Below are positions 1-64,000 of a stretch of DNA of 64,000 bases, piece by piece. Source of the stretch: Phellopilus nigrolimitatus. Lineage: Eukaryota; Basidiomycota; Agaricomycetes; Hymenochaetales; Hymenochaetaceae. The DNA lies in contig JAJOHG010000008.1 of the NCBI GenBank assembly GCA_021029095.1, positions 310,001-374,000 on the forward strand, written 5' to 3'. Both the position numbers and the translations under genes were made by a program. How positions within the stretch are numbered: position 1 is the stretch's first letter; each line of letters opens with the position of its first letter. The notes under the pieces are model-generated. The model saw nothing but the letters and a program-made list of their open reading frames with translations, was not told the origin of the DNA and searched no databases.

Positions 1-691
1 AGAGGACGTGTAGCTGAAAAATTTGTCCGCTCGAATCTTCAGGCTAGCTTGCCTCCAGAGCCACATTTCCTTATTTTACTGCGCAAGACTGTAAAGGTCT
101 GTTTGACTCCGAGTAGTACAATACCTAGCGATCTATTTAGCTATGAGCATTGAAGCGGACGCATCGGAAGAGAGTAGAGGTCTCGTTTTCCGACTCAATT
201 AGAGGCTGAAGCATGATGACAATTTGAGTGCCTAGGGATCAAGATAGTCCCATCGGCAGGTTCCGAGCGTTTTATATTCCGATCAACGGCAAGCTTGTGC
301 CGCTCGGCATTTCAAGCTCCCGATCTCCATTAATCTACGTAGACTTCCAAAACTCAAGCAAATCCCTTCTCACTCCACCCATTTCGCATCCTATTATGAA
401 GACAGGAGGCGACCAATTACAATAATACAGTCTGTTTGATTGGATAGCAGTTTGCAAATGTCAGCTTTTGAGAACGGAGAATGGAGGCGGTCGTAGATAC
501 AGAGAAAAGGTAAGTCAATAATGAAATACAAAACAGTAAAAAGAAAATCCTAATTCAGCAAGTACATATATTTCAGCCACGAAATCAAGTGTCGTGATTA
601 GATCAGAAAGAAGGGGAAAGGGTTGCGAACGAAGAAAAAGATGGGCGAAGGAAGAACGATGAGGGCACCGGCACTTTGTCTGCGTCCGATA
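1..691. other. intergenic, no gene recognised
   Basis: No open frame with a recognisable protein or a convincing exon chain is seen on either strand. The last part is probably the 3' untranslated flank of the minus-strand DUF7330 gene, whose stop codon is at 692. Confidence 0.5.
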
Positions 692-2275
692 TTACCACGC
701 CTTGTTCGCTTTGTTGAGCAACTTAGTGATGAGCCCACCGGGCTTCTGCTGGGACGTCTCGTCGTTGAAGAAAACACCGATCGCGCCGGTGCGACTCTCG
801 ATACGCAGCTCGTCGAAATAGGGCTTCCCCATGTGTTCATATATCACTGATGGTGGGAAAAGTTGCTTTAGCCGCCATACTCTTATACAGCGAGGAAACG
901 AAGGAGGTTCCTTTCTTTGAAACAGACTCCACGAAACGGAAATGAAGAAAGACGGTACGCACCCTCGTTTGGATTATTCCCTACGAAGTACTGCCCCCGC
1001 GCGCCTTTGCGGTGCTCGGACACGGCCGTCACGACGCTTTCCATCTCCTCGGAGAACTGCACAGGTTGGCGCGAGGTGATTGCGGGCGCTTGTTTAACGG
1101 GTTCGCCACTGGCATCGCCATTTTCCGGCACTTCTTTCTCGCCGTCGTAGTGGAGGTTAACGCTACTGCTAATCGCTTGGCTGGCGAGGTACGTGGTCGA
1201 CGCGGACATATTTACATTTGCGTTTGCGATGGCATTAGCGTGGACGTGTCCCATAAAGGATCGTGGGATGCCAATAGAGACGGCGCCTTGCTCGGAGCTG
1301 AGGTGTATTCGGAGGCGTTGATGCATTTGCGAGTGCTAAAGCGCAAAATCTATTCAACACATGCTACAGAAAAGGAGAGAAGCAAATAACAATAGATGAA
1401 ACTCACTATCCGCACTGTGATGGATCCACTCACGCTCCGGATGTCAATCTCTGCGCGGCTTTTAGTCTTCCGTGGCCAGGGATACGATGGAATCGGAGAC
1501 GTCCAACCGTCTCCCCAATAGTCATCATCTCCTTCTGTGTCGCTGTCGTTATCACCTCCGCGCCCCTCATTTCTCTTTTTGCTCCGACTTTCTGTTCTCC
1601 GCCGCCCGCGTGTCGCACACCCGTCGCGCACCCAGATATCCACACACACGTCTCCACTGCGGGTCAGTAAGATCAGATTCGCCCGCTTTGCCTTTCCCTT
1701 TGCGTTCTTCCCTCCGCCAACGAGTAACACGTCCGGGTCGTCCGGAAGGAGACAGTCGGGAACAAACAACGTAGGGTCGATGACGAACGCGCCTGTAATC
1801 GCAGCAGACTCGCGCTGCACGTACACGTTGTTAGCAGCTCGGAGATGTGGAGGCGGCCCGATGCGAGGCGCGGGGAGCGACGCGACCGTTAATGCGTGCG
1901 GGGATAACGGTAAGGATAGTTGAGATGTCGATGGGGATGGACCAGAAGAAAATAGAGTCGGGGTTGGAGGAACGAGGGTCTGCGAAGATATATTCTTGAG
2001 GGAAAAACTTGATCTTGAACGTGCTAACAGGCCCTGGCCGAGCGAGGGTACAGAGGCGGAACGCGGATGACTTGGCTGGACGCGGATTGTGCTTGTCAGT
2101 GACAGCTGGCTGTCCAAAGGTCCAAGAATCCGCCGTGGCGAGTACGGTGGTAGAGTCTCTCTCTGCTAGTAAAAAGGATAAATTGATAAGGCTGGTTATA
2201 TATACACTCCTCCAGAAATACACACACCTTTTCTTTCTCCTTGTCCTTGACATCTATCTCGTCCAGGAGGATCAT
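692..2275 (-). CDS. DUF7330 family protein
   Basis: Four-exon model on the minus strand: 2275-2228, 2165-1407, 1335-963 and 846-692. The chosen start gives MILLDEIDVKDKEKEK, followed across the first intron by the N-terminal motif LPPYSPRR. A Ser/Pro-rich linker comes next, then the folded part with AEIDIRSVSGSITVRI, SEQGAVSIGIPRSF and finally FDELRIESRTGAIGVFFNDE near the C-terminus. These beta-repeat motifs (ID/IRS-x-G-I) are characteristic of the DUF7330 proteins that are multicopy in mushroom-forming fungi. Their function is unknown; no catalytic residues, signal peptide or membrane segment are seen. An acidic D/E-rich insertion lies between the second and third motif blocks. An alternative first exon begins at 2424 (MDAVFDSILTSDD) but meets a stop codon in the frame needed to join, so 2275 is preferred. 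The family call is firm; the start is moderately sure. Confidence 0.75.
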
Positions 2276-2830
2276 CGTTCAGTATGACATTCGGTACGAA
2301 GCAGATCTACATTTTGCCATTAAGCGAGTTAGCCGAGAACACGCATTCTGCTAAAGCCTACTTACCTTCCTTGAGAAGGCAGATGGTCGTCGGACGTTAA
2401 GATTGAATCGAACACAGCGTCCATGGTTCGCGGCTCGCCACTATTGCCGTGGCCATGTTCGTGTCCGTTCGATCGGAGGCAGTGTTGTGGTGTCGCGTCA
2501 TGCCGTCCCAAACTATTGTGCAAAACTGCTCTATCGGGCAGTATTCGATAGGCTCAACAAAAATGGTGGGAATGAATGATAAACCATCAATGTTATATTT
2601 GAAAATACAGATTCATACACTGATATCTGCACATTTACATTTCAGTCACGTATAAAGATTGTGCAGTTTCCTCGGAAGATTAGAATTAAAAATGAATGTA
2701 AAGAGAGGAAAATTTTCGCGTATTCTAGCGCGTTGTTCTAAGATTGGAAACCAGCATTAGCTGGACGTTGCGGCACTCCAACTGGTTTTCTAGAAGACCC
2801 AGGGAGGAAGACCCTCAGGGAGCTCTGTAT
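2276..2830. other. intergenic between two minus-strand genes
   Basis: This is the probable promoter and 5' leader of the DUF7330 gene plus the 3' flank of the TmpA-like gene. A short minus-strand ATG frame at 2424-2366 followed by gtaag could be a leader exon. Nothing else is recognised. Confidence 0.4.
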
Positions 2831-4749
2831 TTACGAGTCCCAGATCGCGCCGAAGGCTGGGATTCCGCGACTCATTAGCCCGTACACCACTTTGCGGGTG
2901 AGGGTCTCGTTCGAGATGATGCACACCGCCTCAGCGTTGAAGTCACGGGCTAGCTTGTAACTGAGCTTGACCATGTCCGGACGTCCGTGCTGGCGAGTAT
3001 CTGCAGAATAAAGCGGTTTGCTCAACGTCTAAGCCGGAGATCGGTAAACATATGTACGCACCATAGATGACCGCCTCAGGCTCGGCCTTGAGAACGGCGT
3101 CCACCAGTTTGTTACCGAATGTCTCGCGTAGTTTCGGCGCGGTCCACAACAGGCGTATGGGCATCTTTTGGGCGAACACGTGCGGTGCGATCGGAGCAAT
3201 GCCGCTACCGGTAGCAACGAGCAAGACGCGGCGGAACATCGGCACGATGCGGAGCGCGCCGCACGTCGGGATGCCGCGGATCCAGAGCTTCGTAGGCGGG
3301 TCTGCAATCATCTTGCTCGTCCAGTCACCTGCGCGGGAGATGATGACAGAGTGGTATCCTTTCTTGTCGGGCTCGGCCATCGTCGCGAAAGAGTGCCACT
3401 CAAAAAGCGGGCTCGTAGAGAGCCGGGTGAACGAGCCCGGCACGGGAGTAACTGTTCCGTTATAAGTACCGGAATGATGACGTACAAATGCGCTCGGACT
3501 TACCACCATAGTCCATGTGCAGTCTAACGGCATGCTCGGAGAGAACCTCGGGGCGGACAGAACGTTTGCGAAGACGCATCCACGAAGACGCGATCGAAAG
3601 AGTAAAAACGACGACCATCCAGAAAGCAGCGGACTTAGTCAGAGCGTGCCTCAACGTCTGCCCAGGCTTCCGATAGTCGTTCGTCAGAAGGACGACCTAT
3701 GATAAGTGTTCAGATATTGTCGAAGAAAAAATCAGACCTGTTATAAACGCACCAGAGCCCAGACCAATCCAACAGCGGTCCATCCAAGGAAACGATGCGT
3801 ACGTTCGAACGAGTTATGGAACCTCTGTCGGAGTTTCGGGTACGCAAAAATGACCATCGTCAGGAGAAGCAGAAGAACACAATAATCTATCACAACAGTC
3901 GCGATCGAGCTCTAAACAAAGTTGATCAGAGATATCTTTGATACTTAGACAGAATCAATCACCTTGCCACCGTGAGCGAGTTCCCAGCTCGCTTGGCCCG
4001 AGAAATATATCAACCAGCCTACTCCAGAAATGCCACATCCAGAGTGTACTAAGAGGAAGACATGCATATGAGTTTCTTGTGAAAATCGTATAAGGATCGA
4101 GATAACTCACTGCCGCCGAGACTGTAAACTCGAGCGCACAAACGTCTGATCCACAAGGGCCAGCTGCGCAGCAAAGTTTGATTTATTTGTGCATCAGGGG
4201 CGTAAATGAATGAACGACTTACGAAGAAGGCACGGCGCAGAAAACTGTAAAGATGACATTGATGACATTATCCTGGCGAATGCAGATAGCGCAGAAAAGG
4301 TTGGCGACGACGATGAGTCCAAGGTACTCGGCGGTCACGTTGCCCTTCGCGATAGTGCCGATGAAAACAGCCATGTTCGTGACGAAGACGAGACCGAAGA
4401 GACGTCGGTAGATGTTGAGAAGCTGGAAGCGCAGGTTGCGCAAGTAGTGGCCCTGTTCTTTGTCCGGGAGTACCTCTTCCTGGTAGCCTTCCCAAGCGTA
4501 GCTGTGTCCTTTCTCAATGGAGGATATCTCGGCTTTCTCGTCGACTACGTGGGTGGAGTTCTGGGCGGTGGTGTCGGCAATGGACACGACGGACGCGCTG
4601 TCGCCCTTCTCATCGACTGAGCGGGAGAAATTTTGCGCCGTGCCGCCCGACACTGCAGATTTCGTGCTCTTGTTGTCGTCGGAGTCTCTCCGGTAGGCGA
4701 GCGGAGGGGAGACGGGCATGGCAGGTTCAGCGCGGGTGTCCGGAAGCAT
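2831..4749 (-). CDS. TmpA-like transmembrane FAD/NAD(P)-binding oxidoreductase
   Basis: A minus-strand gene of about seven exons starting at 4749 (MLPDTRAEPAMPVSPP). An acidic, low-complexity N-terminus of about 100 residues precedes a multi-helix membrane region (for example LFGLVFVTNMAVFIGTIAKG, SGCGISGVGWLIYFSG, VVIDYCVLLLLLTMVIFAYP, AAFWMVVVFTLSIASSW). The soluble part contains an FAD-domain-like beta region (FTRLSTSPLFEWHSFATM), then VLLVATGSGIAPIAPHVF, the glycine-rich NAD(P)-binding turn of ferredoxin-reductase-like proteins. It ends with VVYGLMSRGIPAFGAIWDS. This layout matches Aspergillus TmpA and the C-terminal half of TmpL/NPS12-type proteins, which affect redox balance and development; the AMP-binding half of TmpL is absent. 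The chain SLGGIHSGCGIS reads across an intron in frame, which supports the model. The electron acceptor is unknown. Confidence 0.8.
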
Positions 4750-7547
4750 CTTGTTGATCAGGATTTGACGTGACGTTCGTCAAGAAGAGAAGAGAAGACT
4801 AGGAGATGCTGCGAAGAGATGGCCTGTTGAGAAGTTGCGATGCATGGCCAACTTATATAGGTAGAGCAAATGCCACTCAAGTGATCGCGTCGTAAACTTT
4901 TAGAGACAAAGGTTGTCTTGGTCCATACGATAAGCAAAATGGCGCATGAGAACGAAGCCGGCAGCATGAGTAATCCGACCCCAGAATCTTTTGAAATCCC
5001 GGCTGTCGTCTGTGTCTGAACTTCGCGTCAAAAGATTAGGCAGTAGACTGCAGACATATTGCAAGATAGAGCAGTAGCGCCAAAGATTGAACGACTCTAT
5101 TGACTGTAATTTCAGCAAAGCCCATTTCAAATTTGCGACGAGAAGTTTTCGGTTTCACCCCAGAAGTGCATCCAGGGACCCGTTTTGCGCGCTCTGTGCT
5201 AGAATTGTGGTACAGAAACCTTGCACGACGGGAATGTTTTGATTTACACCGACGAGAGCGCGTTTAAGGGTCGTCAAGTTTATCGAAAAGTGGTTCCGCA
5301 AATAGACAGCCTACGGCGTTGAAACAAAACGTTAAGGAACCGATACGTTTGGACACAAAGAATAAACAATACCGTGCGGTTTTGAAGTGCGCAAGCTCAA
5401 GGGATTGAGGAGCGGGAGCTGTAGGAAGCGGAAGACATGGCTCAATACTTCCCGAAATATCATTGTCTCTTGATAGAATTTCGCAGTTTCAGATACAGTT
5501 AGATGCGCAAATATCCCTATGCGCAAAATGAACGAAGTTCGAAATTAGCATATCCTTCCCCGCACAATCAGCATAATTCAATAGTATCGCACTTTCGAAC
5601 AACGTTATGTCTATGTGCAAGAAAGATAAGTAACTGAGACAGAGTCTCTCATGTTTTACGACATTTGAAAATAAGAAGAAAAAAAAACCTCGACCATAAC
5701 TTCCTATGCCCGCGGTAGAAAAATATTTTTTGAAATAAATTCATCTGCGGTGATGGCTCAGGTGCTTTGACGGGCGGAGCAAATCTTTAATTTGATGAGC
5801 GCAATGCGTCGCCAAGAACGTCTCTGAATGAGGAGTCGGCGGACGATTTGGGTTCTTGGTTTCGGGGAGAAGATGGAGTCGGCACCGTAATTTTGATAAC
5901 TCCGATGCTTACAATATACAACATGTCTCTGAGTAGATGGCCGCGGAGTTTGTACGGTGCATGCGAAAGCTGACAACAGCTGCGGTTCGCATAAATCGGG
6001 GTCAGCTCACGAGAAGAAAGCGCTAAACGGTCGAGGTCGTTTTGCTACAAAGTTCTGTCACTGGCGGGCGGAGCAAGACTTATGGAATTTTCGTAGCGGG
6101 GTTGAGTAACAGGCGAGCGTACCTATTGGAATAAGTAACAGTATCTTCGACTTGACAAGCACACATTCCCTAAAAACCGCGAACCACAACTTCTTGCGGG
6201 ATGCGTTGTCAGGGACTACAACTATGGAAAAGAGGGTTCCCAAAAGCCTCGAATGCAGGTCAAAATTCACTTATGGGAATGGGTATAGTATCTTCAGTCA
6301 GCACGGTCTCACAAACTACGCCTGTGAAAGCAACAGTGAAGAGGGTTGCTAATCATCCGATTCATCGTGGGCTGATCCGAGCGTCTAGGCCAGGAGTCGT
6401 TGATCCATAGTGTCGGTAAAGGCCGCTCCATTTCAGCAGAGTAGAACAGTCCAACAGCGTACATGCAGCGTCTGCATCTAGGGTGCCAGAACCAATTTGG
6501 ACATTCTAAGCGAGAGAGGTACGTGCAAGTATGTTGTGAAAATGGACAACAGTTTGCCTTGCAGCGTTGTCCCGAAATGTGTATCACTATTGCACGTGAC
6601 TCCCGGATTCACCCGATAGTTTTCTAAAGTTTGGACCTGGGAGTTCATATTTTTTTCAAATGACCGTTGGAACGCTCGGGACTAATAAGCTATGATGATG
6701 ATAAGGTGTGCATCTACAGATTGACGTGCTGTTCCGTTGATGGTAGCGCTTCGAAGGGTCGCTAAGAAGAACAAACGAACAAGCTGTTGCTCGAGTGTCT
6801 ACCTCCGCGGCTGCCGCATCATGGATTTGTAAATCTCAGTCGTGAACGGTCACGTTTGTCTAAACCTGTGCCTCATTTTTTTGTGAAAATTTAGCTGTCA
6901 ATCATATATCGGGGTTGCGCTGTCGGACTCATGTTTCGTCCTAGAAGCATCCGCGTACGACGCAGGCAGGTCAGCGACGAGGACTGCGAGGACAAAGCTT
7001 GCTGAAACCTCATTGAAAATTGGCATACATTGGCCTTGTCTATTAGGTATTCGTATCCAGCTTCATCGCTAAGGTGAGGCTACTCAGGGCTGGAAGGAGC
7101 CACTGTTGCCTACCCATCATGGCCTAGCTTGAGTATAATCAATGTGGTCTTGGAGTACGACGAAACGATGAACCCTCAGCGCTCCGAATCCCGTTTACCA
7201 CGACTAGATCGCACGTTGGAATCGCTAGTGACTCTAGTGTTATCGCAAGTGGGAAAGAGAACAGCAAATCGTGAGTCTAGATATGTACACATGCTGACAA
7301 GTAAAGCAAGCAACATGAGCTAACTGGCGAAAAAAGGACTAAACAATCTCACCGGACTAAGGGAAGGAAAAACGACAAGTCATCATGCGGTTAATATACA
7401 GTGCAGATTGTTGACTAGCTGACAGGAGGGGGGTGCGCGTATCGTATACGCATACCATACTACGAGAACAGATCGACAAGGATTGTGATTATGCCAAGGA
7501 CTATGCAAGGGAGAAAATAAATAGATAAATATATATCAGCGAGTAAG
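4750..7547. other. gene-poor 2.8 kb interval
   Basis: No exon chain could be assembled. Two minus-strand frames end with near-identical peptides (ICSARQST near 5,760 and SCSARQ near 6,060), suggesting a small duplicated or decayed sequence. A minus-strand stretch around 6,374-6,510 weakly recalls the C-terminal turn of a subtilase (VQIGSGTLDADAA) but stops surround it. The interval separates two minus-strand genes, so it holds the TmpA-like promoter and the RMD1-like 3' flank. Confidence 0.35.
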
Positions 7548-9607
7548 TCAGCTTTCGAACTCAATCGCACCAATTTCTACACCAATGAGCGCAATGACAA
7601 TTTGCTCTAGACGTTCCGAGTGCCGACTAGATACTGACTCCTTGAGCAATTGAAGCATGTCTTGCAGAACCTAATCATACAGGCACAACGGGCGGATGTG
7701 ATGAGAACCCGATGAAGTAGTATGGAAGAGTATACGGACCTCGACGCGCGTATTCAGTAAGTTTACGCGCTGGGGAATCTCAAGGTAGCTGCGTGCCGCC
7801 TCATAAAGCGGCTGGAGATCCGGATACCTCTGGAAATAAAAAAACGGATTAATAATTAAGCAAGGCAAGATATGGGTAAGCCCCATACTAACCCAGAATA
7901 CTTCCTACATGGATATATGGGGGGAGATGCGAGCTTAGAATTTTAGACAGAACATTACAGACCAGCCACACACCGGAGAATCAAGGACCGAGCCAACGAG
8001 GTTGATATTCATGCGCAAAAGAAACAGCTCCCCGATCTGTTGCATAATTTCTAATGAGAAAAGTATCTTGGTTTTAGTATATGCGGAAGCCTCGTTTTCT
8101 GAAATGAAATCGAACTACCTTTGTGCGGCATCCCAACCTTGCCCGTCTCGCTAATGATCTCAGGGATGTCCTTTGTATTTTCGATAGTCGAGGTGATCAG
8201 CCCTTCAAACTACCCCGTTCAAGATGAAGTTAGTGAGTATATCATAGATCATCCTATAAAATGAGGACTGACCAAAGAAATTTTGACCGATTGGGCCAGA
8301 GCGTGTGATAAAGAAAGCTTTGTCCTGCAGTAAATGTTATCAGAAAAGAGCCGAGGTAATATATGAAAAGGTAGTACATAAAGCCAGAGCCTTTTCGAAG
8401 CGTAACAACATCGTTGAATATCCTGTAGTTGGGCGTTTTAGCAAACGCACGGGCAACGCAAAAATTGAACACCCTTTACCGACTATAATTAGCATAGTAA
8501 TAGTTTAAATCCTCCATTTCGATGTCATCTGGAGCTGAATATGTTTCAGTCATTTTCCAGGCGATAGTAGAAAGGAGACAATGCTCTCACTCACCGAGTC
8601 TTTCCACTTCGAACCGTTTTCTACAGAAAATTTGTTTTATCGTCAGCAAAAACAACATACACAAACATTTGTAATACTCACATCGATGAAAGGAATCGTT
8701 TCTCCTCTGCTTCCGTCATTCCCCATATCACGACAGTCCCGTACTCGAACATGAAAATCTCCGCGTGCGTGCCTCTGCCAGAGTCGAATTTTCGCCTTTT
8801 CTTTGCATCCTTGTCTTTCGGGATGACGTCACCGTCTCGCCTAACGCCGTCAATCTCCTCTTCGTTCTGCACGTGAAGATCAGGCGCGCCCAGCAAGTCA
8901 CCAATTTTCGTGCGGCTATTGTCGCGGGCGGGTGGCGGGCGGTCGAGAGAGCGCCGCTGAGTTTCGGACGGCGAATATGTGGCGTCGTACAAGTATGTTG
9001 TGTAGATGACTTCGTCGATGAGACGAGGGTTCGTATGATACGCAGACTTGCGCGCCTGGAAGAACTTCATGAGATCCGCAAGCCGGTACGATCTGGCCGA
9101 GGCAGGAGTTCAGTACAACCTCAAATGAGCAAAAGAACACAACGTACGAAGCGGTGGCATATGCAGTTACTCGCGGAAGCGACTTGGCTTTCTTCTTCGT
9201 CAACCGCAAGGCATCTCTTCGCGCAGTTCCCTCGGGGATCTGTGCGATCTGGTTGTACACCTGGACAGGATGCGACGCGTCAGTACTTTTTCGGGCGCGT
9301 GCCTTTCATATCGACGACGCACCTCAGCATCCTGTTCTTCTATCTCCTCCTCTTCATCGTCTGCCTCATCTTCATCGCTGTTTCCAGTACTTCCACCCGT
9401 CGGCTCTCCTCCAGTTGGCGGAGGCGGTGGCTTGGGGAGCTCGACGAGGATTTTGGACTGGGATGGAACATCTGGCTGGTCCGGGAGGACTTGCAGTTTC
9501 CCTGCGATCTTTGTCGACCGGTTAGCGCCACGCGTCTTCGCTTCAGCGGGAGGCACCCTGGGGCTGGTGGTGGGTAACCGACCCCCGTTTAATTGCTCGC
9601 CAGCCAT
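7548..9607 (-). CDS. RMD1/DUF155 family protein (Sad1-interacting factor type)
   Basis: A minus-strand multi-exon gene starting at the ATG at 9607 (MAGEQLNGGRLPTTSP) and stopping at 7548. The N-terminus is disordered and Pro/acidic rich (a DEDEADDEEEEIEEQD run). The conserved DUF155 core follows: HAEIFMFEYGTVVIWGMTEA, EMEDLNYYYANYSR, IFNDVVTLRKGSG, LSHALAQSVKISL, IPEIISETGKVGM, EIMQQIGELFLLRMNINLVG and YEAARSYLEIPQRVNLLNTR. The end, ERLEQIVIALIGVEIGAIEF, is the hydrophobic tail expected to anchor these proteins. Yeast Rmd1/Rmd8 and fission yeast Sif proteins are relatives: Rmd1 is linked to meiotic division and V-ATPase/TORC1-related functions, and other DUF155 members act in mitochondria. 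Every motif occurs in family order, so the assignment is strong; exact internal splice sites are less so. It is divergent from the acid phosphatase gene with 300 bp between the start codons. Confidence 0.88.
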
Positions 9608-9907
9608 GGCACGCACTGACACTCGACACGGACAGTCGACGTCAAGAAGTGACCGGTCCGAAGCTTCCTATTATATTCGGAATTCACTTTGATCTATTCG
9701 TGGGAATATTAAGTATATACAAAGTGTAGTTATGTAACGAGTGTTTGTCATGCGTCGTAAGCAATTGGTTACTCCGTTTCTCGTTCGGTCAGACCAGCAC
9801 GCACGTCAGGCCTGCTCACGCGAACGGTCTGCAACCATTTCGACGCGTGTTGAAGGCTCTTTATTTGACATAAAACCGGCTGTCGGTCTTGATTTACTCG
9901 GTATCTT
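9608..9907. promoter_or_regulatory. shared divergent promoter region
   Basis: A 300 bp gap lies between the start codons of the minus-strand RMD1-like gene and the plus-strand acid phosphatase gene, so both promoters must lie here. I see no clear TATA box of the TATAAAAG type. Confidence 0.5.
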
Positions 9908-12268
9908 ATGATCTTGCAAAGTATTCTGCCTCTTCTCTTTGGCTTTCTCCTTCCCGTGGCGTCTCTATCACCAGCTAGAGACCCAAATCCAGTGATCATG
10001 GCCCCTTCATTCTCGCCGCCTGACAATGGTTTGTACCCGCCGCAGGCACCGCTTGATATCGACGCGTATCCAGTCGCGCCGTCCGAGCTTTCTCTCGAGC
10101 AGGTTCACGTCTATGTCCGCCATGGTATGTGTGATCATTGTTTTAGCTTGAACTTTCCAAATAAACTCGTATCTCATAGGCGAACGCACGCCGGTCAGAG
10201 TACGAATGTCCGACCCACCTGCCTCTATATCAGCACACTGGAATCTGTGCAGAACCGCCAGGCAATTTCGTGCGTCTGTGGCGACGTTCGGGGACGCGGT
10301 CCTTGACTCGCCACGCTCGTCCGACGGTGTGGACTTCTTGCCGGTCAAGAAAGTCGTAGAGAGGCCGGATGGGACTGCAGCAGAAGGCGAATGGTGCGTG
10401 TCAAATTTGTGTAACAGAGTCTTGTGATCACTGACCCGTCATTCAATCAAAGTCTTCTAGGGGAGTTAACAGACGTAGGCAGACAGGTGAGCGAACTTCT
10501 CGATCTCATGTTTCTCTCAAATCTGACTGTAGAGTTCGGCTAGTCTACTTACAATTATGGCCGTGCTCTGCGTAAACTTTATGTCGAAAAGTGAGCCTAG
10601 TCTCCCCAATACGTTCGCATAGTAGATGCTCATCATCCACACAGGCTGGGCTTTCTTCCGGACACCATCTCTAACACGAACGAAACATACTTCCGGTGAG
10701 CGCCGTTTAGAACACTAAAAAATTAAACCTAAAGCTCAGTCCGCAGCTCTACAAATATGCCTCGGACAATAGAATCTCTCCAAGAAGTCATACATGGACT
10801 ATACCCTCGGTCAAAACTTGGAGCAGGAGTCATCCCTCAGCTTCTCGTTAGGTATCTGGCCTATAAGGATGTGGATTTCATCTTTCTACTGACATTGCGC
10901 TTAGAAACGGCGAGAGCGAAAACCTCATCGCCAACGCTTTCTCGTGCAAACGCTTAGAACATCTTCTAATTGGCTTCGCACAAGGTACGCTTTTTGTTAT
11001 ATTGGAAGTTCTCCTATACTTATTTAGCTTTGCAATTTTGAAAGCGGCTGCTTCTGCATACAATCACACCTTGGAGCCATTGGACAAGAAGCTGTCCCGC
11101 TACATCGGAGGAAACCCTATCCGCTTGGTACGTAGCGCTTCTATCTCTTTCGGTCGAATTCATCGCGAACCTAGACTATTGAGTAGGACGGGCAACCCAG
11201 AGCTTCGGGTATCCTCGATACGGTGAGCGCATGAGTTTGTTTCTGCAAATTGACTAAGTAATTAATCATAACTCGTAGATCAGGGCGAGCACTGCGCACG
11301 GCATCAAAGTGCCCCCAGAATTCGAGGACAGGTCGGTCATGGAGCTGATTGTAAGATCTTATGTATCCATCTGGTCATTCCTGATTTCTCATACTTTACG
11401 GAGGCAACAGGAAAAGGCGGTCGTGACTGAATGGTTCGCAGGTGGGTCCCCTAAGCTTTCTCTCTTCGAAAACAAGAGATGCTGACTTCTATCCTCAGGG
11501 TGTGAGACCACCCAAATGCTTATCATACTTATTTATCAAGCCAATCTAACTTTGCCTTCTCACAGACAAAACAGAAGAAGTGCGTCGCCTCGGCATGGGC
11601 CGCCTCCTCGACGACCTCTCGCGCAAGATGGTGCTGAAGGCCGCTCCGCTGGCGCTGAAAGGCAATGCAAACGTCGCCAGCGCCACGCCGAAGCTCCTTG
11701 TGCACAGTACGCATGATACGGCGCTCGCCGCGCTCCTCGCGACGCTGGACGTCTACGACGAGAAGTACGTCATCATCCTCCATCAGTCTGTGCCATTGAT
11801 ACATTGCTGATTAGCAATTATGTGCGACTTCTGTCCGTTGTGGTTTATGAATCCGAATTCGCAGGTGGCCGCCGTTCACCTCGTCGATCACCTTCGAGTT
11901 GTTCAAAAAGGCACCGCACGCGGACCCCCCAGCGTCGTACTTGCAGACTGTCTTCACCGCGTTCTCGCCATTCAAACGCAGCACACAGCCCGCAGAACAC
12001 TGTAAGCTCTTCGCATTCAAATCTCCTCTCACTTTCTGAACCTCGCTATCAATCCATAAACAAACGAATGATTGCCTATTCAGTCGTCCGCATACGCTAT
12101 CAGAACGAGTCGCTCGCGCTGCCATTCTGCGCGGAGAGTGGACAACACCTCCCGGGGCACCCCGAACTGTGCACGCTCGCCGCGTTCCGGGAGCGCGTGC
12201 GCGCGCTCACACCGACGGACTGGGAGGCGGAGTGCGCGGTGCATCCGGTAACCCAGAAGCGGATTTGA
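9908..12268 (+). CDS. secreted histidine acid phosphatase (branch 2 histidine phosphatase)
   Basis: About ten exons. The start at 9908 gives a good signal peptide (MILQSILPLLFGFLLPVASL). The catalytic signature RHGERTPV is created across the first intron (VHVYVRHG joined to ERTPVRVRMSD), and the distal HD motif is in LLVHSTHDTALAALLATL. In between are CLLGELTDVGRQ, YGRALRKLYVEKLGFLP, MPRTIESLQEVIHGLYP and AYNHTLEPLDKKLSRYIGG. The C-terminus (FVRIRYQNESLALPFC, HPELCTLAAFRERV) carries the usual cysteines. Members hydrolyse phosphomonoesters through a phosphohistidine intermediate; the order of motifs is that of lysosomal/secreted acid phosphatases rather than fungal phytases. It probably acts in the secretory pathway, wall or medium. 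The splice chain is in frame throughout, so the gene looks intact. Confidence 0.9.
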
Positions 12269-13343
12269 TCTCTTTGGTTCTCGTATTGGGTAATTGGGTA
12301 TCTGGGACCAGAGGAAGGAGGGAGTTTAATTAGTTTGGGGAACAGAATAAGGAAGGGTTAAGTGAGGCTTATACTGACGGCTACTGCATAGATTGTAACT
12401 TACAAGCACGGTACACTAGATTTTCCTTCTAAATTCAAGGCATCCAGCTTACTGGGTTTACTAAACCAGGTACCACCGGGATGGACTCGAGGTACGGATT
12501 GATGAAAGAGTATCACCGTATGATTGGGACGACGTTTGTACAACTCGTACATTTAGTGCGTCGATGTCTAAAGCTTCGCTGGTCGATTCACATCGAATAA
12601 GAGGCCAGCATCAAATCAAGTAAATCTGTCACAACCGTGACGTCGCAAGGATAAATGCGCGCGGAGTCTTGGATTCTGTCAGACAATCAGAGACAATATA
12701 ATCGGACTCATCCTCATATCCGAAGCTGGGGATAATGACGCATCGAAATCAATCGCTTCGTTGGCGTGCGAGCCTGATGGAAATGGGGACATCTGTCGAG
12801 GTGCTCCAGTCATCCGAAACTTTAGGAAAGATGCTGGAGGTGAAGCTTTTAGCAGAGTTGCGCCTACCCTAAACATCATTGGCTGGCCCTGAGAATTCCT
12901 TTTAGACGCACTCATCTTCGGATTTTTAGGCTGAAGCACCGGTAGTAGGTACCATCATGACTTCCGAATTTTTATAATTCTGCTTCAAGGAATTACCAAG
13001 GCTTTCTGTGCTACCTGAGAATAAGGAACGTCTACTTTCTCCAGATTTCTTGTGTGAAATCAAGGCTGCAATTTAGTTGCTCGTGAGTAGTTCGAAGATT
13101 CCTAAACGTCATCATATTTCTTGGCATATTTGTCGATTTCAGTACATCAATCCATTTTGTGCGACGAGACCCTTCCTGCCATCGTACTTCCTGACATTAT
13201 TATGATCCTGGCTCAGGAGAATCATACGAACGTTGCTTTTATACGATGAGCTCAATGACGCTGGCTCTGCCAGGCTCTCCTCTCGGCTCATACCTAAGTC
13301 CCCTCTGCATTGCTATTGCCCCGAGACCAAATCATTCAACAAA
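12269..13343. other. intergenic
   Basis: Contains the 3' flank of the acid phosphatase gene and the promoter side of the plus-strand DUF6533 gene. A minus-strand frame at 12,679-12,939 has no recognisable features. Nothing else is seen. Confidence 0.4.
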
Positions 13344-15037
13344 ATGTCTGGCGGCAGCGAAATATCCACTAAGGTCGCAGACTTTTACTCCACACAACTG
13401 TCAATTTATTGTCAGCTCGCAGCTACGACTCTCCTCGTCTATGACACCAGCTGAGTTCACAAATTTTGAGAAGTGACTGTCGGACAATCTACTCAATAGC
13501 ATTGCCAATCCCGCAGTTGTAACATTGGACAAAGAGGCGAGTTGTCAGCTCATGTCTACGATGATAATTTACATGATTTGTGCATTTAAAAAAAAGGTCA
13601 AATACTTCTGGGTAAGCTTTTGATAAGTCGTTCGCCGCAAGAAACTTTACGAACGAATGGGGTGCTCGTACCAGAGCTCTCCCCGAAAATCTATTTCCTG
13701 GATATTCTTCTCAGTACGTTAATCTACCCCGACCCGGGCCTGTCCTTGATATCTACTGATTTCCGTTACAAAACTTTACAGAATCGCTATATTGGACTAT
13801 TCGCGGCCGTCCTTAACCTACACCGTGGGTTGTCTATGCGTATTTCTCAGTGGGCTCTCCTTTAAATCGCATACCCCGATCTAGATTACTTCCCTTCCGG
13901 CGACGACGCTCTGTGAGTGAGCTTTCTTCTATGCTCGCACTCTTTCCTCAGACGATCGACAGCGCATCTCGTGTCTGTAAGTCTCCAATAAGTTTATCAG
14001 ATAGACAGTGCATTAAATTCAACAATGCTGCGACAATGGTTTCCGGCAGGTATTTTTGAAGCGTGGACCCATCAGATAGCCGGTAAGCTGCTGTTCAACA
14101 TGTTCTAATCACTCGGTGTCCGCTTAAATATAAATTCTAGGGATGATCGGAATCCTTTTGATTGACTGTATGTCAAAATCAAACGAGGCGTACATATTTT
14201 ATTGAATGATGGGTCTTACAGTCATTCTTCTGTTGCGAGTCCTCGCTTTCTGCTCCGGAGGTCCGTATCCGCAACTGCGAATATGATTTAAAAGCTAACT
14301 TTTTTTAAGACAAGAAGACTTCTCGCCGTCTTTTGGCGCTTTTTGCTTTAGAGGTTGTGTTGATGTTCGCTATTCTCCTATATATCGAGATATCACTCCA
14401 GGGTGAGATCAGTTGTTCTAATAGTATGTATTGTACTCATGCCGAAGTCCTCCAGTTGGCGTAGTGATAGATGGCCTACTTAAATGCGGAAATAATGGAG
14501 TGTTCCATCGAAACTGGGCGACTGCATATTGGTCAGTTCGTTAGATTGAATCTCCCTCTGTCGAAGTCGATATCAACTCAAATTTCTACAGGGTTATACC
14601 CCTTGCGTTCGAGCTTGTTCTCCTCGGCTTGATAATGCGTGAAGCTTCGAAATTCTGGAAGACGTGGCAGGACTTTCGCGGGTCTAGATTGGTGGCCGTT
14701 CTCATCAGGGATCAAGTTCTTTACTTCCTTGTGTTCGTTATCTCTGCTCTTCGTCCCCCACTGCACTCTCAAGCTTACACTTACATCCCTTGATAGCGTG
14801 ATTACGTGCGGAGTTGCGAGCATGATGTCCTACTGGCTGGGTGGAGGGCCGTTCCAGAGCTTGGTGTCTGGATTTACTAATGCCTCCCTCCCCTGCGTTC
14901 TGGGAAGTCGGCTCCTGTTCAATTTGCACGAGGCGGCGGAAAAAGGATTAAATGGAGGCACTAGCGCCGAGATGGCACCCGCAAGTGCGATGTGTTTCCA
15001 GAGCGCTCAGCACTCGCGTGATACATTGGACTCTTAG
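13344..15037 (+). CDS. DUF6533-type multi-pass membrane protein, copy P
   Basis: The gene starts MSGGSEISTKVADFYSTQLS and has at least ten small exons. The DUF6533 core reads YCQLAATTLLVYDT, then IVTLDKE, the microexon VKYFW (13,597-13,611), SSPRKSISWIFFS and NRYIGLFAAV. Later membrane segments include LRQWFPAGIFEAWTHQIAG, ALFALEVVLMFAILLYIEI and VIPLAFELVLLGLIMREASK. The C-terminus has ASLPCVLGSRLLFNLHEAAE. This architecture (about seven helices, short loops) is common and multicopy in Agaricomycetes; function is unknown and a receptor-like role is only a guess. Compared with paralogues A-D, two donors read GC instead of GT (13,450 and 13,537). The acceptor before the microexon has a purine-rich tract (aaaaaaaaag), so splicing may be weak. 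It is the only copy outside the 22.8-44.2 kb array and the only one on the plus strand. Confidence 0.7.
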
Positions 15038-15775
15038 ACCCAACAAGGTTCGAAAGTGTGGCTCTGATTTTTGGTTTCTAGCCTTTTTTGAGTAGTGCAT
15101 TGATGTCTATTTTATTTTTCAGACATTAATTAATATCAGTTCGCACTACATGATTTCTTTCGCACTACTCATCTATGACACGGGCGCTGACACTCAATAA
15201 AGATCTCAGTATGCGATGTAGAACTGCTAATTTTGTGACTCTCAGTTGATCGTTCTCAAGTTAGCCTGTGGCATTTTGTAATTCCATTTTTTAATTAGCT
15301 AGCTGCTTTCTCTCGGTATATAATTTTCACATGAGCCAGTTTCATTTCGACAAGCATACCAGTTCTTCCTGCCCGAGCTAAATACATGTGCTTCGGAATC
15401 GTAGAAAGCAATTCTTGATGAATAAATCGGCTGAGTCAGACTCTCTTCTCTCCCTCACTCAGAATTGTGCTTGTTCCCTCTTCAGGTCTTCGATCGCGCG
15501 AATTCACCTTCTTCAAACCTGGCCATTTCGTCCTCGGATTTCACGCCTTGGATGAGGTAGGCTCTCACGGAAGAACGCACTTGTTTACGCAATCTGAAAG
15601 TTTCGGCTTGAATAGGCAATTTTTACCAGGTGACAAAACATGGATGTGGTGTCATCGACGCTTCGTCTTGCGCAACTGGATGCAATAGCGCCCAACAGCG
15701 ACAATTGCTCAAGTATGAGCGGTAGATTTCGTGCTTCCTATGACGATGATAAGCTGCACTCTGACTCTGAAGGCT
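15038..15775. other. intergenic, upstream of the dioxygenase gene
   Basis: No gene is recognised. A short plus-strand frame at 15,467-15,688 has no family features. The right end is the promoter of the TauD-type gene. Confidence 0.4.
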
Positions 15776-15783
15776 TATAAAAG
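15776..15783 (+). promoter_or_regulatory. TATA box (tataaaag)
   Basis: A perfect tataaaag sits 78 bp upstream of the dioxygenase start codon, a normal fungal distance. Confidence 0.6.
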
Positions 15784-15860
15784 CGAGCTATCATCTGATA
15801 GTAGCGTGCCCTCGCTACTGCAATACCTCTCGACTCTACCATTAACTGTGTTTACTTGAT

Positions 15861-17442
15861 ATGGCTCCTGTCGCAACTGAAATTCGCCGCACGGAAGAGG
15901 ATGTTGAGACGGCGAAGAGCTTGAAGGCAAAGGTCGTTAAACCTTCTGATGGTCAGGAGACCTCTTTCAACCCATTTTACTCGCCGCCGTCCGCCGATGA
16001 CGACGGGTCGGACGATTCGTACGAGTATGCTCGCTACAAGGCACGTCTCCTCCTGCATCATTACCTAGCATTCGCCGTTGGTGTAACTAACGTGTCTGAC
16101 TTTGTGCAGCCGTCGTTCCCGAAGCTCGACTGGGCGCCGCTCGAGCACTTCGAGATCACCGACCGCGGCACCTTTGCCGACCCCGAGAAGCGCGCGCTTC
16201 TCTCCGCCGCGAAGAAAGTGACGCAGCTCACCCCAGTCATCGGCACGGAAATTGAAGGGCTTGACCTTTCGCAGCTCTCTGACACACAAAAGGATGAGCT
16301 GTGAGTGCGCGAGTGTCTGATATGGATGCAAGTACTTAGTTATGTTGCCTTTTATTTGTTAGAGCACTGCTCGTTGCGGAGCGCGGAGTCGTCTGTGAGT
16401 TTGATTTATTTTCGCAGCGTTCCGCCCCGCTGATTCTGGACTTCCATACTCCCAGTCTTCCGTGACCAGGGCATCGATATCCACCAGCAACTCGACCTCG
16501 CGCGCCACTTCGGCCCTCTGCACAAGCACGCAACGACCCCAGTGCCGAAAGAGCCCGGGCTCGAGGAAGTGCACCGTAAGCTCTCCGCAGTTCTCCACTT
16601 CCATTCCCCGCACTCACGCATCCGGCCAAAGTGGTGTACAACGACTCCTCGCGCCGGCCGGACCCGTCCGCGTTCTCGAAGCTCGAGCTGTGGCACTCGG
16701 ACGTGACATACGAGCTGCAGCCGCCGAGCACGACGTCACTCAAGGGGCTCACGATCCCGCCCGTCGGCGGGGACACGCTCTTCTCCTCGGGGTACGCGCT
16801 CTACAGCTCGCTGAGCCCCGGACTGCAGGCGTACCTCGAGGGCCTTACTGCGGTGCACAGCGCGGCCGCGCAGGCGCAGGGCGCGCGCGCGGCGGGCACG
16901 CACGTCCGCCGGCCCGAGATCGAGACGGTGCACCCCGTCGTGCGCGTGCACCCCGTGACCGGATGGAAGTCCGTGTACGTCAACCCCGGCTTCACGCGCC
17001 GCATCGTCGGCGTTCCCAAGGTGGAGTCGGACTTCGTGCTGCAGTTCCTCTTCCGCCAGATCGGGGAGAACCCGGACTTCCAGGTGCGCTTCCGCTGGGA
17101 GAAGGACTCGGTGGCGATCTGGGACAACAGGGTGCGCGAGCTTGATTTTCCTCCGTTTCTGCCCGAGAGACATAGCCCGCTGACTTTGGCGCCTCTCTGT
17201 CTTCGCGCGCACAGGTCCTGACGCACTCCGCGACATTCGACTTCTGGCCGCACAGGCGGCACGCGCTGCGCGCGACGCCGACGGGCGAGAAGCCGCTCTC
17301 AGTCGCGGACTACGAGCGCAAGACGGGGAAGAAGGCGAAGGACCGCCAGCAGGAGGTCTGGAAGGCGCTCGGCGTCGCCGACTCTCTTGAGAAGGCGCGC
17401 AACGCGGGCGCGAACAGTGGGCCGAAGGGGTACAATGACTGA
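15861..17442 (+). CDS. TauD/TfdA-family 2-oxoglutarate- and Fe(II)-dependent dioxygenase
   Basis: Starts MAPVATEIRRTEEDVETAKS. Conserved blocks in order are VIGTEIEGLDLSQLSDTQKD, RDQGIDIHQQLDLARHFGPL, the iron-binding LWHSDVTYE (HxD), TLFSSGYALYSSLSP, VHPVTGWKSVYVNPGFTRRI and VAIWDNR. The last block is ATFDFWPHRRHALRATPTGE, with the distal His and the 2-oxoglutarate-binding Arg. The sequence resembles fungal sulfonate/taurine dioxygenases (yeast Jlp1), which release sulfite from alkylsulfonates; other substrates are possible. The first intron (16,041-16,109, 69 nt) appears to be GC-AG: removing it joins YARYK to PSFPKLDWAPLEHFE, the usual family spacing, while reading through adds 23 residues in frame. 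GC-rich at third positions and otherwise intact, with a TATA box 78 bp upstream. Confidence 0.9.
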
Positions 17443-19140
17443 ACATCCCTTAGATGAACTGCGGTGTGGTATTAAAATGTGCAGAGCGTATATGTAAGTT
17501 TTGTAAAGTTGCAAGACTAATGATAACATTGAGTCCTTTGTTTAATTCGACTTTACTGTCGCCTGCTTGCGTTCTGCGTTACGACGTTCGCCGGATATTG
17601 TTACAACTCGGACTGCGGGTGATACGTCCGGAAGTTCACTGGTTGATCCGGCCGGGGGCTGCTTTCGTTTTTGTTAGACCGAAGCCTCTCCACAATGTGT
17701 ATACAGGGTACGAATGAGTTGGAAGACAGGCGGTTCGTGCTGTAGTAGAGTTCGAGAAGCCTAACATCAGTGCCTTTTAAGTGTCCGAAGTTTTCAGTGT
17801 TGCGTCTCAAACCTACCGAGCTTCTTTGGCGCTGTAATTCATTGCTCTTGATCTCTTCACACTCAAGTAGTGGCATGGAATGAATACTGAGTTTATTGTG
17901 AGATGGAAGTGGAGTACTTGCGAAGGCTCTTTGAAAAAACAGGGAGCTGTTAAAGTCGACTGCGCATGAAATAGAGCCGGAGTACATGTGTGATGGATCT
18001 TTAAATAAATAAATAGGAGGCTGTTTTGTAAGAGGGTTTTCGCAATAATACATTTGCTGAAGGGTGAATCAGCTCTGTTCATTGTATTCATTGCTCTTCC
18101 ACGATGCGTAGATCTCAGCCACTCGTTCCTATTTTGGAACGGAAGTGAACTAAAATAGTAACTCGCGTAAAGGGAAGATCTTCCTTCTCATCGATAATTT
18201 CCTTTAGTCTACTTACATACACCCGTCTAACACACCCGCCTAACGTGATACCTTGCCTGAACCACCGTTTCCTCGACATAACAACACACACACGAAGTTA
18301 TCGATGGAGGAAGCTCGGAAACCGCAACCCGAAGGACGTACGTGGGATCGAAACGAAGGACCGTGAGGATGAATGAAGGGAGATTCAAGCTGCAGAAGAG
18401 AAGCAGGACACGGCTTACCATTGAACCAGCATGTTCTTGAATATCCGGCTTCGCGGATCTGGCACGAACTGTGTTCTGAAGGTGTCTAGATCTCATAGCG
18501 ACGTGCTAATTCGGAGCTTGAGCCTGAGCTTGTTCTGGAGGCTCCCCTTCAATTCACTCCGGAATTCACTTGGGATGGCTACCTGCTGTCGTTTTGACAT
18601 CATGTGTGACTCATGTGTACCATGATCTTTGACGAAATGCACTGCACTTCGCTGGAAAGCCAGGCCTCCGAGTTATTGAGTGAATGGTGATGCGGAGGTC
18701 AGTTGACCTGTCGTGTCTGGGACCCTTCGGGAAGCGGTGAGGAAGCGGTCATCGGTGGTCATCTGCAGTTCTTCACGCGTCGCGGCTCGTCGTCGGTGCG
18801 GTCGCAGAATGATATCGGCGGCCTTTTCGCTTTTGGTGCGGTGTACAGACGAATGGTTTACGTCGAGGGGACGACTGCGCAGGAGGCGATTTGTTCGCCG
18901 CAGGGCCAGGCCAGACGCATTCGAACCATCACGGACCTCGGGAGTTGGTGGACGGAGCCAGCGCGCAACCCCCGGGCATCGCCGACGGCGTCACGAGCAC
19001 GTGACAATATACTCCCCTACCCGATCTGGCGAAGACGGCCAGTTTCCCAGAGCGGACGAGCGGAAGCGGGAAATGCTACTTAAGTAGCTCCCGTATGCAT
19101 CATTCCCTCCTCCACCTCTCCCACTCTAACTACCGTACCT
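17443..19140. other. intergenic, 1.7 kb
   Basis: No gene is supported. A minus-strand frame at 17,601-18,053 (150 codons) has no motif, paralogue or splice context. The GC-rich plus-strand frames at 18,703-19,087 lie directly upstream of the carboxylesterase start and look like promoter sequence. Confidence 0.35.
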
Positions 19141-22100
19141 ATGGCCGTTGCTCCCCCCGACGTAGACTCTGAGTCCGACAGCGCGTGCTACTCCGAGTCC
19201 GACGCAGATACCAGAGAAGACCTCATGCCCGCTCGAGCCGACCCCGCTTGTCTCACCGCGCATGACGGCGGCGAACACGCCCCCGACGCGTCTACAGAGC
19301 CCTCCGTCGCGCTCCAGCATTCGGCGCTCCATACCGAGTTCATCGGCGTGCGCCACCCCGTCTCGACTTCCGGTGCGGAGGTGCACCAGTTCCGCGGCAT
19401 CAAGTACGCGAGTGTACCCCTGCGCTTCCGCCGCTCTATCCTGTTCGAGTCCTTCTCGGGCGCGACAGACGCGACAAAATATGGGTGCGTCGACACCATT
19501 CACATGCTTGTCATTTGCGAACTTATCTCTTATTTTATTGTGTTTTATATTATATATTATATATTTTTAAGACCCATTTCGCCGCAGATCAAGAACCGCT
19601 GGCTTGAATCGCGGTTATACGGCCTCCCGCGCGACATCATCCCCATTCCATCGCACGTCCCACCAGAGAGCGAATTCGAATGCCTCAACCTCACGGTGAC
19701 GACGCCCGGGCCCGCTTGCCGCGTGAAGCACGGCCCACTGCCCGTCATGGTGTGGATACATGGCGGCGGGAACGTGACCGGCGCGGGCACAGACTGGATC
19801 TGGGACGCCGGCGCACTCGTGCGCAAGAGCGTACAGATTGGCAGGCCTGTCGTCGTTGTCGCTATCAAGTGCGTGTTTTCTTCCGACTATAATTTTTTTT
19901 TTAACTACCCCGCATCTGCTTTCCCCCCTTCTTCGCGCGCATTCATTTCATCCCTCACCCTTCTGCTCCCATCCCACCCGAGACGCGCTATGAAACCGCG
20001 GCAATTTTCCGAAGCGCATGCTTCTCCCCACTTTTCCCCACTTTTCCTCCTACTGCTCCCGATTTCTCCCGGCCCGTAATGCAAGTGAAGTGAATGTTGA
20101 CTGCTTCCCTTTCTACAAATCACGTTCTTTTCCTCCCGATTGAATGGATGGTCTAGCTTCCGGCTTGGCCTATTTGGCTTCGGCGCAAGCGAGCTCCTTA
20201 GGGAGGACAACGCTGCCGCGGGCGAAAGGGGCGTTGGGAATTATGGTAAGTAATATTCTTTTGCCTCCTTTGCTTTACTTTTTCTTTCGAGTTTTCATGT
20301 TTTGCGGTTGGACAATATTGGAATAGTCGCTTGAGACTATTCGAAGGTCAATGCAACGCCACCGATAGTGGGTGCTTGCGAAATTATAGGCTCTTCGTAT
20401 TTTTCATCGAGGACTTGAAATACTATGTCAGCCTGCTGTACTCGGTCTTCCTGGCTACTGAGCATAGATATTACAAGAGTGTCCATCCTTTTCTCTTTCT
20501 ATTCCGTTTCAGCATAATGGATAATCATGCTTATTACTTTCTGTCCTTTTCTTTCTTATGTAGGCCTCCATGACCAGCGGACGGCTCTAAAGTGGATCAG
20601 AAAATATATATCTGGCTTTGGAGGAGACCCTCACTGCGTCACTCTCTTCGGTTCTTCGTGGGGCGCTGCGGATATACACGCACATCTCCTTTCTGCCGCA
20701 AACCACGCCGACGTCACAGCGGCTCCAGACCAAGAGGGCCCACTTTTCCATCGCGCAATTCTACAATCGGGAGCTTTAGTCCCATCCTCGTCGGTCGTCC
20801 AGGATGTCCATTCGGCAGGACATCACCTTGGCCGGATCATGTCCGCGCTGCATGTCACCACAATCGAGCAGCTGCGCGCCGTCTCCGCCTCCAAGCTCGT
20901 CGCGGTGACCGGCGAGCGCGTCCGGCCCGTCGATGACGCCGTCTTCCTGCGCCCGGATTGGCGCACGCTTGCGCTTCCATCTTCAAATTCCCCGGACGCG
21001 CCGAAACGCTGGCGCCAGGACGTCATTATCGGCGACGTCGCGTGCGAAAGTGTGCTGTGGGCCGCACCTGCGCGCCTCTGGGCGGCTGACGCGGTTTCGC
21101 GCCGTGCCCGTGCGATCGTGCAGAGTGTGCGCCGCGCGGATGCGCTCATGCGCGCGTACGACATCGTCGATGCGCCAGGCTCTCCGGCGCGCGACGCCCC
21201 GCCCGCTCTCCCGGACTCGGCGCTGGATGACGATGACGAGAGCGGCTCGAGCGGGAGCGACCCCGACGAGGGCGAGTGCGAGCTTGCGGAGCGCGTCATG
21301 GAGCTCATGAACGACGTCGCGTTCGCGTGGCCTGTCGACGTTGCTGCGCGGTGTGCGGCGGACTCGGCGTTCGTGTTCGAGGAGCAGCCGCCGCCGTGCG
21401 TGAGCGGCGATGGGTATCTGAGCACCGTCTCCGAATCGGACTCGTCCACGTCCGCGTCGCTGAACTCTTCCGTTGCGTCGCTCGGTCTGAAAAGACCGCA
21501 GGCCACCCGCCCGGCAAATGCGCCGTACGTCTACCGCTACGTCTTCGACCAGGCATCGCCATACACATCCTCGCCTCACCACGGCGTCGACTTGCTCTAT
21601 CTCTTCGGGAACGTGCCCTTCCCGACGGATCCCGACCTCTCCCCAGAAGAAAACGAAGAGGTTAACTGGGACCGCGTGAAGGTGCGCAGCGAGGTTCAGG
21701 AGCGCTGGCTCGCGTTCGCGAACGGCGAGCGGCCTTGGGACGCGCTCACGCCGCAGCCACCCGCGGGCGTCGCGAACATGAGTGACCGCGGCATCTTCGC
21801 GACGCCGATGCTGAGCCCCGTGTCGAGCTTCTCGTACAACCCCCACGGGCTCGCTCCGAGTCCGGGCACCGCGAGCCCCGCGTCGTCTTCCTCGCGCGCG
21901 TCGAGCTTCTCGTCCGCGTTCTCAGGCACGCAGAACCCGTTCCTCCACACGCCGCATGCGCACGCGCACCCGCCGCACGCCGCCGCGCACCACCCGCACC
22001 ACCACCACCTGCACGCGCACCACCTGAACGGCGGCGGGCACGGCAGCGGGCACGGACAGCTGTACGGCCCCGCGCAGCCCGCGCCGATCTCGATCAGCGC

Positions 22101-22287
22101 GGCGGACAAGGTGTTCGTGTTCGGGCCGGAAGGTGAGACAGGCGCAAGGAGCGCGCGCATCTTCGCGGGGCGCCGGCGCGTGCATGCGTGGCGCGAGGCG
22201 CTTGCGCCGCTCGGACTCGCGACGGCGCAAAAAGTCGGCCTCGAGCTCGGGAATGGCCCGCCCGTACCCGGCATGCCGCGCTTCTGA
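19141..22287 (+). CDS. type-B carboxylesterase, intracellular, with His-rich C-terminal tail
   Basis: Four exons. An acidic N-terminal extension of about 60 residues replaces a signal peptide. The esterase fold follows: oxyanion loop [19 protein letters not shown] (made across an intron as IN-FRLG), [19 protein letters not shown], and the nucleophile elbow [10 protein letters not shown] (GxSxG with the Ser in the centre). The likely acid is the Glu in [12 protein letters not shown] and the likely His is in [15 protein letters not shown] Ser/Asp/Glu-rich insertion ([19 protein letters not shown]) interrupts the lid region. After the fold, about 180 residues are low complexity and include a His-rich run near 21,950-22,025 and a Gly/His stretch. 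Family members hydrolyse carboxylic esters. The W in the elbow (GSSWG) replaces the more common A. The substrate cannot be told. Confidence 0.85.
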
Positions 22288-22799
22288 GCGGTGCGGGACG
22301 TGCGTGCCGTCTTGCCATCTTGCCGTCCGCTTTGCGACTATCAGTTTGTGTCCAAGCCCCCTTGACGTTGGACCCGCTATGCCTTGACTCCATGCGAGTC
22401 TGCGCTTTTTCTCCCATTCTACCGCCGATTCGTTATGATCTTCCCGTGTGACGACACGCGAAATTTCCAGCTTCACTTTCACGAAAACACTTAAAAACAA
22501 AAGGCTCTCCGCCGCTCACGGACAAAAACAGCAAAAGCCATTGCGCACGCGCAAACACATGTACGCGGACGTGCGCCTTTTTCGATTCGTATTTTCTCGG
22601 CTTGTTTTTTCTTGTGGCCTTCGAGTATCTATTATCTTTCGACTGGGATAGACATGGGACTCTCGCTTCTCTTCTGTAACTTCGCATGCATGATAGTCCA
22701 CTATTGTATCACCATAAAGTCTTGCTGTAAAAACTAACATCATAGCTTCCTTTACTTTTTCTGCTTCCCATCCCCTCTCCCTCCGCCTCCCTTCCACCC
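22288..22799. other. 3' flank of the carboxylesterase gene
   Basis: No gene is seen. The right end is a C/T-rich tract leading into a block repeated near 32,085. Confidence 0.4.
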
Positions 22800-22975
22800 T
22801 CTTCTCCCACTTCCTTCTCCCACTTCCTCCGCCTCCCCCTTCTTCTTCACCCCCCTCCTCCCGTGCGTCCGTCCATATCATGCATGGTACACTTTCCCTC
22901 TGTCCCGGCCGCTCTCTCTAATCCAAGCTTTCTGACTAACGACTTCCAAACATCTTGCGTCGCCCGATTTCACAG
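22800..22975 (+). repeat. dispersed direct repeat, copy 1
   Basis: The stretch from the C/T-rich tract through ctgtcccggccgctctc and gacttccaaacatcttg closely matches 32,085-32,245 in the same orientation, with scattered substitutions. It marks the left edge of the amplified region. Confidence 0.75.
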
Positions 22976-23136
22976 ACTCGTGAAGCTGTTCCAGTTTGAT
23001 ATTTTGTCTTGTTCTTGGTGTTCAGTGCTGTACGAATTTCTAGGTTGGCGAGTTCGTATCATGATATGCTAGAAATGCCGTCGATTCAAGTATAATTGGC
23101 CTTGAACGATATGCAGGAGTATGCTATTCATGAGAG

Positions 23137-23836
23137 GTGAAATGGATGCGTACAAACGATAAGACATTACTCATTATATCTACTTCAACGTCATCAACGT
23201 CAAACATCGGTGTTTGTTGGACTCACGAGACCCGTCGGAAAGACAGTTATTGCAGAACGAGTAGAAACGAATTGACGGCCGCTTCCCAGCTTCGGTGCGC
23301 ATCTATGAAGGAGTCTTAACTGTCGGGAGAAATTCCAGATTGGATATGTTCAGAAGTGATATTTTGAACATCGTGAAAGATGGATGGTCTGACTAAGGAG
23401 GAGATGGATGAAATATGGGCATAGTGCAGGCAAGTCTGAAAAGGAGATGGAGGCGAGGGTCTTGGCATGGCCATCTAATGTACATGTACATACAAGCTGA
23501 TATCATCTACTTCTCACGAGCCAAACCTCGAATCGAAAAATGCAGTGGTAGCTATTCGGGTACTCTGCACTTGGATGAATCTAAAGGTGGGGCGTCAAAG
23601 ACAAGCCTGATCTTTAAAGAAGGTGGCTACAATATCACAATCATGGCATACGCAGATCTACATGCAAATTATGCACCGTTCCATTACTTGACTTCGGCGC
23701 CCATGCTGCAGATTATTGTGTGCGTGCAGTGGTAAATCATCTCGAATAAAATCTGCAAAAGTCCAGACATCAGTCTACCAGTCAAATGTTTCGCCTTTGT
23801 GAAGAAGGTAGGACCGCACCTTGAACACCGGCAATT
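23137..23836 (+). repeat. left part of amplified unit 1
   Basis: This stretch is similar to 27,060-27,667, 32,240-32,539 and 35,640-36,263. Shared landmarks are gttggactcac near 23,216, the block starting aaagaaggtggctac near 23,617, and the track leading into the DUF6533 stop codon. It appears to be non-coding flank plus the tail of the decayed plus-strand relic that is fuller in later units. Confidence 0.6.
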
Positions 23837-25633
23837 TTAAGAGCGTCGAACGCCAGACGACTCGGAGCGGAGGACGCTTTGGAAACGCACATCACTCATG
23901 GTTGCTAGCACAGTGTCAGAGCCTCCGTTCAGGCCTCTTTCCGCTGCCTCATGCAAATTGAAGAGGAGCCGACTTCCGAGGACGCAGAGAAGGGAGGCGT
24001 TAGAAAACCCAGACACCATGCTTCTGAAGTACCCTCCGTCCAACCAGTAGGACATTAAATTCGCAATGTCACAAGCAATCACGCTTTCAGAGAGGATTTG
24101 AAGTAACTGTAAGTATGGAGGTAAAAATGCGGGAGGATGAACACAGAGACAACGAACACGAAGAAATACACCACTTGGTCCCTGACGAGGACGGATACCA
24201 ATTTAAACCCGCGAAAATCGTGCGATAGCTTCCAGAATTTTGTAGCTTCATGTATCACTAAAGCTAGGAGAACAAGCTCGAATACGACAGGTATGACCCT
24301 AGAAAGATGTGAGCTGCCTCCGAGTCCCTGAAAGGTGAGCGATCTAGATTGGAGAACTGACCAATATGTAGTAGCCCAACTTTGTCGGAATACCCCTTTG
24401 CTTACGCATTCGGATACGCCATCTGAGAACACTAGGCCGACTGAGGTTCTTCAGCAAAGGCTCCTAACTGGAATAAATGAACTTACCCTTGAGTGATATC
24501 TCGACATATAAAAGGATGGCAAACATCAACACAGCCATTAAAACGAAGAGTGCAGAAAGACCGCGAGCTATCCTCTTGTCTGAAGAAGGTGATCAAATTA
24601 TTTTCTCTTGCTAATTCACGGGCACAAACCTCCGGAGAAAAAAGCGAGGACTCTCAGTAGAAGAATGTCTACAAGACCCATCGTTCAGCAATGGAGTGTA
24701 CATATATTTTGACATGTACTTGCAGTCAATCAAAAGTATTCCAATCATTCCTTTATTTGACCGTTAAGTACACGAGCGGTCAAAACATTTTGAGCAGCAA
24801 CTTACCGGCTACCTGGTGGGTCCACGTGTCAAAATGGCCTGCCAGCAACCATTGATCAGATCCCATGAAAACGAAAATCATGATTTGTCAAGTAAGGGTA
24901 TCGGAAGCTTACAACTATTATTTTTTGTAAATCGTCGAGACGAACCAATGAGAATCGGTAGAAGTCACTTACCGAGAATTGTTTAAGGTAGGAAAGTAGG
25001 CTAATTATAAGCGTGATCTAAGCGTCTATGCTCTGCAAAGTATGTAAAGACACGACCCACTGTCTGTATCCACTATGGCCGCAAATAATCCAATATAACG
25101 ATTCTGTAGTGTTATTCCGTGGTTGGATATCAATGCAAAGGGGAAACAACCTGTGTTGAACAATCTCACCAAGAAGAATATCCAGGAAGAAAGTTTTCGG
25201 GGAGAGCTCTGATGAAAGAACCCTATTCGTGACATTCATTGCGCCGAATCACTTGCCAATAGCTTACCCAGAAGTATTTGACCTATACATTGCACAAATG
25301 TGTGAATCATCGCCATGCGAACGAAACTGACAAACTCACCTCCTTTTCAAGTGTTATTACTGCGGGATAGGTATTGGTATTACCGATCAACAGTTACTCG
25401 TTGAAGAAATTTGAAACTCAACTAATATCATAGACAAGAAGAGACGTAGCTGCGAACCGACAATATTTTTCCAAAGTCAAGAAAAACAAAGCATCGATCT
25501 GAGCGGCTATATCGCCATTGTTACCATCGGCTTGCCATATTGTTGTATAATTTGATCTTAAATCCAATAGTGTCGTTCGTACAAGGACAACTCGAGTGGA
25601 GGCTGAAAATAACCTTGACAGAGCCGTTATCAT
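23837..25633 (-). CDS. DUF6533-type membrane protein, copy A (probably damaged start)
   Basis: Minus-strand paralogue of the gene at 13,344. Exons give YCRFAATSLLVYDI, ITLEKE, microexon VKYFW, SSPRKLSSWIFFL, NRYIGLFAAI, GHFDTWTHQVAG, ALFVLMAVLMFAILLYVEIS and VFELVLLALVIHEATKFWKL. The C-terminal exon (24,082-23,837) contains ASLLCVLGSRLLFNLHEAAE. The start used by copies B, C and D corresponds to position 25,538. Here that site carries an extra base just after the ATG, so the frame leads to an early stop. The only in-frame upstream ATG is at 25,633 and would add about 32 unrelated residues. The gene may be a recent pseudogene or may use the distal start. Confidence 0.55.
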
Positions 25634-25639
25634 TTGTGC

Positions 25640-26480
25640 CTTCGTATAAAAGCGACGCTTAAACGTTAGTCTTAAATTAGATCATGATATTGATCGGGAT
25701 GCGGTCTGAATACGACTGTATTTGCGATGAGGGAGGTCCGCACGAGGCCGGACAGTTACAGCTTCTTCGCACTGGCTTTTGTCATTGTTCGCCGTCTTGA
25801 TAAGTAATCGAAAGGAGAAAACCATCCTTCTGCGAACCTTTTGGTCCGGTCAGTAAGATCATAAGGGCCTCAAAAAGAAACTAGGATGTTGAACAAGCCA
25901 CTGCGGGAGAGGGGATAGAGGTCTTTTGCTACTAATCGCCCCGCTTGAAACCGAACGTTCGTTGGAATGATAATAAGCGAGTGGCGCGAGAACAATCGAC
26001 TAATGCACGTAGATGGCCGATTCGTCATGGCGTCTAGCGAGCTTGTCAAGCATTTTCTTTAAGTGATACTGTCGTGGGTGTGGCCTGAAGTTTCTCAAGT
26101 AGAGTGCCTTGAGTTCTAACAATTTTCGTGCACGCAGCACTCATGGTGGGCGCAATAGGGTGGGTGCATGCTGGCTGTGAGTGGGAGGAAGGTCCGAGCT
26201 GCCCTTTAGCAAGAAGGCACCGACAGAGCACTTTTTGTCTGTGTTGGTCCACGAGAAACGAAAGGACATGATGCGTAATTCTTCCGTATATGGAAGTCGT
26301 TACACTGTGTTACGGCTGTGCTATGCTACGCTTCTTTTGATTATTAATGCTTGCTACTTTAAGAATATGCCGAAATATCGGGACTTGGCACAGTGCCTGC
26401 TAAGCAAGAGGGAATGTTTGATCCAAGCGTAGCCTCGCGTTGAGATTTGCTCTCTGTTTGAAAGCAAAAGAACTCTAATA
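25640..26480. other. inter-unit spacer
   Basis: The left part (to about 25,910) is the 5' flank of copy A. It shares a tract near 25,870 (aaagaaactaggatgttgaa) with the flanks of copies C and D. The rest is unique and shows no gene. Confidence 0.4.
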
Positions 26481-26489
26481 AAGTAACGT

Positions 26490-27136
26490 TACGATCTTCG
26501 ATACGCCGCTGTCCGACGCTTCCGCAATCCCGCCGTCCTTCGAGGAGGCCGCTCAGGAGCTCGCGGTCTTTGCATACGTGCTGTGCGACAACGCGCTTTC
26601 GTACAAGAACACGCGTACAGCACCCTTCCACATTACGCGCTGCGAAGGAAGCTCTCGCCACTTGGGGGGCCGATCTTTAGGCGCGTGCTGGGTAAGGGGA
26701 CCCGCTTACAACTGAAAATTCACTACATATAAAATTCAACTGCGCACCGCGGCACTGTTTCAAGGACGGAATGATATGGCTGCAAAGATACTACAAATAT
26801 ACCTCGAGAGGATAGAGACTTTTATCGTGTATAAGCCGCCGCGCGAAGTAAGTAAAGATGGGATTCGTCGGGAAGGACGCCGCGACGCCCGAGCGACAAA
26901 AGTCACTACAGATGTTTAGGCCGGAAGAGGCTGCATCGAGCTTATCAACACAGGACCAAAGTACGGCCAACAGTAACGTCCCCAATCCTGCCGTGCCCGC
27001 TGGAAAGTCAGCCTCGGCTCTACCATCTCGCCAAGCTTCACTCTCCAAAGAGACATTACTCATCATCGAAGTCAAACATCGGTGTATGTTGGACTCACAA
27101 GGCCCGTGGGCAAGACAGTTATTGCAGAACGAGTAG
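26490..27136 (+). pseudogene. unrecognised gene relic, unit 2
   Basis: Plus-strand relic also present at 30,950-31,500 and 35,035-35,730. Recognisable shared peptides are FEEAAQELAVFAYVLCDNAL, then after a frame change a segment ending near KILQIYLERIE, and FRPEEAASSLSTQDQSTAN. The frame shifts between blocks and stops intervene, so it is not a working gene. The tail (CMLDSQGPWA) is shared by two units. I do not recognise the ancestral protein; no catalytic motif is visible. Confidence 0.5.
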
Positions 27137-27667
27137 AAACGAAGTTCCGGCCGCTTCCCAACTTGCGAGCGCTTTTAGGAAGGAGTCTTAAGTGTCGGAA
27201 GAAGCTTCAGATTACGTTTCAAATTTGATAATTCAAACTTCGCGAAAGATGGATGGTCTGCCTATGGAGAAGATGTATGAAGTATGGGACTGGTGTAAGC
27301 AAGTCTGGAAATGAAATAGAGGTGGGAGTCTAAATGTGGGCGTTTACATACATGCAAGCTGATATTATCTGCTTTTCATGAGCCTTGAACCAAAGCGAAG
27401 GTGGGGCATTTTGTACATTGTCAAAAACAAGCCAGATCCTCAAAAATGGTGGTTATAATATCACAATCATGGAATACGTAGATCTACATGAAGAGTGTGC
27501 ACCGTTCCATTACTTGACTTCGGCGTCCACACTGCAGATTATTGTGTACAGTTACATGCAGGGTAAAGCATCGATGAAATCTGGAAAAATCCAGACATCA
27601 GTCGACCAATCAAATGTTTTGCCTTTATAAAGAAGGTTCCAGGACCGCCCCTTGAACACCGGCAAAT
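27137..27667. other. unit 2 spacer before copy B
   Basis: Non-coding sequence nearly the same as 35,730-36,263 (landmarks ggatggtctgcctatggaga and catgcaagctgatattatct). No gene is seen. Confidence 0.5.
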
Positions 27668-29357
27668 CTAAGAGGGTCGAGTACCAGACGACTCGGAGCG
27701 GACGACGCTTTGGAAATGCATATCACTCATGGCTGCTAGCATAGTGTCAGAGCCTCCGTTCAAGCCTCTTTCCGCTGCCTCATGCAAATTGAAGAGGAGC
27801 CGACTTCCGAGGACGCAGAGAAGGGAGGCATTGGAAAACCCAGACACCAGGCTCTTGAAAAGCCCTCCGTCTAACCAGTAGGACATCAAACTCGCAATGT
27901 CACAAGCAATCACGCTGTCAGAGAGGTTTTAGAGTAATTGTAAGTGTGGATATGAATGCTGAAGGGATGAATATAGAGACAACGAACACGAAGAAATAAA
28001 CCACTTGGTCCCTGACGAGGACGGATATCAATTTGGACCGGTGGAAACCCTTCGATAGCCTGCAGAATTTCGTAGCTTCATGTATCACCAAAGCTAAAAG
28101 AACAAGTTCGAATATGAGGGGTACAACCCTAGAAAGATGTGAGTTGCCTCCGAGTCCCTTGAAGGTGAGCGATCTAAGTTGGAGAACTGACCAATATAAA
28201 GTGGCCCAAATTTGTTGGAATTCCCCATTGCTTCCGCATTCAGATGCGCCATTTGCGAACGCTAGGCCGACTGAGATTCTTCAGTAAAGGGCCCTAACTA
28301 GAGTGAATATGAACTTACCTTTAAGTGAAATCTCGATATATAAAAGAATGGCAAACATCAAGACAGCCTCTAAAGCGAAGAGTGCCGAAAGACCGCGAGC
28401 TATCCTCCTGTCTGAAGAAGGTGATGAAAACGTTTTCTCTTGCTAATTTCCGGGAACAAACCTCCGGAGAAAAAAGCGAGGACTCTCAATAGAAGAATGT
28501 CTGTAATATCTGTCATTCAGCGAAGGGTATATGTCTAATTTGACTTGCACTTGCAGTCAATCAGAAGTATTCCAATCATTCCTTTATTTGATCGTTAAGT
28601 AGATGAGCGATCAAAACAATTTGAACAGCAACTTACCGGCTACCTGGTGGGTCCACTCGTCAAAACGGCCTATCAGCAACCATTGATGAAAATGAAAATC
28701 ATGATTTGTCGAATAAGGGTATCGGAAGCCTACAGCTATTATCTTTTGTAAATCGTCGAGGAAAACAAATGAGAAGTGGTGAAAAAATCACTTACTCAGT
28801 GTTGCTGATAGGGAAGTAGGCTAATTATAAGAGTGATCTAAGCATCTGCGCTCTGCAAAGTATGCGCAGACACGGCCTACTATCTATATCCACTGTGGCC
28901 GCAAACAGTCCAATATAACGATTCTGTAGCGTCATTCCAAAAGTTAGATATCGAATGCAAAAGGGGGAAACAACCTATGTTGAACAACCTCACCAAGAAG
29001 AATACCCAGGAAGAAAGTTTCCGAGGAGAACTCTGACGAAAGAACTCCATTCGTGACATTCATTGCACCAAATCACTTGTCAACAGCTTACCCAGAAGTA
29101 TTTAACCTACACATTGTGCAAATGTGTGAACCACCGCCATGGGAATGAGACTGACAAACTGACCTCCTTTTCAAATGTTATTACTGCGGGATAGGTATTG
29201 GTACTACACCCAGTTACTCGTTGAAGAACTTTGGGACTCAACTAATATCATAGACAAGAAGAGACGTAGCTGCGAACCGACAGTATTTTTCCATAGTTAA
29301 GGAAAACAAGTCCCCAATCTGAGCGGGTATATCGCCATTATTGCCTTCAGTTGACAT
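27668..29357 (-). CDS. DUF6533-type membrane protein, copy B
   Basis: Minus-strand paralogue with an intact start at 29,357 (MSTEGNNGDIPAQIGDLFSL), then YCRFAATSLLVYDI, the ITFEKE exon, microexon VKYFW, SSPRKLSSWVFFL and NRYIGLFA. Later exons hold FELVLLALVIHEATKFCRLS and ISVLVRDQVVYFFV. The last exon (27,913-27,668) has IACDIASLMSYWLDGGLFKS and the SLLCVLGSRLLFNLHEAAER tail. Two residues in the KFWKL loop differ from copy A (KFCRL). All donor and acceptor sites in the parts I traced are GT-AG. Probable role: integral membrane protein of unknown function. A PrpD fragment lies directly upstream and unit 3 follows. Confidence 0.65.
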
Positions 29358-29856
29358 ATTGCTGTATAATTTGATCTTAAAAGTCAATAATGTCGTTCGT
29401 ACAAGGGACAACCTGAGTGGAGGCCGAAAGAAACCTTGACAGAGCCGTTATCATTTGTTCTTTCGTATAAAAGCGACGCCTGAACGTTTCACTGAAATTA
29501 TGATGTTGATCGAAATGCGGTCCTATGACTGTATTTGCGATGAAAGAACTCCTCACAAGCCCGGACAGTTGCAGCTTCTTCGCACTGGTTTTGTCAATGT
29601 TCGTTGTCTTGATAAGTAATCGAAGGGAGAAAGCCATCCTTTTGCGAGCCCTTTGGTCCGGTCAGGCCCGACCTATATCGCCCCGACGAAGACATATAAG
29701 ATATTGTAGTGGAACTGTATCGATTCGCATTTGTCCGTGACAAAGACGCGTTCGTAATGTGTATTTTACATGCGTAACGTTAGTATCGAATGCGTTTCCG
29801 GGCGCTCAACAAACATAACAATTGTCGGTAGACTTAGCTTGATTCTGGAGATGTCC

Positions 29857-30690
29857 TTATGCTTCGACAAACAAGTCCGTGAACTTGTCAATGGGCAGAT
29901 CGAGGAACGTCTCCGTGTTCGTCACCGTTTCCAAAACCCTGTGTCCGTTCTCGTCAGATCTTCACAGCCGATCAGACAGGACAGAATGGGAGGGCCCCAC
30001 TCCTTTTGGCGCGTCTCGTTGAAGTGCGGCCTGATGTGGTTCTCGAACTTGCGCATGAACAGCGGCGGGCCCTGCGCGCGGCGGCGCTTGTGGCCGATTG
30101 GGTACTCGACCGCGACCTCGTCGAGCACCGTGCCGCCCGCGAGCGCGAGCGTGATCGCGTTCCCGATCGAGCGCTTCGCGGGGTCATGGTGATTCGCGCT
30201 GAAGCGCGCGTCCTGCGGGTCGGCGTTGGTGTCGGAATTGGGTGGGGGTTAGGTGGTTGGACTTTGGGGCGGGGTCAGGGGGGGAAAGAGAATGGTGAAC
30301 TAGGACTCAGAGTTGAGCTCGCCGAAGATGAGCGGGTAGGCGACCATGTAGTTGATGTCGTGGCTGAAATCGACGTGGTTAGCAGAAGAAGAAGGCAGGG
30401 AAGAGGGAGAGCGCGCACTCGTGGACGGCGAAGTTGTGCAGTCCGCTCTTCTTGTTGTCTGCCCTTCTTGTTGATGATGCACATCGCGGCCTGCTGCGTG
30501 CGGATGCGCACGGCCTGGATGTCGTCCGCGGACAGGCCGTGCGCCTTGAGCTGCGCGTGCAGCGTGTGCGCGGCCTCGACGGCGATCTGCGCGCGCGAGA
30601 GCCCAAGCAGGGCGGACACGACCGCGGCGGAAGCGAGCCCTGGACCTCGTGCGCGCCGTGCACTGTCACGTCGCACAGTTCCTCGTGAGC
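29857..30690 (-). pseudogene. 2-methylcitrate dehydratase (MmgE/PrpD) C-terminal fragment
   Basis: Reading on the minus strand from about 30,690: AQIAVEAAHTLHAQLKAHGL, VRIRTQQAAMCIINKKG, an intron joining LHNFAVHD to HDINYMVAYPLIFGEL, then HDPAKRSIGNAITLALAGGT, VLDEVAVEYPIGHKRRR and KFENHIRPHFNE. The end is FLDLPIDKFTDLFVEA with a stop at 29,857. These are consecutive motifs of the C-terminal domain of PrpD proteins, which dehydrate 2-methylcitrate in propionate catabolism. The N-terminal domain with the catalytic core is absent: upstream DNA instead matches the repeated unit border. A loop between GEL and DARFSANHHDPAK is shortened, and extra bases follow INKKG. It is a truncated copy that cannot make the enzyme. 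It is GC-rich, unlike the flanking units, so it was brought in from elsewhere in the genome. Confidence 0.8.
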
Positions 30691-31505
30691 CTTCTCGTTG
30701 TATCTTACCTCTTATTTTCTTTCCTCTGCGTGCAAGACCTTCTATCATTTTTTTCTGTGATCTCCTGGACGTAAGGTACACGTTAACATAAAATCTGTGC
30801 TAATCCTGTAGCTGACTTCGCGACGCGAGCAGCTGCGCTCATACTCCGTGAATCCCGCCTCCGGATGTGAAGACGGTGTCTGTTCGACCTGACCTCAAAG
30901 CGCACAAGTGAACTTGCCTCAGGAAAAGCTTCCCATTCCAGGCAGAAGTTCATGCGCAAAGCACTTGAAAGCATCATTGCTGCAATCTTCGATACGACGC
31001 TGTCCGACGCCTCTGCAATCCCGCCGTCCTTCGAGGAGGCCGCGCAGGAGCTCGCGTTCTTCGCAGACATGCTGTGCGACAATACGCTCCCGTACAAGAA
31101 CACACGGACAGCGCCCTTCCGCATTACGCGCTGCGAAGGAAGCTCTCGCCCGAGCTGGGGGAGTGAGTCGATCTTCAAGCGCATGCTGGGTAAAGGGCCC
31201 CGCTTACAACCAGAAACTCACTACGTATAACATACAGCTCCGCACGGCGACACTGTTTGAACGGAATGGTGTGGCTGCAAAGATACTACAAATATTGCTC
31301 GAGAGGATGGAAAACTCTATCATGTATAAGCCGCCGCGCGAAGTACTCAAGGTGTGATTCGTCAGGAAAGACGCCGCGACACCGGAGCGACAGAAGGCAC
31401 TACAGATGTTTAGGCCGGAAGAGGCTGCATCGAGCTTATCAACTCAGGACCAAAGTACGGCCAACAATAACGTCCCAAGCCTGCCCATGCACGCTGGAGG
31501 GTCAA
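30660..31505 (+). pseudogene. unrecognised gene relic, unit 3
   Basis: The left 190 bp matches 34,735-34,930 (from the tcacacagttc region through ctcctggacgtaaggtacac). The relic then reads MRKALESIIAAIFDTTLSDA, IPPSFEEAAQELAFFADMLC and, in other frames, ILLERMEN and FRPEEAASSLSTQDQSTANN. Frame changes relative to its copies at 26,490 and 35,035 show it is broken. The ancestral function is not recognised. Confidence 0.5.
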
Positions 31506-32160
31506 CTTCGGCTCTACCACCTCGCCAAACTACTATCCGAGCGAATCTCCATCTATATTGCACACCGGGTGGCGACCGGCGACCCGCACGTCGTCGCGAA
31601 GCTCCTCTTCTGCCTCACTCCCAAGATGCGCGTCATCGATCACCTCGCGCACCCCTTTCGCGGACACGCAGGCGGGCATGTTCCGATGTGTGCGCGCTCA
31701 GCCGGCGCACGGCCGTGCAGAGTACGATCGGGCTCAGGCCGCGCCTTTCCAGCAGCTCCCGTGCCTGAACACATCGGAAATTCCCTCCCATGCACATGCC
31801 TCCACCTCCAGCCCGTCCGTGAGTAGCCCGACCGGCCCATCGGGGATCAACATCGCCGTCTCGAGCAGCGGCGGCAATGGCGGCGGGTCGTGCTACCTCC
31901 CGCCCGACCCCGCAGTTACGTACGTTGGGATGCTCGGCATGGGCGGCATGGTCAGCGCAGACCTGCGCCGTGCGCGCAGCGAAAACAACGGGCACGGGCA
32001 TAGGCACCATTGCGACGCGCTCCCCGCGAACATGACGCCAATATACGCGGATGGCAGCGTACCGCACTTTTTCCTCCCGCTCCCTCCCGCTCCTCCTTCT
32101 TCTTCACCCTGCTCGTCCCGCTCGTCCCGTGCGTCCGCCCACACCGTTCGTGATACACTT
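31506..32160 (+). pseudogene. unrecognised GC-rich gene fragment inserted in unit 3
   Basis: A GC-rich stretch absent from units 2 and 4. Frames contain ISIYIAHRVATGDPHVVAKL, VIDHLAHPFRGHAG and, further on, GINIAVSSSGGNGGGSCYLP and YVGMLGMGGMVSADLRRARS. The composition and lack of a complete frame suggest a captured piece of a host gene. Its right end runs into the repeat shared with 22,800-22,975. I cannot name the source. Confidence 0.45.
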
Positions 32161-32245
32161 TCTATCTGTCCCGGCCGCTCTCCCTAATCCAAGATTTCTG
32201 AATAACGACTTCCAAACATCTTGTGTCGCCCGATTTCAAGCTAAC
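32085..32245 (+). repeat. dispersed direct repeat, copy 2
   Basis: Matches 22,800-22,975 in the same orientation (ctgtcccggccgctctccct, gacttccaaacatcttg). The match continues into the DUF6533 3' flank in both places, so it probably marks the same ancient junction. Confidence 0.75.
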
Positions 32246-32539
32246 TCGGGTGCTTTGCACTCAAAATGAATTTGAAAGTAGTGCATTTTGTACATTTGTC
32301 AAAAACAAGCCAGCTCTTTAAAGAAGGTGGCTATAATATCACAATCACGGCATATGCAGATCTACATGAAAATTATGCATCATTACTGGACTTCGGCGTC
32401 CATGCTGCAGATTATTGTACGCAGTTACATGGTAAATTCTCTCGGATGAAATCTGGAAAAATCCAGACATCAGTCGACCAATCAAATGTTCTGCCTTTGT
32501 GAAGAAGGCTCCAGGATCGCACCTTGAACGCTGGCAAAT

Positions 32540-34231
32540 CTAGAAGCGTCGAGTACCAGACGACTCTAAGCGGAGGACACTTTGGAAACGCATATCACTC
32601 ATGGTTGCTAGCATAGTGTCAGAGCCTCCGTTCAGGCCTCTTTCCGCTACCTCATGCAAATTGAAGAGGAGCCGACTTCCGAGGACGCAAAGAAGGGATG
32701 CATTAGAAAAACCAGACACCAGGCCTCTGAAAAGCCCTCCGTCTAACCAGTAGGACATCAAACTCGCAATGTCACAAGCAATCACGCTGTCAGAGAGGTT
32801 TTAGAGCAACTGTAAGTAGGATATAAATGTTGGAGGATGAATACAGAGACAACGAACACGAAGAAATAAACCACTTGGTCCCTGACGAGGACGGATATCA
32901 ATTTGGACCGGTGGAAACCCTTCGATAGCCTGCAGAATTTTGTAGCTTCATGTATCACCAAAGCCAGGAGAACAAGCTCGAATATGAGGGGTACAACCCT
33001 GGAAAGATGTGAGTTTCCTCCAAGTCCCTTGAAGGTGAGCGATCTAAATTGGAGAACTGACCAATATACTGTAGCCCAAATTTGTTGGAACGCCCCATTG
33101 TTTACACAATCGGATACGCCATCTTGGAATGCTAGGCCGACTGAGATTCTTCAGTAAAGGTTCCTAACTGGAATAAATGAACTTACCCTTGAGTGATATC
33201 TCGATATATAAAAGAATAGAAAACATCCACACAGCCTCTAAAACGAAGAGTGCCGAAAGACAGCGGGATATCCTCTTGTCTGAAGAAGGTGATCAAATTC
33301 TTTTCTCTTGCTAATTCCCGGGCACAAACCTCCGGAGAAAAAAGCGAGGACTCTCAGTAGAAGAATGTCTGTAAGATCTGTTATTCAGCGGAGGGGATAT
33401 ATCTAGCTTGAATTGTACTTGCAGTCAATCAAAAGTACTCCAATCATTCCTTTTTTTAATTATTAAGTAGAAGATTTGTCAGAACATTTTTAAGATTAGC
33501 TTACCGGCTAGTTGGTGTGTCCACGCGTAAAAAAGGCCTGTCAGCAACCATTGATTAGATCCCATGAAAATGAGAATCATGATTTGTCGAATACGGGTAT
33601 CGAAAGCTTACAGCTATTATATTTTGTAAATCGTCGAGATGAACTAATGAGAATCGGTAGAAGTCACTTACCGAGAATTGTTAAAGGTAGGAAAGTAGGC
33701 TGATTATAAGCGTAATCTAAGCGTCTACGCTCTCCAAAGTATGCAAAAACACGACCCACTGTCTGTATCCACGATGGCCGCAAATAATCCAATATAACGA
33801 TTCTGTGGTGTTATTCCGGGGTTGGATATCGAAAGGGGGAACGACATATGTTGAACAATCTCACCAAGAAGAATATCCAGGAAGAAAGTTTTCGGGGAGA
33901 GCTCTGATGAAGGAACTCCATTCGTGACATTCATTGCGCCGAATCACTTGCCAATAGCTTACCCAGAAGTATTTGACCTATGCATTGCACAAATGTGTGA
34001 ATCACCGCCATGGGAATGAGACTGACAAACTCACCTCCTTTTCAAATGTGATTACTGCGGGATAGGTATTGGTACTACCGATCAATAGTTACTCGTTGAA
34101 GAAATTGGAACTCAACTAATATCATAGACAAGAAGAGACGTAGCTGCGAACCGACAATATTTTTCCAAAGTCATGAAAAACAAAGCATCGATCTGAGCGG
34201 CTATATCGCCATTGTTACCATCGGTTGCCAT
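32540..34231 (-). CDS. DUF6533-type membrane protein, copy C
   Basis: Minus-strand paralogue with an intact start at 34,231 (MATDGNNGDIAAQIDALFFM) and then YCRFAATSLLVYDI. Microexon VKYFW, SSPRKLSSWIFFL and NRYIGLFAAI follow, with the last exon at 32,785-32,540 (IACDIASLMSYWLDGGLFRG and SLLCVLGSRLLFNLHEVAER). The exon chain matches copies A and B in order and spacing. No frame break was found in the parts traced. This is the best preserved of the four array copies, and its first exon serves as the reference for the one-base insertion in copy A. Confidence 0.65.
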
Positions 34232-34623
34232 AATTTGATCTAAAATCCAATAGTGTCGTTCGTACAAGGACAACTCGAGTGGAGGCTGAGAATAACCTTG
34301 ACAGAGCCGTTATCATTTGTGCTTTCGTATAAAAGCGACGCCTGAACGTTTCAGTGTAATTAGATCATGATGTTGATCGAAATGCAGTCCTGGTTCGAGG
34401 TGTATATGATTGTACTTGCGATGAAAGAGGTTTTAACTCTTCACGAGGCCCGGATAGGTGCAGCTTCTTCGCACTGGTTTTATCATTGTTCGCCGTCTTG
34501 ATAAGTAATCGAAGGGAAAAAACCATCCTCTTGCGAGCCTTTTGGTCCGGTCAGGAAGATCAAAGGGGCGCCAAAAAGAAACTAGGATGTTGAACAAGCC
34601 ACTGCGGGAGAGGGAAGGGCTTG

Positions 34624-34641
34624 AAAAAAAAAAAAAAAAAA
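34624..34641. repeat. poly-A microsatellite
   Basis: A run of about 18 A at the junction between unit 3 and unit 4. A poly-A tract at a duplication border could be a retroposition trace or a simple slippage site. Confidence 0.7.
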
Positions 34642-34734
34642 CGACGTTACAATTTCTGACGTAGGCTGAATGTCATGGTCAACATTACAAAAAGTGTACA
34701 AAGAGCGTGGGAACGTAGTTAGCCACATGGCATC

Positions 34735-35728
34735 GCCACACGTCACACAGTTCTTCGTGAGCCTTCCCGTTCGTATCTTACCTCTTATTTTCTTTCCTCT
34801 GCATGCAAGGCCTTCTATTTTTTTTCCTCTTGTGATCTCCTGGACGTAAGGTACACGTTAATATGAAATCTGCGCTGATTTTGTAGCTGACTCCGCGACG
34901 CGGGCTTCCGCGAGCAGCTGCGCCTATGCTCCGTGAATCCTGCCCCCGTATGTGAAGACGGTGTCTGTTCGACCTGACCTCAAAGCGCACGAGTGAACTT
35001 GCCTCTGGAAGAGCTTCCCATCCCAGCCAGCATCTCATGCGCAAAGCACTTGAAAGCATCATTGCCGCAATCTTCGATACGCCGCTGTCCGATGCCTCTG
35101 CAATCCCGCCGGCCTTCGAGGAAGCCGCGCAGGAGCTTGCGGTCTTCGCATACATGCTGTGCGACAACGCGCTACCGCACAAGAGCACACGTACAGCGCC
35201 CTTCCACACTACGCGCTGCGAAGAAAGCTCTCGACCGAGCTGGGGGAGCCGATCTTCAGGCGCTGGGTAAGGGGGCCCGCTTACGACCGGAAATTCACTA
35301 CGTATAATATACAGCTCCGCACCACGACACTGCTTATACGGAATAATATGGCTGCGAAGATACGGCAAATGTTGCGCGAGAGGATGGAAAACGCCGAGGA
35401 CTCTATCATATATAACCGCTGCGCGAACTACTTAAAGTTGAGATTTGTCGGGAAGGACGCCGCGACGCCCGAACGACAGAAGTCACTACAGATGTTTAGG
35501 CCGGAAGAGGCTGCATCGAGCTTATCGACTCGGACTAAGGCACGGCCAACAATAACTTCCCCAAGCCTGCCCGTGCGCGCTGGGGAGTCAACCTCGGCTC
35601 TACCGCCAGACTCCACTCTCCGAAAAGACATTATTAGTTATATCTGTGTTATCGTCATCAAAGTCAAACATCGGTGTATGTTGGACTCACAAGGCCCGTG
35701 GGCAAGACTGTTATTGCAGAACGAGTAG
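34735..35728 (+). pseudogene. unrecognised gene relic, unit 4
   Basis: The longest copy of the plus-strand relic. One open frame runs through ALPHYALRRKLSTELGEPIF, FTTYNIQLRTTTLL, MAAKIRQMLRERMENAEDSI, RFVGKDAATPERQKSLQMF and RPEEAASSL. A second frame carries RKALESIIAAIFDTPLSDAS upstream, so the ancestral protein needs at least one frameshift or intron. No known domain is recognised. The right end, CMLDSQGPWARLLLQNE, leads into the spacer shared by all units. Confidence 0.5.
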
Positions 35729-36708
35729 AAATGGATTGTCGGACGACTCCCGACTTTGGAGTGCATTTATGAAGGAGTTTCAACTGTCGTAAGAAATTCC
35801 GGATTGGATATGTTCAAAATTGATCATTAAAACAACGTGAAAGATGGATGGTCTGCCTATGGAGAAGATGCATGAAGTATGGGACTGGTGCAGGCAAGTA
35901 TGAAAATGAAATGGAGGTGGGAGCCTAGACGTGGGCGTTTACATACATGCAAGCTGATATTATCTGCTTTTCATGAGCCTTGAATCAAAGCGAAGGTGGG
36001 GCATTTTGTACATTTGTCAAAAACAAGCCAGATCCTCAAAAAAGGTGGTTATAATATCACAATCATGACATACGCAGATCTACACGCAAATTGTGCACCG
36101 TTCCATTACTTGACTTCGGCGTCCATACTGCAGATTATTATGTACAGTTACATGCAGGGTAAAGCATCGATAAAATCTGGAAAAATCCAGACATCAGTCG
36201 ACCAATCAAATGTTTTGCCTTTATGAAGAAGGTTCCAGGACCGCACCTTGAACACCGGCAAATCTAAGAGGGTCGAGTACCAGACGACTCGGAGCGGACG
36301 ACGCTTTGGAAATGCATATCACTCATGGTTGCTAGCATAGTGTCAGAGCCTCCGTTCAAGCCTCTTTCCGCTGCCTCATGCAAATTGAAGAGGAGCCGAC
36401 TTCCGAGGACGCAGAGAAGGGAGGCATTGGAAAACCCAGACACCAGGCTCTTGAAAAGCCCTCCGTCTAACCAGTAGGACATCAAACTCGCAATGTCACA
36501 AGCAATCACGCTGTCAGAGAGATTTTAGAGCAACTGTAAGTAGGATATAAATGTTGGAGGATGAATACAGAGACAACGAACACGAAGAAATAAACCACTT
36601 GGTCCCTGACGAGGACAGATATCAATTTGGACCGATGGAAACCCTTCGATAGCCTGCAGAGTTTTGTAGCTTCATGTATCACCAAAGCTAAAAGAACAAG
36701 CTCGAATA

Positions 36709-36729
36709 CATCAGGAAAAACCCAAAATG
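36709..36729 (+). repeat. left terminal inverted repeat
   Basis: A 21-nt sequence starting CATCAGGAAAAACCC. It pairs with 42,532-42,552 with one C indel. Confidence 0.88.
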
Positions 36730-36868
36730 ATATATAGTGCTAGATACGGGTATATAAATAAATTAGGTAAAATAGGAAGAATACGTTAATACCCCTTTAT
36801 ATAAGCTATATTGCAGACCCACCCCAGTATATACTAATATATATTATAAACTGAGTGCTATATACTGC

Positions 36869-36895
36869 TATATAGTGCTAATATAGCACTATATA
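36869..36895. repeat. subterminal palindrome of the TIR element
   Basis: The stretch tatatagtgcta followed by its inverse tagcactatata forms a near-perfect palindrome. The same tatatagtgc core recurs near the right end (about 42,464-42,475), as expected for subterminal transposase-binding repeats. Confidence 0.65.
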
Positions 36896-36997
36896 ACAGG
36901 CCTGCCAGGTATTTTAGTTCTATATAACCCCCCAGTTTACTATTTCCTGGCTATTTTTGTGCTATATAGTGTTATATAGATGTACATACTGGCAAGA

Positions 36998-37013
36998 GGG
37001 GGGGGGGGGGGGG
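36998..37013. repeat. poly-G tract
   Basis: A run of 16 G just inside the AT-rich left end. It is slippage-prone and could be an assembly weak point. Confidence 0.8.
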
Positions 37014-38091
37014 TAGGCTAGCTTTGGGATTTGGCAAAATGAATGCAGACTGTCATAGCAATGATTTAAAGACTGTAATCATTATATAGAAATACAATAG
37101 CATCTACATTAAGCTGCATATCAGGTATCAAGGTAGAAGAGATGCTGAAAAGGAAAAGAAGGGGGAAGAGGGAAACTAGGGGCATGAGGGTGATGTGGGT
37201 GATGTGGGTGATGAGGGTGTGTAAAACCAAAAGAGTGACTAAGAGAAAAGCAGAAATGACCTGGAGCAGATTGTGAAGGAACCAGCTCAAGACCAAAGCT
37301 GAGATGACTGGCAACTGGCAAGTTAGATAGAACTGAGCTTAGTATATCAGCTGACTCACCATTAGAGACATCTGCATGATGGCTAGCAGCAGCATGAAAT
37401 TGAGATCACAGGAAACTAGTAACAGCTTGCTGTTTCCTGCAGTATCCTAGGTAAAGGTGTATTAGTATCATGATGCAGGCCACTATTATCAAGTAAGGAT
37501 TGGAAATGAGGAATGCTGGTGATGAGATTTCACCAAGCTGCATGAGAAGAGATGATCATACATTATGATAAAAAGCAGGAGTGAAGAAATCATGACATTG
37601 AATTCTAGGCCAAGCTACATCCAAAGCATGACCAAAGAATATAGGTCAGGTGACGAGTTATGTTGTCTGAAGACAATATACCCTCAACAGTCAAGCAAGT
37701 CAATAGTAGGATGACATGCAGATAGACCATGTGAGGGAAGATAGAACATAGCACCAACTGAAACATTTCAGGATGCTATACTGGAGATGATATAGGGTAA
37801 AGGTATGAGAAGGAGAAAATGATGAAATTCACATTTCTCCTTCTATACAGGTCCCATAGAATAGACAATGACATTTGAAGTAGCTAGGTGGACTTACTGG
37901 TATAAGGAGAGAGGAATACAGCAGGAAGGAGAAATTTTGGAGAAATGAAAGAGGCAAAAAAATTAGTCATGTGAGATGGTGGCGGTCAGAAAGAAAGAAC
38001 TACAGAACCTTGATTTCGGATTTATAGAGGTAATCACATGACCTATAAACAATCCCAAACAATTCCAATTTGGGATAGTAATTCTCAGGTA
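37014..38091. other. non-coding left cargo of the TIR element
   Basis: AT- and A/G-rich sequence with no open frame of note and no transposase motif. A cluster of tandem gtgatgtgg/gtgatgagg units lies near 37,190-37,220. Confidence 0.5.
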
Positions 38092-38388
38092 TGAAAAAAA
38101 AAAAAAAATGGCACGCACTGGGGATTGAACTTCTGCCCTCTCGAAGCTGAGGGCTTTTATTTTCAAAATAAAATAAAATAAAATAAAATAAATAAGAGGG
38201 TAACGTTGTTCACGTTGGCTAGCACCTACCGCCAAGCAAAGCTAGTGGGCAAGATAGTCCAGGCGGGAAACTTCCAGTTACCCAGTGGCGGGTGCATAAA
38301 GTGCGGACACTCGAAAGACACCTGAGTCTATGGGACCCTCGATACACTTCGGGAAGTGCTCAACCAACTGAGCCATTATGGCATGATT
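38092..38388 (-). repeat. tRNA-related SINE-like sequence
   Basis: On the minus strand the sequence begins near 38,385 with TGGCTCAGTTGGTTGAGC, a perfect RNA polymerase III A box in a D-arm. About 50 nt on, a degenerate B box (TTTCGAGTGTCC) follows. A unique middle and an (AAAATA)n microsatellite come next. The far end holds AGTTCAATCCCCAGTGCGTG, which looks like a tRNA T-arm and acceptor end, followed by a run of T. It is therefore either a tRNA-derived SINE or a tRNA gene split by an insertion. It lies wholly inside the TIR element. Confidence 0.55.
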
Positions 38389-38472
38389 ACTTTTCAAATT
38401 TCTCGCTATAGGACCTCATTCTCTTAGTCTCAAATTTAATTTGACTTCATCTTCCGGTTTCTCATTCTGTGA

Positions 38473-38939
38473 TTGTATCTCGCAGTTGTCATTGCATATC
38501 TATATTTAGTTACATGTGCATGTGATGCTACCGTGAACAAATCAAAAAGACGTTTACTTTGCGACACCATTGTTTCTGCGCCGCCCTCATTTTTGTGTCA
38601 TCCTCGTCGCAGCTTCGCTATTGTGCCGGTCTCCTTACACCACCTGCTGATATCGCCTCCGCATCGGCCTTTCCGGCACGCTACACATCGGGTCCACCCC
38701 AACGCCCCCCGCAGCCGCCGCGCTCAGGCACGCACACCAGGGAGGGCCCGCCGTACGCTTCTGCCAAGAGAGCATACGGGCGCTGCGCCACCTCCCCGTC
38801 CTCCTCCCCCGGCAGGACGCCGCTCTTGCTCACGATGCACCGCGCAAAGTACCTCAGCACGCCGGACGGCGAGTTGTCGCTCGACCCGGGTCCATTCGTC
38901 ACTGCGCTCGAGGAGGCCGTCGGCAAGCTGGGCCGCGCA
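38473..38939 (+). other. GC-rich segment of unknown origin inside the TIR element
   Basis: A plus-strand frame at 38,559-38,942 ends with HRAKYLSTPDGELSLDPGPF and ALEEAVGKLG. It is abruptly GC-rich compared with the left cargo and abuts the Hsp70 fragment. Probably another captured exon; the source was not recognised. Confidence 0.4.
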
Positions 38940-39916
38940 TGATCGAGTTGCGCAGGTTGTACGCGTACGACTCGAGGCCGTCCTTGGCAGTGATGCGCGA
39001 AGCAGTTTCATCATCCTAAATTATAAGGGAAATATAGTCAGATTTCGGTATGGATGATAGAACTAAACATTTGCTTACCCGTGACTTCTCGGCATCGCTA
39101 GCCATACCCTCGCTCTCCTCCTTCGTAAGATGACCGTTGTCGTTGGTGATCGTAATGCGGTTCGACTTTCTGGTCGTCTTGTCCGAGGCGGACACGTTGA
39201 GAATACCGTTGGCGTCGATGTCGAAAGTGACCTCAACCTGAGGAACACCACACGGCTTAGGCGAGATACCAGAAAGCTCGAACTTGCAGAGGAGGTTGTT
39301 GTCCTTCGTGCGCGCACGCTCGCCCACGAAGACCTGTATAAGGACACCGGGTTGGTTGTCAGCGTACGTCGAGAAGATTACAGACGTCTTAGTCGGGAAA
39401 GTCGTGTTGCGCTTGATGAGCGCCGTCATGACACCGCCAGCGGTCTCGATACCGTGCGAGAACAGTGCAACATCGAGGAGGATGAGGCCCTGAGTCTTCT
39501 CGGACATGTCGCCGGTAAGGATAGCAGCCTGGACAACAGCACCGTACGCGACAATCTCGTCGGGGTTGATGGACTTGTTGGGCTCCTAGCCATTGAAGAA
39601 GTTTGAGACAAGCTTCACGATACGGAGGATACGGGTGGAACCACCGACGAGAACGATCTTGTGAACGTTCGATCTTCAAGTCACGGAGGACCTTCTCGAC
39701 CGGCTGAAGCGTGCTATGGAAGAGGTCCTGGCAAAGCTCCTCGAAACGAGCACGGGTAAGGGAGGTGTAGAAATCGATTCCCTCGAAGAGCGAGTCGATC
39801 TCAATGGTGTTTGCACGGCCGAGGAGAGGGTTCGCTTGGCGCGCTCGCAAGCTGTGCGGAGACGACGAACATGGGGGTTGGTCCTGGCATTCAGAAAAAG
39901 TCAGCTTCGGCGCCAA
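38940..39916 (-). pseudogene. Hsp70 fragment, C-terminal half (copy 2 of the mosaic)
   Basis: On the minus strand: [97 protein letters not shown] and [20 protein letters not shown]. After an intron comes GLESYAYNLRNSI. These are consecutive motifs from the nucleotide-binding domain lobe II through the substrate-binding domain of a cytosolic Hsp70 (Ssa type). It is broken by frameshifts before VEKV and a stop near EPNKS, and it lacks the N-terminal ATPase half. No chaperone can be made from it. Confidence 0.85.
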
Positions 39917-39949
39917 CTCACATTAAAAGAAGACTAGACGTACCCTTTT

Positions 39950-40285
39950 TGTGTGTGCACGCACACCCCGCTCTCCCAGTTGCGCACGGTTGAGGCCAGC
40001 GTGCAGCTGTACGCCGTCGCGGCGCTGTCCTCGCCGATCACCGCGTCCGTCACCCGCTCCGTATGGTTCTTCAGCACCGCGAGCAGCGTCTTCTGCCGGG
40101 GCGGCGGCGGGTCCCACACGCCCGCACCCTCCACCCGGAGCCGCTTCGCGCGCGCCTTGGGGCCGGGGGCGGGCACGGCGGTGTCCCAGAGCCCGACGAG
40201 CGCATCCCAGCCCACCGTGAGCAAATGCGCGCCAGCCGCGGACACGGAGACCGCGGGGAGCGGCGCAGTGTGCAGGAGGTTGTTG
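39950..40285 (-). pseudogene. YTM1/WDR12-like WD40 fragment (copy 2 of the mosaic)
   Basis: On the minus strand: [71 protein letters not shown] and [14 protein letters not shown]. The order WD repeat, K/R-rich spacer, LKxHTxRV and the next WD repeat matches the ribosome-biogenesis factor Ytm1 (WDR12). The fragment is fused in frame to an Hsp70 segment ([16 protein letters not shown]). It covers roughly two WD repeats of the usual seven plus an N-terminal UBL domain, so it is a captured piece. Confidence 0.75.
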
Positions 40286-40289
40286 TCCT

Positions 40290-41698
40290 TCGTGCGCGCA
40301 CGCTCGCCGTCGAAGACCTGGATAAGGACACTGAGCTGATTGTCGGCATACGTCGAGAATATTTCGGACTTCTTCGTCGGAACGGTCGTGTTGCGCTTGA
40401 TGAGCGCCGTCATGACACCGTCGGCGCGAAAGCGGGCCGACGTCGAGAAGTCCTGAGTCTCCTCGGAAGTGTCACCGATGAAGATGGCAGCTTGGACAGC
40501 AGCACCGTACGCGACGGCCTTGTCGGAATTGATGGATTTGTTTGGCTCCTTGATGTTTGAGACGAGCTTCACGATACGGGAGATACGGGTGGAAACACCG
40601 ACACAACTGAATCTGCGAACATCGCCTTATCGATCTTCGAGTCGCGGAAGACCTTCTCAACCGGCCCAAGCGTGCTACGGAAGAGGTTCTGGTAAAGTTC
40701 CTCGAAACGAACATGGGTGAAGAAGGTATATAAGTTGACGCCGTCGAAGAGCGAGTCGATCTCCGTGGTGGCTTGCGCGGTCGAGGAGAGGGTGCGCTTG
40801 GCGCGCTCGCAAGCTGTGCGAAGACGACGATCGCACGGTGGTTGGTCGACAGATCTAAGGTTTAAAAAAGTCAGCTTCGGCGCTACTCTACATTGAAAGA
40901 ACACCAACGTACCCTTTTTGTCCTTGCGTCTGAACTCCTGGACGAAGTGGTTGACCAGACTGCTGTCGAAGTCCTCACCGCCCAAGTGTGTGTCACCAGC
41001 GGTAGCCTTTACCTCGAAGATACCCTCCTCGATGGTCAGGAGGGACACATCGGAGGTTCCTCCACCGAGATCGAAGATGAAGACATTTCGCTCGCCCTGG
41101 ACTTCTTGTCGAAACCGTACGCAATGGTGGCGGCGGTCGGCTCGTTGATGATTCGGAGGACGTCGAGGCCAGCAAAAACACCGGCGTCCTTGGTCGCCTG
41201 GCGCTGGGAGTTGTTGAGGTACGCCGGGACGGTGACGACTGCACCGAGGTAAGACTCGGCGGTCTCCTTCATCCTGGTGAAAACCATAGACGAGATCTCC
41301 TCAGGGGTCTATACACGGACGGCTCGTCAGTACGGTGTGCAATGCATACAATCAACCATTAAGAAAATACTAACGAATTCCTTGGTCTCGCCACGGTACT
41401 CGACCTGGATGACGGGTTTCTCACCCTTGGAAAACGATGGTGAAAGGGAAATGCTTCATGTCGGCCTGAACCTCCGGATCTGCGAACTTGCGGCCGATAA
41501 GGCGCTTAGCGTCGAATGTCGAGAAGATTTCGGACTTCTTCGTCGGCACAGTTGTGTTGTGCTTGATCGGCCGATGAGGCGCTTCGCATCGAAGACGGTG
41601 TTGACGGGGTTCGTGGCCATTTGGTTCTTGGCGGCATCGCCGATGAGGCGCTCCTGGTCGAAGGAGACATACGACGGCGTGGTAGGGTTGCAATGATC
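40290..41698 (-). pseudogene. Hsp70 fragment, nearly from the N-terminus, internally scrambled (copy 1 of the mosaic)
   Basis: On the minus strand: [111 protein letters not shown] and [16 protein letters not shown]. Then come [40 protein letters not shown] and [17 protein letters not shown], which run into the YTM1 fragment. Hsp70 chaperone motifs are unmistakable. The C-terminal segment [17 protein letters not shown] has also been copied into the ATPase domain between two copies of DAKRLIGR. Several frameshifts (after AYGFDKK, around the DLSTN motif) disable it. Confidence 0.85.
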
Positions 41699-41699
41699 T

Positions 41700-42010
41700 C
41701 CACAAGGTCGTGCAGCTGTACGCCGTCCGCGCCGAACCCCGTGCCCGTCACCCGTTCCGTGTGGCTCTTCAGCGCCGTGAGCGGAGCCTGCCGCGTCCCA
41801 CCCGCGCGCGCTGTCTACCCGGTGCCGCTTCGCGCGCGCCTCACGGCCAGGGTTGGTGACCTCGTCCACCGAGGACACGGCGATGTCCCAGAGCCCGACG
41901 AGCCCGCTGTGAGCAGGTGCACGCCGGCCACGGACACGGCGACCGCGGAGAGCGGCACGGTGTGCAGGTGCAGCATCGCGACCATGCGGCTCGAGCGCTT
42001 CTGGGCCAAA
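41700..42010 (-). pseudogene. YTM1/WDR12-like WD40 fragment (copy 1 of the mosaic)
   Basis: On the minus strand: [45 protein letters not shown] and, after a frame change, [18 protein letters not shown]. It is the same YTM1 region as at 39,950-40,285 and likewise abuts an Hsp70 fragment. This shows that the YTM1-Hsp70 pair was duplicated within the element. Confidence 0.7.
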
Positions 42011-42531
42011 AGCGCGGTGAGGTGTGCGAGGCGGCGTCCGGCGGCGTGTCATGTGTGAGAGGGGGAGGGGTTGGGTTGGGTAGACGCAGATGGACGCGGC
42101 TGGGGCGGCTTGTCCCGGGATCGCGTGCACGTCTGAGGGCGAGCGCGTCGTATGCTGCGGTGACGAAGTGCCTGTGCGTGCGGTGAGGACGCCCCGTCAA
42201 ATGACATCCGCATTGGGCACCAGCGGCTCGGCAATTCCCGGAAGTGTTGGATGGATTGTAAATTATTTTGCTCGTACTTTGAAGCAAGGAAAAGGAATTA
42301 TACTGTATATACCAAACATTGCACTATTTACTGCTATATACCAAAAAACTTGAGCTATATTGTAATATATATTACTGTGACCAAACTAGATAGCACTATC
42401 TTCACTATATAATTGATCCTAGTGGTGATATACCACTATATATGCAATATACTCTATATATTGCTATATAGTGCCGGTTTAAAAGTATATAGCACCATAT
42501 ATCACCATATATCTTTCCAATTGAGTATATT

Positions 42532-42552
42532 GCATTTTGGTTTTTCCTGATG
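42532..42552 (-). repeat. right terminal inverted repeat
   Basis: Ends gttTTTCCTGATG immediately before the duplicated TA at 42,553-42,554. It is the inverse of 36,709-36,729. Confidence 0.88.
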
Positions 42553-44337
42553 TATGAGGGGTACAACCCTAGAAAGATGTGAGTTTCCTCCGAGTCCCTT
42601 GAAGGTAAGCGATCTAAATTGGAGAACTGACCAATATAAAGTGGCCCAAATTTGTTGGAATTCCCCATTGCTTCCGCATTCGGATACGCCATTTGCGAAC
42701 GCTAGGCCGACTGAAATTCTTCAGTAAAGGGCCCTAACTAGAGTGAATATGAACTTACCTTTAAGTGAAATCTCGATATATAAAAGAATGGCAAACATCA
42801 ACACAGCCTCTAAAACGAAGAGTGCCGAAAGACCACGAGCTATCCTCCTGTCTGAAGAAGGCGATGAATTTATTTTCTCTTGCTAATTCCCGGGCACAAA
42901 CCTCCGGAGAAAAAAGCGAGGACTCTTAGTAGAAGAATGTCTGTAAGATCTGTCATTGAACGAAGGGTATATGTCTAATTTGACTTGCACTTGCAGTCAA
43001 TCAAAAGTATTCCAATCATCCCTTTATTTGATCGTTAAGTAGATGAATGATCAAAGCATTTTGAATAGCAACTTACCGGCAATCTGGTGGGTCCAATCGT
43101 AAAAAAGGCCTGTCAGCAACCATTGATCAGGTCCATAAAAATGAGAATTTTGATTTGTCGAATAAGGGTATTGGAAGCTTACAGCTATTATCTTTCATTA
43201 ATTGTCGAGACGATCAAACGAGAATCGGTAGAAGTCACCTACCGAGCGATAGAAAAGTAGGCTAATTATAAGCGTGATCTAAGCGTCTACGCTCTGCAAA
43301 GTATGCAAAAGCACGACCCACCGTCTGAACCCACTATGGCCGCAAATAATCCAATATAACGATTCTGCGGTGTTATTCCGGGGCTGGATATCAAAAGGGG
43401 AAACAACCTGTGTTGAACAATCTCACCAAGAAGAATACCCAGGAAGAAAGTTTTCGGGGAGAAGTCTGATGAAGGAACTCCATTCGTGACATTCATTGCG
43501 CCGAATCACTTGTCAACAGCTTACCCAGAAGTATTTAACCTACACATTGCACAAATGTGTGAATCACCGCCTTGGGATGAGACTGATAAACTCACCTCTT
43601 TTTCAAACGTTATTACTGCGGGATAAGTATTGGTACTAACGACCAACAGTTACTCGCTGAAGAATTTTGAAACTCAACTAATATCATAGACAAGAAGAGA
43701 CGTAGCTGCGACCTGACAATATGCTTCCACATTTGAAAAAACGATTTCCTTGGTCTGAACGGACATATTGCCGTTGTTACCATCGGTTGACATATTGTTG
43801 TATAATATGGTTTCAATAGTGTCGTTCGTACAAAGGACAACTCAAGTGGAGAAACCCTGACAGAGCCGTTATCGTTTATAAAAGCGACGCTTGAACGTCA
43901 CCCTGAAATTAGATCATGATGTTGATCGAGACGCGCTCCTGGTTCGAGGTATATAATATTGTATTTGCGGTGAAAGCGGAAGGTTTGACTCCTTACACTA
44001 CTCCTCACGAGGCCCGGGCAGTTGCAGCATCTCGATCCTATACTACATAATCAGAGATCCTTTCGATGTGATCAGGAAGCACATACGGACCCAGAAAAAG
44101 AAACTAGGATGTCAAACAAGCCGCTGAGGGGGAGGGGAGGGCTTGAGTAGAGTAACGTACAGCTACCAAATCGTTTCGTTTTTCCATTGGTGTAAAGATG
44201 TTGCTTGCAGAAGCAGAGCTCAGTTAATGGGGCTGTTTAGGGCCGGTCAGTGATCTCATTGGACACGTGCCGGCTCTGGGCGGGTGCACAACTTGGATCG
44301 GTACTGCGTGTCCTGGGACGACCGGTTTTGACGAATA

Positions 44338-45073
44338 ATGTCTTACTTCCTGCCGCATCTTCCCTCTGGCTGGCATGTCGACGAGGCGATCAAATCCGAG
44401 GAGGATCGCGTCGTCGTCATTCGTTTCGGCCATGACTGGGACGAGCAGTGCATGAAGATGGACGAGACGTTGTATGGCGTCTCCGACAAGGTCCAGAACT
44501 TCGCGGTCATCTATCTCTGCGACATCACCCTCGTGCCAGATTTCAACAAAGTGAGGAAACTTGATTGTATGCTGTTGTTCTTTCCGTTCGTCGTGTACTG
44601 ATGATGGCGCTTTGACGATGTCGCCTTAGATGTACGAGTTGTACGACGCATGCACGGTGATGTTCTTCTACCGGTACGCGCCTCAGGACCCCCTTCGATC
44701 TCGATCGAGTTTCCTTATATCCTAATATCCTCAGAAACAAACATATAATGATAGATCTTGGCACGGGTAACAACAACAAGATGTAAGTTCGCTGTTCCGT
44801 ACGCTTGCAAGGTTCAGTAGCTGAACTAGCATCAATTTCGAAGAAACTGGGCTATGAACAATAAACAAGAGGTGAGCCTATATTTGAGAGATGCCGTTCG
44901 AATCGCATTTAAACGATCTTCTGTTAAGTTGATTGATATCATTGAAACCGTTTATCGTGGCGCTTCTAAAGGGCGTGGTCTGGTAGTCTCTCCGAAAGGT
45001 CTGCTTATTTTGCGATAGCCCTTTTCTGACTACTGATGTTTGTCCAGACTACTCAACTCGTTACAAGTACTGA
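44338..45073 (+). CDS. DIB1: U5 snRNP-associated thioredoxin-like protein Dim1/DIB1
   Basis: Six exons, 44338-44550, 44630-44673, 44735-44782, 44844-44871, 44929-44998 and 45048-45073, give a protein of about 142 residues, the exact family length. It starts MSYFLPHLPSGWHVDEAIKS and continues EDRVVVIRFGHDWDEQCMKM, NFAVIYLCDITLVPDFNK, MYELYDACTVMFFYR, NKHIMIDLGTGNNNKINWAM and LIDIIETVYRGASKGRGLVV, ending SPKDYSTRYKY. This is the thioredoxin-fold component of the U4/U6.U5 tri-snRNP needed for pre-mRNA splicing and, in fission yeast, mitosis. It acts in the nucleus. Dim1 proteins lack the redox CxxC motif, as here. A few residues that are highly conserved elsewhere differ (for example DACTVMFFYR for DPCTVMFFFR). 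Exon 4 is only 28 nt. Confidence 0.95.
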
Positions 45074-45837
45074 GCCGATCTGCGGGTTTCTATCTGTCTA
45101 TCTTTTTCTGTCTTGTGGCTTTCTTTCCATTCATTCCTTCATCGAACTGTAAGCCTGTGCCTGCGACTATGTAAGAGTAATTGATCTGATTTCCATCAAT
45201 GAAGTAAGTCATCCTCTTTGTAATCGCCTCAAGGACAGGTGACATGTGCGCAAAAGCTGAAAGAGCAGAAAGATCTGAAAGCAATGATATCTGAAAAGAC
45301 ATGACATTCTTCTGTTCTCAAACAAAATCAAATTGAGTACGAGAATGTCATCCACGAAAGCTGATTCACCTGCATCATTGATGAGAATTCTGAATCTGTC
45401 AGACGCCGCTGCTTTTGCGCGCGCGGCGACCATGAGCAACGCGTGGAGGCCCAAAGAGTAGGACGTTCTGACAGCGTTCAATTTTGATGAGACATTCTCC
45501 CGCTCGTAATCAAATACATAGTACATACATACATATATGTATCGAAGATGCTGAATATGTAACACAGTTCATGGTGAACACGAAAAGAATACAATCACCC
45601 ATGGGAAAGTAAGGCCAGCCCAAAATAAAATTGCAAGTGCAAATTGCAGAAGACGAAAGAATAATGCATTCCACGCAATAGCGGTATCAAAAAAAAAAAG
45701 GAAAAGGAAAATGCGCAACGAATTTATGCTAGGCTAGTGACAGCTGGCACAGTCAGCGGCAGGAGAACGCGGGACAGCCTGGCTTTTTCGCAGTAAGCGT
45801 CGTGACTTGTCGGACGGCTTGCCTGCCCTGTGCCAGT
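45074..45837. other. intergenic between convergent genes
   Basis: The 3' flanks of Dim1 (+) and the GPCR-like gene (-). A minus-strand frame at 45,209-45,565 has no recognisable features. An A-rich run lies near 45,690. Confidence 0.4.
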
Positions 45838-47658
45838 CTAACTTCGACTGAAAAGCATGTCTGAAGGTCGAGTGGTTCGACCACCGTACGAGAGTGCGGG
45901 AACGGTTATGGAGCCGCGGCTATACGTGTAGAATTCAGGTTCTACAGGCGGACCGAGCTCAAAATCCAAGTCCGGACGTGCATCATGGTCGCCGACATTG
46001 TAAGTGGGAATTCTGCGGTTGGGTGTAAGGTGCGCCTGAGTCGCAGGAAGGACGCGTTGCGAGACAACGTGGGACACGCCCATTGACGGCAAGTTCATCG
46101 AGCCGATGTCTACATCACTCTTTTCATCGCTGTCCTCGCCTTTCCTGCTGTTGGACTGTGCGGGGTTGGTGTCCGCCGGCGAGGCAGTGTGAACTTCGAA
46201 AGGAGTAATTCCGTACTTGGACTCTGAATCGGACATGCTACGGGAGCGTGGGGTTGTAAAGCGAGGAAGCGAGGCGGTATCTGGGAGTATGCGGCGCGTG
46301 CTGATGAACAGGATCGAGTTGACGAGCCCTAGAAACATGCAGTTTCCGTTGCCATTTATATTCGGTTATTTATAGCCGAAAGGGTTTGATTTACAAGCGC
46401 AACCGACACAAAGTATAGGAAGATGATTGAGAACTGAGCGACGATTGATAGAATGTAGTAAAGCGTACCTGTGAGGTTGAAGATCGCGTCCGTTACAACA
46501 ATCGCCCAGAGCGGGACAGGATGGCCAGTGAAAGAAGTCAGACGCGCAAGAGCGACAGGGATGATGATAATGCTGTAAGCAACCTGATATCTCAAAGAAG
46601 ATCAGAGATTATATAGAAGGATGAAGGAAAATCGAAAAGCACTAACAGGATACCTATTTCAGAGGGAAGAAGGATACCGTTAGAATCCAGGTCATCGGCG
46701 GGTCTTTAATAACACGCACCAGACCATGCTCGTTGCGACGCACAGCATAGCAGAATCGAGCATGTCGCGTGAGAAGCACAGCTGCCACGCCTGGCTGCGC
46801 GGGATCCAACAAACGCGCCAACGGCCTTCATCTTTTCTGAGGTTACCTCTCACACGGAGAAGGACAAGCGTATAGAGGATGAACCCCAACCCAGCGGACA
46901 TGAATTCCTATTCGAGCACGCACAGATGATATGAGTTTCCGTCCATAAAGGAAAGGAAACGGGACTTACAAAGATATATTCCATGTAAGTCTGCTCCTTC
47001 GGGTAATTGTCCGTGATCCAACACCAGGAGCCCGAGACACCGAAGTAAGGACCGCGTTCGGGAGTCTCGATAGCAAGCGGGCCGAGCGTCACGATCATCA
47101 CGACCACGGACCAACCAGCGACGAGCGTCGCGACCATGCTCGCACGCGTCGTCCTCCAGCGCAGAAACAGGAGGTTGAAAACGTGGACCGCAATAACGAA
47201 CGACCACAGCGCCGTACCAACGTTCGCAGCGTTCTTGAGCCCGCCCTGGAAGGCACAGAAATCGCCATCGAAGACAATGCCATCACGAACCCAGCGCGCG
47301 TTGAGGATCGTCGCAATCGCTTGCAGCACATTGGCGAGGAGGAGCGAAACGAGGTACGGCGCGATGTTCGTGCGGTGATACGTTTTCGACCGTTTTGCAA
47401 AAGCAAAGTAATACTGACGAGGTTTCAATAAGCTTTGACTTGTACAAAAAGTCCAAATACGGACATACCACAGAGCCGATGACTACTGCTAAGATGGATA
47501 TGACGCCAACGATCACCAGGAGCTAAAGAAAACGACCTGTCAGAAAATTGCAGAGCTCGTTGAGTTCATCCAATTACCGTTACACTTTTAGATTCCTCCA
47601 CGGAAAATATTTTGATTTCAGGCGCATCGGCACCATTCGACGACGATCCAAATTCCAT
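45838..47658 (-). CDS. seven-helix GPCR-like receptor (cAMP-receptor/Git3-like)
   Basis: Minus strand, start at 47,658 (MEFGSSSNGADAPEIKIFSV). Seven hydrophobic segments follow in order: LLVIVGVISILAVVIGSVV, YLVSLLLANVLQAIATIL, ALWSFVIAVHVFNLLFL, MVATLVAGWSVVVMIVTLG, EFMSAGLGFILYTLVLLRV, VAYSIIIIPVALARL and AIVVTDAIFNLTGFVNSILF. Loop 2 carries the WCWITDNYP motif seen in cAMP-receptor-like and fungal sugar-sensor receptors. A Ser/Arg-rich cytoplasmic tail of about 150 residues begins ISTRRILPDTASLPRFTTPR. Such receptors couple to heterotrimeric G proteins at the plasma membrane; the ligand is unknown. An in-frame upstream ATG exists at 47,757, but 47,658 gives a short extracellular N-terminus as usual. 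Confidence 0.75.
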
Positions 47659-48533
47659 TGCGCAATCGTGAACGTTAGCAGGGTAAGACACCTCAGACGT
47701 TGCGAACTGTCCCAAAGATTGAAGAATATCTAAATAGCAGAACCGAAAAAAAGACAAGGAGCGTTTTTCTCTTGCGCAGCAAGAAATGGGAAGTGCTGAA
47801 AGCGAAGAACCACCACAGGTGATATAAACCGTTGAGAGGGGGAGACCAGTCGCCTCTAGCTCACAGAGAGGCGAAGGCCACTCATGAAATGCACCAGCTT
47901 GTCTTCTCCATCAAGAATAGGTTATAAACGATCCCTTCTGAGTGGTGGCAGATAATTGGATAGGGTCGAAATTAATGCTTCTTGATTTGAAGGCAACGAA
48001 GATCATAAATGTTGACGGCTATAGAGGTTGCTTGCCAGGAGGGCATTTTGCTATCAGTTTACAGAATTTTCCAATAGATGAATTCATCGCTAAGAGAGGC
48101 AGGGAAGAACACGAAGGGTGGGAAATTTCTTTACGAAGCTTACAATAGGCCCTTGAGTACACTGAAAGTGTACGCACTCTTATTGATGGTTGCCGACCTA
48201 TTCCAGGTCCTGCGAAGCTTGATGAGGGATATGATGTACGATATCTATACCGGAGCAAGAGATAAGTCAATCCCTGGCAGACTCTGCGTAAAGGAAGATT
48301 AGTGCCATATTATGTAACACAATGTTATGTAACACAGGTCCGTATGTGACGCCAGCTCTTCACGGCTGTCGACCCTTCAGTTCTTCTCCGCTGCAACGCC
48401 TATGTTTATTCTGCCTTTATGAAGCTTTTCACTATTTTGCCCACTCATTTGTCAGTATTGCAACTTTGATCCTATTTGTATTATCATATATTGACGCTGT
48501 TTGACAGCCTACTTTTGATCTTAAACTTACTAG
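47659..48533. other. intergenic between divergent genes
   Basis: Promoter side of both the GPCR-like gene and the Cys-rich membrane-protein gene. No other gene is seen. The first exon of the latter may lie in 48,400-48,530. Confidence 0.35.
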
Positions 48534-49279
48534 ACGAAGGCTTACACGCACAGGCTCTCGAAAGCCCGCCTATAATCCATACACATTTGGAACGTGCCAA
48601 TACGTATACGCCGTATTTGAACCATGGATCCAAGACGAAGCGCAGCGCAAATGTGACGCACGATGATGATGAAAACATAAAGATGGATGAGGACGTGGTA
48701 TGTTACCCAGCTGGGGCATGCGAACCATGTCCAGAAGACTTGGTATGTTCTAAGTTTATGTCCTTTTTATCAGACGAGGATCTGACCTTTTTGCCGTCGA
48801 TCTTTTATCTTGACAAGCTTCAGGAACCGTTCTGCCAACCATTTGGAAACCGGCGTCTCCTTCATTGCCTCGCAGTTCCTCCGAGCTACGACACTTTATC
48901 CCCCAGCAAACTCATTCAGGAAGGCAAGGACACGTCGAGTTCTACATCATCCCCTCATCCACCCGAGCGGCCGCCACAGTCCTCCCTTCCCGCGTGGGAG
49001 TCCTGCGGGCGTCGCGTGCCGAAGGAGCGGGCGGACTTTTTTGAGTTTGTCCTTTGCAATGTCATATTTGCTGCGCTTGCACTCGCAGGGGTGCTCATAC
49101 GCTCGGAGCGCATGCGTGCCGTGCGCGCGCGACGACTCGCTGCACGCATCGGGGTCGGGTTGCGTAGGGCGTCACATAGGGCGTCAAGCGGGAACTGGCG
49201 CATGATGGGAGGCATGGGCGCGGCGCTCGTACCAGCGGAGAGTATAGAGGAGGAGGGATTAGTGAGCCAAGATGCATAA
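48534..49279 (+). CDS. Cys-rich single-pass membrane protein (JTB-like, tentative)
   Basis: The 5' end is unresolved: the frame opens after a stop at 48,467 and an acceptor (cttactag) at 48,533, and the first in-frame ATG is at 48,683. The protein has CYPAGACEPCPEDL, an intron of about 80 nt, then EPFCQPFGNRRLLHCLAVPP, a Ser/Pro-rich linker and WESCGRRVPKERADFFEFV. A transmembrane helix (VLCNVIFAALALAGVLI) and a basic Arg-rich cytoplasmic segment (MRAVRARRLAARIG) follow. The pattern of paired cysteines before one helix, then basic residues, recalls JTB-type proteins. Upstream residues LHAQALESPP suggest that a signal-peptide exon was missed. Function unknown. Confidence 0.6.
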
Positions 49280-49536
49280 GGATGGTTTCGGGAATACTGT
49301 TTATTTCCTTTTCAGCTTCAAGAAAGTTGATCGTCCATGGATCACCTTTTACTTGTACCACTTTGTGCGCTGTGCGACTGCTCCTTGCGGGAATGTGGAC
49401 TTCCGACCCCATCGGCATTGACTTGCTACTCGCATCCCGTTACAAAGATACAAACAAAGGTATATCAGCGTTTCGGTAACACGAGTTGAGGGAATTTATA
49501 TAATTGTTCCTGCGGCGTTTAAACCTGGCAAGGCTC

Positions 49537-49544
49537 TATAAAAC
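49537..49544 (+). promoter_or_regulatory. TATA box (tataaaac)
   Basis: Lies 77 bp upstream of the start codon at 49,621. Confidence 0.5.
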
Positions 49545-49620
49545 AAGATGCTCCGTTGATGTGCACTTATCTTCAACGTGACTTGAATAAAACTCGCTGC
49601 CGCTATTCAATAGAGACAAT

Positions 49621-50822
49621 ATGCCGGTGTCCTCAATCTCGTCAACTTTAGCGACCCATTCTTTGGAGGAGTTCAATTTACAAACTGCTCGATATGTCGT
49701 CATAGCTGCCCTGACTGTAAGTAATTCCTTCCTTTCTATCCTTCTCTTACAGCTGGACCTTTCATGAACTTTAGGCTATCTCTTGGGACATGACTACTAA
49801 CATACATCAAGACTTCAAGATACTTAAAAGCGTATCCGTCTCTACAGTAGTATACTTTGCGTCAAGGTTCGTCCAGGAAACTGTTGAGTAGGAAAAGAAG
49901 TGGACTGATTTTGTGACCCTTTTATATTACTAGATTCTCTGTTCTTGGACAAGTATTACTGTCCACGATCTTCTTTCGTTAGCATTCCGGTCGCATTCCT
50001 TCATATATGTCCTTCTCATTCATACAAACTGAAAATAGTGGGTTACGGTTCATCCGTATCGTGTTCCCCTCTCCTCTCTGCTGCAGCCTGGCTTTATACT
50101 GCTGAGCGATGCTCGACGTCTCTCCTTTTCTTCTTCCGCGTTCGTGCGGTTTACCTGGGTGGTCGGTCCGCGAGTGTTTTCTTTCTCGTCCTGTGGCTGA
50201 GCGTATTGGGCTCCTGCGCTTACTTGCCATTCAGCATCGAGACCTCGACGAAATTTACTGGTTTGCGACCTTTTAATTGGAGCGGTGAAGGGACATGCAA
50301 AATCGGTCTTATGGGACTGGAGTGCTTGACATGCGTTGGCGCAGCAGTAGTGTACGATACTTTCGTATTCTGCGCTATCTCGTGGCGCTTACTAAGCTTC
50401 AACGCGAATGGAGATGGAGATAACTCGTGGCCCGGGTATTTCTGCGGACGAAAGGAACTACCAGTGGTCTCAGGAACAGTCTTTCGAGGAGGGAAACAGT
50501 ATTATATGTGGGTGGTGTTTCCCCTTTGACGATCATTTTTGTGTTCATTTACGAGTATATATGCTTTCTCCACTGCAGAGTAGCTATCTCCTCTCATATC
50601 GCCGCAGCTGCAGCCATGCACGCACCTGGCATCCCACGCGATGTGTGCGTCGCATTATTGATGCCTTACTTGGTGGTACAGAACGCAATGGCGTGCAAGG
50701 CCTTCCGAGACGTTAAAATCGGCCTTAACGAGCCTCCGCCGTCTTCAACGTTATCTGGCGTTGTTTTTCGCTACGGAGATCTGCTCGACTCCCGTGACTC
50801 GTATGTGGGAAGCTTGTACTAG
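49621..50822 (+). CDS. multi-pass membrane protein related to the DUF6533 group
   Basis: Starts MPVSSISSTLATHSLEEFNL. Hydrophobic exons follow: ARYVVIAALT, ISWDMTTNIHQDFKIL, VVYFASRFSVLGQVLLSTIF, then RCSTSLLFFFRVRAVYLGGR, SVFFLVLWLSVLGSCAYLPF, CLTCVGAAVVYDTFVFCAIS and the ending AMACKAFRDVKIGLNEPP. The WR/FFRVRAVY and SWRL signatures are those of a large Agaricomycete membrane-protein family of unknown function, distinct in sequence from the copies at 13.3-44 kb. At least five introns. The last about 160 bp of coding sequence recur as a fragment at 54,003, showing that this gene was included in the P450 duplication. Confidence 0.65.
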
Positions 50823-51388
50823 CAAGTGGAAGATACCTCCCCCTTTTTCGTCGACGTTCGGGAGATAGTTCGGATATAAACTGATTTGGTGGTTCAGTAT
50901 TTGATTTCGGTTCAGAGTCAAATCAAATTGCGGATGTCATGGTATACTCCTTCGCTTGATGGACTGCGTGCGGTTATAAGGCGGCGAATTACGGTATGCT
51001 TCTGCACTTGGAGAAACTTGCGTTTATCATCTTGAAAGGAGCACGGATGTAGAATTGGTATCGTTGTGCGCATAATTGGTAGGCCGAGTATGGATCTTCT
51101 GCTGCTTCGCCTTCGATCCGCTCCCAGATTCACCGATGCCGTCCTTTTAAACACCTCATTCGAAAAATAAGATCAAGACTGGGGTTTCTGCATTGGCCTG
51201 TCCCTTTTCTTCTTCGCTTGGTGTTTGTACCTGAAGCTTGAAGTTCCCGCATCTCATGCTCGATCGCTGTATTCAATCTCCATTTCTGGCACAAAAAGCA
51301 GCTCCACACGTCCTCATTTTCGAAGCTAGTACAGAGAAGCAAACTCACAATTCGGAGAACATTTAAATCGTTTCATTGGCGTTCCCAG
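50823..51388. other. intergenic, duplicated at 54,160-54,958
   Basis: Between the membrane-protein gene and P450-1. Most of it is similar to 54,160-54,958 (for example atggactg...cggttat and gcacttggagaaacttgcg). It holds the empty site (ttcggatataaactgattt, near 50,871) for the MITE-like element in the duplicate. Confidence 0.7.
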
Positions 51389-51396
51389 TATAAAAG
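51389..51396 (+). promoter_or_regulatory. TATA box (tataaaag) of P450-1
   Basis: Lies 48 bp upstream of the P450-1 start codon. It is conserved at the same spacing in P450-2. Confidence 0.65.
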
Positions 51397-51436
51397 GCTC
51401 GCCTTCTTCATCTCCTGTGAAGTGAACTCAGGCAAG

Positions 51437-53887
51437 ATGATGATCTATTTTGTTGACGCTCTTGCCCTGGCTTGCGTCTTTAAATGCCTGCAGTCATGGC
51501 GCTCCTGGCGCAAACAACGCACTCGCGCTTTGAAGTATCCTCCAGGACCAAGGGGACTACCTTTGGTAGGAAACTACTTTGATATGCCGCCTGACGAGGA
51601 ATGGGTGAGGGCGCAACAGTGGGGAGAACAGTATGGTAACTTTTTAAATTTCAATGTGTGCCTTCAGATTCTGATGGAGATTCATTCATTAGGCGGTCTG
51701 GTGTTCATCAAGAACTTTGGCACCCCTTACCTCTTCTTGAACACCTACGAGGCTGCTGTCGATCTATTTGAGAAGCGTGGTCACAATTACTCGTCTCGAC
51801 CGGAAAACGTCATGCTCGACCTGTAAGCTGTACATTTATGCGTCCATTGTGAGGTTTAATCTGAAGTTTATTCTGTCGTCGTCATCATCGACATCCAGGG
51901 AAGGTTTTTCGCAATGGTTCCCGCCTGTCATGCGTTACGGAGATGAGCTCAGGAAGTTCAGACAGACGACACATCGTTACTTCCAGCCGTCTGCTGTAGC
52001 AAATTATGCCGAATTGCAAACGCGATCCGCTTACAGAATGCTATTGGGACTTTTAGACACTCCGGATAGTTTCTCTGAGATCCTGAGACAGTACGCTCTG
52101 CCGTCTATTTCAATCTTCCGACTTATGCCCATTTCAATTATAGCTCAGCTGGTGAATCAATCATGATGGTCACGTATGGCTATCAAGGTATATTTACTTC
52201 TTTTTGATGCATACAGACGAGACTAACCATTCCTTCCTTCAGTCACAGAATCAAATGACCCGTACGTCGAGCTCGCGGATAAAGGATTGTTGGCCTTTTT
52301 TACTGCGGAAGGCTTCTTCCTCGTGAACGCTCTTCCTTGGTGTGAGTACCTTGCTTCTCGTCTTTATCGACGCCATTTTATTGATGCAATCCCCCATAAT
52401 CAGTACGCTACCTCCCTACTTGGTTCCCAGGTGCTAGTTTCCACGCGATAGCGAAGGAAGGATACAAACTTTCCATGGCTATGTACCACGAGCCGCACGA
52501 GATGGCGAAAGCGATAATTGTTTGTCTTGTTTCTCGTGGACACCATATAATATTATTTATTTAATCGATGAATTTCCCAGGCTGACGGCACAGCAGCACC
52601 TTCGATGACAAGCAAGCTTATACAATTAAAGACGACTGAAAATGGGATCATAGAAGACGAAGACATCATTGCTAAGACCACAGGTGTTATGTACTCAGGT
52701 GTGTTAGACTCACGAGAATATGCATCAAGCTAGCTAATAATGATAATCGTCAATAGCTGGCGCAGACACAGTGAGCTAGACTTTCTACTTTAATGTCGGC
52801 CAAGTGAAAGAGACCTACTTATATTCCTTTTCGGCTATTTGTTAAGACTGTATCATCATTGCTTACGTTCGTCCTGGCTATGGTTCTGAATCCCGAGGCG
52901 CAACAACGTGGACAAGAGGAGATAGACAGAGTTATAGGTAAGGACAACCTTCCGACGATGGAGGATCGTCCAAATCTACCATTCGTGAACGCGCTTTGTA
53001 AAGAGGCTATGAGGTGCGTCTGCTCGTCAAAGACTTAAGGAATCGGCAATGACATTCGCACCATAATTATACATATTTGGAAGATGGCAAGTAGTAGCGC
53101 CATGGGGTTCGTGGACCCGCTTTCTGCATGCTTCAAGGATTTTATTGATTTCAGTTGATCCCGTCAGGCGTTGCACACTCTGCTACTGAGGATGATATCT
53201 ACAATGGCTACTTCATCCCGGGCGGCACCACCGTTTACTCGAACCTTTGGTAGGTATTTCGTAAGAAACTTTACTTCCGATTTGACTTACATGAGACGAA
53301 CAAAAGGGCAATATTGCGGGATCCTAAGGCGTATCCAGAGCCGGAGAAATTCATTCCTGATAGGTGGATGCCTTCAGAAGGAAAGAAAATGCCTTTTGAC
53401 ATCTACAAGATCGTTTTTGGAATAGGCCGACGGTGAGTGTCGCTTCAATAGTTCGTTTGTGGAAGCAGTGGTTTTTGATTGAGGGGGGACATTCACTTAC
53501 TTTTTCATTCTTCATTTTTCCTCCGAATAGGATTTGCCCGGGCCGTTATTTTGCGGACAGTGCTGTAAGTTCAGCGACTTTGGAATAGGTCAACGAATAT
53601 ACTGATTGCTGTTTAACGGATTGTATAAGCTTTTCCTCGGTGCAGCATCTATGCTATCCGCCTTTAATATCCAGAAAGCTCTTGACGAGAATGGCGTCCC
53701 GATTACGCCGACTGAAGAGTACACCTCGAGCTTCGTAAGGTCAGTTTGCCCATTCATACTTCAAGACGGGTATTCGTGTAATCAATAAATCTCTTCAAGA
53801 CACCCCAAACCCTTCAAGTGCAGAATCACTCCTCGCTCTGAGAAGACAGCGTCGCTAATCCGTCAAGCCGTTGAGTCTTCTAGATGA
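51437..53887 (+). CDS. cytochrome P450 monooxygenase, tandem copy 1
   Basis: About a dozen exons starting MMIYFVDALALACVFKCLQS, an N-terminal membrane anchor, followed by the Pro-rich hinge YPPGPRGLPLVGNYFDMP. Later motifs are GVMYSAGADT in helix I, EEIDRVIGKDNLPTMEDRPN, the K-helix region FVNALCKEAMR, PEPEKFIPDRW and the haem-binding loop FGIGRRICPGRYFADSA with its Cys ligand. The C-terminus is ITPRSEKTASLIRQAVESSR. Such enzymes sit in the endoplasmic reticulum and oxidise small molecules with NADPH-P450 reductase. The sequence is of the O-methylsterigmatocystin oxidoreductase-like group that is heavily expanded in wood-decay fungi; the substrate is unknown. The exon chain is in frame in all parts traced, including VAPWG joined to GVAHSATEDD across an intron. 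In the I-helix exon boundary the family AGxDT signature is present (AGADT). Confidence 0.88.
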
Positions 53888-54002
53888 ACAGTCCTATTTT
53901 GAACCAGAATGGAGCTTACGCTCATCCGAGCCGCGGAGATTAGCTAGGGATCACATTGTAATTACTGTGTCTATTGTACTATACTTCCCAAAGTATTGAT
54001 CA

Positions 54003-54159
54003 TCACGCAGTAACGAACAAGATTCGCTTGGCGCGCAAGGCCTTCCGAGAGGTTAAAATAGACCTTAACAAGCCACCCTCAACAACGTTATCTGACATTG
54101 TTGCTCGCTACAGATATTTGCTCAATTCCCGCGACTTGTATGTGGAAAGCTTGTACTAG
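54003..54159 (+). pseudogene. 3' fragment of the membrane-protein gene at 49,621
   Basis: Encodes ARKAFREVKIDLNKPPSTTL and ends VESLY with a stop at 54,159. It matches the last exon of the 49,621 gene (CKAFRDVKIGLNEPPPSSTL, VGSLY). Only the last exon was carried along in the duplication, so it is non-functional. Confidence 0.85.
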
Positions 54160-54204
54160 CAAGTGGAGCACCGTTTCGTCGACATTCGCGAAATAGTTCG
54201 GAAT

Positions 54205-54446
54205 CGGTGTTCTCAAAGCTCGGGTCTGACCCGAGCTGAACCGGAGTCGACCTCGCAGGTCAGGTCGCTAGCGGGTCAGGTCAAGATGGGTTCGAAGGTG
54301 GTCAGGTCGAGAGTTTCAGCAATGTGACCGAGCAGGTCAGGCCGTGGGTCAGCAAAAGTTAGAAGGGCTGACCCGGGTCAGGACCTGACCTGACCTGACA
54401 TGGCATGACATGACCTGACTGACCTGACCGACCTTTGAGAACACTG
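54205..54446. mobile_element. MITE-like element of 242 bp with TGACC-rich inverted structure
   Basis: The ends are cggtgttctcaaag (left) and ctttgagaacactg (right), inverse copies with few mismatches. The interior is made of ggtcaggtc motifs on the left half and gacctgacc motifs on the right, so the whole could fold into a long hairpin. The corresponding site in the first duplicate (near 50,871) lacks it. The flanks read ttcggaat and atattata, so any target duplication is short and AT-rich (AT or ATA). It has no coding capacity. Confidence 0.75.
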
Positions 54447-54958
54447 ATATTATAAAGTGATTTGGCGGTTCACGCTTGCGAGTGCGTGTTTGATTTCGGT
54501 TCAAAGTCAATTCAAATCGCGGATGTCTTGGTATACCCCTTCTCTTGATGGACTGTGGGCGGTTATGAGGCGACTTACGGCTTACCTCTGCACTTGGAGA
54601 AACTTGCGGTTATTGTCTTGACAGGAGCACGGATGTAAATTCGGCGTGAAGCATGCATGATTGGTAGGCCGGGAGTTTGGAGCTACTGCTTCTTCTATTG
54701 CCTTCGGCTTCAGTTCCTTTCCCAAACTCATCGATACTTTCCTTCGGGACGCTCCTTTCGGAAGATGATCTCAAGGTTCGGGACTCCGCATTGGCCTGTC
54801 TCTTTACTTCTGTATTGCCTGAATCTTGAATTCCTTACTGAACCGTGTGTGTTGAGTCTCTATTTCGGAAACGAAGAGCTACCCCACACGTCCTCATTTT
54901 TATCTTACGGCTTCTAAGGACTAACTCAAGATTCAGGGGAAGACTTTGCTGCACTTGG

Positions 54959-54966
54959 TATAAAAG
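54959..54966 (+). promoter_or_regulatory. TATA box (tataaaag) of P450-2
   Basis: Lies 51 bp upstream of the P450-2 start, the counterpart of 51,389. Confidence 0.65.
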
Positions 54967-55009
54967 TCTTACCTTCCTTATTTCCGTACGATGTGAAGTC
55001 GAGATAAAC

Positions 55010-57445
55010 ATGATTGTCTATCTAGTCGACGTTCTTGCCCTTGCTTGTGCTCTGAAATGCCTGCAATCATGGCGCTCCTGGCGCAAACAGCGCGATCAAG
55101 CGTTGAAGTATCCCCCTGGACCAAAGGGACTGCCTTTGATAGGAAATTACTTTGATATGCCGCCCGACGAGGAATGGGTGAAGGCGCAACAATGGGGAGA
55201 ACAGTATGGTGAGTTTCAAGAATACAGACTATCCTTCAGATTTCGCTAAACACTCACTCATTAGGTGACTTGGTGTTCATTCAGAATTTTGGCACTCGTT
55301 ACCTCTTTTTGAATACTTATGAGGCCGCTGTCGACCTATTCGAGAAGCGCGGTCACAACTACTCATCCCGACCGAGAAATGTTATGCTCGACCTGTAAGC
55401 CGTACATTCAAGCTTAATCTAAATTGCATCCATTTAACTCGCGTCGTCGTCGTCGTCCTCATCGTCCACATCTAGGGAGGGTTTTACGCAATGGTTGCCG
55501 ACCGTCATGCCTTACGGAGATGAGCTCAAGAAGTTCAGGCAGACGGCGCATCGTTACTTCCAGCCGTCTGCTGTAGCGGGCTACGCCGAGCAGCAGACGA
55601 GGTCCGCTCACAGGATGCTATTGAGGCTTTTGGACGCCCCCGATAAATTTCCTGAGATCCTGAGACAGTAAATTCTGCCGTTTATTCTGTCTGCTCGGTT
55701 TATATTCAATTAAATCGCAGTTCAGCTGGCGAATCAGTCTTGATGGTTACCTACGGCTATCAGGGCATGTTTGTTTTACTCCGATGCGTATATGCGGCGA
55801 GACTGAGCATTCCTTTCAGTCGCGGAATCTAACGACCCATATGTCGAGATCGCGGATAAAGGTTTGACGGCCTCCCTTGTGGCGCAAGGTTTCTTCCTCG
55901 TGAACGCTCTTCCTTGGTGTGAGTATCCTGGTTTGTTTCTTCGTCGGAGTTACCTGACTCACGGCACTCCCCGCGAAACAGTACGCCATCTCCCTACTTG
56001 GTTCCCCGGTGCTACATTCCACGCGATTGCGAAGGAAGGGTACAGACATTCAATGGCTATGTACCACGAGCCGTTCGAGATGGCGAAAGCGATTATTGCA
56101 AGTCTTTTTCTTGTGAACTTGGGCCGGAAAGTAACTGTTAATCCATTTTATGAAATTGCTAGTCCGATGGCACAGCAGCGCCTTCCATGATTAGCAAGCT
56201 TATAGAATCGAAGACTACTGAAGATGGGATCATAGAAAACGAGGACCTCATTGCCAAGTCTACAGGCGTCATGTACGCAGGTGCGTCAGATTCTTGAAAG
56301 TACACTTCAAGCTAGCTACTGATGATAATCAACAATAGCTGGCGCGGACACGGTGAGCTAAAGTTTCTGCCTTCTGGTTGTCTAAAAAAAGAGGTCTGCT
56401 TATACACCTTTTCGGCTGTTTGTCAAGACTGTAGCATCATTGCTTACTTTTATTCTGGCTATGGTTCTTAATCCCGAGGCGCAACAACGCGGACAAGAGG
56501 AGATGGACAGGGTTATAGGCAAGGACAACCTTCCGACGATGGAGGACCGTCCGAATCTACCATTCGTGAATGCACTTGTTAAAGAGGTACTGAGGTGGGT
56601 CTTCTCATGATAGAAGATTACAGGCATCTACGATAGCTAAATTAAACATTTGCTTCGTGACTATGTGCCTCTGAAAGATGGCAAGTAGTAGCGCCCTGGG
56701 GTACGTCGATCCATTCTTGTACGGTCAAAGCGCTGCTAATTTAAGTCGATTCCATCAGGCATTGCACATACTGCTACTGAAGATGACGTCTACAACGGCT
56801 ATTTCATTCCGGCCGGCACCACCGTTTATTCTAATCTTTGGTAGGCTCTATATAGAGACTTTTATTTTTCCAAGTTGATTTACCTAAAACGAACAAAGGG
56901 CTATGTTGCGGAATCCCAAGGAGTATCCAGAGCCGGAGAAATTCATTCCTGATAGGTGGCTACCGTCAGAAGGGAAGAAAGAACCTTTTGACGTTTACAA
57001 GATTGCCTTTGGAATGGGTCGACGGTGAGTGTGGAATTTTTGTTTTCTGCCTTGGTTTGTAATTCTTCATTTTCCTTCCGGACAGGATTTGCCCGGGCCG
57101 CTATTTTGCGGACAGTGCTGTAAGCTCAATTGACTTAACAGATAGATCGATTGAATTTACTGATTGTGGTTGTAACGGGTTGTATAAGACCTTCCTCGGC
57201 GCAGCATCTATGCTATCCGCCTTCAATATTCAGAAGGCTCTCGACGAGAATGGCGTCCCGATCACGCCGTCAGAAGAGTACACCTCGAGCATCATAAGGC
57301 CAGTTTGTCCATCCATATTTCTAGACCGGTATTCGTGTATTGATACATTTTCTCAAGACATCCCAAACCGTTCAAATGCAGAATCACCCCGCGCTCTGAG
57401 AAAATGGAGGCACTAATCCGTCAAGTCGTCGAGTCTTCCGGGTGA
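55010..57445 (+). CDS. cytochrome P450 monooxygenase, tandem copy 2
   Basis: Same exon layout as the copy at 51,437, starting MIVYLVDVLALACALKCLQS. Motifs: YPPGPKGLPLIGNYFDMPPD, EGFTQWLPTVMPYGDELKKF, STGVMYAAGADT, FVNALVKEVLR, PEPEKFIPDRWLPSEGKKEP and the haem loop FGMGRRICPGRYFADSA. It ends ALIRQVVESSG. The two proteins are very alike but differ at many residues, including the substrate-side region after the hinge (TQWLPTVMPYG versus SQWFPPVMRYG), so they may act on different substrates. One intron (56,098-56,162) uses a GC-AG donor (gcaagt) where copy 1 has gtttgt; removing it restores AIISDGTAAPSM in frame. All catalytic motifs are present, so this copy also appears functional. Confidence 0.87.
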
Positions 57446-58539
57446 ATTATCATCTTTCGAATCAGAGAGGAGCTTGTTTTACAGTCATCTATGCCGCGGA
57501 AGTTAGCTAGCGAATATGATTAAGGATCCAAATCTGCAACGATTGCAGTTGAACTAGAGTGCTCATTGTACTGTATTTCGCGAGGTGATGATCATCGCGC
57601 AATAATGAACAAAACTCGTCTGAGAACGCTACAAATACCTCAACCTTTCCTAAATTCGCACAATGGTAACTGTATGCTCCTAGCATAATCAATCTAATTT
57701 TCAAATTTGTATGGTCATTGAGGCGAACAGTTAAAACGCTAGCGTGCCCTAAGAATTGTATACAGTTGATTATCTCATAATGCATAAGCTACTAATGCAT
57801 AATATCTAATAATGCATCAAAAATCCGGGAACCAACCTCGTCCCAGCCAAAATATGCAAGAAATCTACTATTTAATATTGCATAAGATTTTGGGATTTAT
57901 GCATGCAGTCATGGACCGGTCCTTGAGACAGCCCCGGTCCTTGAGACACCCTTTATATTTTCCTTCCACAACAGCTCGGGACCATCTTGGGTGTTTTAAT
58001 GGGTCAATACATGATTGAACTGAGCGTTCCTGAAGTTATAGAAAAATTGCTCGTGTACTTCGTCAGATATAGGAAAAATGCACCTTTTTGACCAAAACAG
58101 CCAAAGTTGTTCACTTCCCGGAGCTCTTATTTGGATCAATAAAAAATCTCAGGAGCACTCCTTTCTGCATTGTAAATTAAAGTGCGCAAAAAGATGAGCA
58201 AGAACTGACTGCATAAAACATTTTGTCGCAAAACCTCTGTTGAGTGACTAAACGCAGTCACGTGACGCTTATGCGCTTATGTAGATAGTGGAATTTGAAA
58301 CGCCGACTTGTTCATTACTGCGTGAGGTACATTATCAAACTTCGCACAATGAAAAATGTTCACTTTGGACGATGCTGTCTATCTACTGCTTCATTACACA
58401 AGACCTCATTTGTACAATATTCTTCACCAGATAGCATGCTAAGGAAGATTTTGAAACCCAGAGAAAAAGAAAAAGAAGAAGAAGAGTCCGTATCTAAACT
58501 GCTAATAAGAATAAACAATCAAAACAGAAAATGTGCAGT
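57446..58539. other. intergenic between convergent genes
   Basis: AT-rich stretch with many cataa/tgcat words near 57,780-57,910 and no gene. It is the 3' flank of P450-2 (+) and of the F-box gene (-). Confidence 0.4.
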
Positions 58540-60352
58540 TCAAGCCGAGTTTGCCCTGTTCCTTGCAACAGCCCTTGGATCAGAGGATTTGGGAATCGCT
58601 CCGGAGTATCCAGGCACGCCATTAAGACCCGCGCTGCCACTGACGCTCTCCAAGTCGACGCCGCGCACGATCAGTTCGAGACCTAGCTCCTGCGCGAGCG
58701 CCTGCAGACGCATCGCCGCCTCGCGTCGTTCCTCCGCCCGCCTCCGCGCGGCGGCGAGGCGGCGAGGAGACAGCTTAGCTGGAGACTGGGGAGAAAGGGT
58801 ATCGGCCGGAATGTCGATGGACAGAGTGCGGAGCGCAGGGTAGAGCTGCGCGACAGAGGCGCTGGTACTCGCGCGAACGCACGAGCTGCCTGCTTCCATG
58901 TCGAAAGCAGGCTTGAACAGCGAGTCCTTGCCCGTCATCTCTTCAGCGAAGCCTTCGGGCTTTGTGCACATGCTCAGCTTCGAGCTGGCGCGCTTCCGCC
59001 TGGCCACGCCGCTGCCCGTGCGCGCCTCGCGCTCGCGGAGGAAGTCCTCGAGCGCGGCGCAGCCCTCCGCGGCGTCGTCCGCGTGGAACGCACACGCCAG
59101 GGTGTGCACAGGCGACCCTGCGAGCGCGGGCTGTGCGAGCGTCGCCCCGAGCGCAGACGTGGGCACCAGTGGCGTCAGGTGCAGTGTGCGCAGGTGCGGG
59201 AGCCGCGGAACAGATGGCGATGGCGCCTCAGATGCCGCAGATGTGGCTGTGTTCGGCGTATTGCCTAGATTGCCGGTCCTGGAGGGCAGGTTTTGCGCAA
59301 GAGAGTGGGAGGTAGGAGGTGGCGAAGGAGAGGATGGCGGCAGGGATGTGAGCGCGCAGGTCGTGATGCTGGACGGTGCGCGCGCAAGGATGCGCGCGGT
59401 GTGCATCTCGTTTGCGGATGGCGAGACGTACGCGCACGAACCGAGGTCGAGGACCTCGAGCGGGCAGCACACGAGCTCGGGGCCGGCCCACTGCGGGTCG
59501 CCCAGGTGTGTGTCGCGGAGCCGCAGGCGCTTCAGGTTCGGAAGGCGGAAGAGCTGCGGGAGGCGGAGCTCGTCCCCGAGGAGCGGGTGCGCGGGGACGC
59601 ACTCGTCTCTTTGTACGCAGGGCACATTTGTGCAGAGGAGCTCGGGTGCGTGGATAGCGGAACGGGTGATGCGCGTGAGAGACAGGTCCTCGAGCAGGGG
59701 CAGCGAGAAGGCGAGCGAGACAGCTAGACGTTCCGAGCTAAGGAGAACAATGTCATTATTAGCTGCCTGCTCGGTGATCAACTTGAAAATTGGCACGGAG
59801 TCAAACTTACAGCGGCTTAACCTCCTCCTGAGCCAAATTTTCCAGTCTAAACCTCCGCACCCTTTCCAGACCCTTGAAGACGGGAAGAATAACCTCCGGT
59901 GGGAACGAGCCGTAGACCGAAAGGGATAGGGATTCGAGCGAAGTGCAGTGAGAAAGAAGAGCAGCGACAGCCGCGCTGATTTCCGGAGAGATGGGAGGAT
60001 CAAACGCATCGTAGTTACGGAGATCATCGGTAGACGATCCGGTGCAGATGGACAGGTCATGGATGAAGGCGTAGTGGTGGGAAGGAACGGTCGATAGAAA
60101 GTTGAGAAGAGCGTCGTATGTGGGAAGATTGACCGTCTACATATGTCGATAGTCGGTAAGAAAAAAACTCGTGATAATAAAATAATGAAGAAAATTCAAA
60201 CATACTCTGAAGAGAATTGGGAGACAGACGGAGTAGTTCTCGCGATCGACGCGCGAGCAGGACCAAACGTCGAAAAGAGAAAGATGTTCGAGTACCGTGA
60301 GCTTCATCTCGAGAGGGAGCCGGGGCCAGTTGAAAACTTTGGTGGCAGACAT
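58540..60352 (-). CDS. F-box/leucine-rich repeat protein
   Basis: Three exons on the minus strand, starting MSATKVFNWPRLPLEMKLTV at 60,352. The F-box (LPLEMKLTVLEHLSLFDVWS) is followed by LRR-like stretches: HCTSLESLSLSVYGSFPPE, LPLLEDLSLTRITRSAIHAP, LFRLPNLKRLRLRDTHLGDP, CPLEVLDLGSCAYVSP and PRLPHLRTLHLTPLVP. An intron near 59,766-59,810 joins EEVKPL to AANNDIVLLSSERLAV. The C-terminal third is Ala/Arg-rich (AAARRRAEERREAAMRLQAL), probably helical. Such proteins bring substrates to SCF ubiquitin ligases through Skp1; the target is unknown. This family is heavily expanded in Agaricomycetes. Strongly GC-rich at third positions over the second half. The frame is intact to the stop at 58,540. 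Confidence 0.85.
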
Positions 60353-63300
60353 GGTTTCAGATAACTTTACGAGGTTATTTCGCAGAAAACAGCAGATAGC
60401 GCATTCGTTGGTGGGGAACTTTGAAATGGACGACTAGCTTCTTTTATAAGACAGATGTTCTGTCTTGTTGGAACATTGGTCCGAGGCTGAAGGCACGAGG
60501 AATAAGCACCCACTGGGGTCGGTCGGCAAAGGGGGGCGATATGATCCACCCTCATCGGAGCATCATAATCGTGATCTAAAAGAGCAGAGATACGCCAGGC
60601 CGAAAAGCGAAACTCTATGTCCACCACCGCCACCACTACTCGCACAGCTCTTGATTACGGCGTGTCGTACGCAAGTTGATATCGCACTTCTCCTCGCAGT
60701 CGCCGCAAGCAGCTGTACGACGACGTCGCCGACGACGAGCGACGCATCAAAAATACTCCTCGTGTATCGGAAACTGAGTCCTTAAAAGGAAGTTATTACT
60801 GTTTTAGGAAGACATGTTCATCTTGCCGATTGCTTCTCTCAGTCACCTTTTTCAGAACTGAAGGCAACAGCTTGTACTTTCATTTCTTTTTATTTGGGTA
60901 TGCTGCTCTACAGTTGTACTTCCGCGGCGCCAAACTCAAATCGCATCTCGAGATGAGGAACTCGCCGCTGGCATGGTAGCCTGACTATATTGTGCTACAG
61001 GCACAATTGAAACTCGCCTGTCCTGACAAACCAACACTCCGAGGCGCTCGTACCATCCTCCAAACACTTCTGTAAAAGCAATCGCCTGAACCGTCGCTAC
61101 ATGTTATACCCATTTAGGCTCCGTGCATGCTTCCGCCTGGCGTTGACAAGCTCACAGCCACCAGACCGGATGACAGCGGCAGGCGGCCTCAGGTTCGGGG
61201 ACGTCGGTTACACAAGCGTATGATGCCGCACACACGCTCCGTTCCGGAATCCCACCCTTTTTTTTTTCAAAACAGAGCGGTCGGGCGGCGCGATAACCGC
61301 GCCTAACAAGTGTCTGTGCCTTCCCGACGCGAGCGCAACTTGCAACGGGCGCCGAAAATACTCGATCAAATGCCGACTTATCCTTTTCTCGGATATTGGT
61401 CAGAACATCATCTCATCTGACACTCCTTCTGCTTGTCATCTGAGTTCTGACTTGTCGCCGCTTTCTTTTTACCATAATCCAAACTGATAATTTTTGAGTA
61501 GTAAGTGACTGCCGATACCATCAGTGGAAACACATCATATGGGTCCTACACACAAAGACCCATCGTTCGCATAGTATACACTGAATAGCCTTCATCTCGT
61601 GATTGGGTACAACTCAACGGATCACAACTCTATGTGATTTTTCCAGGTTCGCTTCCATCCAACAGCGCTCAGCTTAGCTAGCAAAAATATCTCACGTTCG
61701 CATCGTCCGAGGTCTTAGAGGATGGGTCGTACATTCTGTCTGTCGAAACACACATTGCTTCCCGTAGAATATGATCAGGCGTCCCATCCCATCACTGCTT
61801 TCCGCCAAAGTGCTAGACAGTAGGGCGCTACGGGACAGCGGATGTCCGCACAGCCGGGCTTATGCTAGTTGGGACAGGGACATACGTTTGGTATGTTGAA
61901 AAGTTCCTTACTATGCAGGACAGGACGACATGCGTGCCTCATAGTCTACTCCTTGGGCCTACTGAAAACGAAATGGAAAACGGACAGCCAGGGAAGCAGA
62001 CGAGTCAAAACGAGAAGGTCGCACATCCCGATATCTACGGCATTTATCCCCTGGATGCGCCCGAACGACTAATTGCTCTCTCCGAGGTCGCATCTCGCGA
62101 TTACCTCCATTTTTACGTATAGCACGTGAAACGCCCGGCTTTGAGGTCATGCGCGGCACGTTGCTATACGTATGCGAGAACCGCGATCGGCGATTCGGTT
62201 GTCGAGAAGGAGGGAAACCGAGCCCGAAGTAAGCAGATATTTCTGCACTTCAGTCGAGCACCTACCTCATTTCCGCTCACCTCAGCCTGGGCTCGCCTAA
62301 AAGCACGCCTATTACTAGCCCGCCCCGACACAACCCCCGGAGGCGCGGTCGCCGCAGCTCGGCATATGTAATGCTGTCTCTGTCTTTTTTGTTCCTTGCC
62401 TTCGCAAGCGTCCAGGCTACGTAGCGCGACGCTGTCATCTGTCTGCACCGCACACGGCACGCTAGATCGCAAACAGGGGGATGAGAAATCGTCCCTTAAA
62501 CCCATTTGTCAGCTTTTAAAACTCACTTTTAGGCGGACCGTGAAACCCCGCCGGCAGGGTTTGGCTTCGTCACCGCCGCAGGTTGGCCCGACGCCACATA
62601 TTGCACAGTGCACAGTCGCCCCTTGCTCGAATCGGTCTCTCCCCGCATTCGTCCTTCGCCCCTATTACGTGCATCGCGTCAGCATTTCCAGCTTGCTCTG
62701 ATCCATGTTCAATTTTTGTGGCTCGCCTTTTTGTCGGCTGATCGAACTTTCTATGCAGAAACAGGATGATCGACGCGAGCCTCAAGGCTTACATCTGCTT
62801 ACGTACGCATGTGACTCATTCTCGATTAGTCACTTCAATTTCAAAACCTAGCGTAAAGCCTACTTTGACTATGAAGGCATCCCTCAAGGCAATGTCCGCT
62901 CATAATGTCGTATGAGTGCATGCTTCAGTACGTTCATGTACTTCCTTCCAAACTTTCTGCGATACAGGTACGAAAGAGAAGCTTCATTGAAGGAAGTGAC
63001 TCGAGCATTGATACTTCGGACATCGACGCAGTCGCTTGTACCTTGAAGAAGGAAGACTTTGGCTTCTGAAACAGTTCATTGCGAGACAGGAGTGCTCTTG
63101 TCCTTGCTTTCTGTGCTAAAGAAATAGCCCTCATAGGCTCATTCCGAAGTAAGCACTGAACGAGTCAAGCATTCCGATGTTTACGGCATTTATTCCTCGG
63201 CCAAGCGATCTCTGATTACAACTCCATAACTCATGATTATTTCTCATGAAACACTAGGAGAGATATGTGCATTACTTTCCGGAGAAGATGCGTCAGCGAA

Positions 63301-64000
63301 GGAAGCAGCTCCTGCGTATGACTGGCAACGCCCGAGCTCACGGCGCACTACGTTCTGTTTTGAATTGAGCACCATAGGCTCAGGTCCACGCACACGCTCG
63401 GTTTCGCAGTTAACTTGTCCGCGGTCAAGTGCCAATCCCAGGTTCAGGTTACATTAAACGGTGTACTGCCATCATCGAATGACTAGGCGATAAGTCGTAA
63501 AATACATAAATATATATATCAAACAAACTCTTCGGATTCTAGCTATGCTGTATAGCTGTCCTTCGCCTTTAAGTGAAGCTGAACCACTACCGACTTCCGC
63601 GGACCGCTTGTGCATTCGAGCTCGAGAAGATATCCGACCCTGCTGTCCCCCCACTCTTCGCATTCTCCATTCCTGAAGGCGGCCATGCTATGCCGCTTTT
63701 TTTCCCTATTCGTTCGTCATAGCTGTGAGATATCGGCGCAGTCACGGTGACGTTACCCCTTTTTGAAGTCTAGCAGAGCTTTTCTTCATCCATCTTAATC
63801 CTACATTTACTCTGATTTCACAGTCTCTAGAAAGCTTAGAAATAGAGGCGAACCGCTCTAAAATGTACTCGTTCCAAAAATGTGGCTTTCGTTTCGTACT
63901 CCGATGTCGGCTGATCGACTCCGAGAGCAGAGTTCGATCGGCATGAGTCTCATGGCGGCGCCGCATCCAAACCCTCCACGATCTCCGAGCGAGACTGTGC
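60353..64000. other. terminal 3.6 kb without a supported gene
   Basis: Only short frames are present on both strands and none has a recognisable domain, splice chain or paralogue in the window. Short related words near 62,000-62,050 and 63,140-63,200 (cgagtca, cggcatttat) hint at an old repeat. The left end is the promoter of the F-box gene. Confidence 0.35.

Follow-up and report, generated by a model that had tools for sequence, protein, structure and literature searches.

A Non-Autonomous Element with Interleaved HSP70 and WD40 Gene Fragments in Phellopilus nigrolimitatus, Very Probably a Pack-Type Plavaka Transposon

Structure of the Inserted Element

The window is a 64,000-nucleotide stretch of Phellopilus nigrolimitatus DNA and contains a precise 5.8 kb insertion at 36709-42552. 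The element is bounded by terminal inverted repeats (TIRs) and a 2-bp target site duplication (TSD), and the corresponding empty site is present in two tandem paralogues. Its ends and their surroundings comprise the following features:

28107..28124, plus strand: empty site in a tandem paralogue, 1 mismatch
32977..32994, plus strand: empty site in a tandem paralogue, exact
36707..36708: left TSD copy (TA), 2 bp
36709..36722, plus strand: left TIR CATCAGGAAAAACC, continuing imperfectly as far as about 36729
36709..37158: left subterminal zone, holding 7 copies of TATAGTGCTATAT with 2 mismatches allowed
42203..42552: right subterminal zone, holding 6 copies of TATAGTGCTATAT with 2 mismatches allowed
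42539..42552, minus strand: right TIR CATCAGGAAAAACC
42553..42554: right TSD copy (TA)

A preliminary description of this DNA gave a TA duplication and fixed both ends to the base from inverted repeats beginning CATCAGG and from empty sites; the ends, the duplication, and the empty sites were exact on re-testing. The inverted repeats are real, but the length of about 20 bp given for them holds only loosely: 14 bp are perfect (CATCAGGAAAAACC), followed by a one-base indel and AAAATG. With 2 mismatches allowed, the window contains no further copies of CATCAGGAAAAACC. Two matches to this sequence were reached in 7 of 100 shuffled sequences, and thus the TIR does not by itself make a strong case. 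Independent evidence comes from the TA duplication and the empty sites. The empty site CTCGAATATGAGGGGTAC has two matches in the window, an exact one at 32977 and one with a single mismatch at 28107, a number reached in none of 100 shuffles, and as a 23-mer it also matches exactly at C233:2521 and C233:7359.

TATAGTGCTATAT, a motif chosen by eye and counted without a shuffled control, occurs 13 times in the element when 2 mismatches are allowed. All 13 lie within 450 bp of the left end or 350 bp of the right end, and the 5,044 bp between these zones contain none. Each of six elements tested contains 13 or 14 copies, and none contains a copy in its middle.

Host Gene Fragments in the Interior

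The interior is a mosaic of pieces of a host HSP70 gene and a YTM1-like WD40 gene, all in a single orientation and with introns retained. The parental copies lie elsewhere in the genome, HSP70 on C555 and the WD40 gene on C101, and the joins between pieces either abut or overlap by 3 bp:

38359..38379, minus strand: tRNA A-box-like core of a putative SINE, 8 genome copies, each within the element's family
38938..39952, minus strand: HSP70 fragment, host C555 gene (L080 946-1986), 87% identity, introns kept
39953..40276, minus strand: YTM1-like WD40 fragment, host C101 (L079 622-972), 79%
40274..41516, minus strand: HSP70 fragment, host 334-1633, 84%, introns kept, 3-bp overlap with the YTM1 match
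41518..41567, minus strand: HSP70 filler of 50 bp, out of order, host 1506-1555, 92%
41568..41689, minus strand: HSP70 exon-1 fragment, host 235-359, 91%
41721..42194, minus strand: YTM1-like fragment, host L079 698-1241, 70%

The Hsp70 pieces reported in the preliminary description are borne out by Pfam, which matches Hsp70 in 5 of 6 scanned minus-strand open reading frames of the element. Its YTM1 piece is a WD40 fragment of 99 aa that matches a 459-aa open frame at 70% (C101:569247-569561); the name YTM1 is kept from that description, while the assignment here is based on homology to the C101 gene and on WD40 profiles. Across 13 mapped loci, 17 of 19 exon-3 HSP70 fragments carry frameshifting indels and none of the loci contains a whole HSP70. 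The fragments look pseudogenic, and no coding function of the cargo was detected.

The tRNA-like stretch is present as described, but its designation as a SINE is not borne out. ARAGORN finds no tRNA in it. Its 21-mer, searched with 2 mismatches allowed, has eight matches in the genome, and all lie inside the element's family, including those in the incomplete members C482 and C625. At that level of similarity a dispersed SINE is therefore not supported.

The CATCAGG Family and Its Transposase

A genome-wide TIR search, as proposed in the preliminary description, recovered relatives of the element, one of them complete and carrying a transposase. Thirty pairs were hand-picked by strand and distance from 100 of 101 CATCAGG sites among the matches listed, with one more diverged right end added at C607; C171 (two left ends, a palindrome with mirrored flanks) and C601 (the same site as C217) were left out before TSDs were counted. 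A 2-bp TSD flanks 24 of these 30 CATCAGG...CCTGATG pairs; for a chance of 1/16 per pair, the binomial P is about 5e-24. The other 6 have none, a point against the classification given below. At least 21 of the 30 contain host-gene pieces: 6 HSP70/YTM1, 7 eIF3a, and 8 proteasome-type ATPase.

Cargo joins are shared between copies. Among the 13 mapped loci, the join between YTM1 970-972 and HSP70 1631-1633 is repeated in C614, C412, C533, C135, C346, C489, and C625, and that between HSP70 946 and YTM1 622 in C614, C533, C135, C346, and C68:554-555 kb. C135 and C346 contain copies that match at 99.28% of 6,402 aligned bases and differ in flanks and TSDs, which indicates that some movement is recent.

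No Plavaka transposase match was found within the window element, in agreement with the earlier statement that its interior lacks a visible transposase. C489 is a 16,330 bp relative of the same terminal subtype with a TT TSD and a PF18759 Plavaka match (E 5.9e-80); C482 shares this subtype and the match (E 2.1e-81), its left end being lost at the contig end. The right ends of the two are 95.9% identical across 5,062 bp. The recorded C482 protein has 921 aa with PF18759 and PF20722, and the recorded C489 Plavaka protein only 322 aa. A further Plavaka (PF18759) with the same ends as the window element lies at C68:223726-234890. Among the relatives found, none of the window element's terminal subtype was both complete and equipped with an intact transposase. 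The HSP70/YTM1 module is also present inside the transposase-bearing C489 and C482.

Classification

Plants offer well-described cases of gene capture by TIR transposons, animal cases have been described recently, and in ascomycetes hAT and Tc1/mariner elements are reported to do the same. The window element is very probably a non-autonomous Pack-type member of Plavaka, a PlavakaB-like DNA transposon related to CMCT/CACTA. Its likeness to PlavakaB rests on the CATCA..TGATG termini, the 2-bp TSD, and PF18759 in same-ended relatives. As a Pack-TYPE element, it is non-autonomous, has TIRs compatible with an autonomous family, and carries host coding DNA whose parental copy lies elsewhere in the genome. 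The empty sites, and the 99.3% identity of copies inserted at different places, may reflect mobility.

According to the accessible portion of one account, CACTA and Plavaka belong to the same broad transposase group, PlavakaB has CATCA..TGATG ends with a TSD of 2 or 3 bp, and some PlavakaB elements carry a captured TET/JBP gene (PMC12730594, Kojima 2025). The window element shares these ends and TSD length, and its same-ended relatives encode a Plavaka transposase, but it lacks the transposase itself and carries scrambled HSP70/WD40 fragments (PMC12730594). Like plant Pack-CACTA and Pack-TYPE elements, as the accessible text of two papers presents them, it is a non-autonomous TIR element that carries coding DNA of its host and is presumably moved by autonomous relatives (PMC8903248, PMC13317346). 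It differs from them in its fungal host, CATCA ends, and 2-bp TSD, in having its cargo also in transposase-bearing relatives, and in the alternation of pieces of two genes whose joins overlap by no more than 3 bp (PMC8903248, PMC13317346).

In Pyrenophora and Pseudocercospora, hAT elements have transduplicated histone H3, likewise a case of a DNA transposon multiplying a fungal housekeeping gene; the portions available describe ascomycetes, an 8-bp TSD, and, in P. fijiensis, an intronless H3 (PMC3538342, PMC6710886), whereas the window element is a basidiomycete Plavaka with a 2-bp TSD, retained introns, and two interleaved genes. No paper on Pack-type Plavaka was found in the literature searched. 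The "unusual class" of the preliminary description thus stands for the Pack-type form but not for the ends and TSDs, which are published for PlavakaB (PMC12730594, as far as accessible).

What is new here is the extension of gene capture to the Plavaka branch and to a basidiomycete. The many copies with shared joins make the order of capture and rearrangement readable and, with relatives that carry a transposase, offer a testable system for exon pick-up and shuffling by TIR elements in fungi.

Mobilization and Capture

The window element is probably mobilized in trans. A Plavaka transposase supplied by C482, C489, or similar relatives would bind the TATAGTGCTATAT repeats that the elements share near their ends, cleave at CATCAGG/CCTGATG, and insert the element at any dinucleotide, generating a 2-bp TSD. 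The HSP70 and WD40 pieces would have been acquired as genomic DNA, most likely through a switch of template while a gap in an element was being repaired or replication within it had stalled, and then reshuffled between element copies. Template switching with short microhomology is also the proposed route for animal Pack-TIRs (gap filling/FoSTeST); these are hAT, TcMariner, and FB4 elements in the accessible text, whereas the present case involves Plavaka and repeated switching between one pair of genes (PMC8277862).

The published Pack-CACTA model, as far as its text is available, invokes tandem insertion, aberrant excision, and terminal deletions (PMC13317346). Tandem insertion with aberrant excision is less favored as the source of the joins here, as no internal TIR turned up in the window element with 3 mismatches allowed; this is weak counter-evidence because the aberrant-excision model deletes the inner ends (PMC13317346).

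HSP70 Divergence and the Number of Captures

Many between-clade HSP70 pairs show differences that lean toward third codon positions (e.g., 18, 14, and 33 differences at the three positions), whereas close pairs are even (e.g., 7, 7, and 8). Some distant pairs show no such lean, including C489 versus L081 (25, 31, and 27). The third-position lean is not explained by a one-time capture followed by neutral decay. Internal branches toward the host HSP70 contain third-position changes only, in a tree that is unrooted because there is no paralogue, and repeated capture from the host is only suggested.

A broader reading, speculative and rather unlikely, is that HSP70 and YTM1 are sampled repeatedly and that the antisense-oriented module is kept, even alongside a transposase, for its benefit to Plavaka elements. 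Pack-Plavaka would then be a general mushroom gene-shuffling system drawing on housekeeping genes, and the module might serve as a source of RNA matching the host, so that silencing comes at a cost to the fungus, or might be a former cargo gene.

Less probable still is that the module is a present or former working cargo gene of a master lineage, with the scattered copies as decayed offshoots. The third-position lean between clades, the even close pairs, and the module's presence in C489 and C482 are consistent with this, as are the two near-identical HSP70 fragments of C412 and C533, which are not frameshifted in exon 3, and the parallel of TET/JBP in some Plavakas (PMC12730594, accessible portion). 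However, the prevalence of frameshifts, the absence of a whole HSP70, and the distant pairs without the lean argue against it, and the third-position-only branches to the host gene fit repeated host capture instead.

Other Explanations

The Pack-type part of the preliminary description is upheld in that a TIR transposon with captured host fragments is probably mobilized in trans, but its TA-targeting, mariner-like transposase is very improbable. The window element's own TSD is TA, yet this holds for only 3 of the 24 TSDs; the nearest relatives have TT (C412), GT (C533), GA (C135), TG (C346), and TT (C489), and same-ended relatives carry a Plavaka transposase. Tc1/mariner, which duplicates only TA, is refuted by these non-TA TSDs within the element's own subfamily.

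A Helitron or other rolling-circle element, for which capture of gene pieces is known in fungi (PMC4289320, in the part available), would have neither TIR nor TSD and is refuted because both ends carry TIRs and the 2-bp TSD occurs whatever the sequence context. Mis-assembly of unrelated contigs, which the preliminary description raised for the interior, has a negligible probability even in a draft of 635 contigs where at least one site appears twice (on C217 and C601), since two joins recur in copies whose contigs and flanks differ and the empty sites match exactly.

Two other groups of repeats with HSP70 fragments occur in the genome (L081-L083; L027, L084, and L085). A 3.5-kb CATCAGG family is also present, in which the interiors of C39 and C217 were inspected.

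Terminal Repeats, Empty Sites and Setting

The 5.8-kb element at window positions 36709-42552 is real and in part recent, and is well accounted for as a Pack-type Plavaka. The window corresponds to C614:310001-374000, and searches covered the 56.4-Mb draft (635 contigs) of Phellopilus nigrolimitatus, a member of the Hymenochaetales classed as saprophytic in PMC10410303. The left terminal inverted repeat (TIR), CATCAGGAAAAACC, starts at 36709 (+), its inverse copy ends at 42552, and a TA dinucleotide adjoins both ends. The joined flank lacking the element occurs at window 32977 (exact match) and 28107 (1 mismatch). As a 23-mer, it is exact at C233:2521 and C233:7359 on another contig, and paralogous places carry 7 (C233:11057) and 5 mismatches (C108:45535). 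Inverted repeats, flanking TA and empty sites thus stand as the preliminary description had them; its SINE in the interior found no support. Window 23594-43786 holds four or more related units in tandem, spaced ~3.8-4.9 kb apart; one of them contains the element, and C233 has a similar array.

The CATCAGG Family and Its Target Site

The 14-mer TIR has 101 genome matches at up to 1 mismatch, compared with 9 for its reversed control. Thirty-two inward-facing pairs were picked, mostly among the 100 of 101 matches listed; more diverged ends escape this selection, making the family count a minimum. Removal of C171 and C601 left 30 pairs, of which 24 have a 2-bp target site duplication (TSD): TA, TT and GT (3 each); TG, CT, AA, TC and AC (2 each); and GA, CA, AG, AT and GG (1 each; GG could be GGG). 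No TSD was found in the other six (C625:123900, C30:40326, C135:30591, C555:213345, C446:104868 and C625:161615). With TA in only 3 of 24, the target is not TA, and the TA of the window element is one draw of many; the TA-targeting transposase proposed earlier is therefore set aside.

In C171:4492-19632 (L038, L039), two left ends of the family point toward one another and their flanks are mirror images; this is either a large palindrome or a product of misassembly. C217:15152-23904 and C601:87767-90870 (L030, L061, L062) apparently share one insertion site, with elements of 8.75 and 3.10 kb, and are probably two haplotypes or duplicate contigs.

Subfamilies have the 14-bp TIR in common and differ in their subterminal repeat. 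In the HSP70 family this is TATAGTGCTATAT, with 0 copies mid-element in six of six elements; all three of the other elements examined have GTCAAATC-like copies at left-end positions 21 and 31. These motifs, picked by eye without a shuffled control, are putative transposase-binding sites.

Plavaka Transposase in Relatives

A profile search with PF18759 (Plavaka) gave 18 exon-level matches, and three loci have the transposase at or between CATCAGG ends.

Transposase-bearing relatives
C489:149382-165711, both ends present, TT TSD
C482, right end only (at 2542); the contig stops short of the left end
C68:223726-234890, AC TSD

The window's terminal subtype is common to C489 and C482, whose right ends are 95.9% identical over 5,062 bp; the recorded protein is 322 aa in C489 and 921 aa in C482. 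The family fits PlavakaB as PMC12730594 describes it, with CATCA..TGATG ends and a TSD of 2 or 3 bp. Capture of TET/JBP is known from the same paper.

Five more Plavaka transposases (C346:126257, C83:897, C113:105354, C390:40602 and C555:766194) form a lower-scoring group, four of them equal in score, outside the examined pairs; they are possibly of the PlavakaA kind. A relative of the element starts at 99140 in C625:97000-126999 (L013-L015), with no right end of its own kind within that stretch. Also in this stretch are a fragment of a KDZ transposase (L014:4307-5011, PF18758) and another CATCAGG element, at C625:123900-125916, with proteasome-ATPase pieces.

Captured HSP70 and WD40 Gene Pieces

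The cargo was mapped against the host HSP70 gene (C555, L080 coordinates) and the WD40 gene at C101 (L079 coordinates), which the preliminary description named YTM1. Its reading of gene capture holds, as HSP70 and YTM1-like WD40 pieces map to these host genes. Cargo sense is the window minus strand; the YTM1 gene itself lies on the minus strand of L079.

Cargo pieces in minus-strand order
1, YTM1 1241-698
2, HSP70 235-359
3, HSP70 1506-1555
4, HSP70 334-1633
5, YTM1 972-622
6, HSP70 946-1986

Joins abut, overlap by 3 bp (YTM1/HSP70, 40274-40276) or leave a 1-bp gap, and 31 bp separate the outer YTM1 piece from HSP70. Copies on other contigs, among them the transposase-bearing C489, repeat these joins; in C489, HSP70 reads in sense on the strand opposite the transposase. 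Introns 1 and 2 are retained in the HSP70 piece at 40274-41516, and introns 2 and 3 in that at 38938-39952; capture was therefore from genomic DNA. In contrast, the P. fijiensis H3 cargo is intronless (PMC6710886).

Transduplication is already known in fungi for hAT and Tc1/mariner (PMC3538342, PMC6710886), Pack-CACTA from plants (PMC8903248, PMC13317346) and Pack-TIRs from animals (PMC8277862). The fungal study PMC10853768 merely cites plant Pack-CACTA work. Titles and abstract openings among the open-licence matches listed gave no description of a Pack-type Plavaka.

Decay and Number of Captures

Among HSP70 exon-3 fragments in the mapped loci, 17 of 19 have frameshifting indels and 5 of 19 an in-frame stop; the two without a frameshift (C412 and C533) are near-identical. 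Close copies differ evenly by codon position (C489 and C482 [7,7,8]; C533 and C135 [3,7,5]; C489 and C625 [11,21,17]), as would be expected in the absence of selection. Many distant pairs and host comparisons lean toward third positions (C614 and host [17,15,46]; C412 and C625 [18,14,33]); C489 and the HSP70-bearing repeat L081 do not [25,31,27].

For a midpoint-rooted tree, the host sequence was combined with the 16 fragments that cover 300 or more of 524 sites, leaving out shorter fragments and L081-L083; in it, the host clusters with C625:23539 and C179 (support 0.93). Branches toward the host carry third-position changes only ([0,0,7], [0,0,6] and [0,0,4]). This suggests that the host gene may have been captured more than once, a reading held loosely because support at a deeper node is low (0.15) and the tree has no root beyond the midpoint.

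Other Captured Genes

Among the 30 pairs, 6 carry HSP70/YTM1, 7 eIF3a and 8 proteasome-type AAA ATPase pieces; these counts are lower bounds, since only genes seen in extracted elements were sought. The host gene of the eIF3a pieces is likely C90:294492-295634, and the eIF3a match in C446 is weak, at 29.8 bits where the cut-off is 27. No recognised host piece was found in 9 of 30: three of 161 bp each (C57, C1, C19), five between 3.5 and 8.8 kb long (C39, C217, C60, C113 and C390; interiors read in C39 and C217 only) and the transposase-bearing C68 element. In C217, a match to ribosomal L23 fell below threshold (24.4 against 27 bits) and was left out of the count.

Other repeats hold the HSP70 3' part (host ~1378-2301), namely L081, L082 and L083 and also L027, L084 and L085; CATCAGG ends were not noticed in them, and their similar boundaries suggest a further gene-carrying repeat type.
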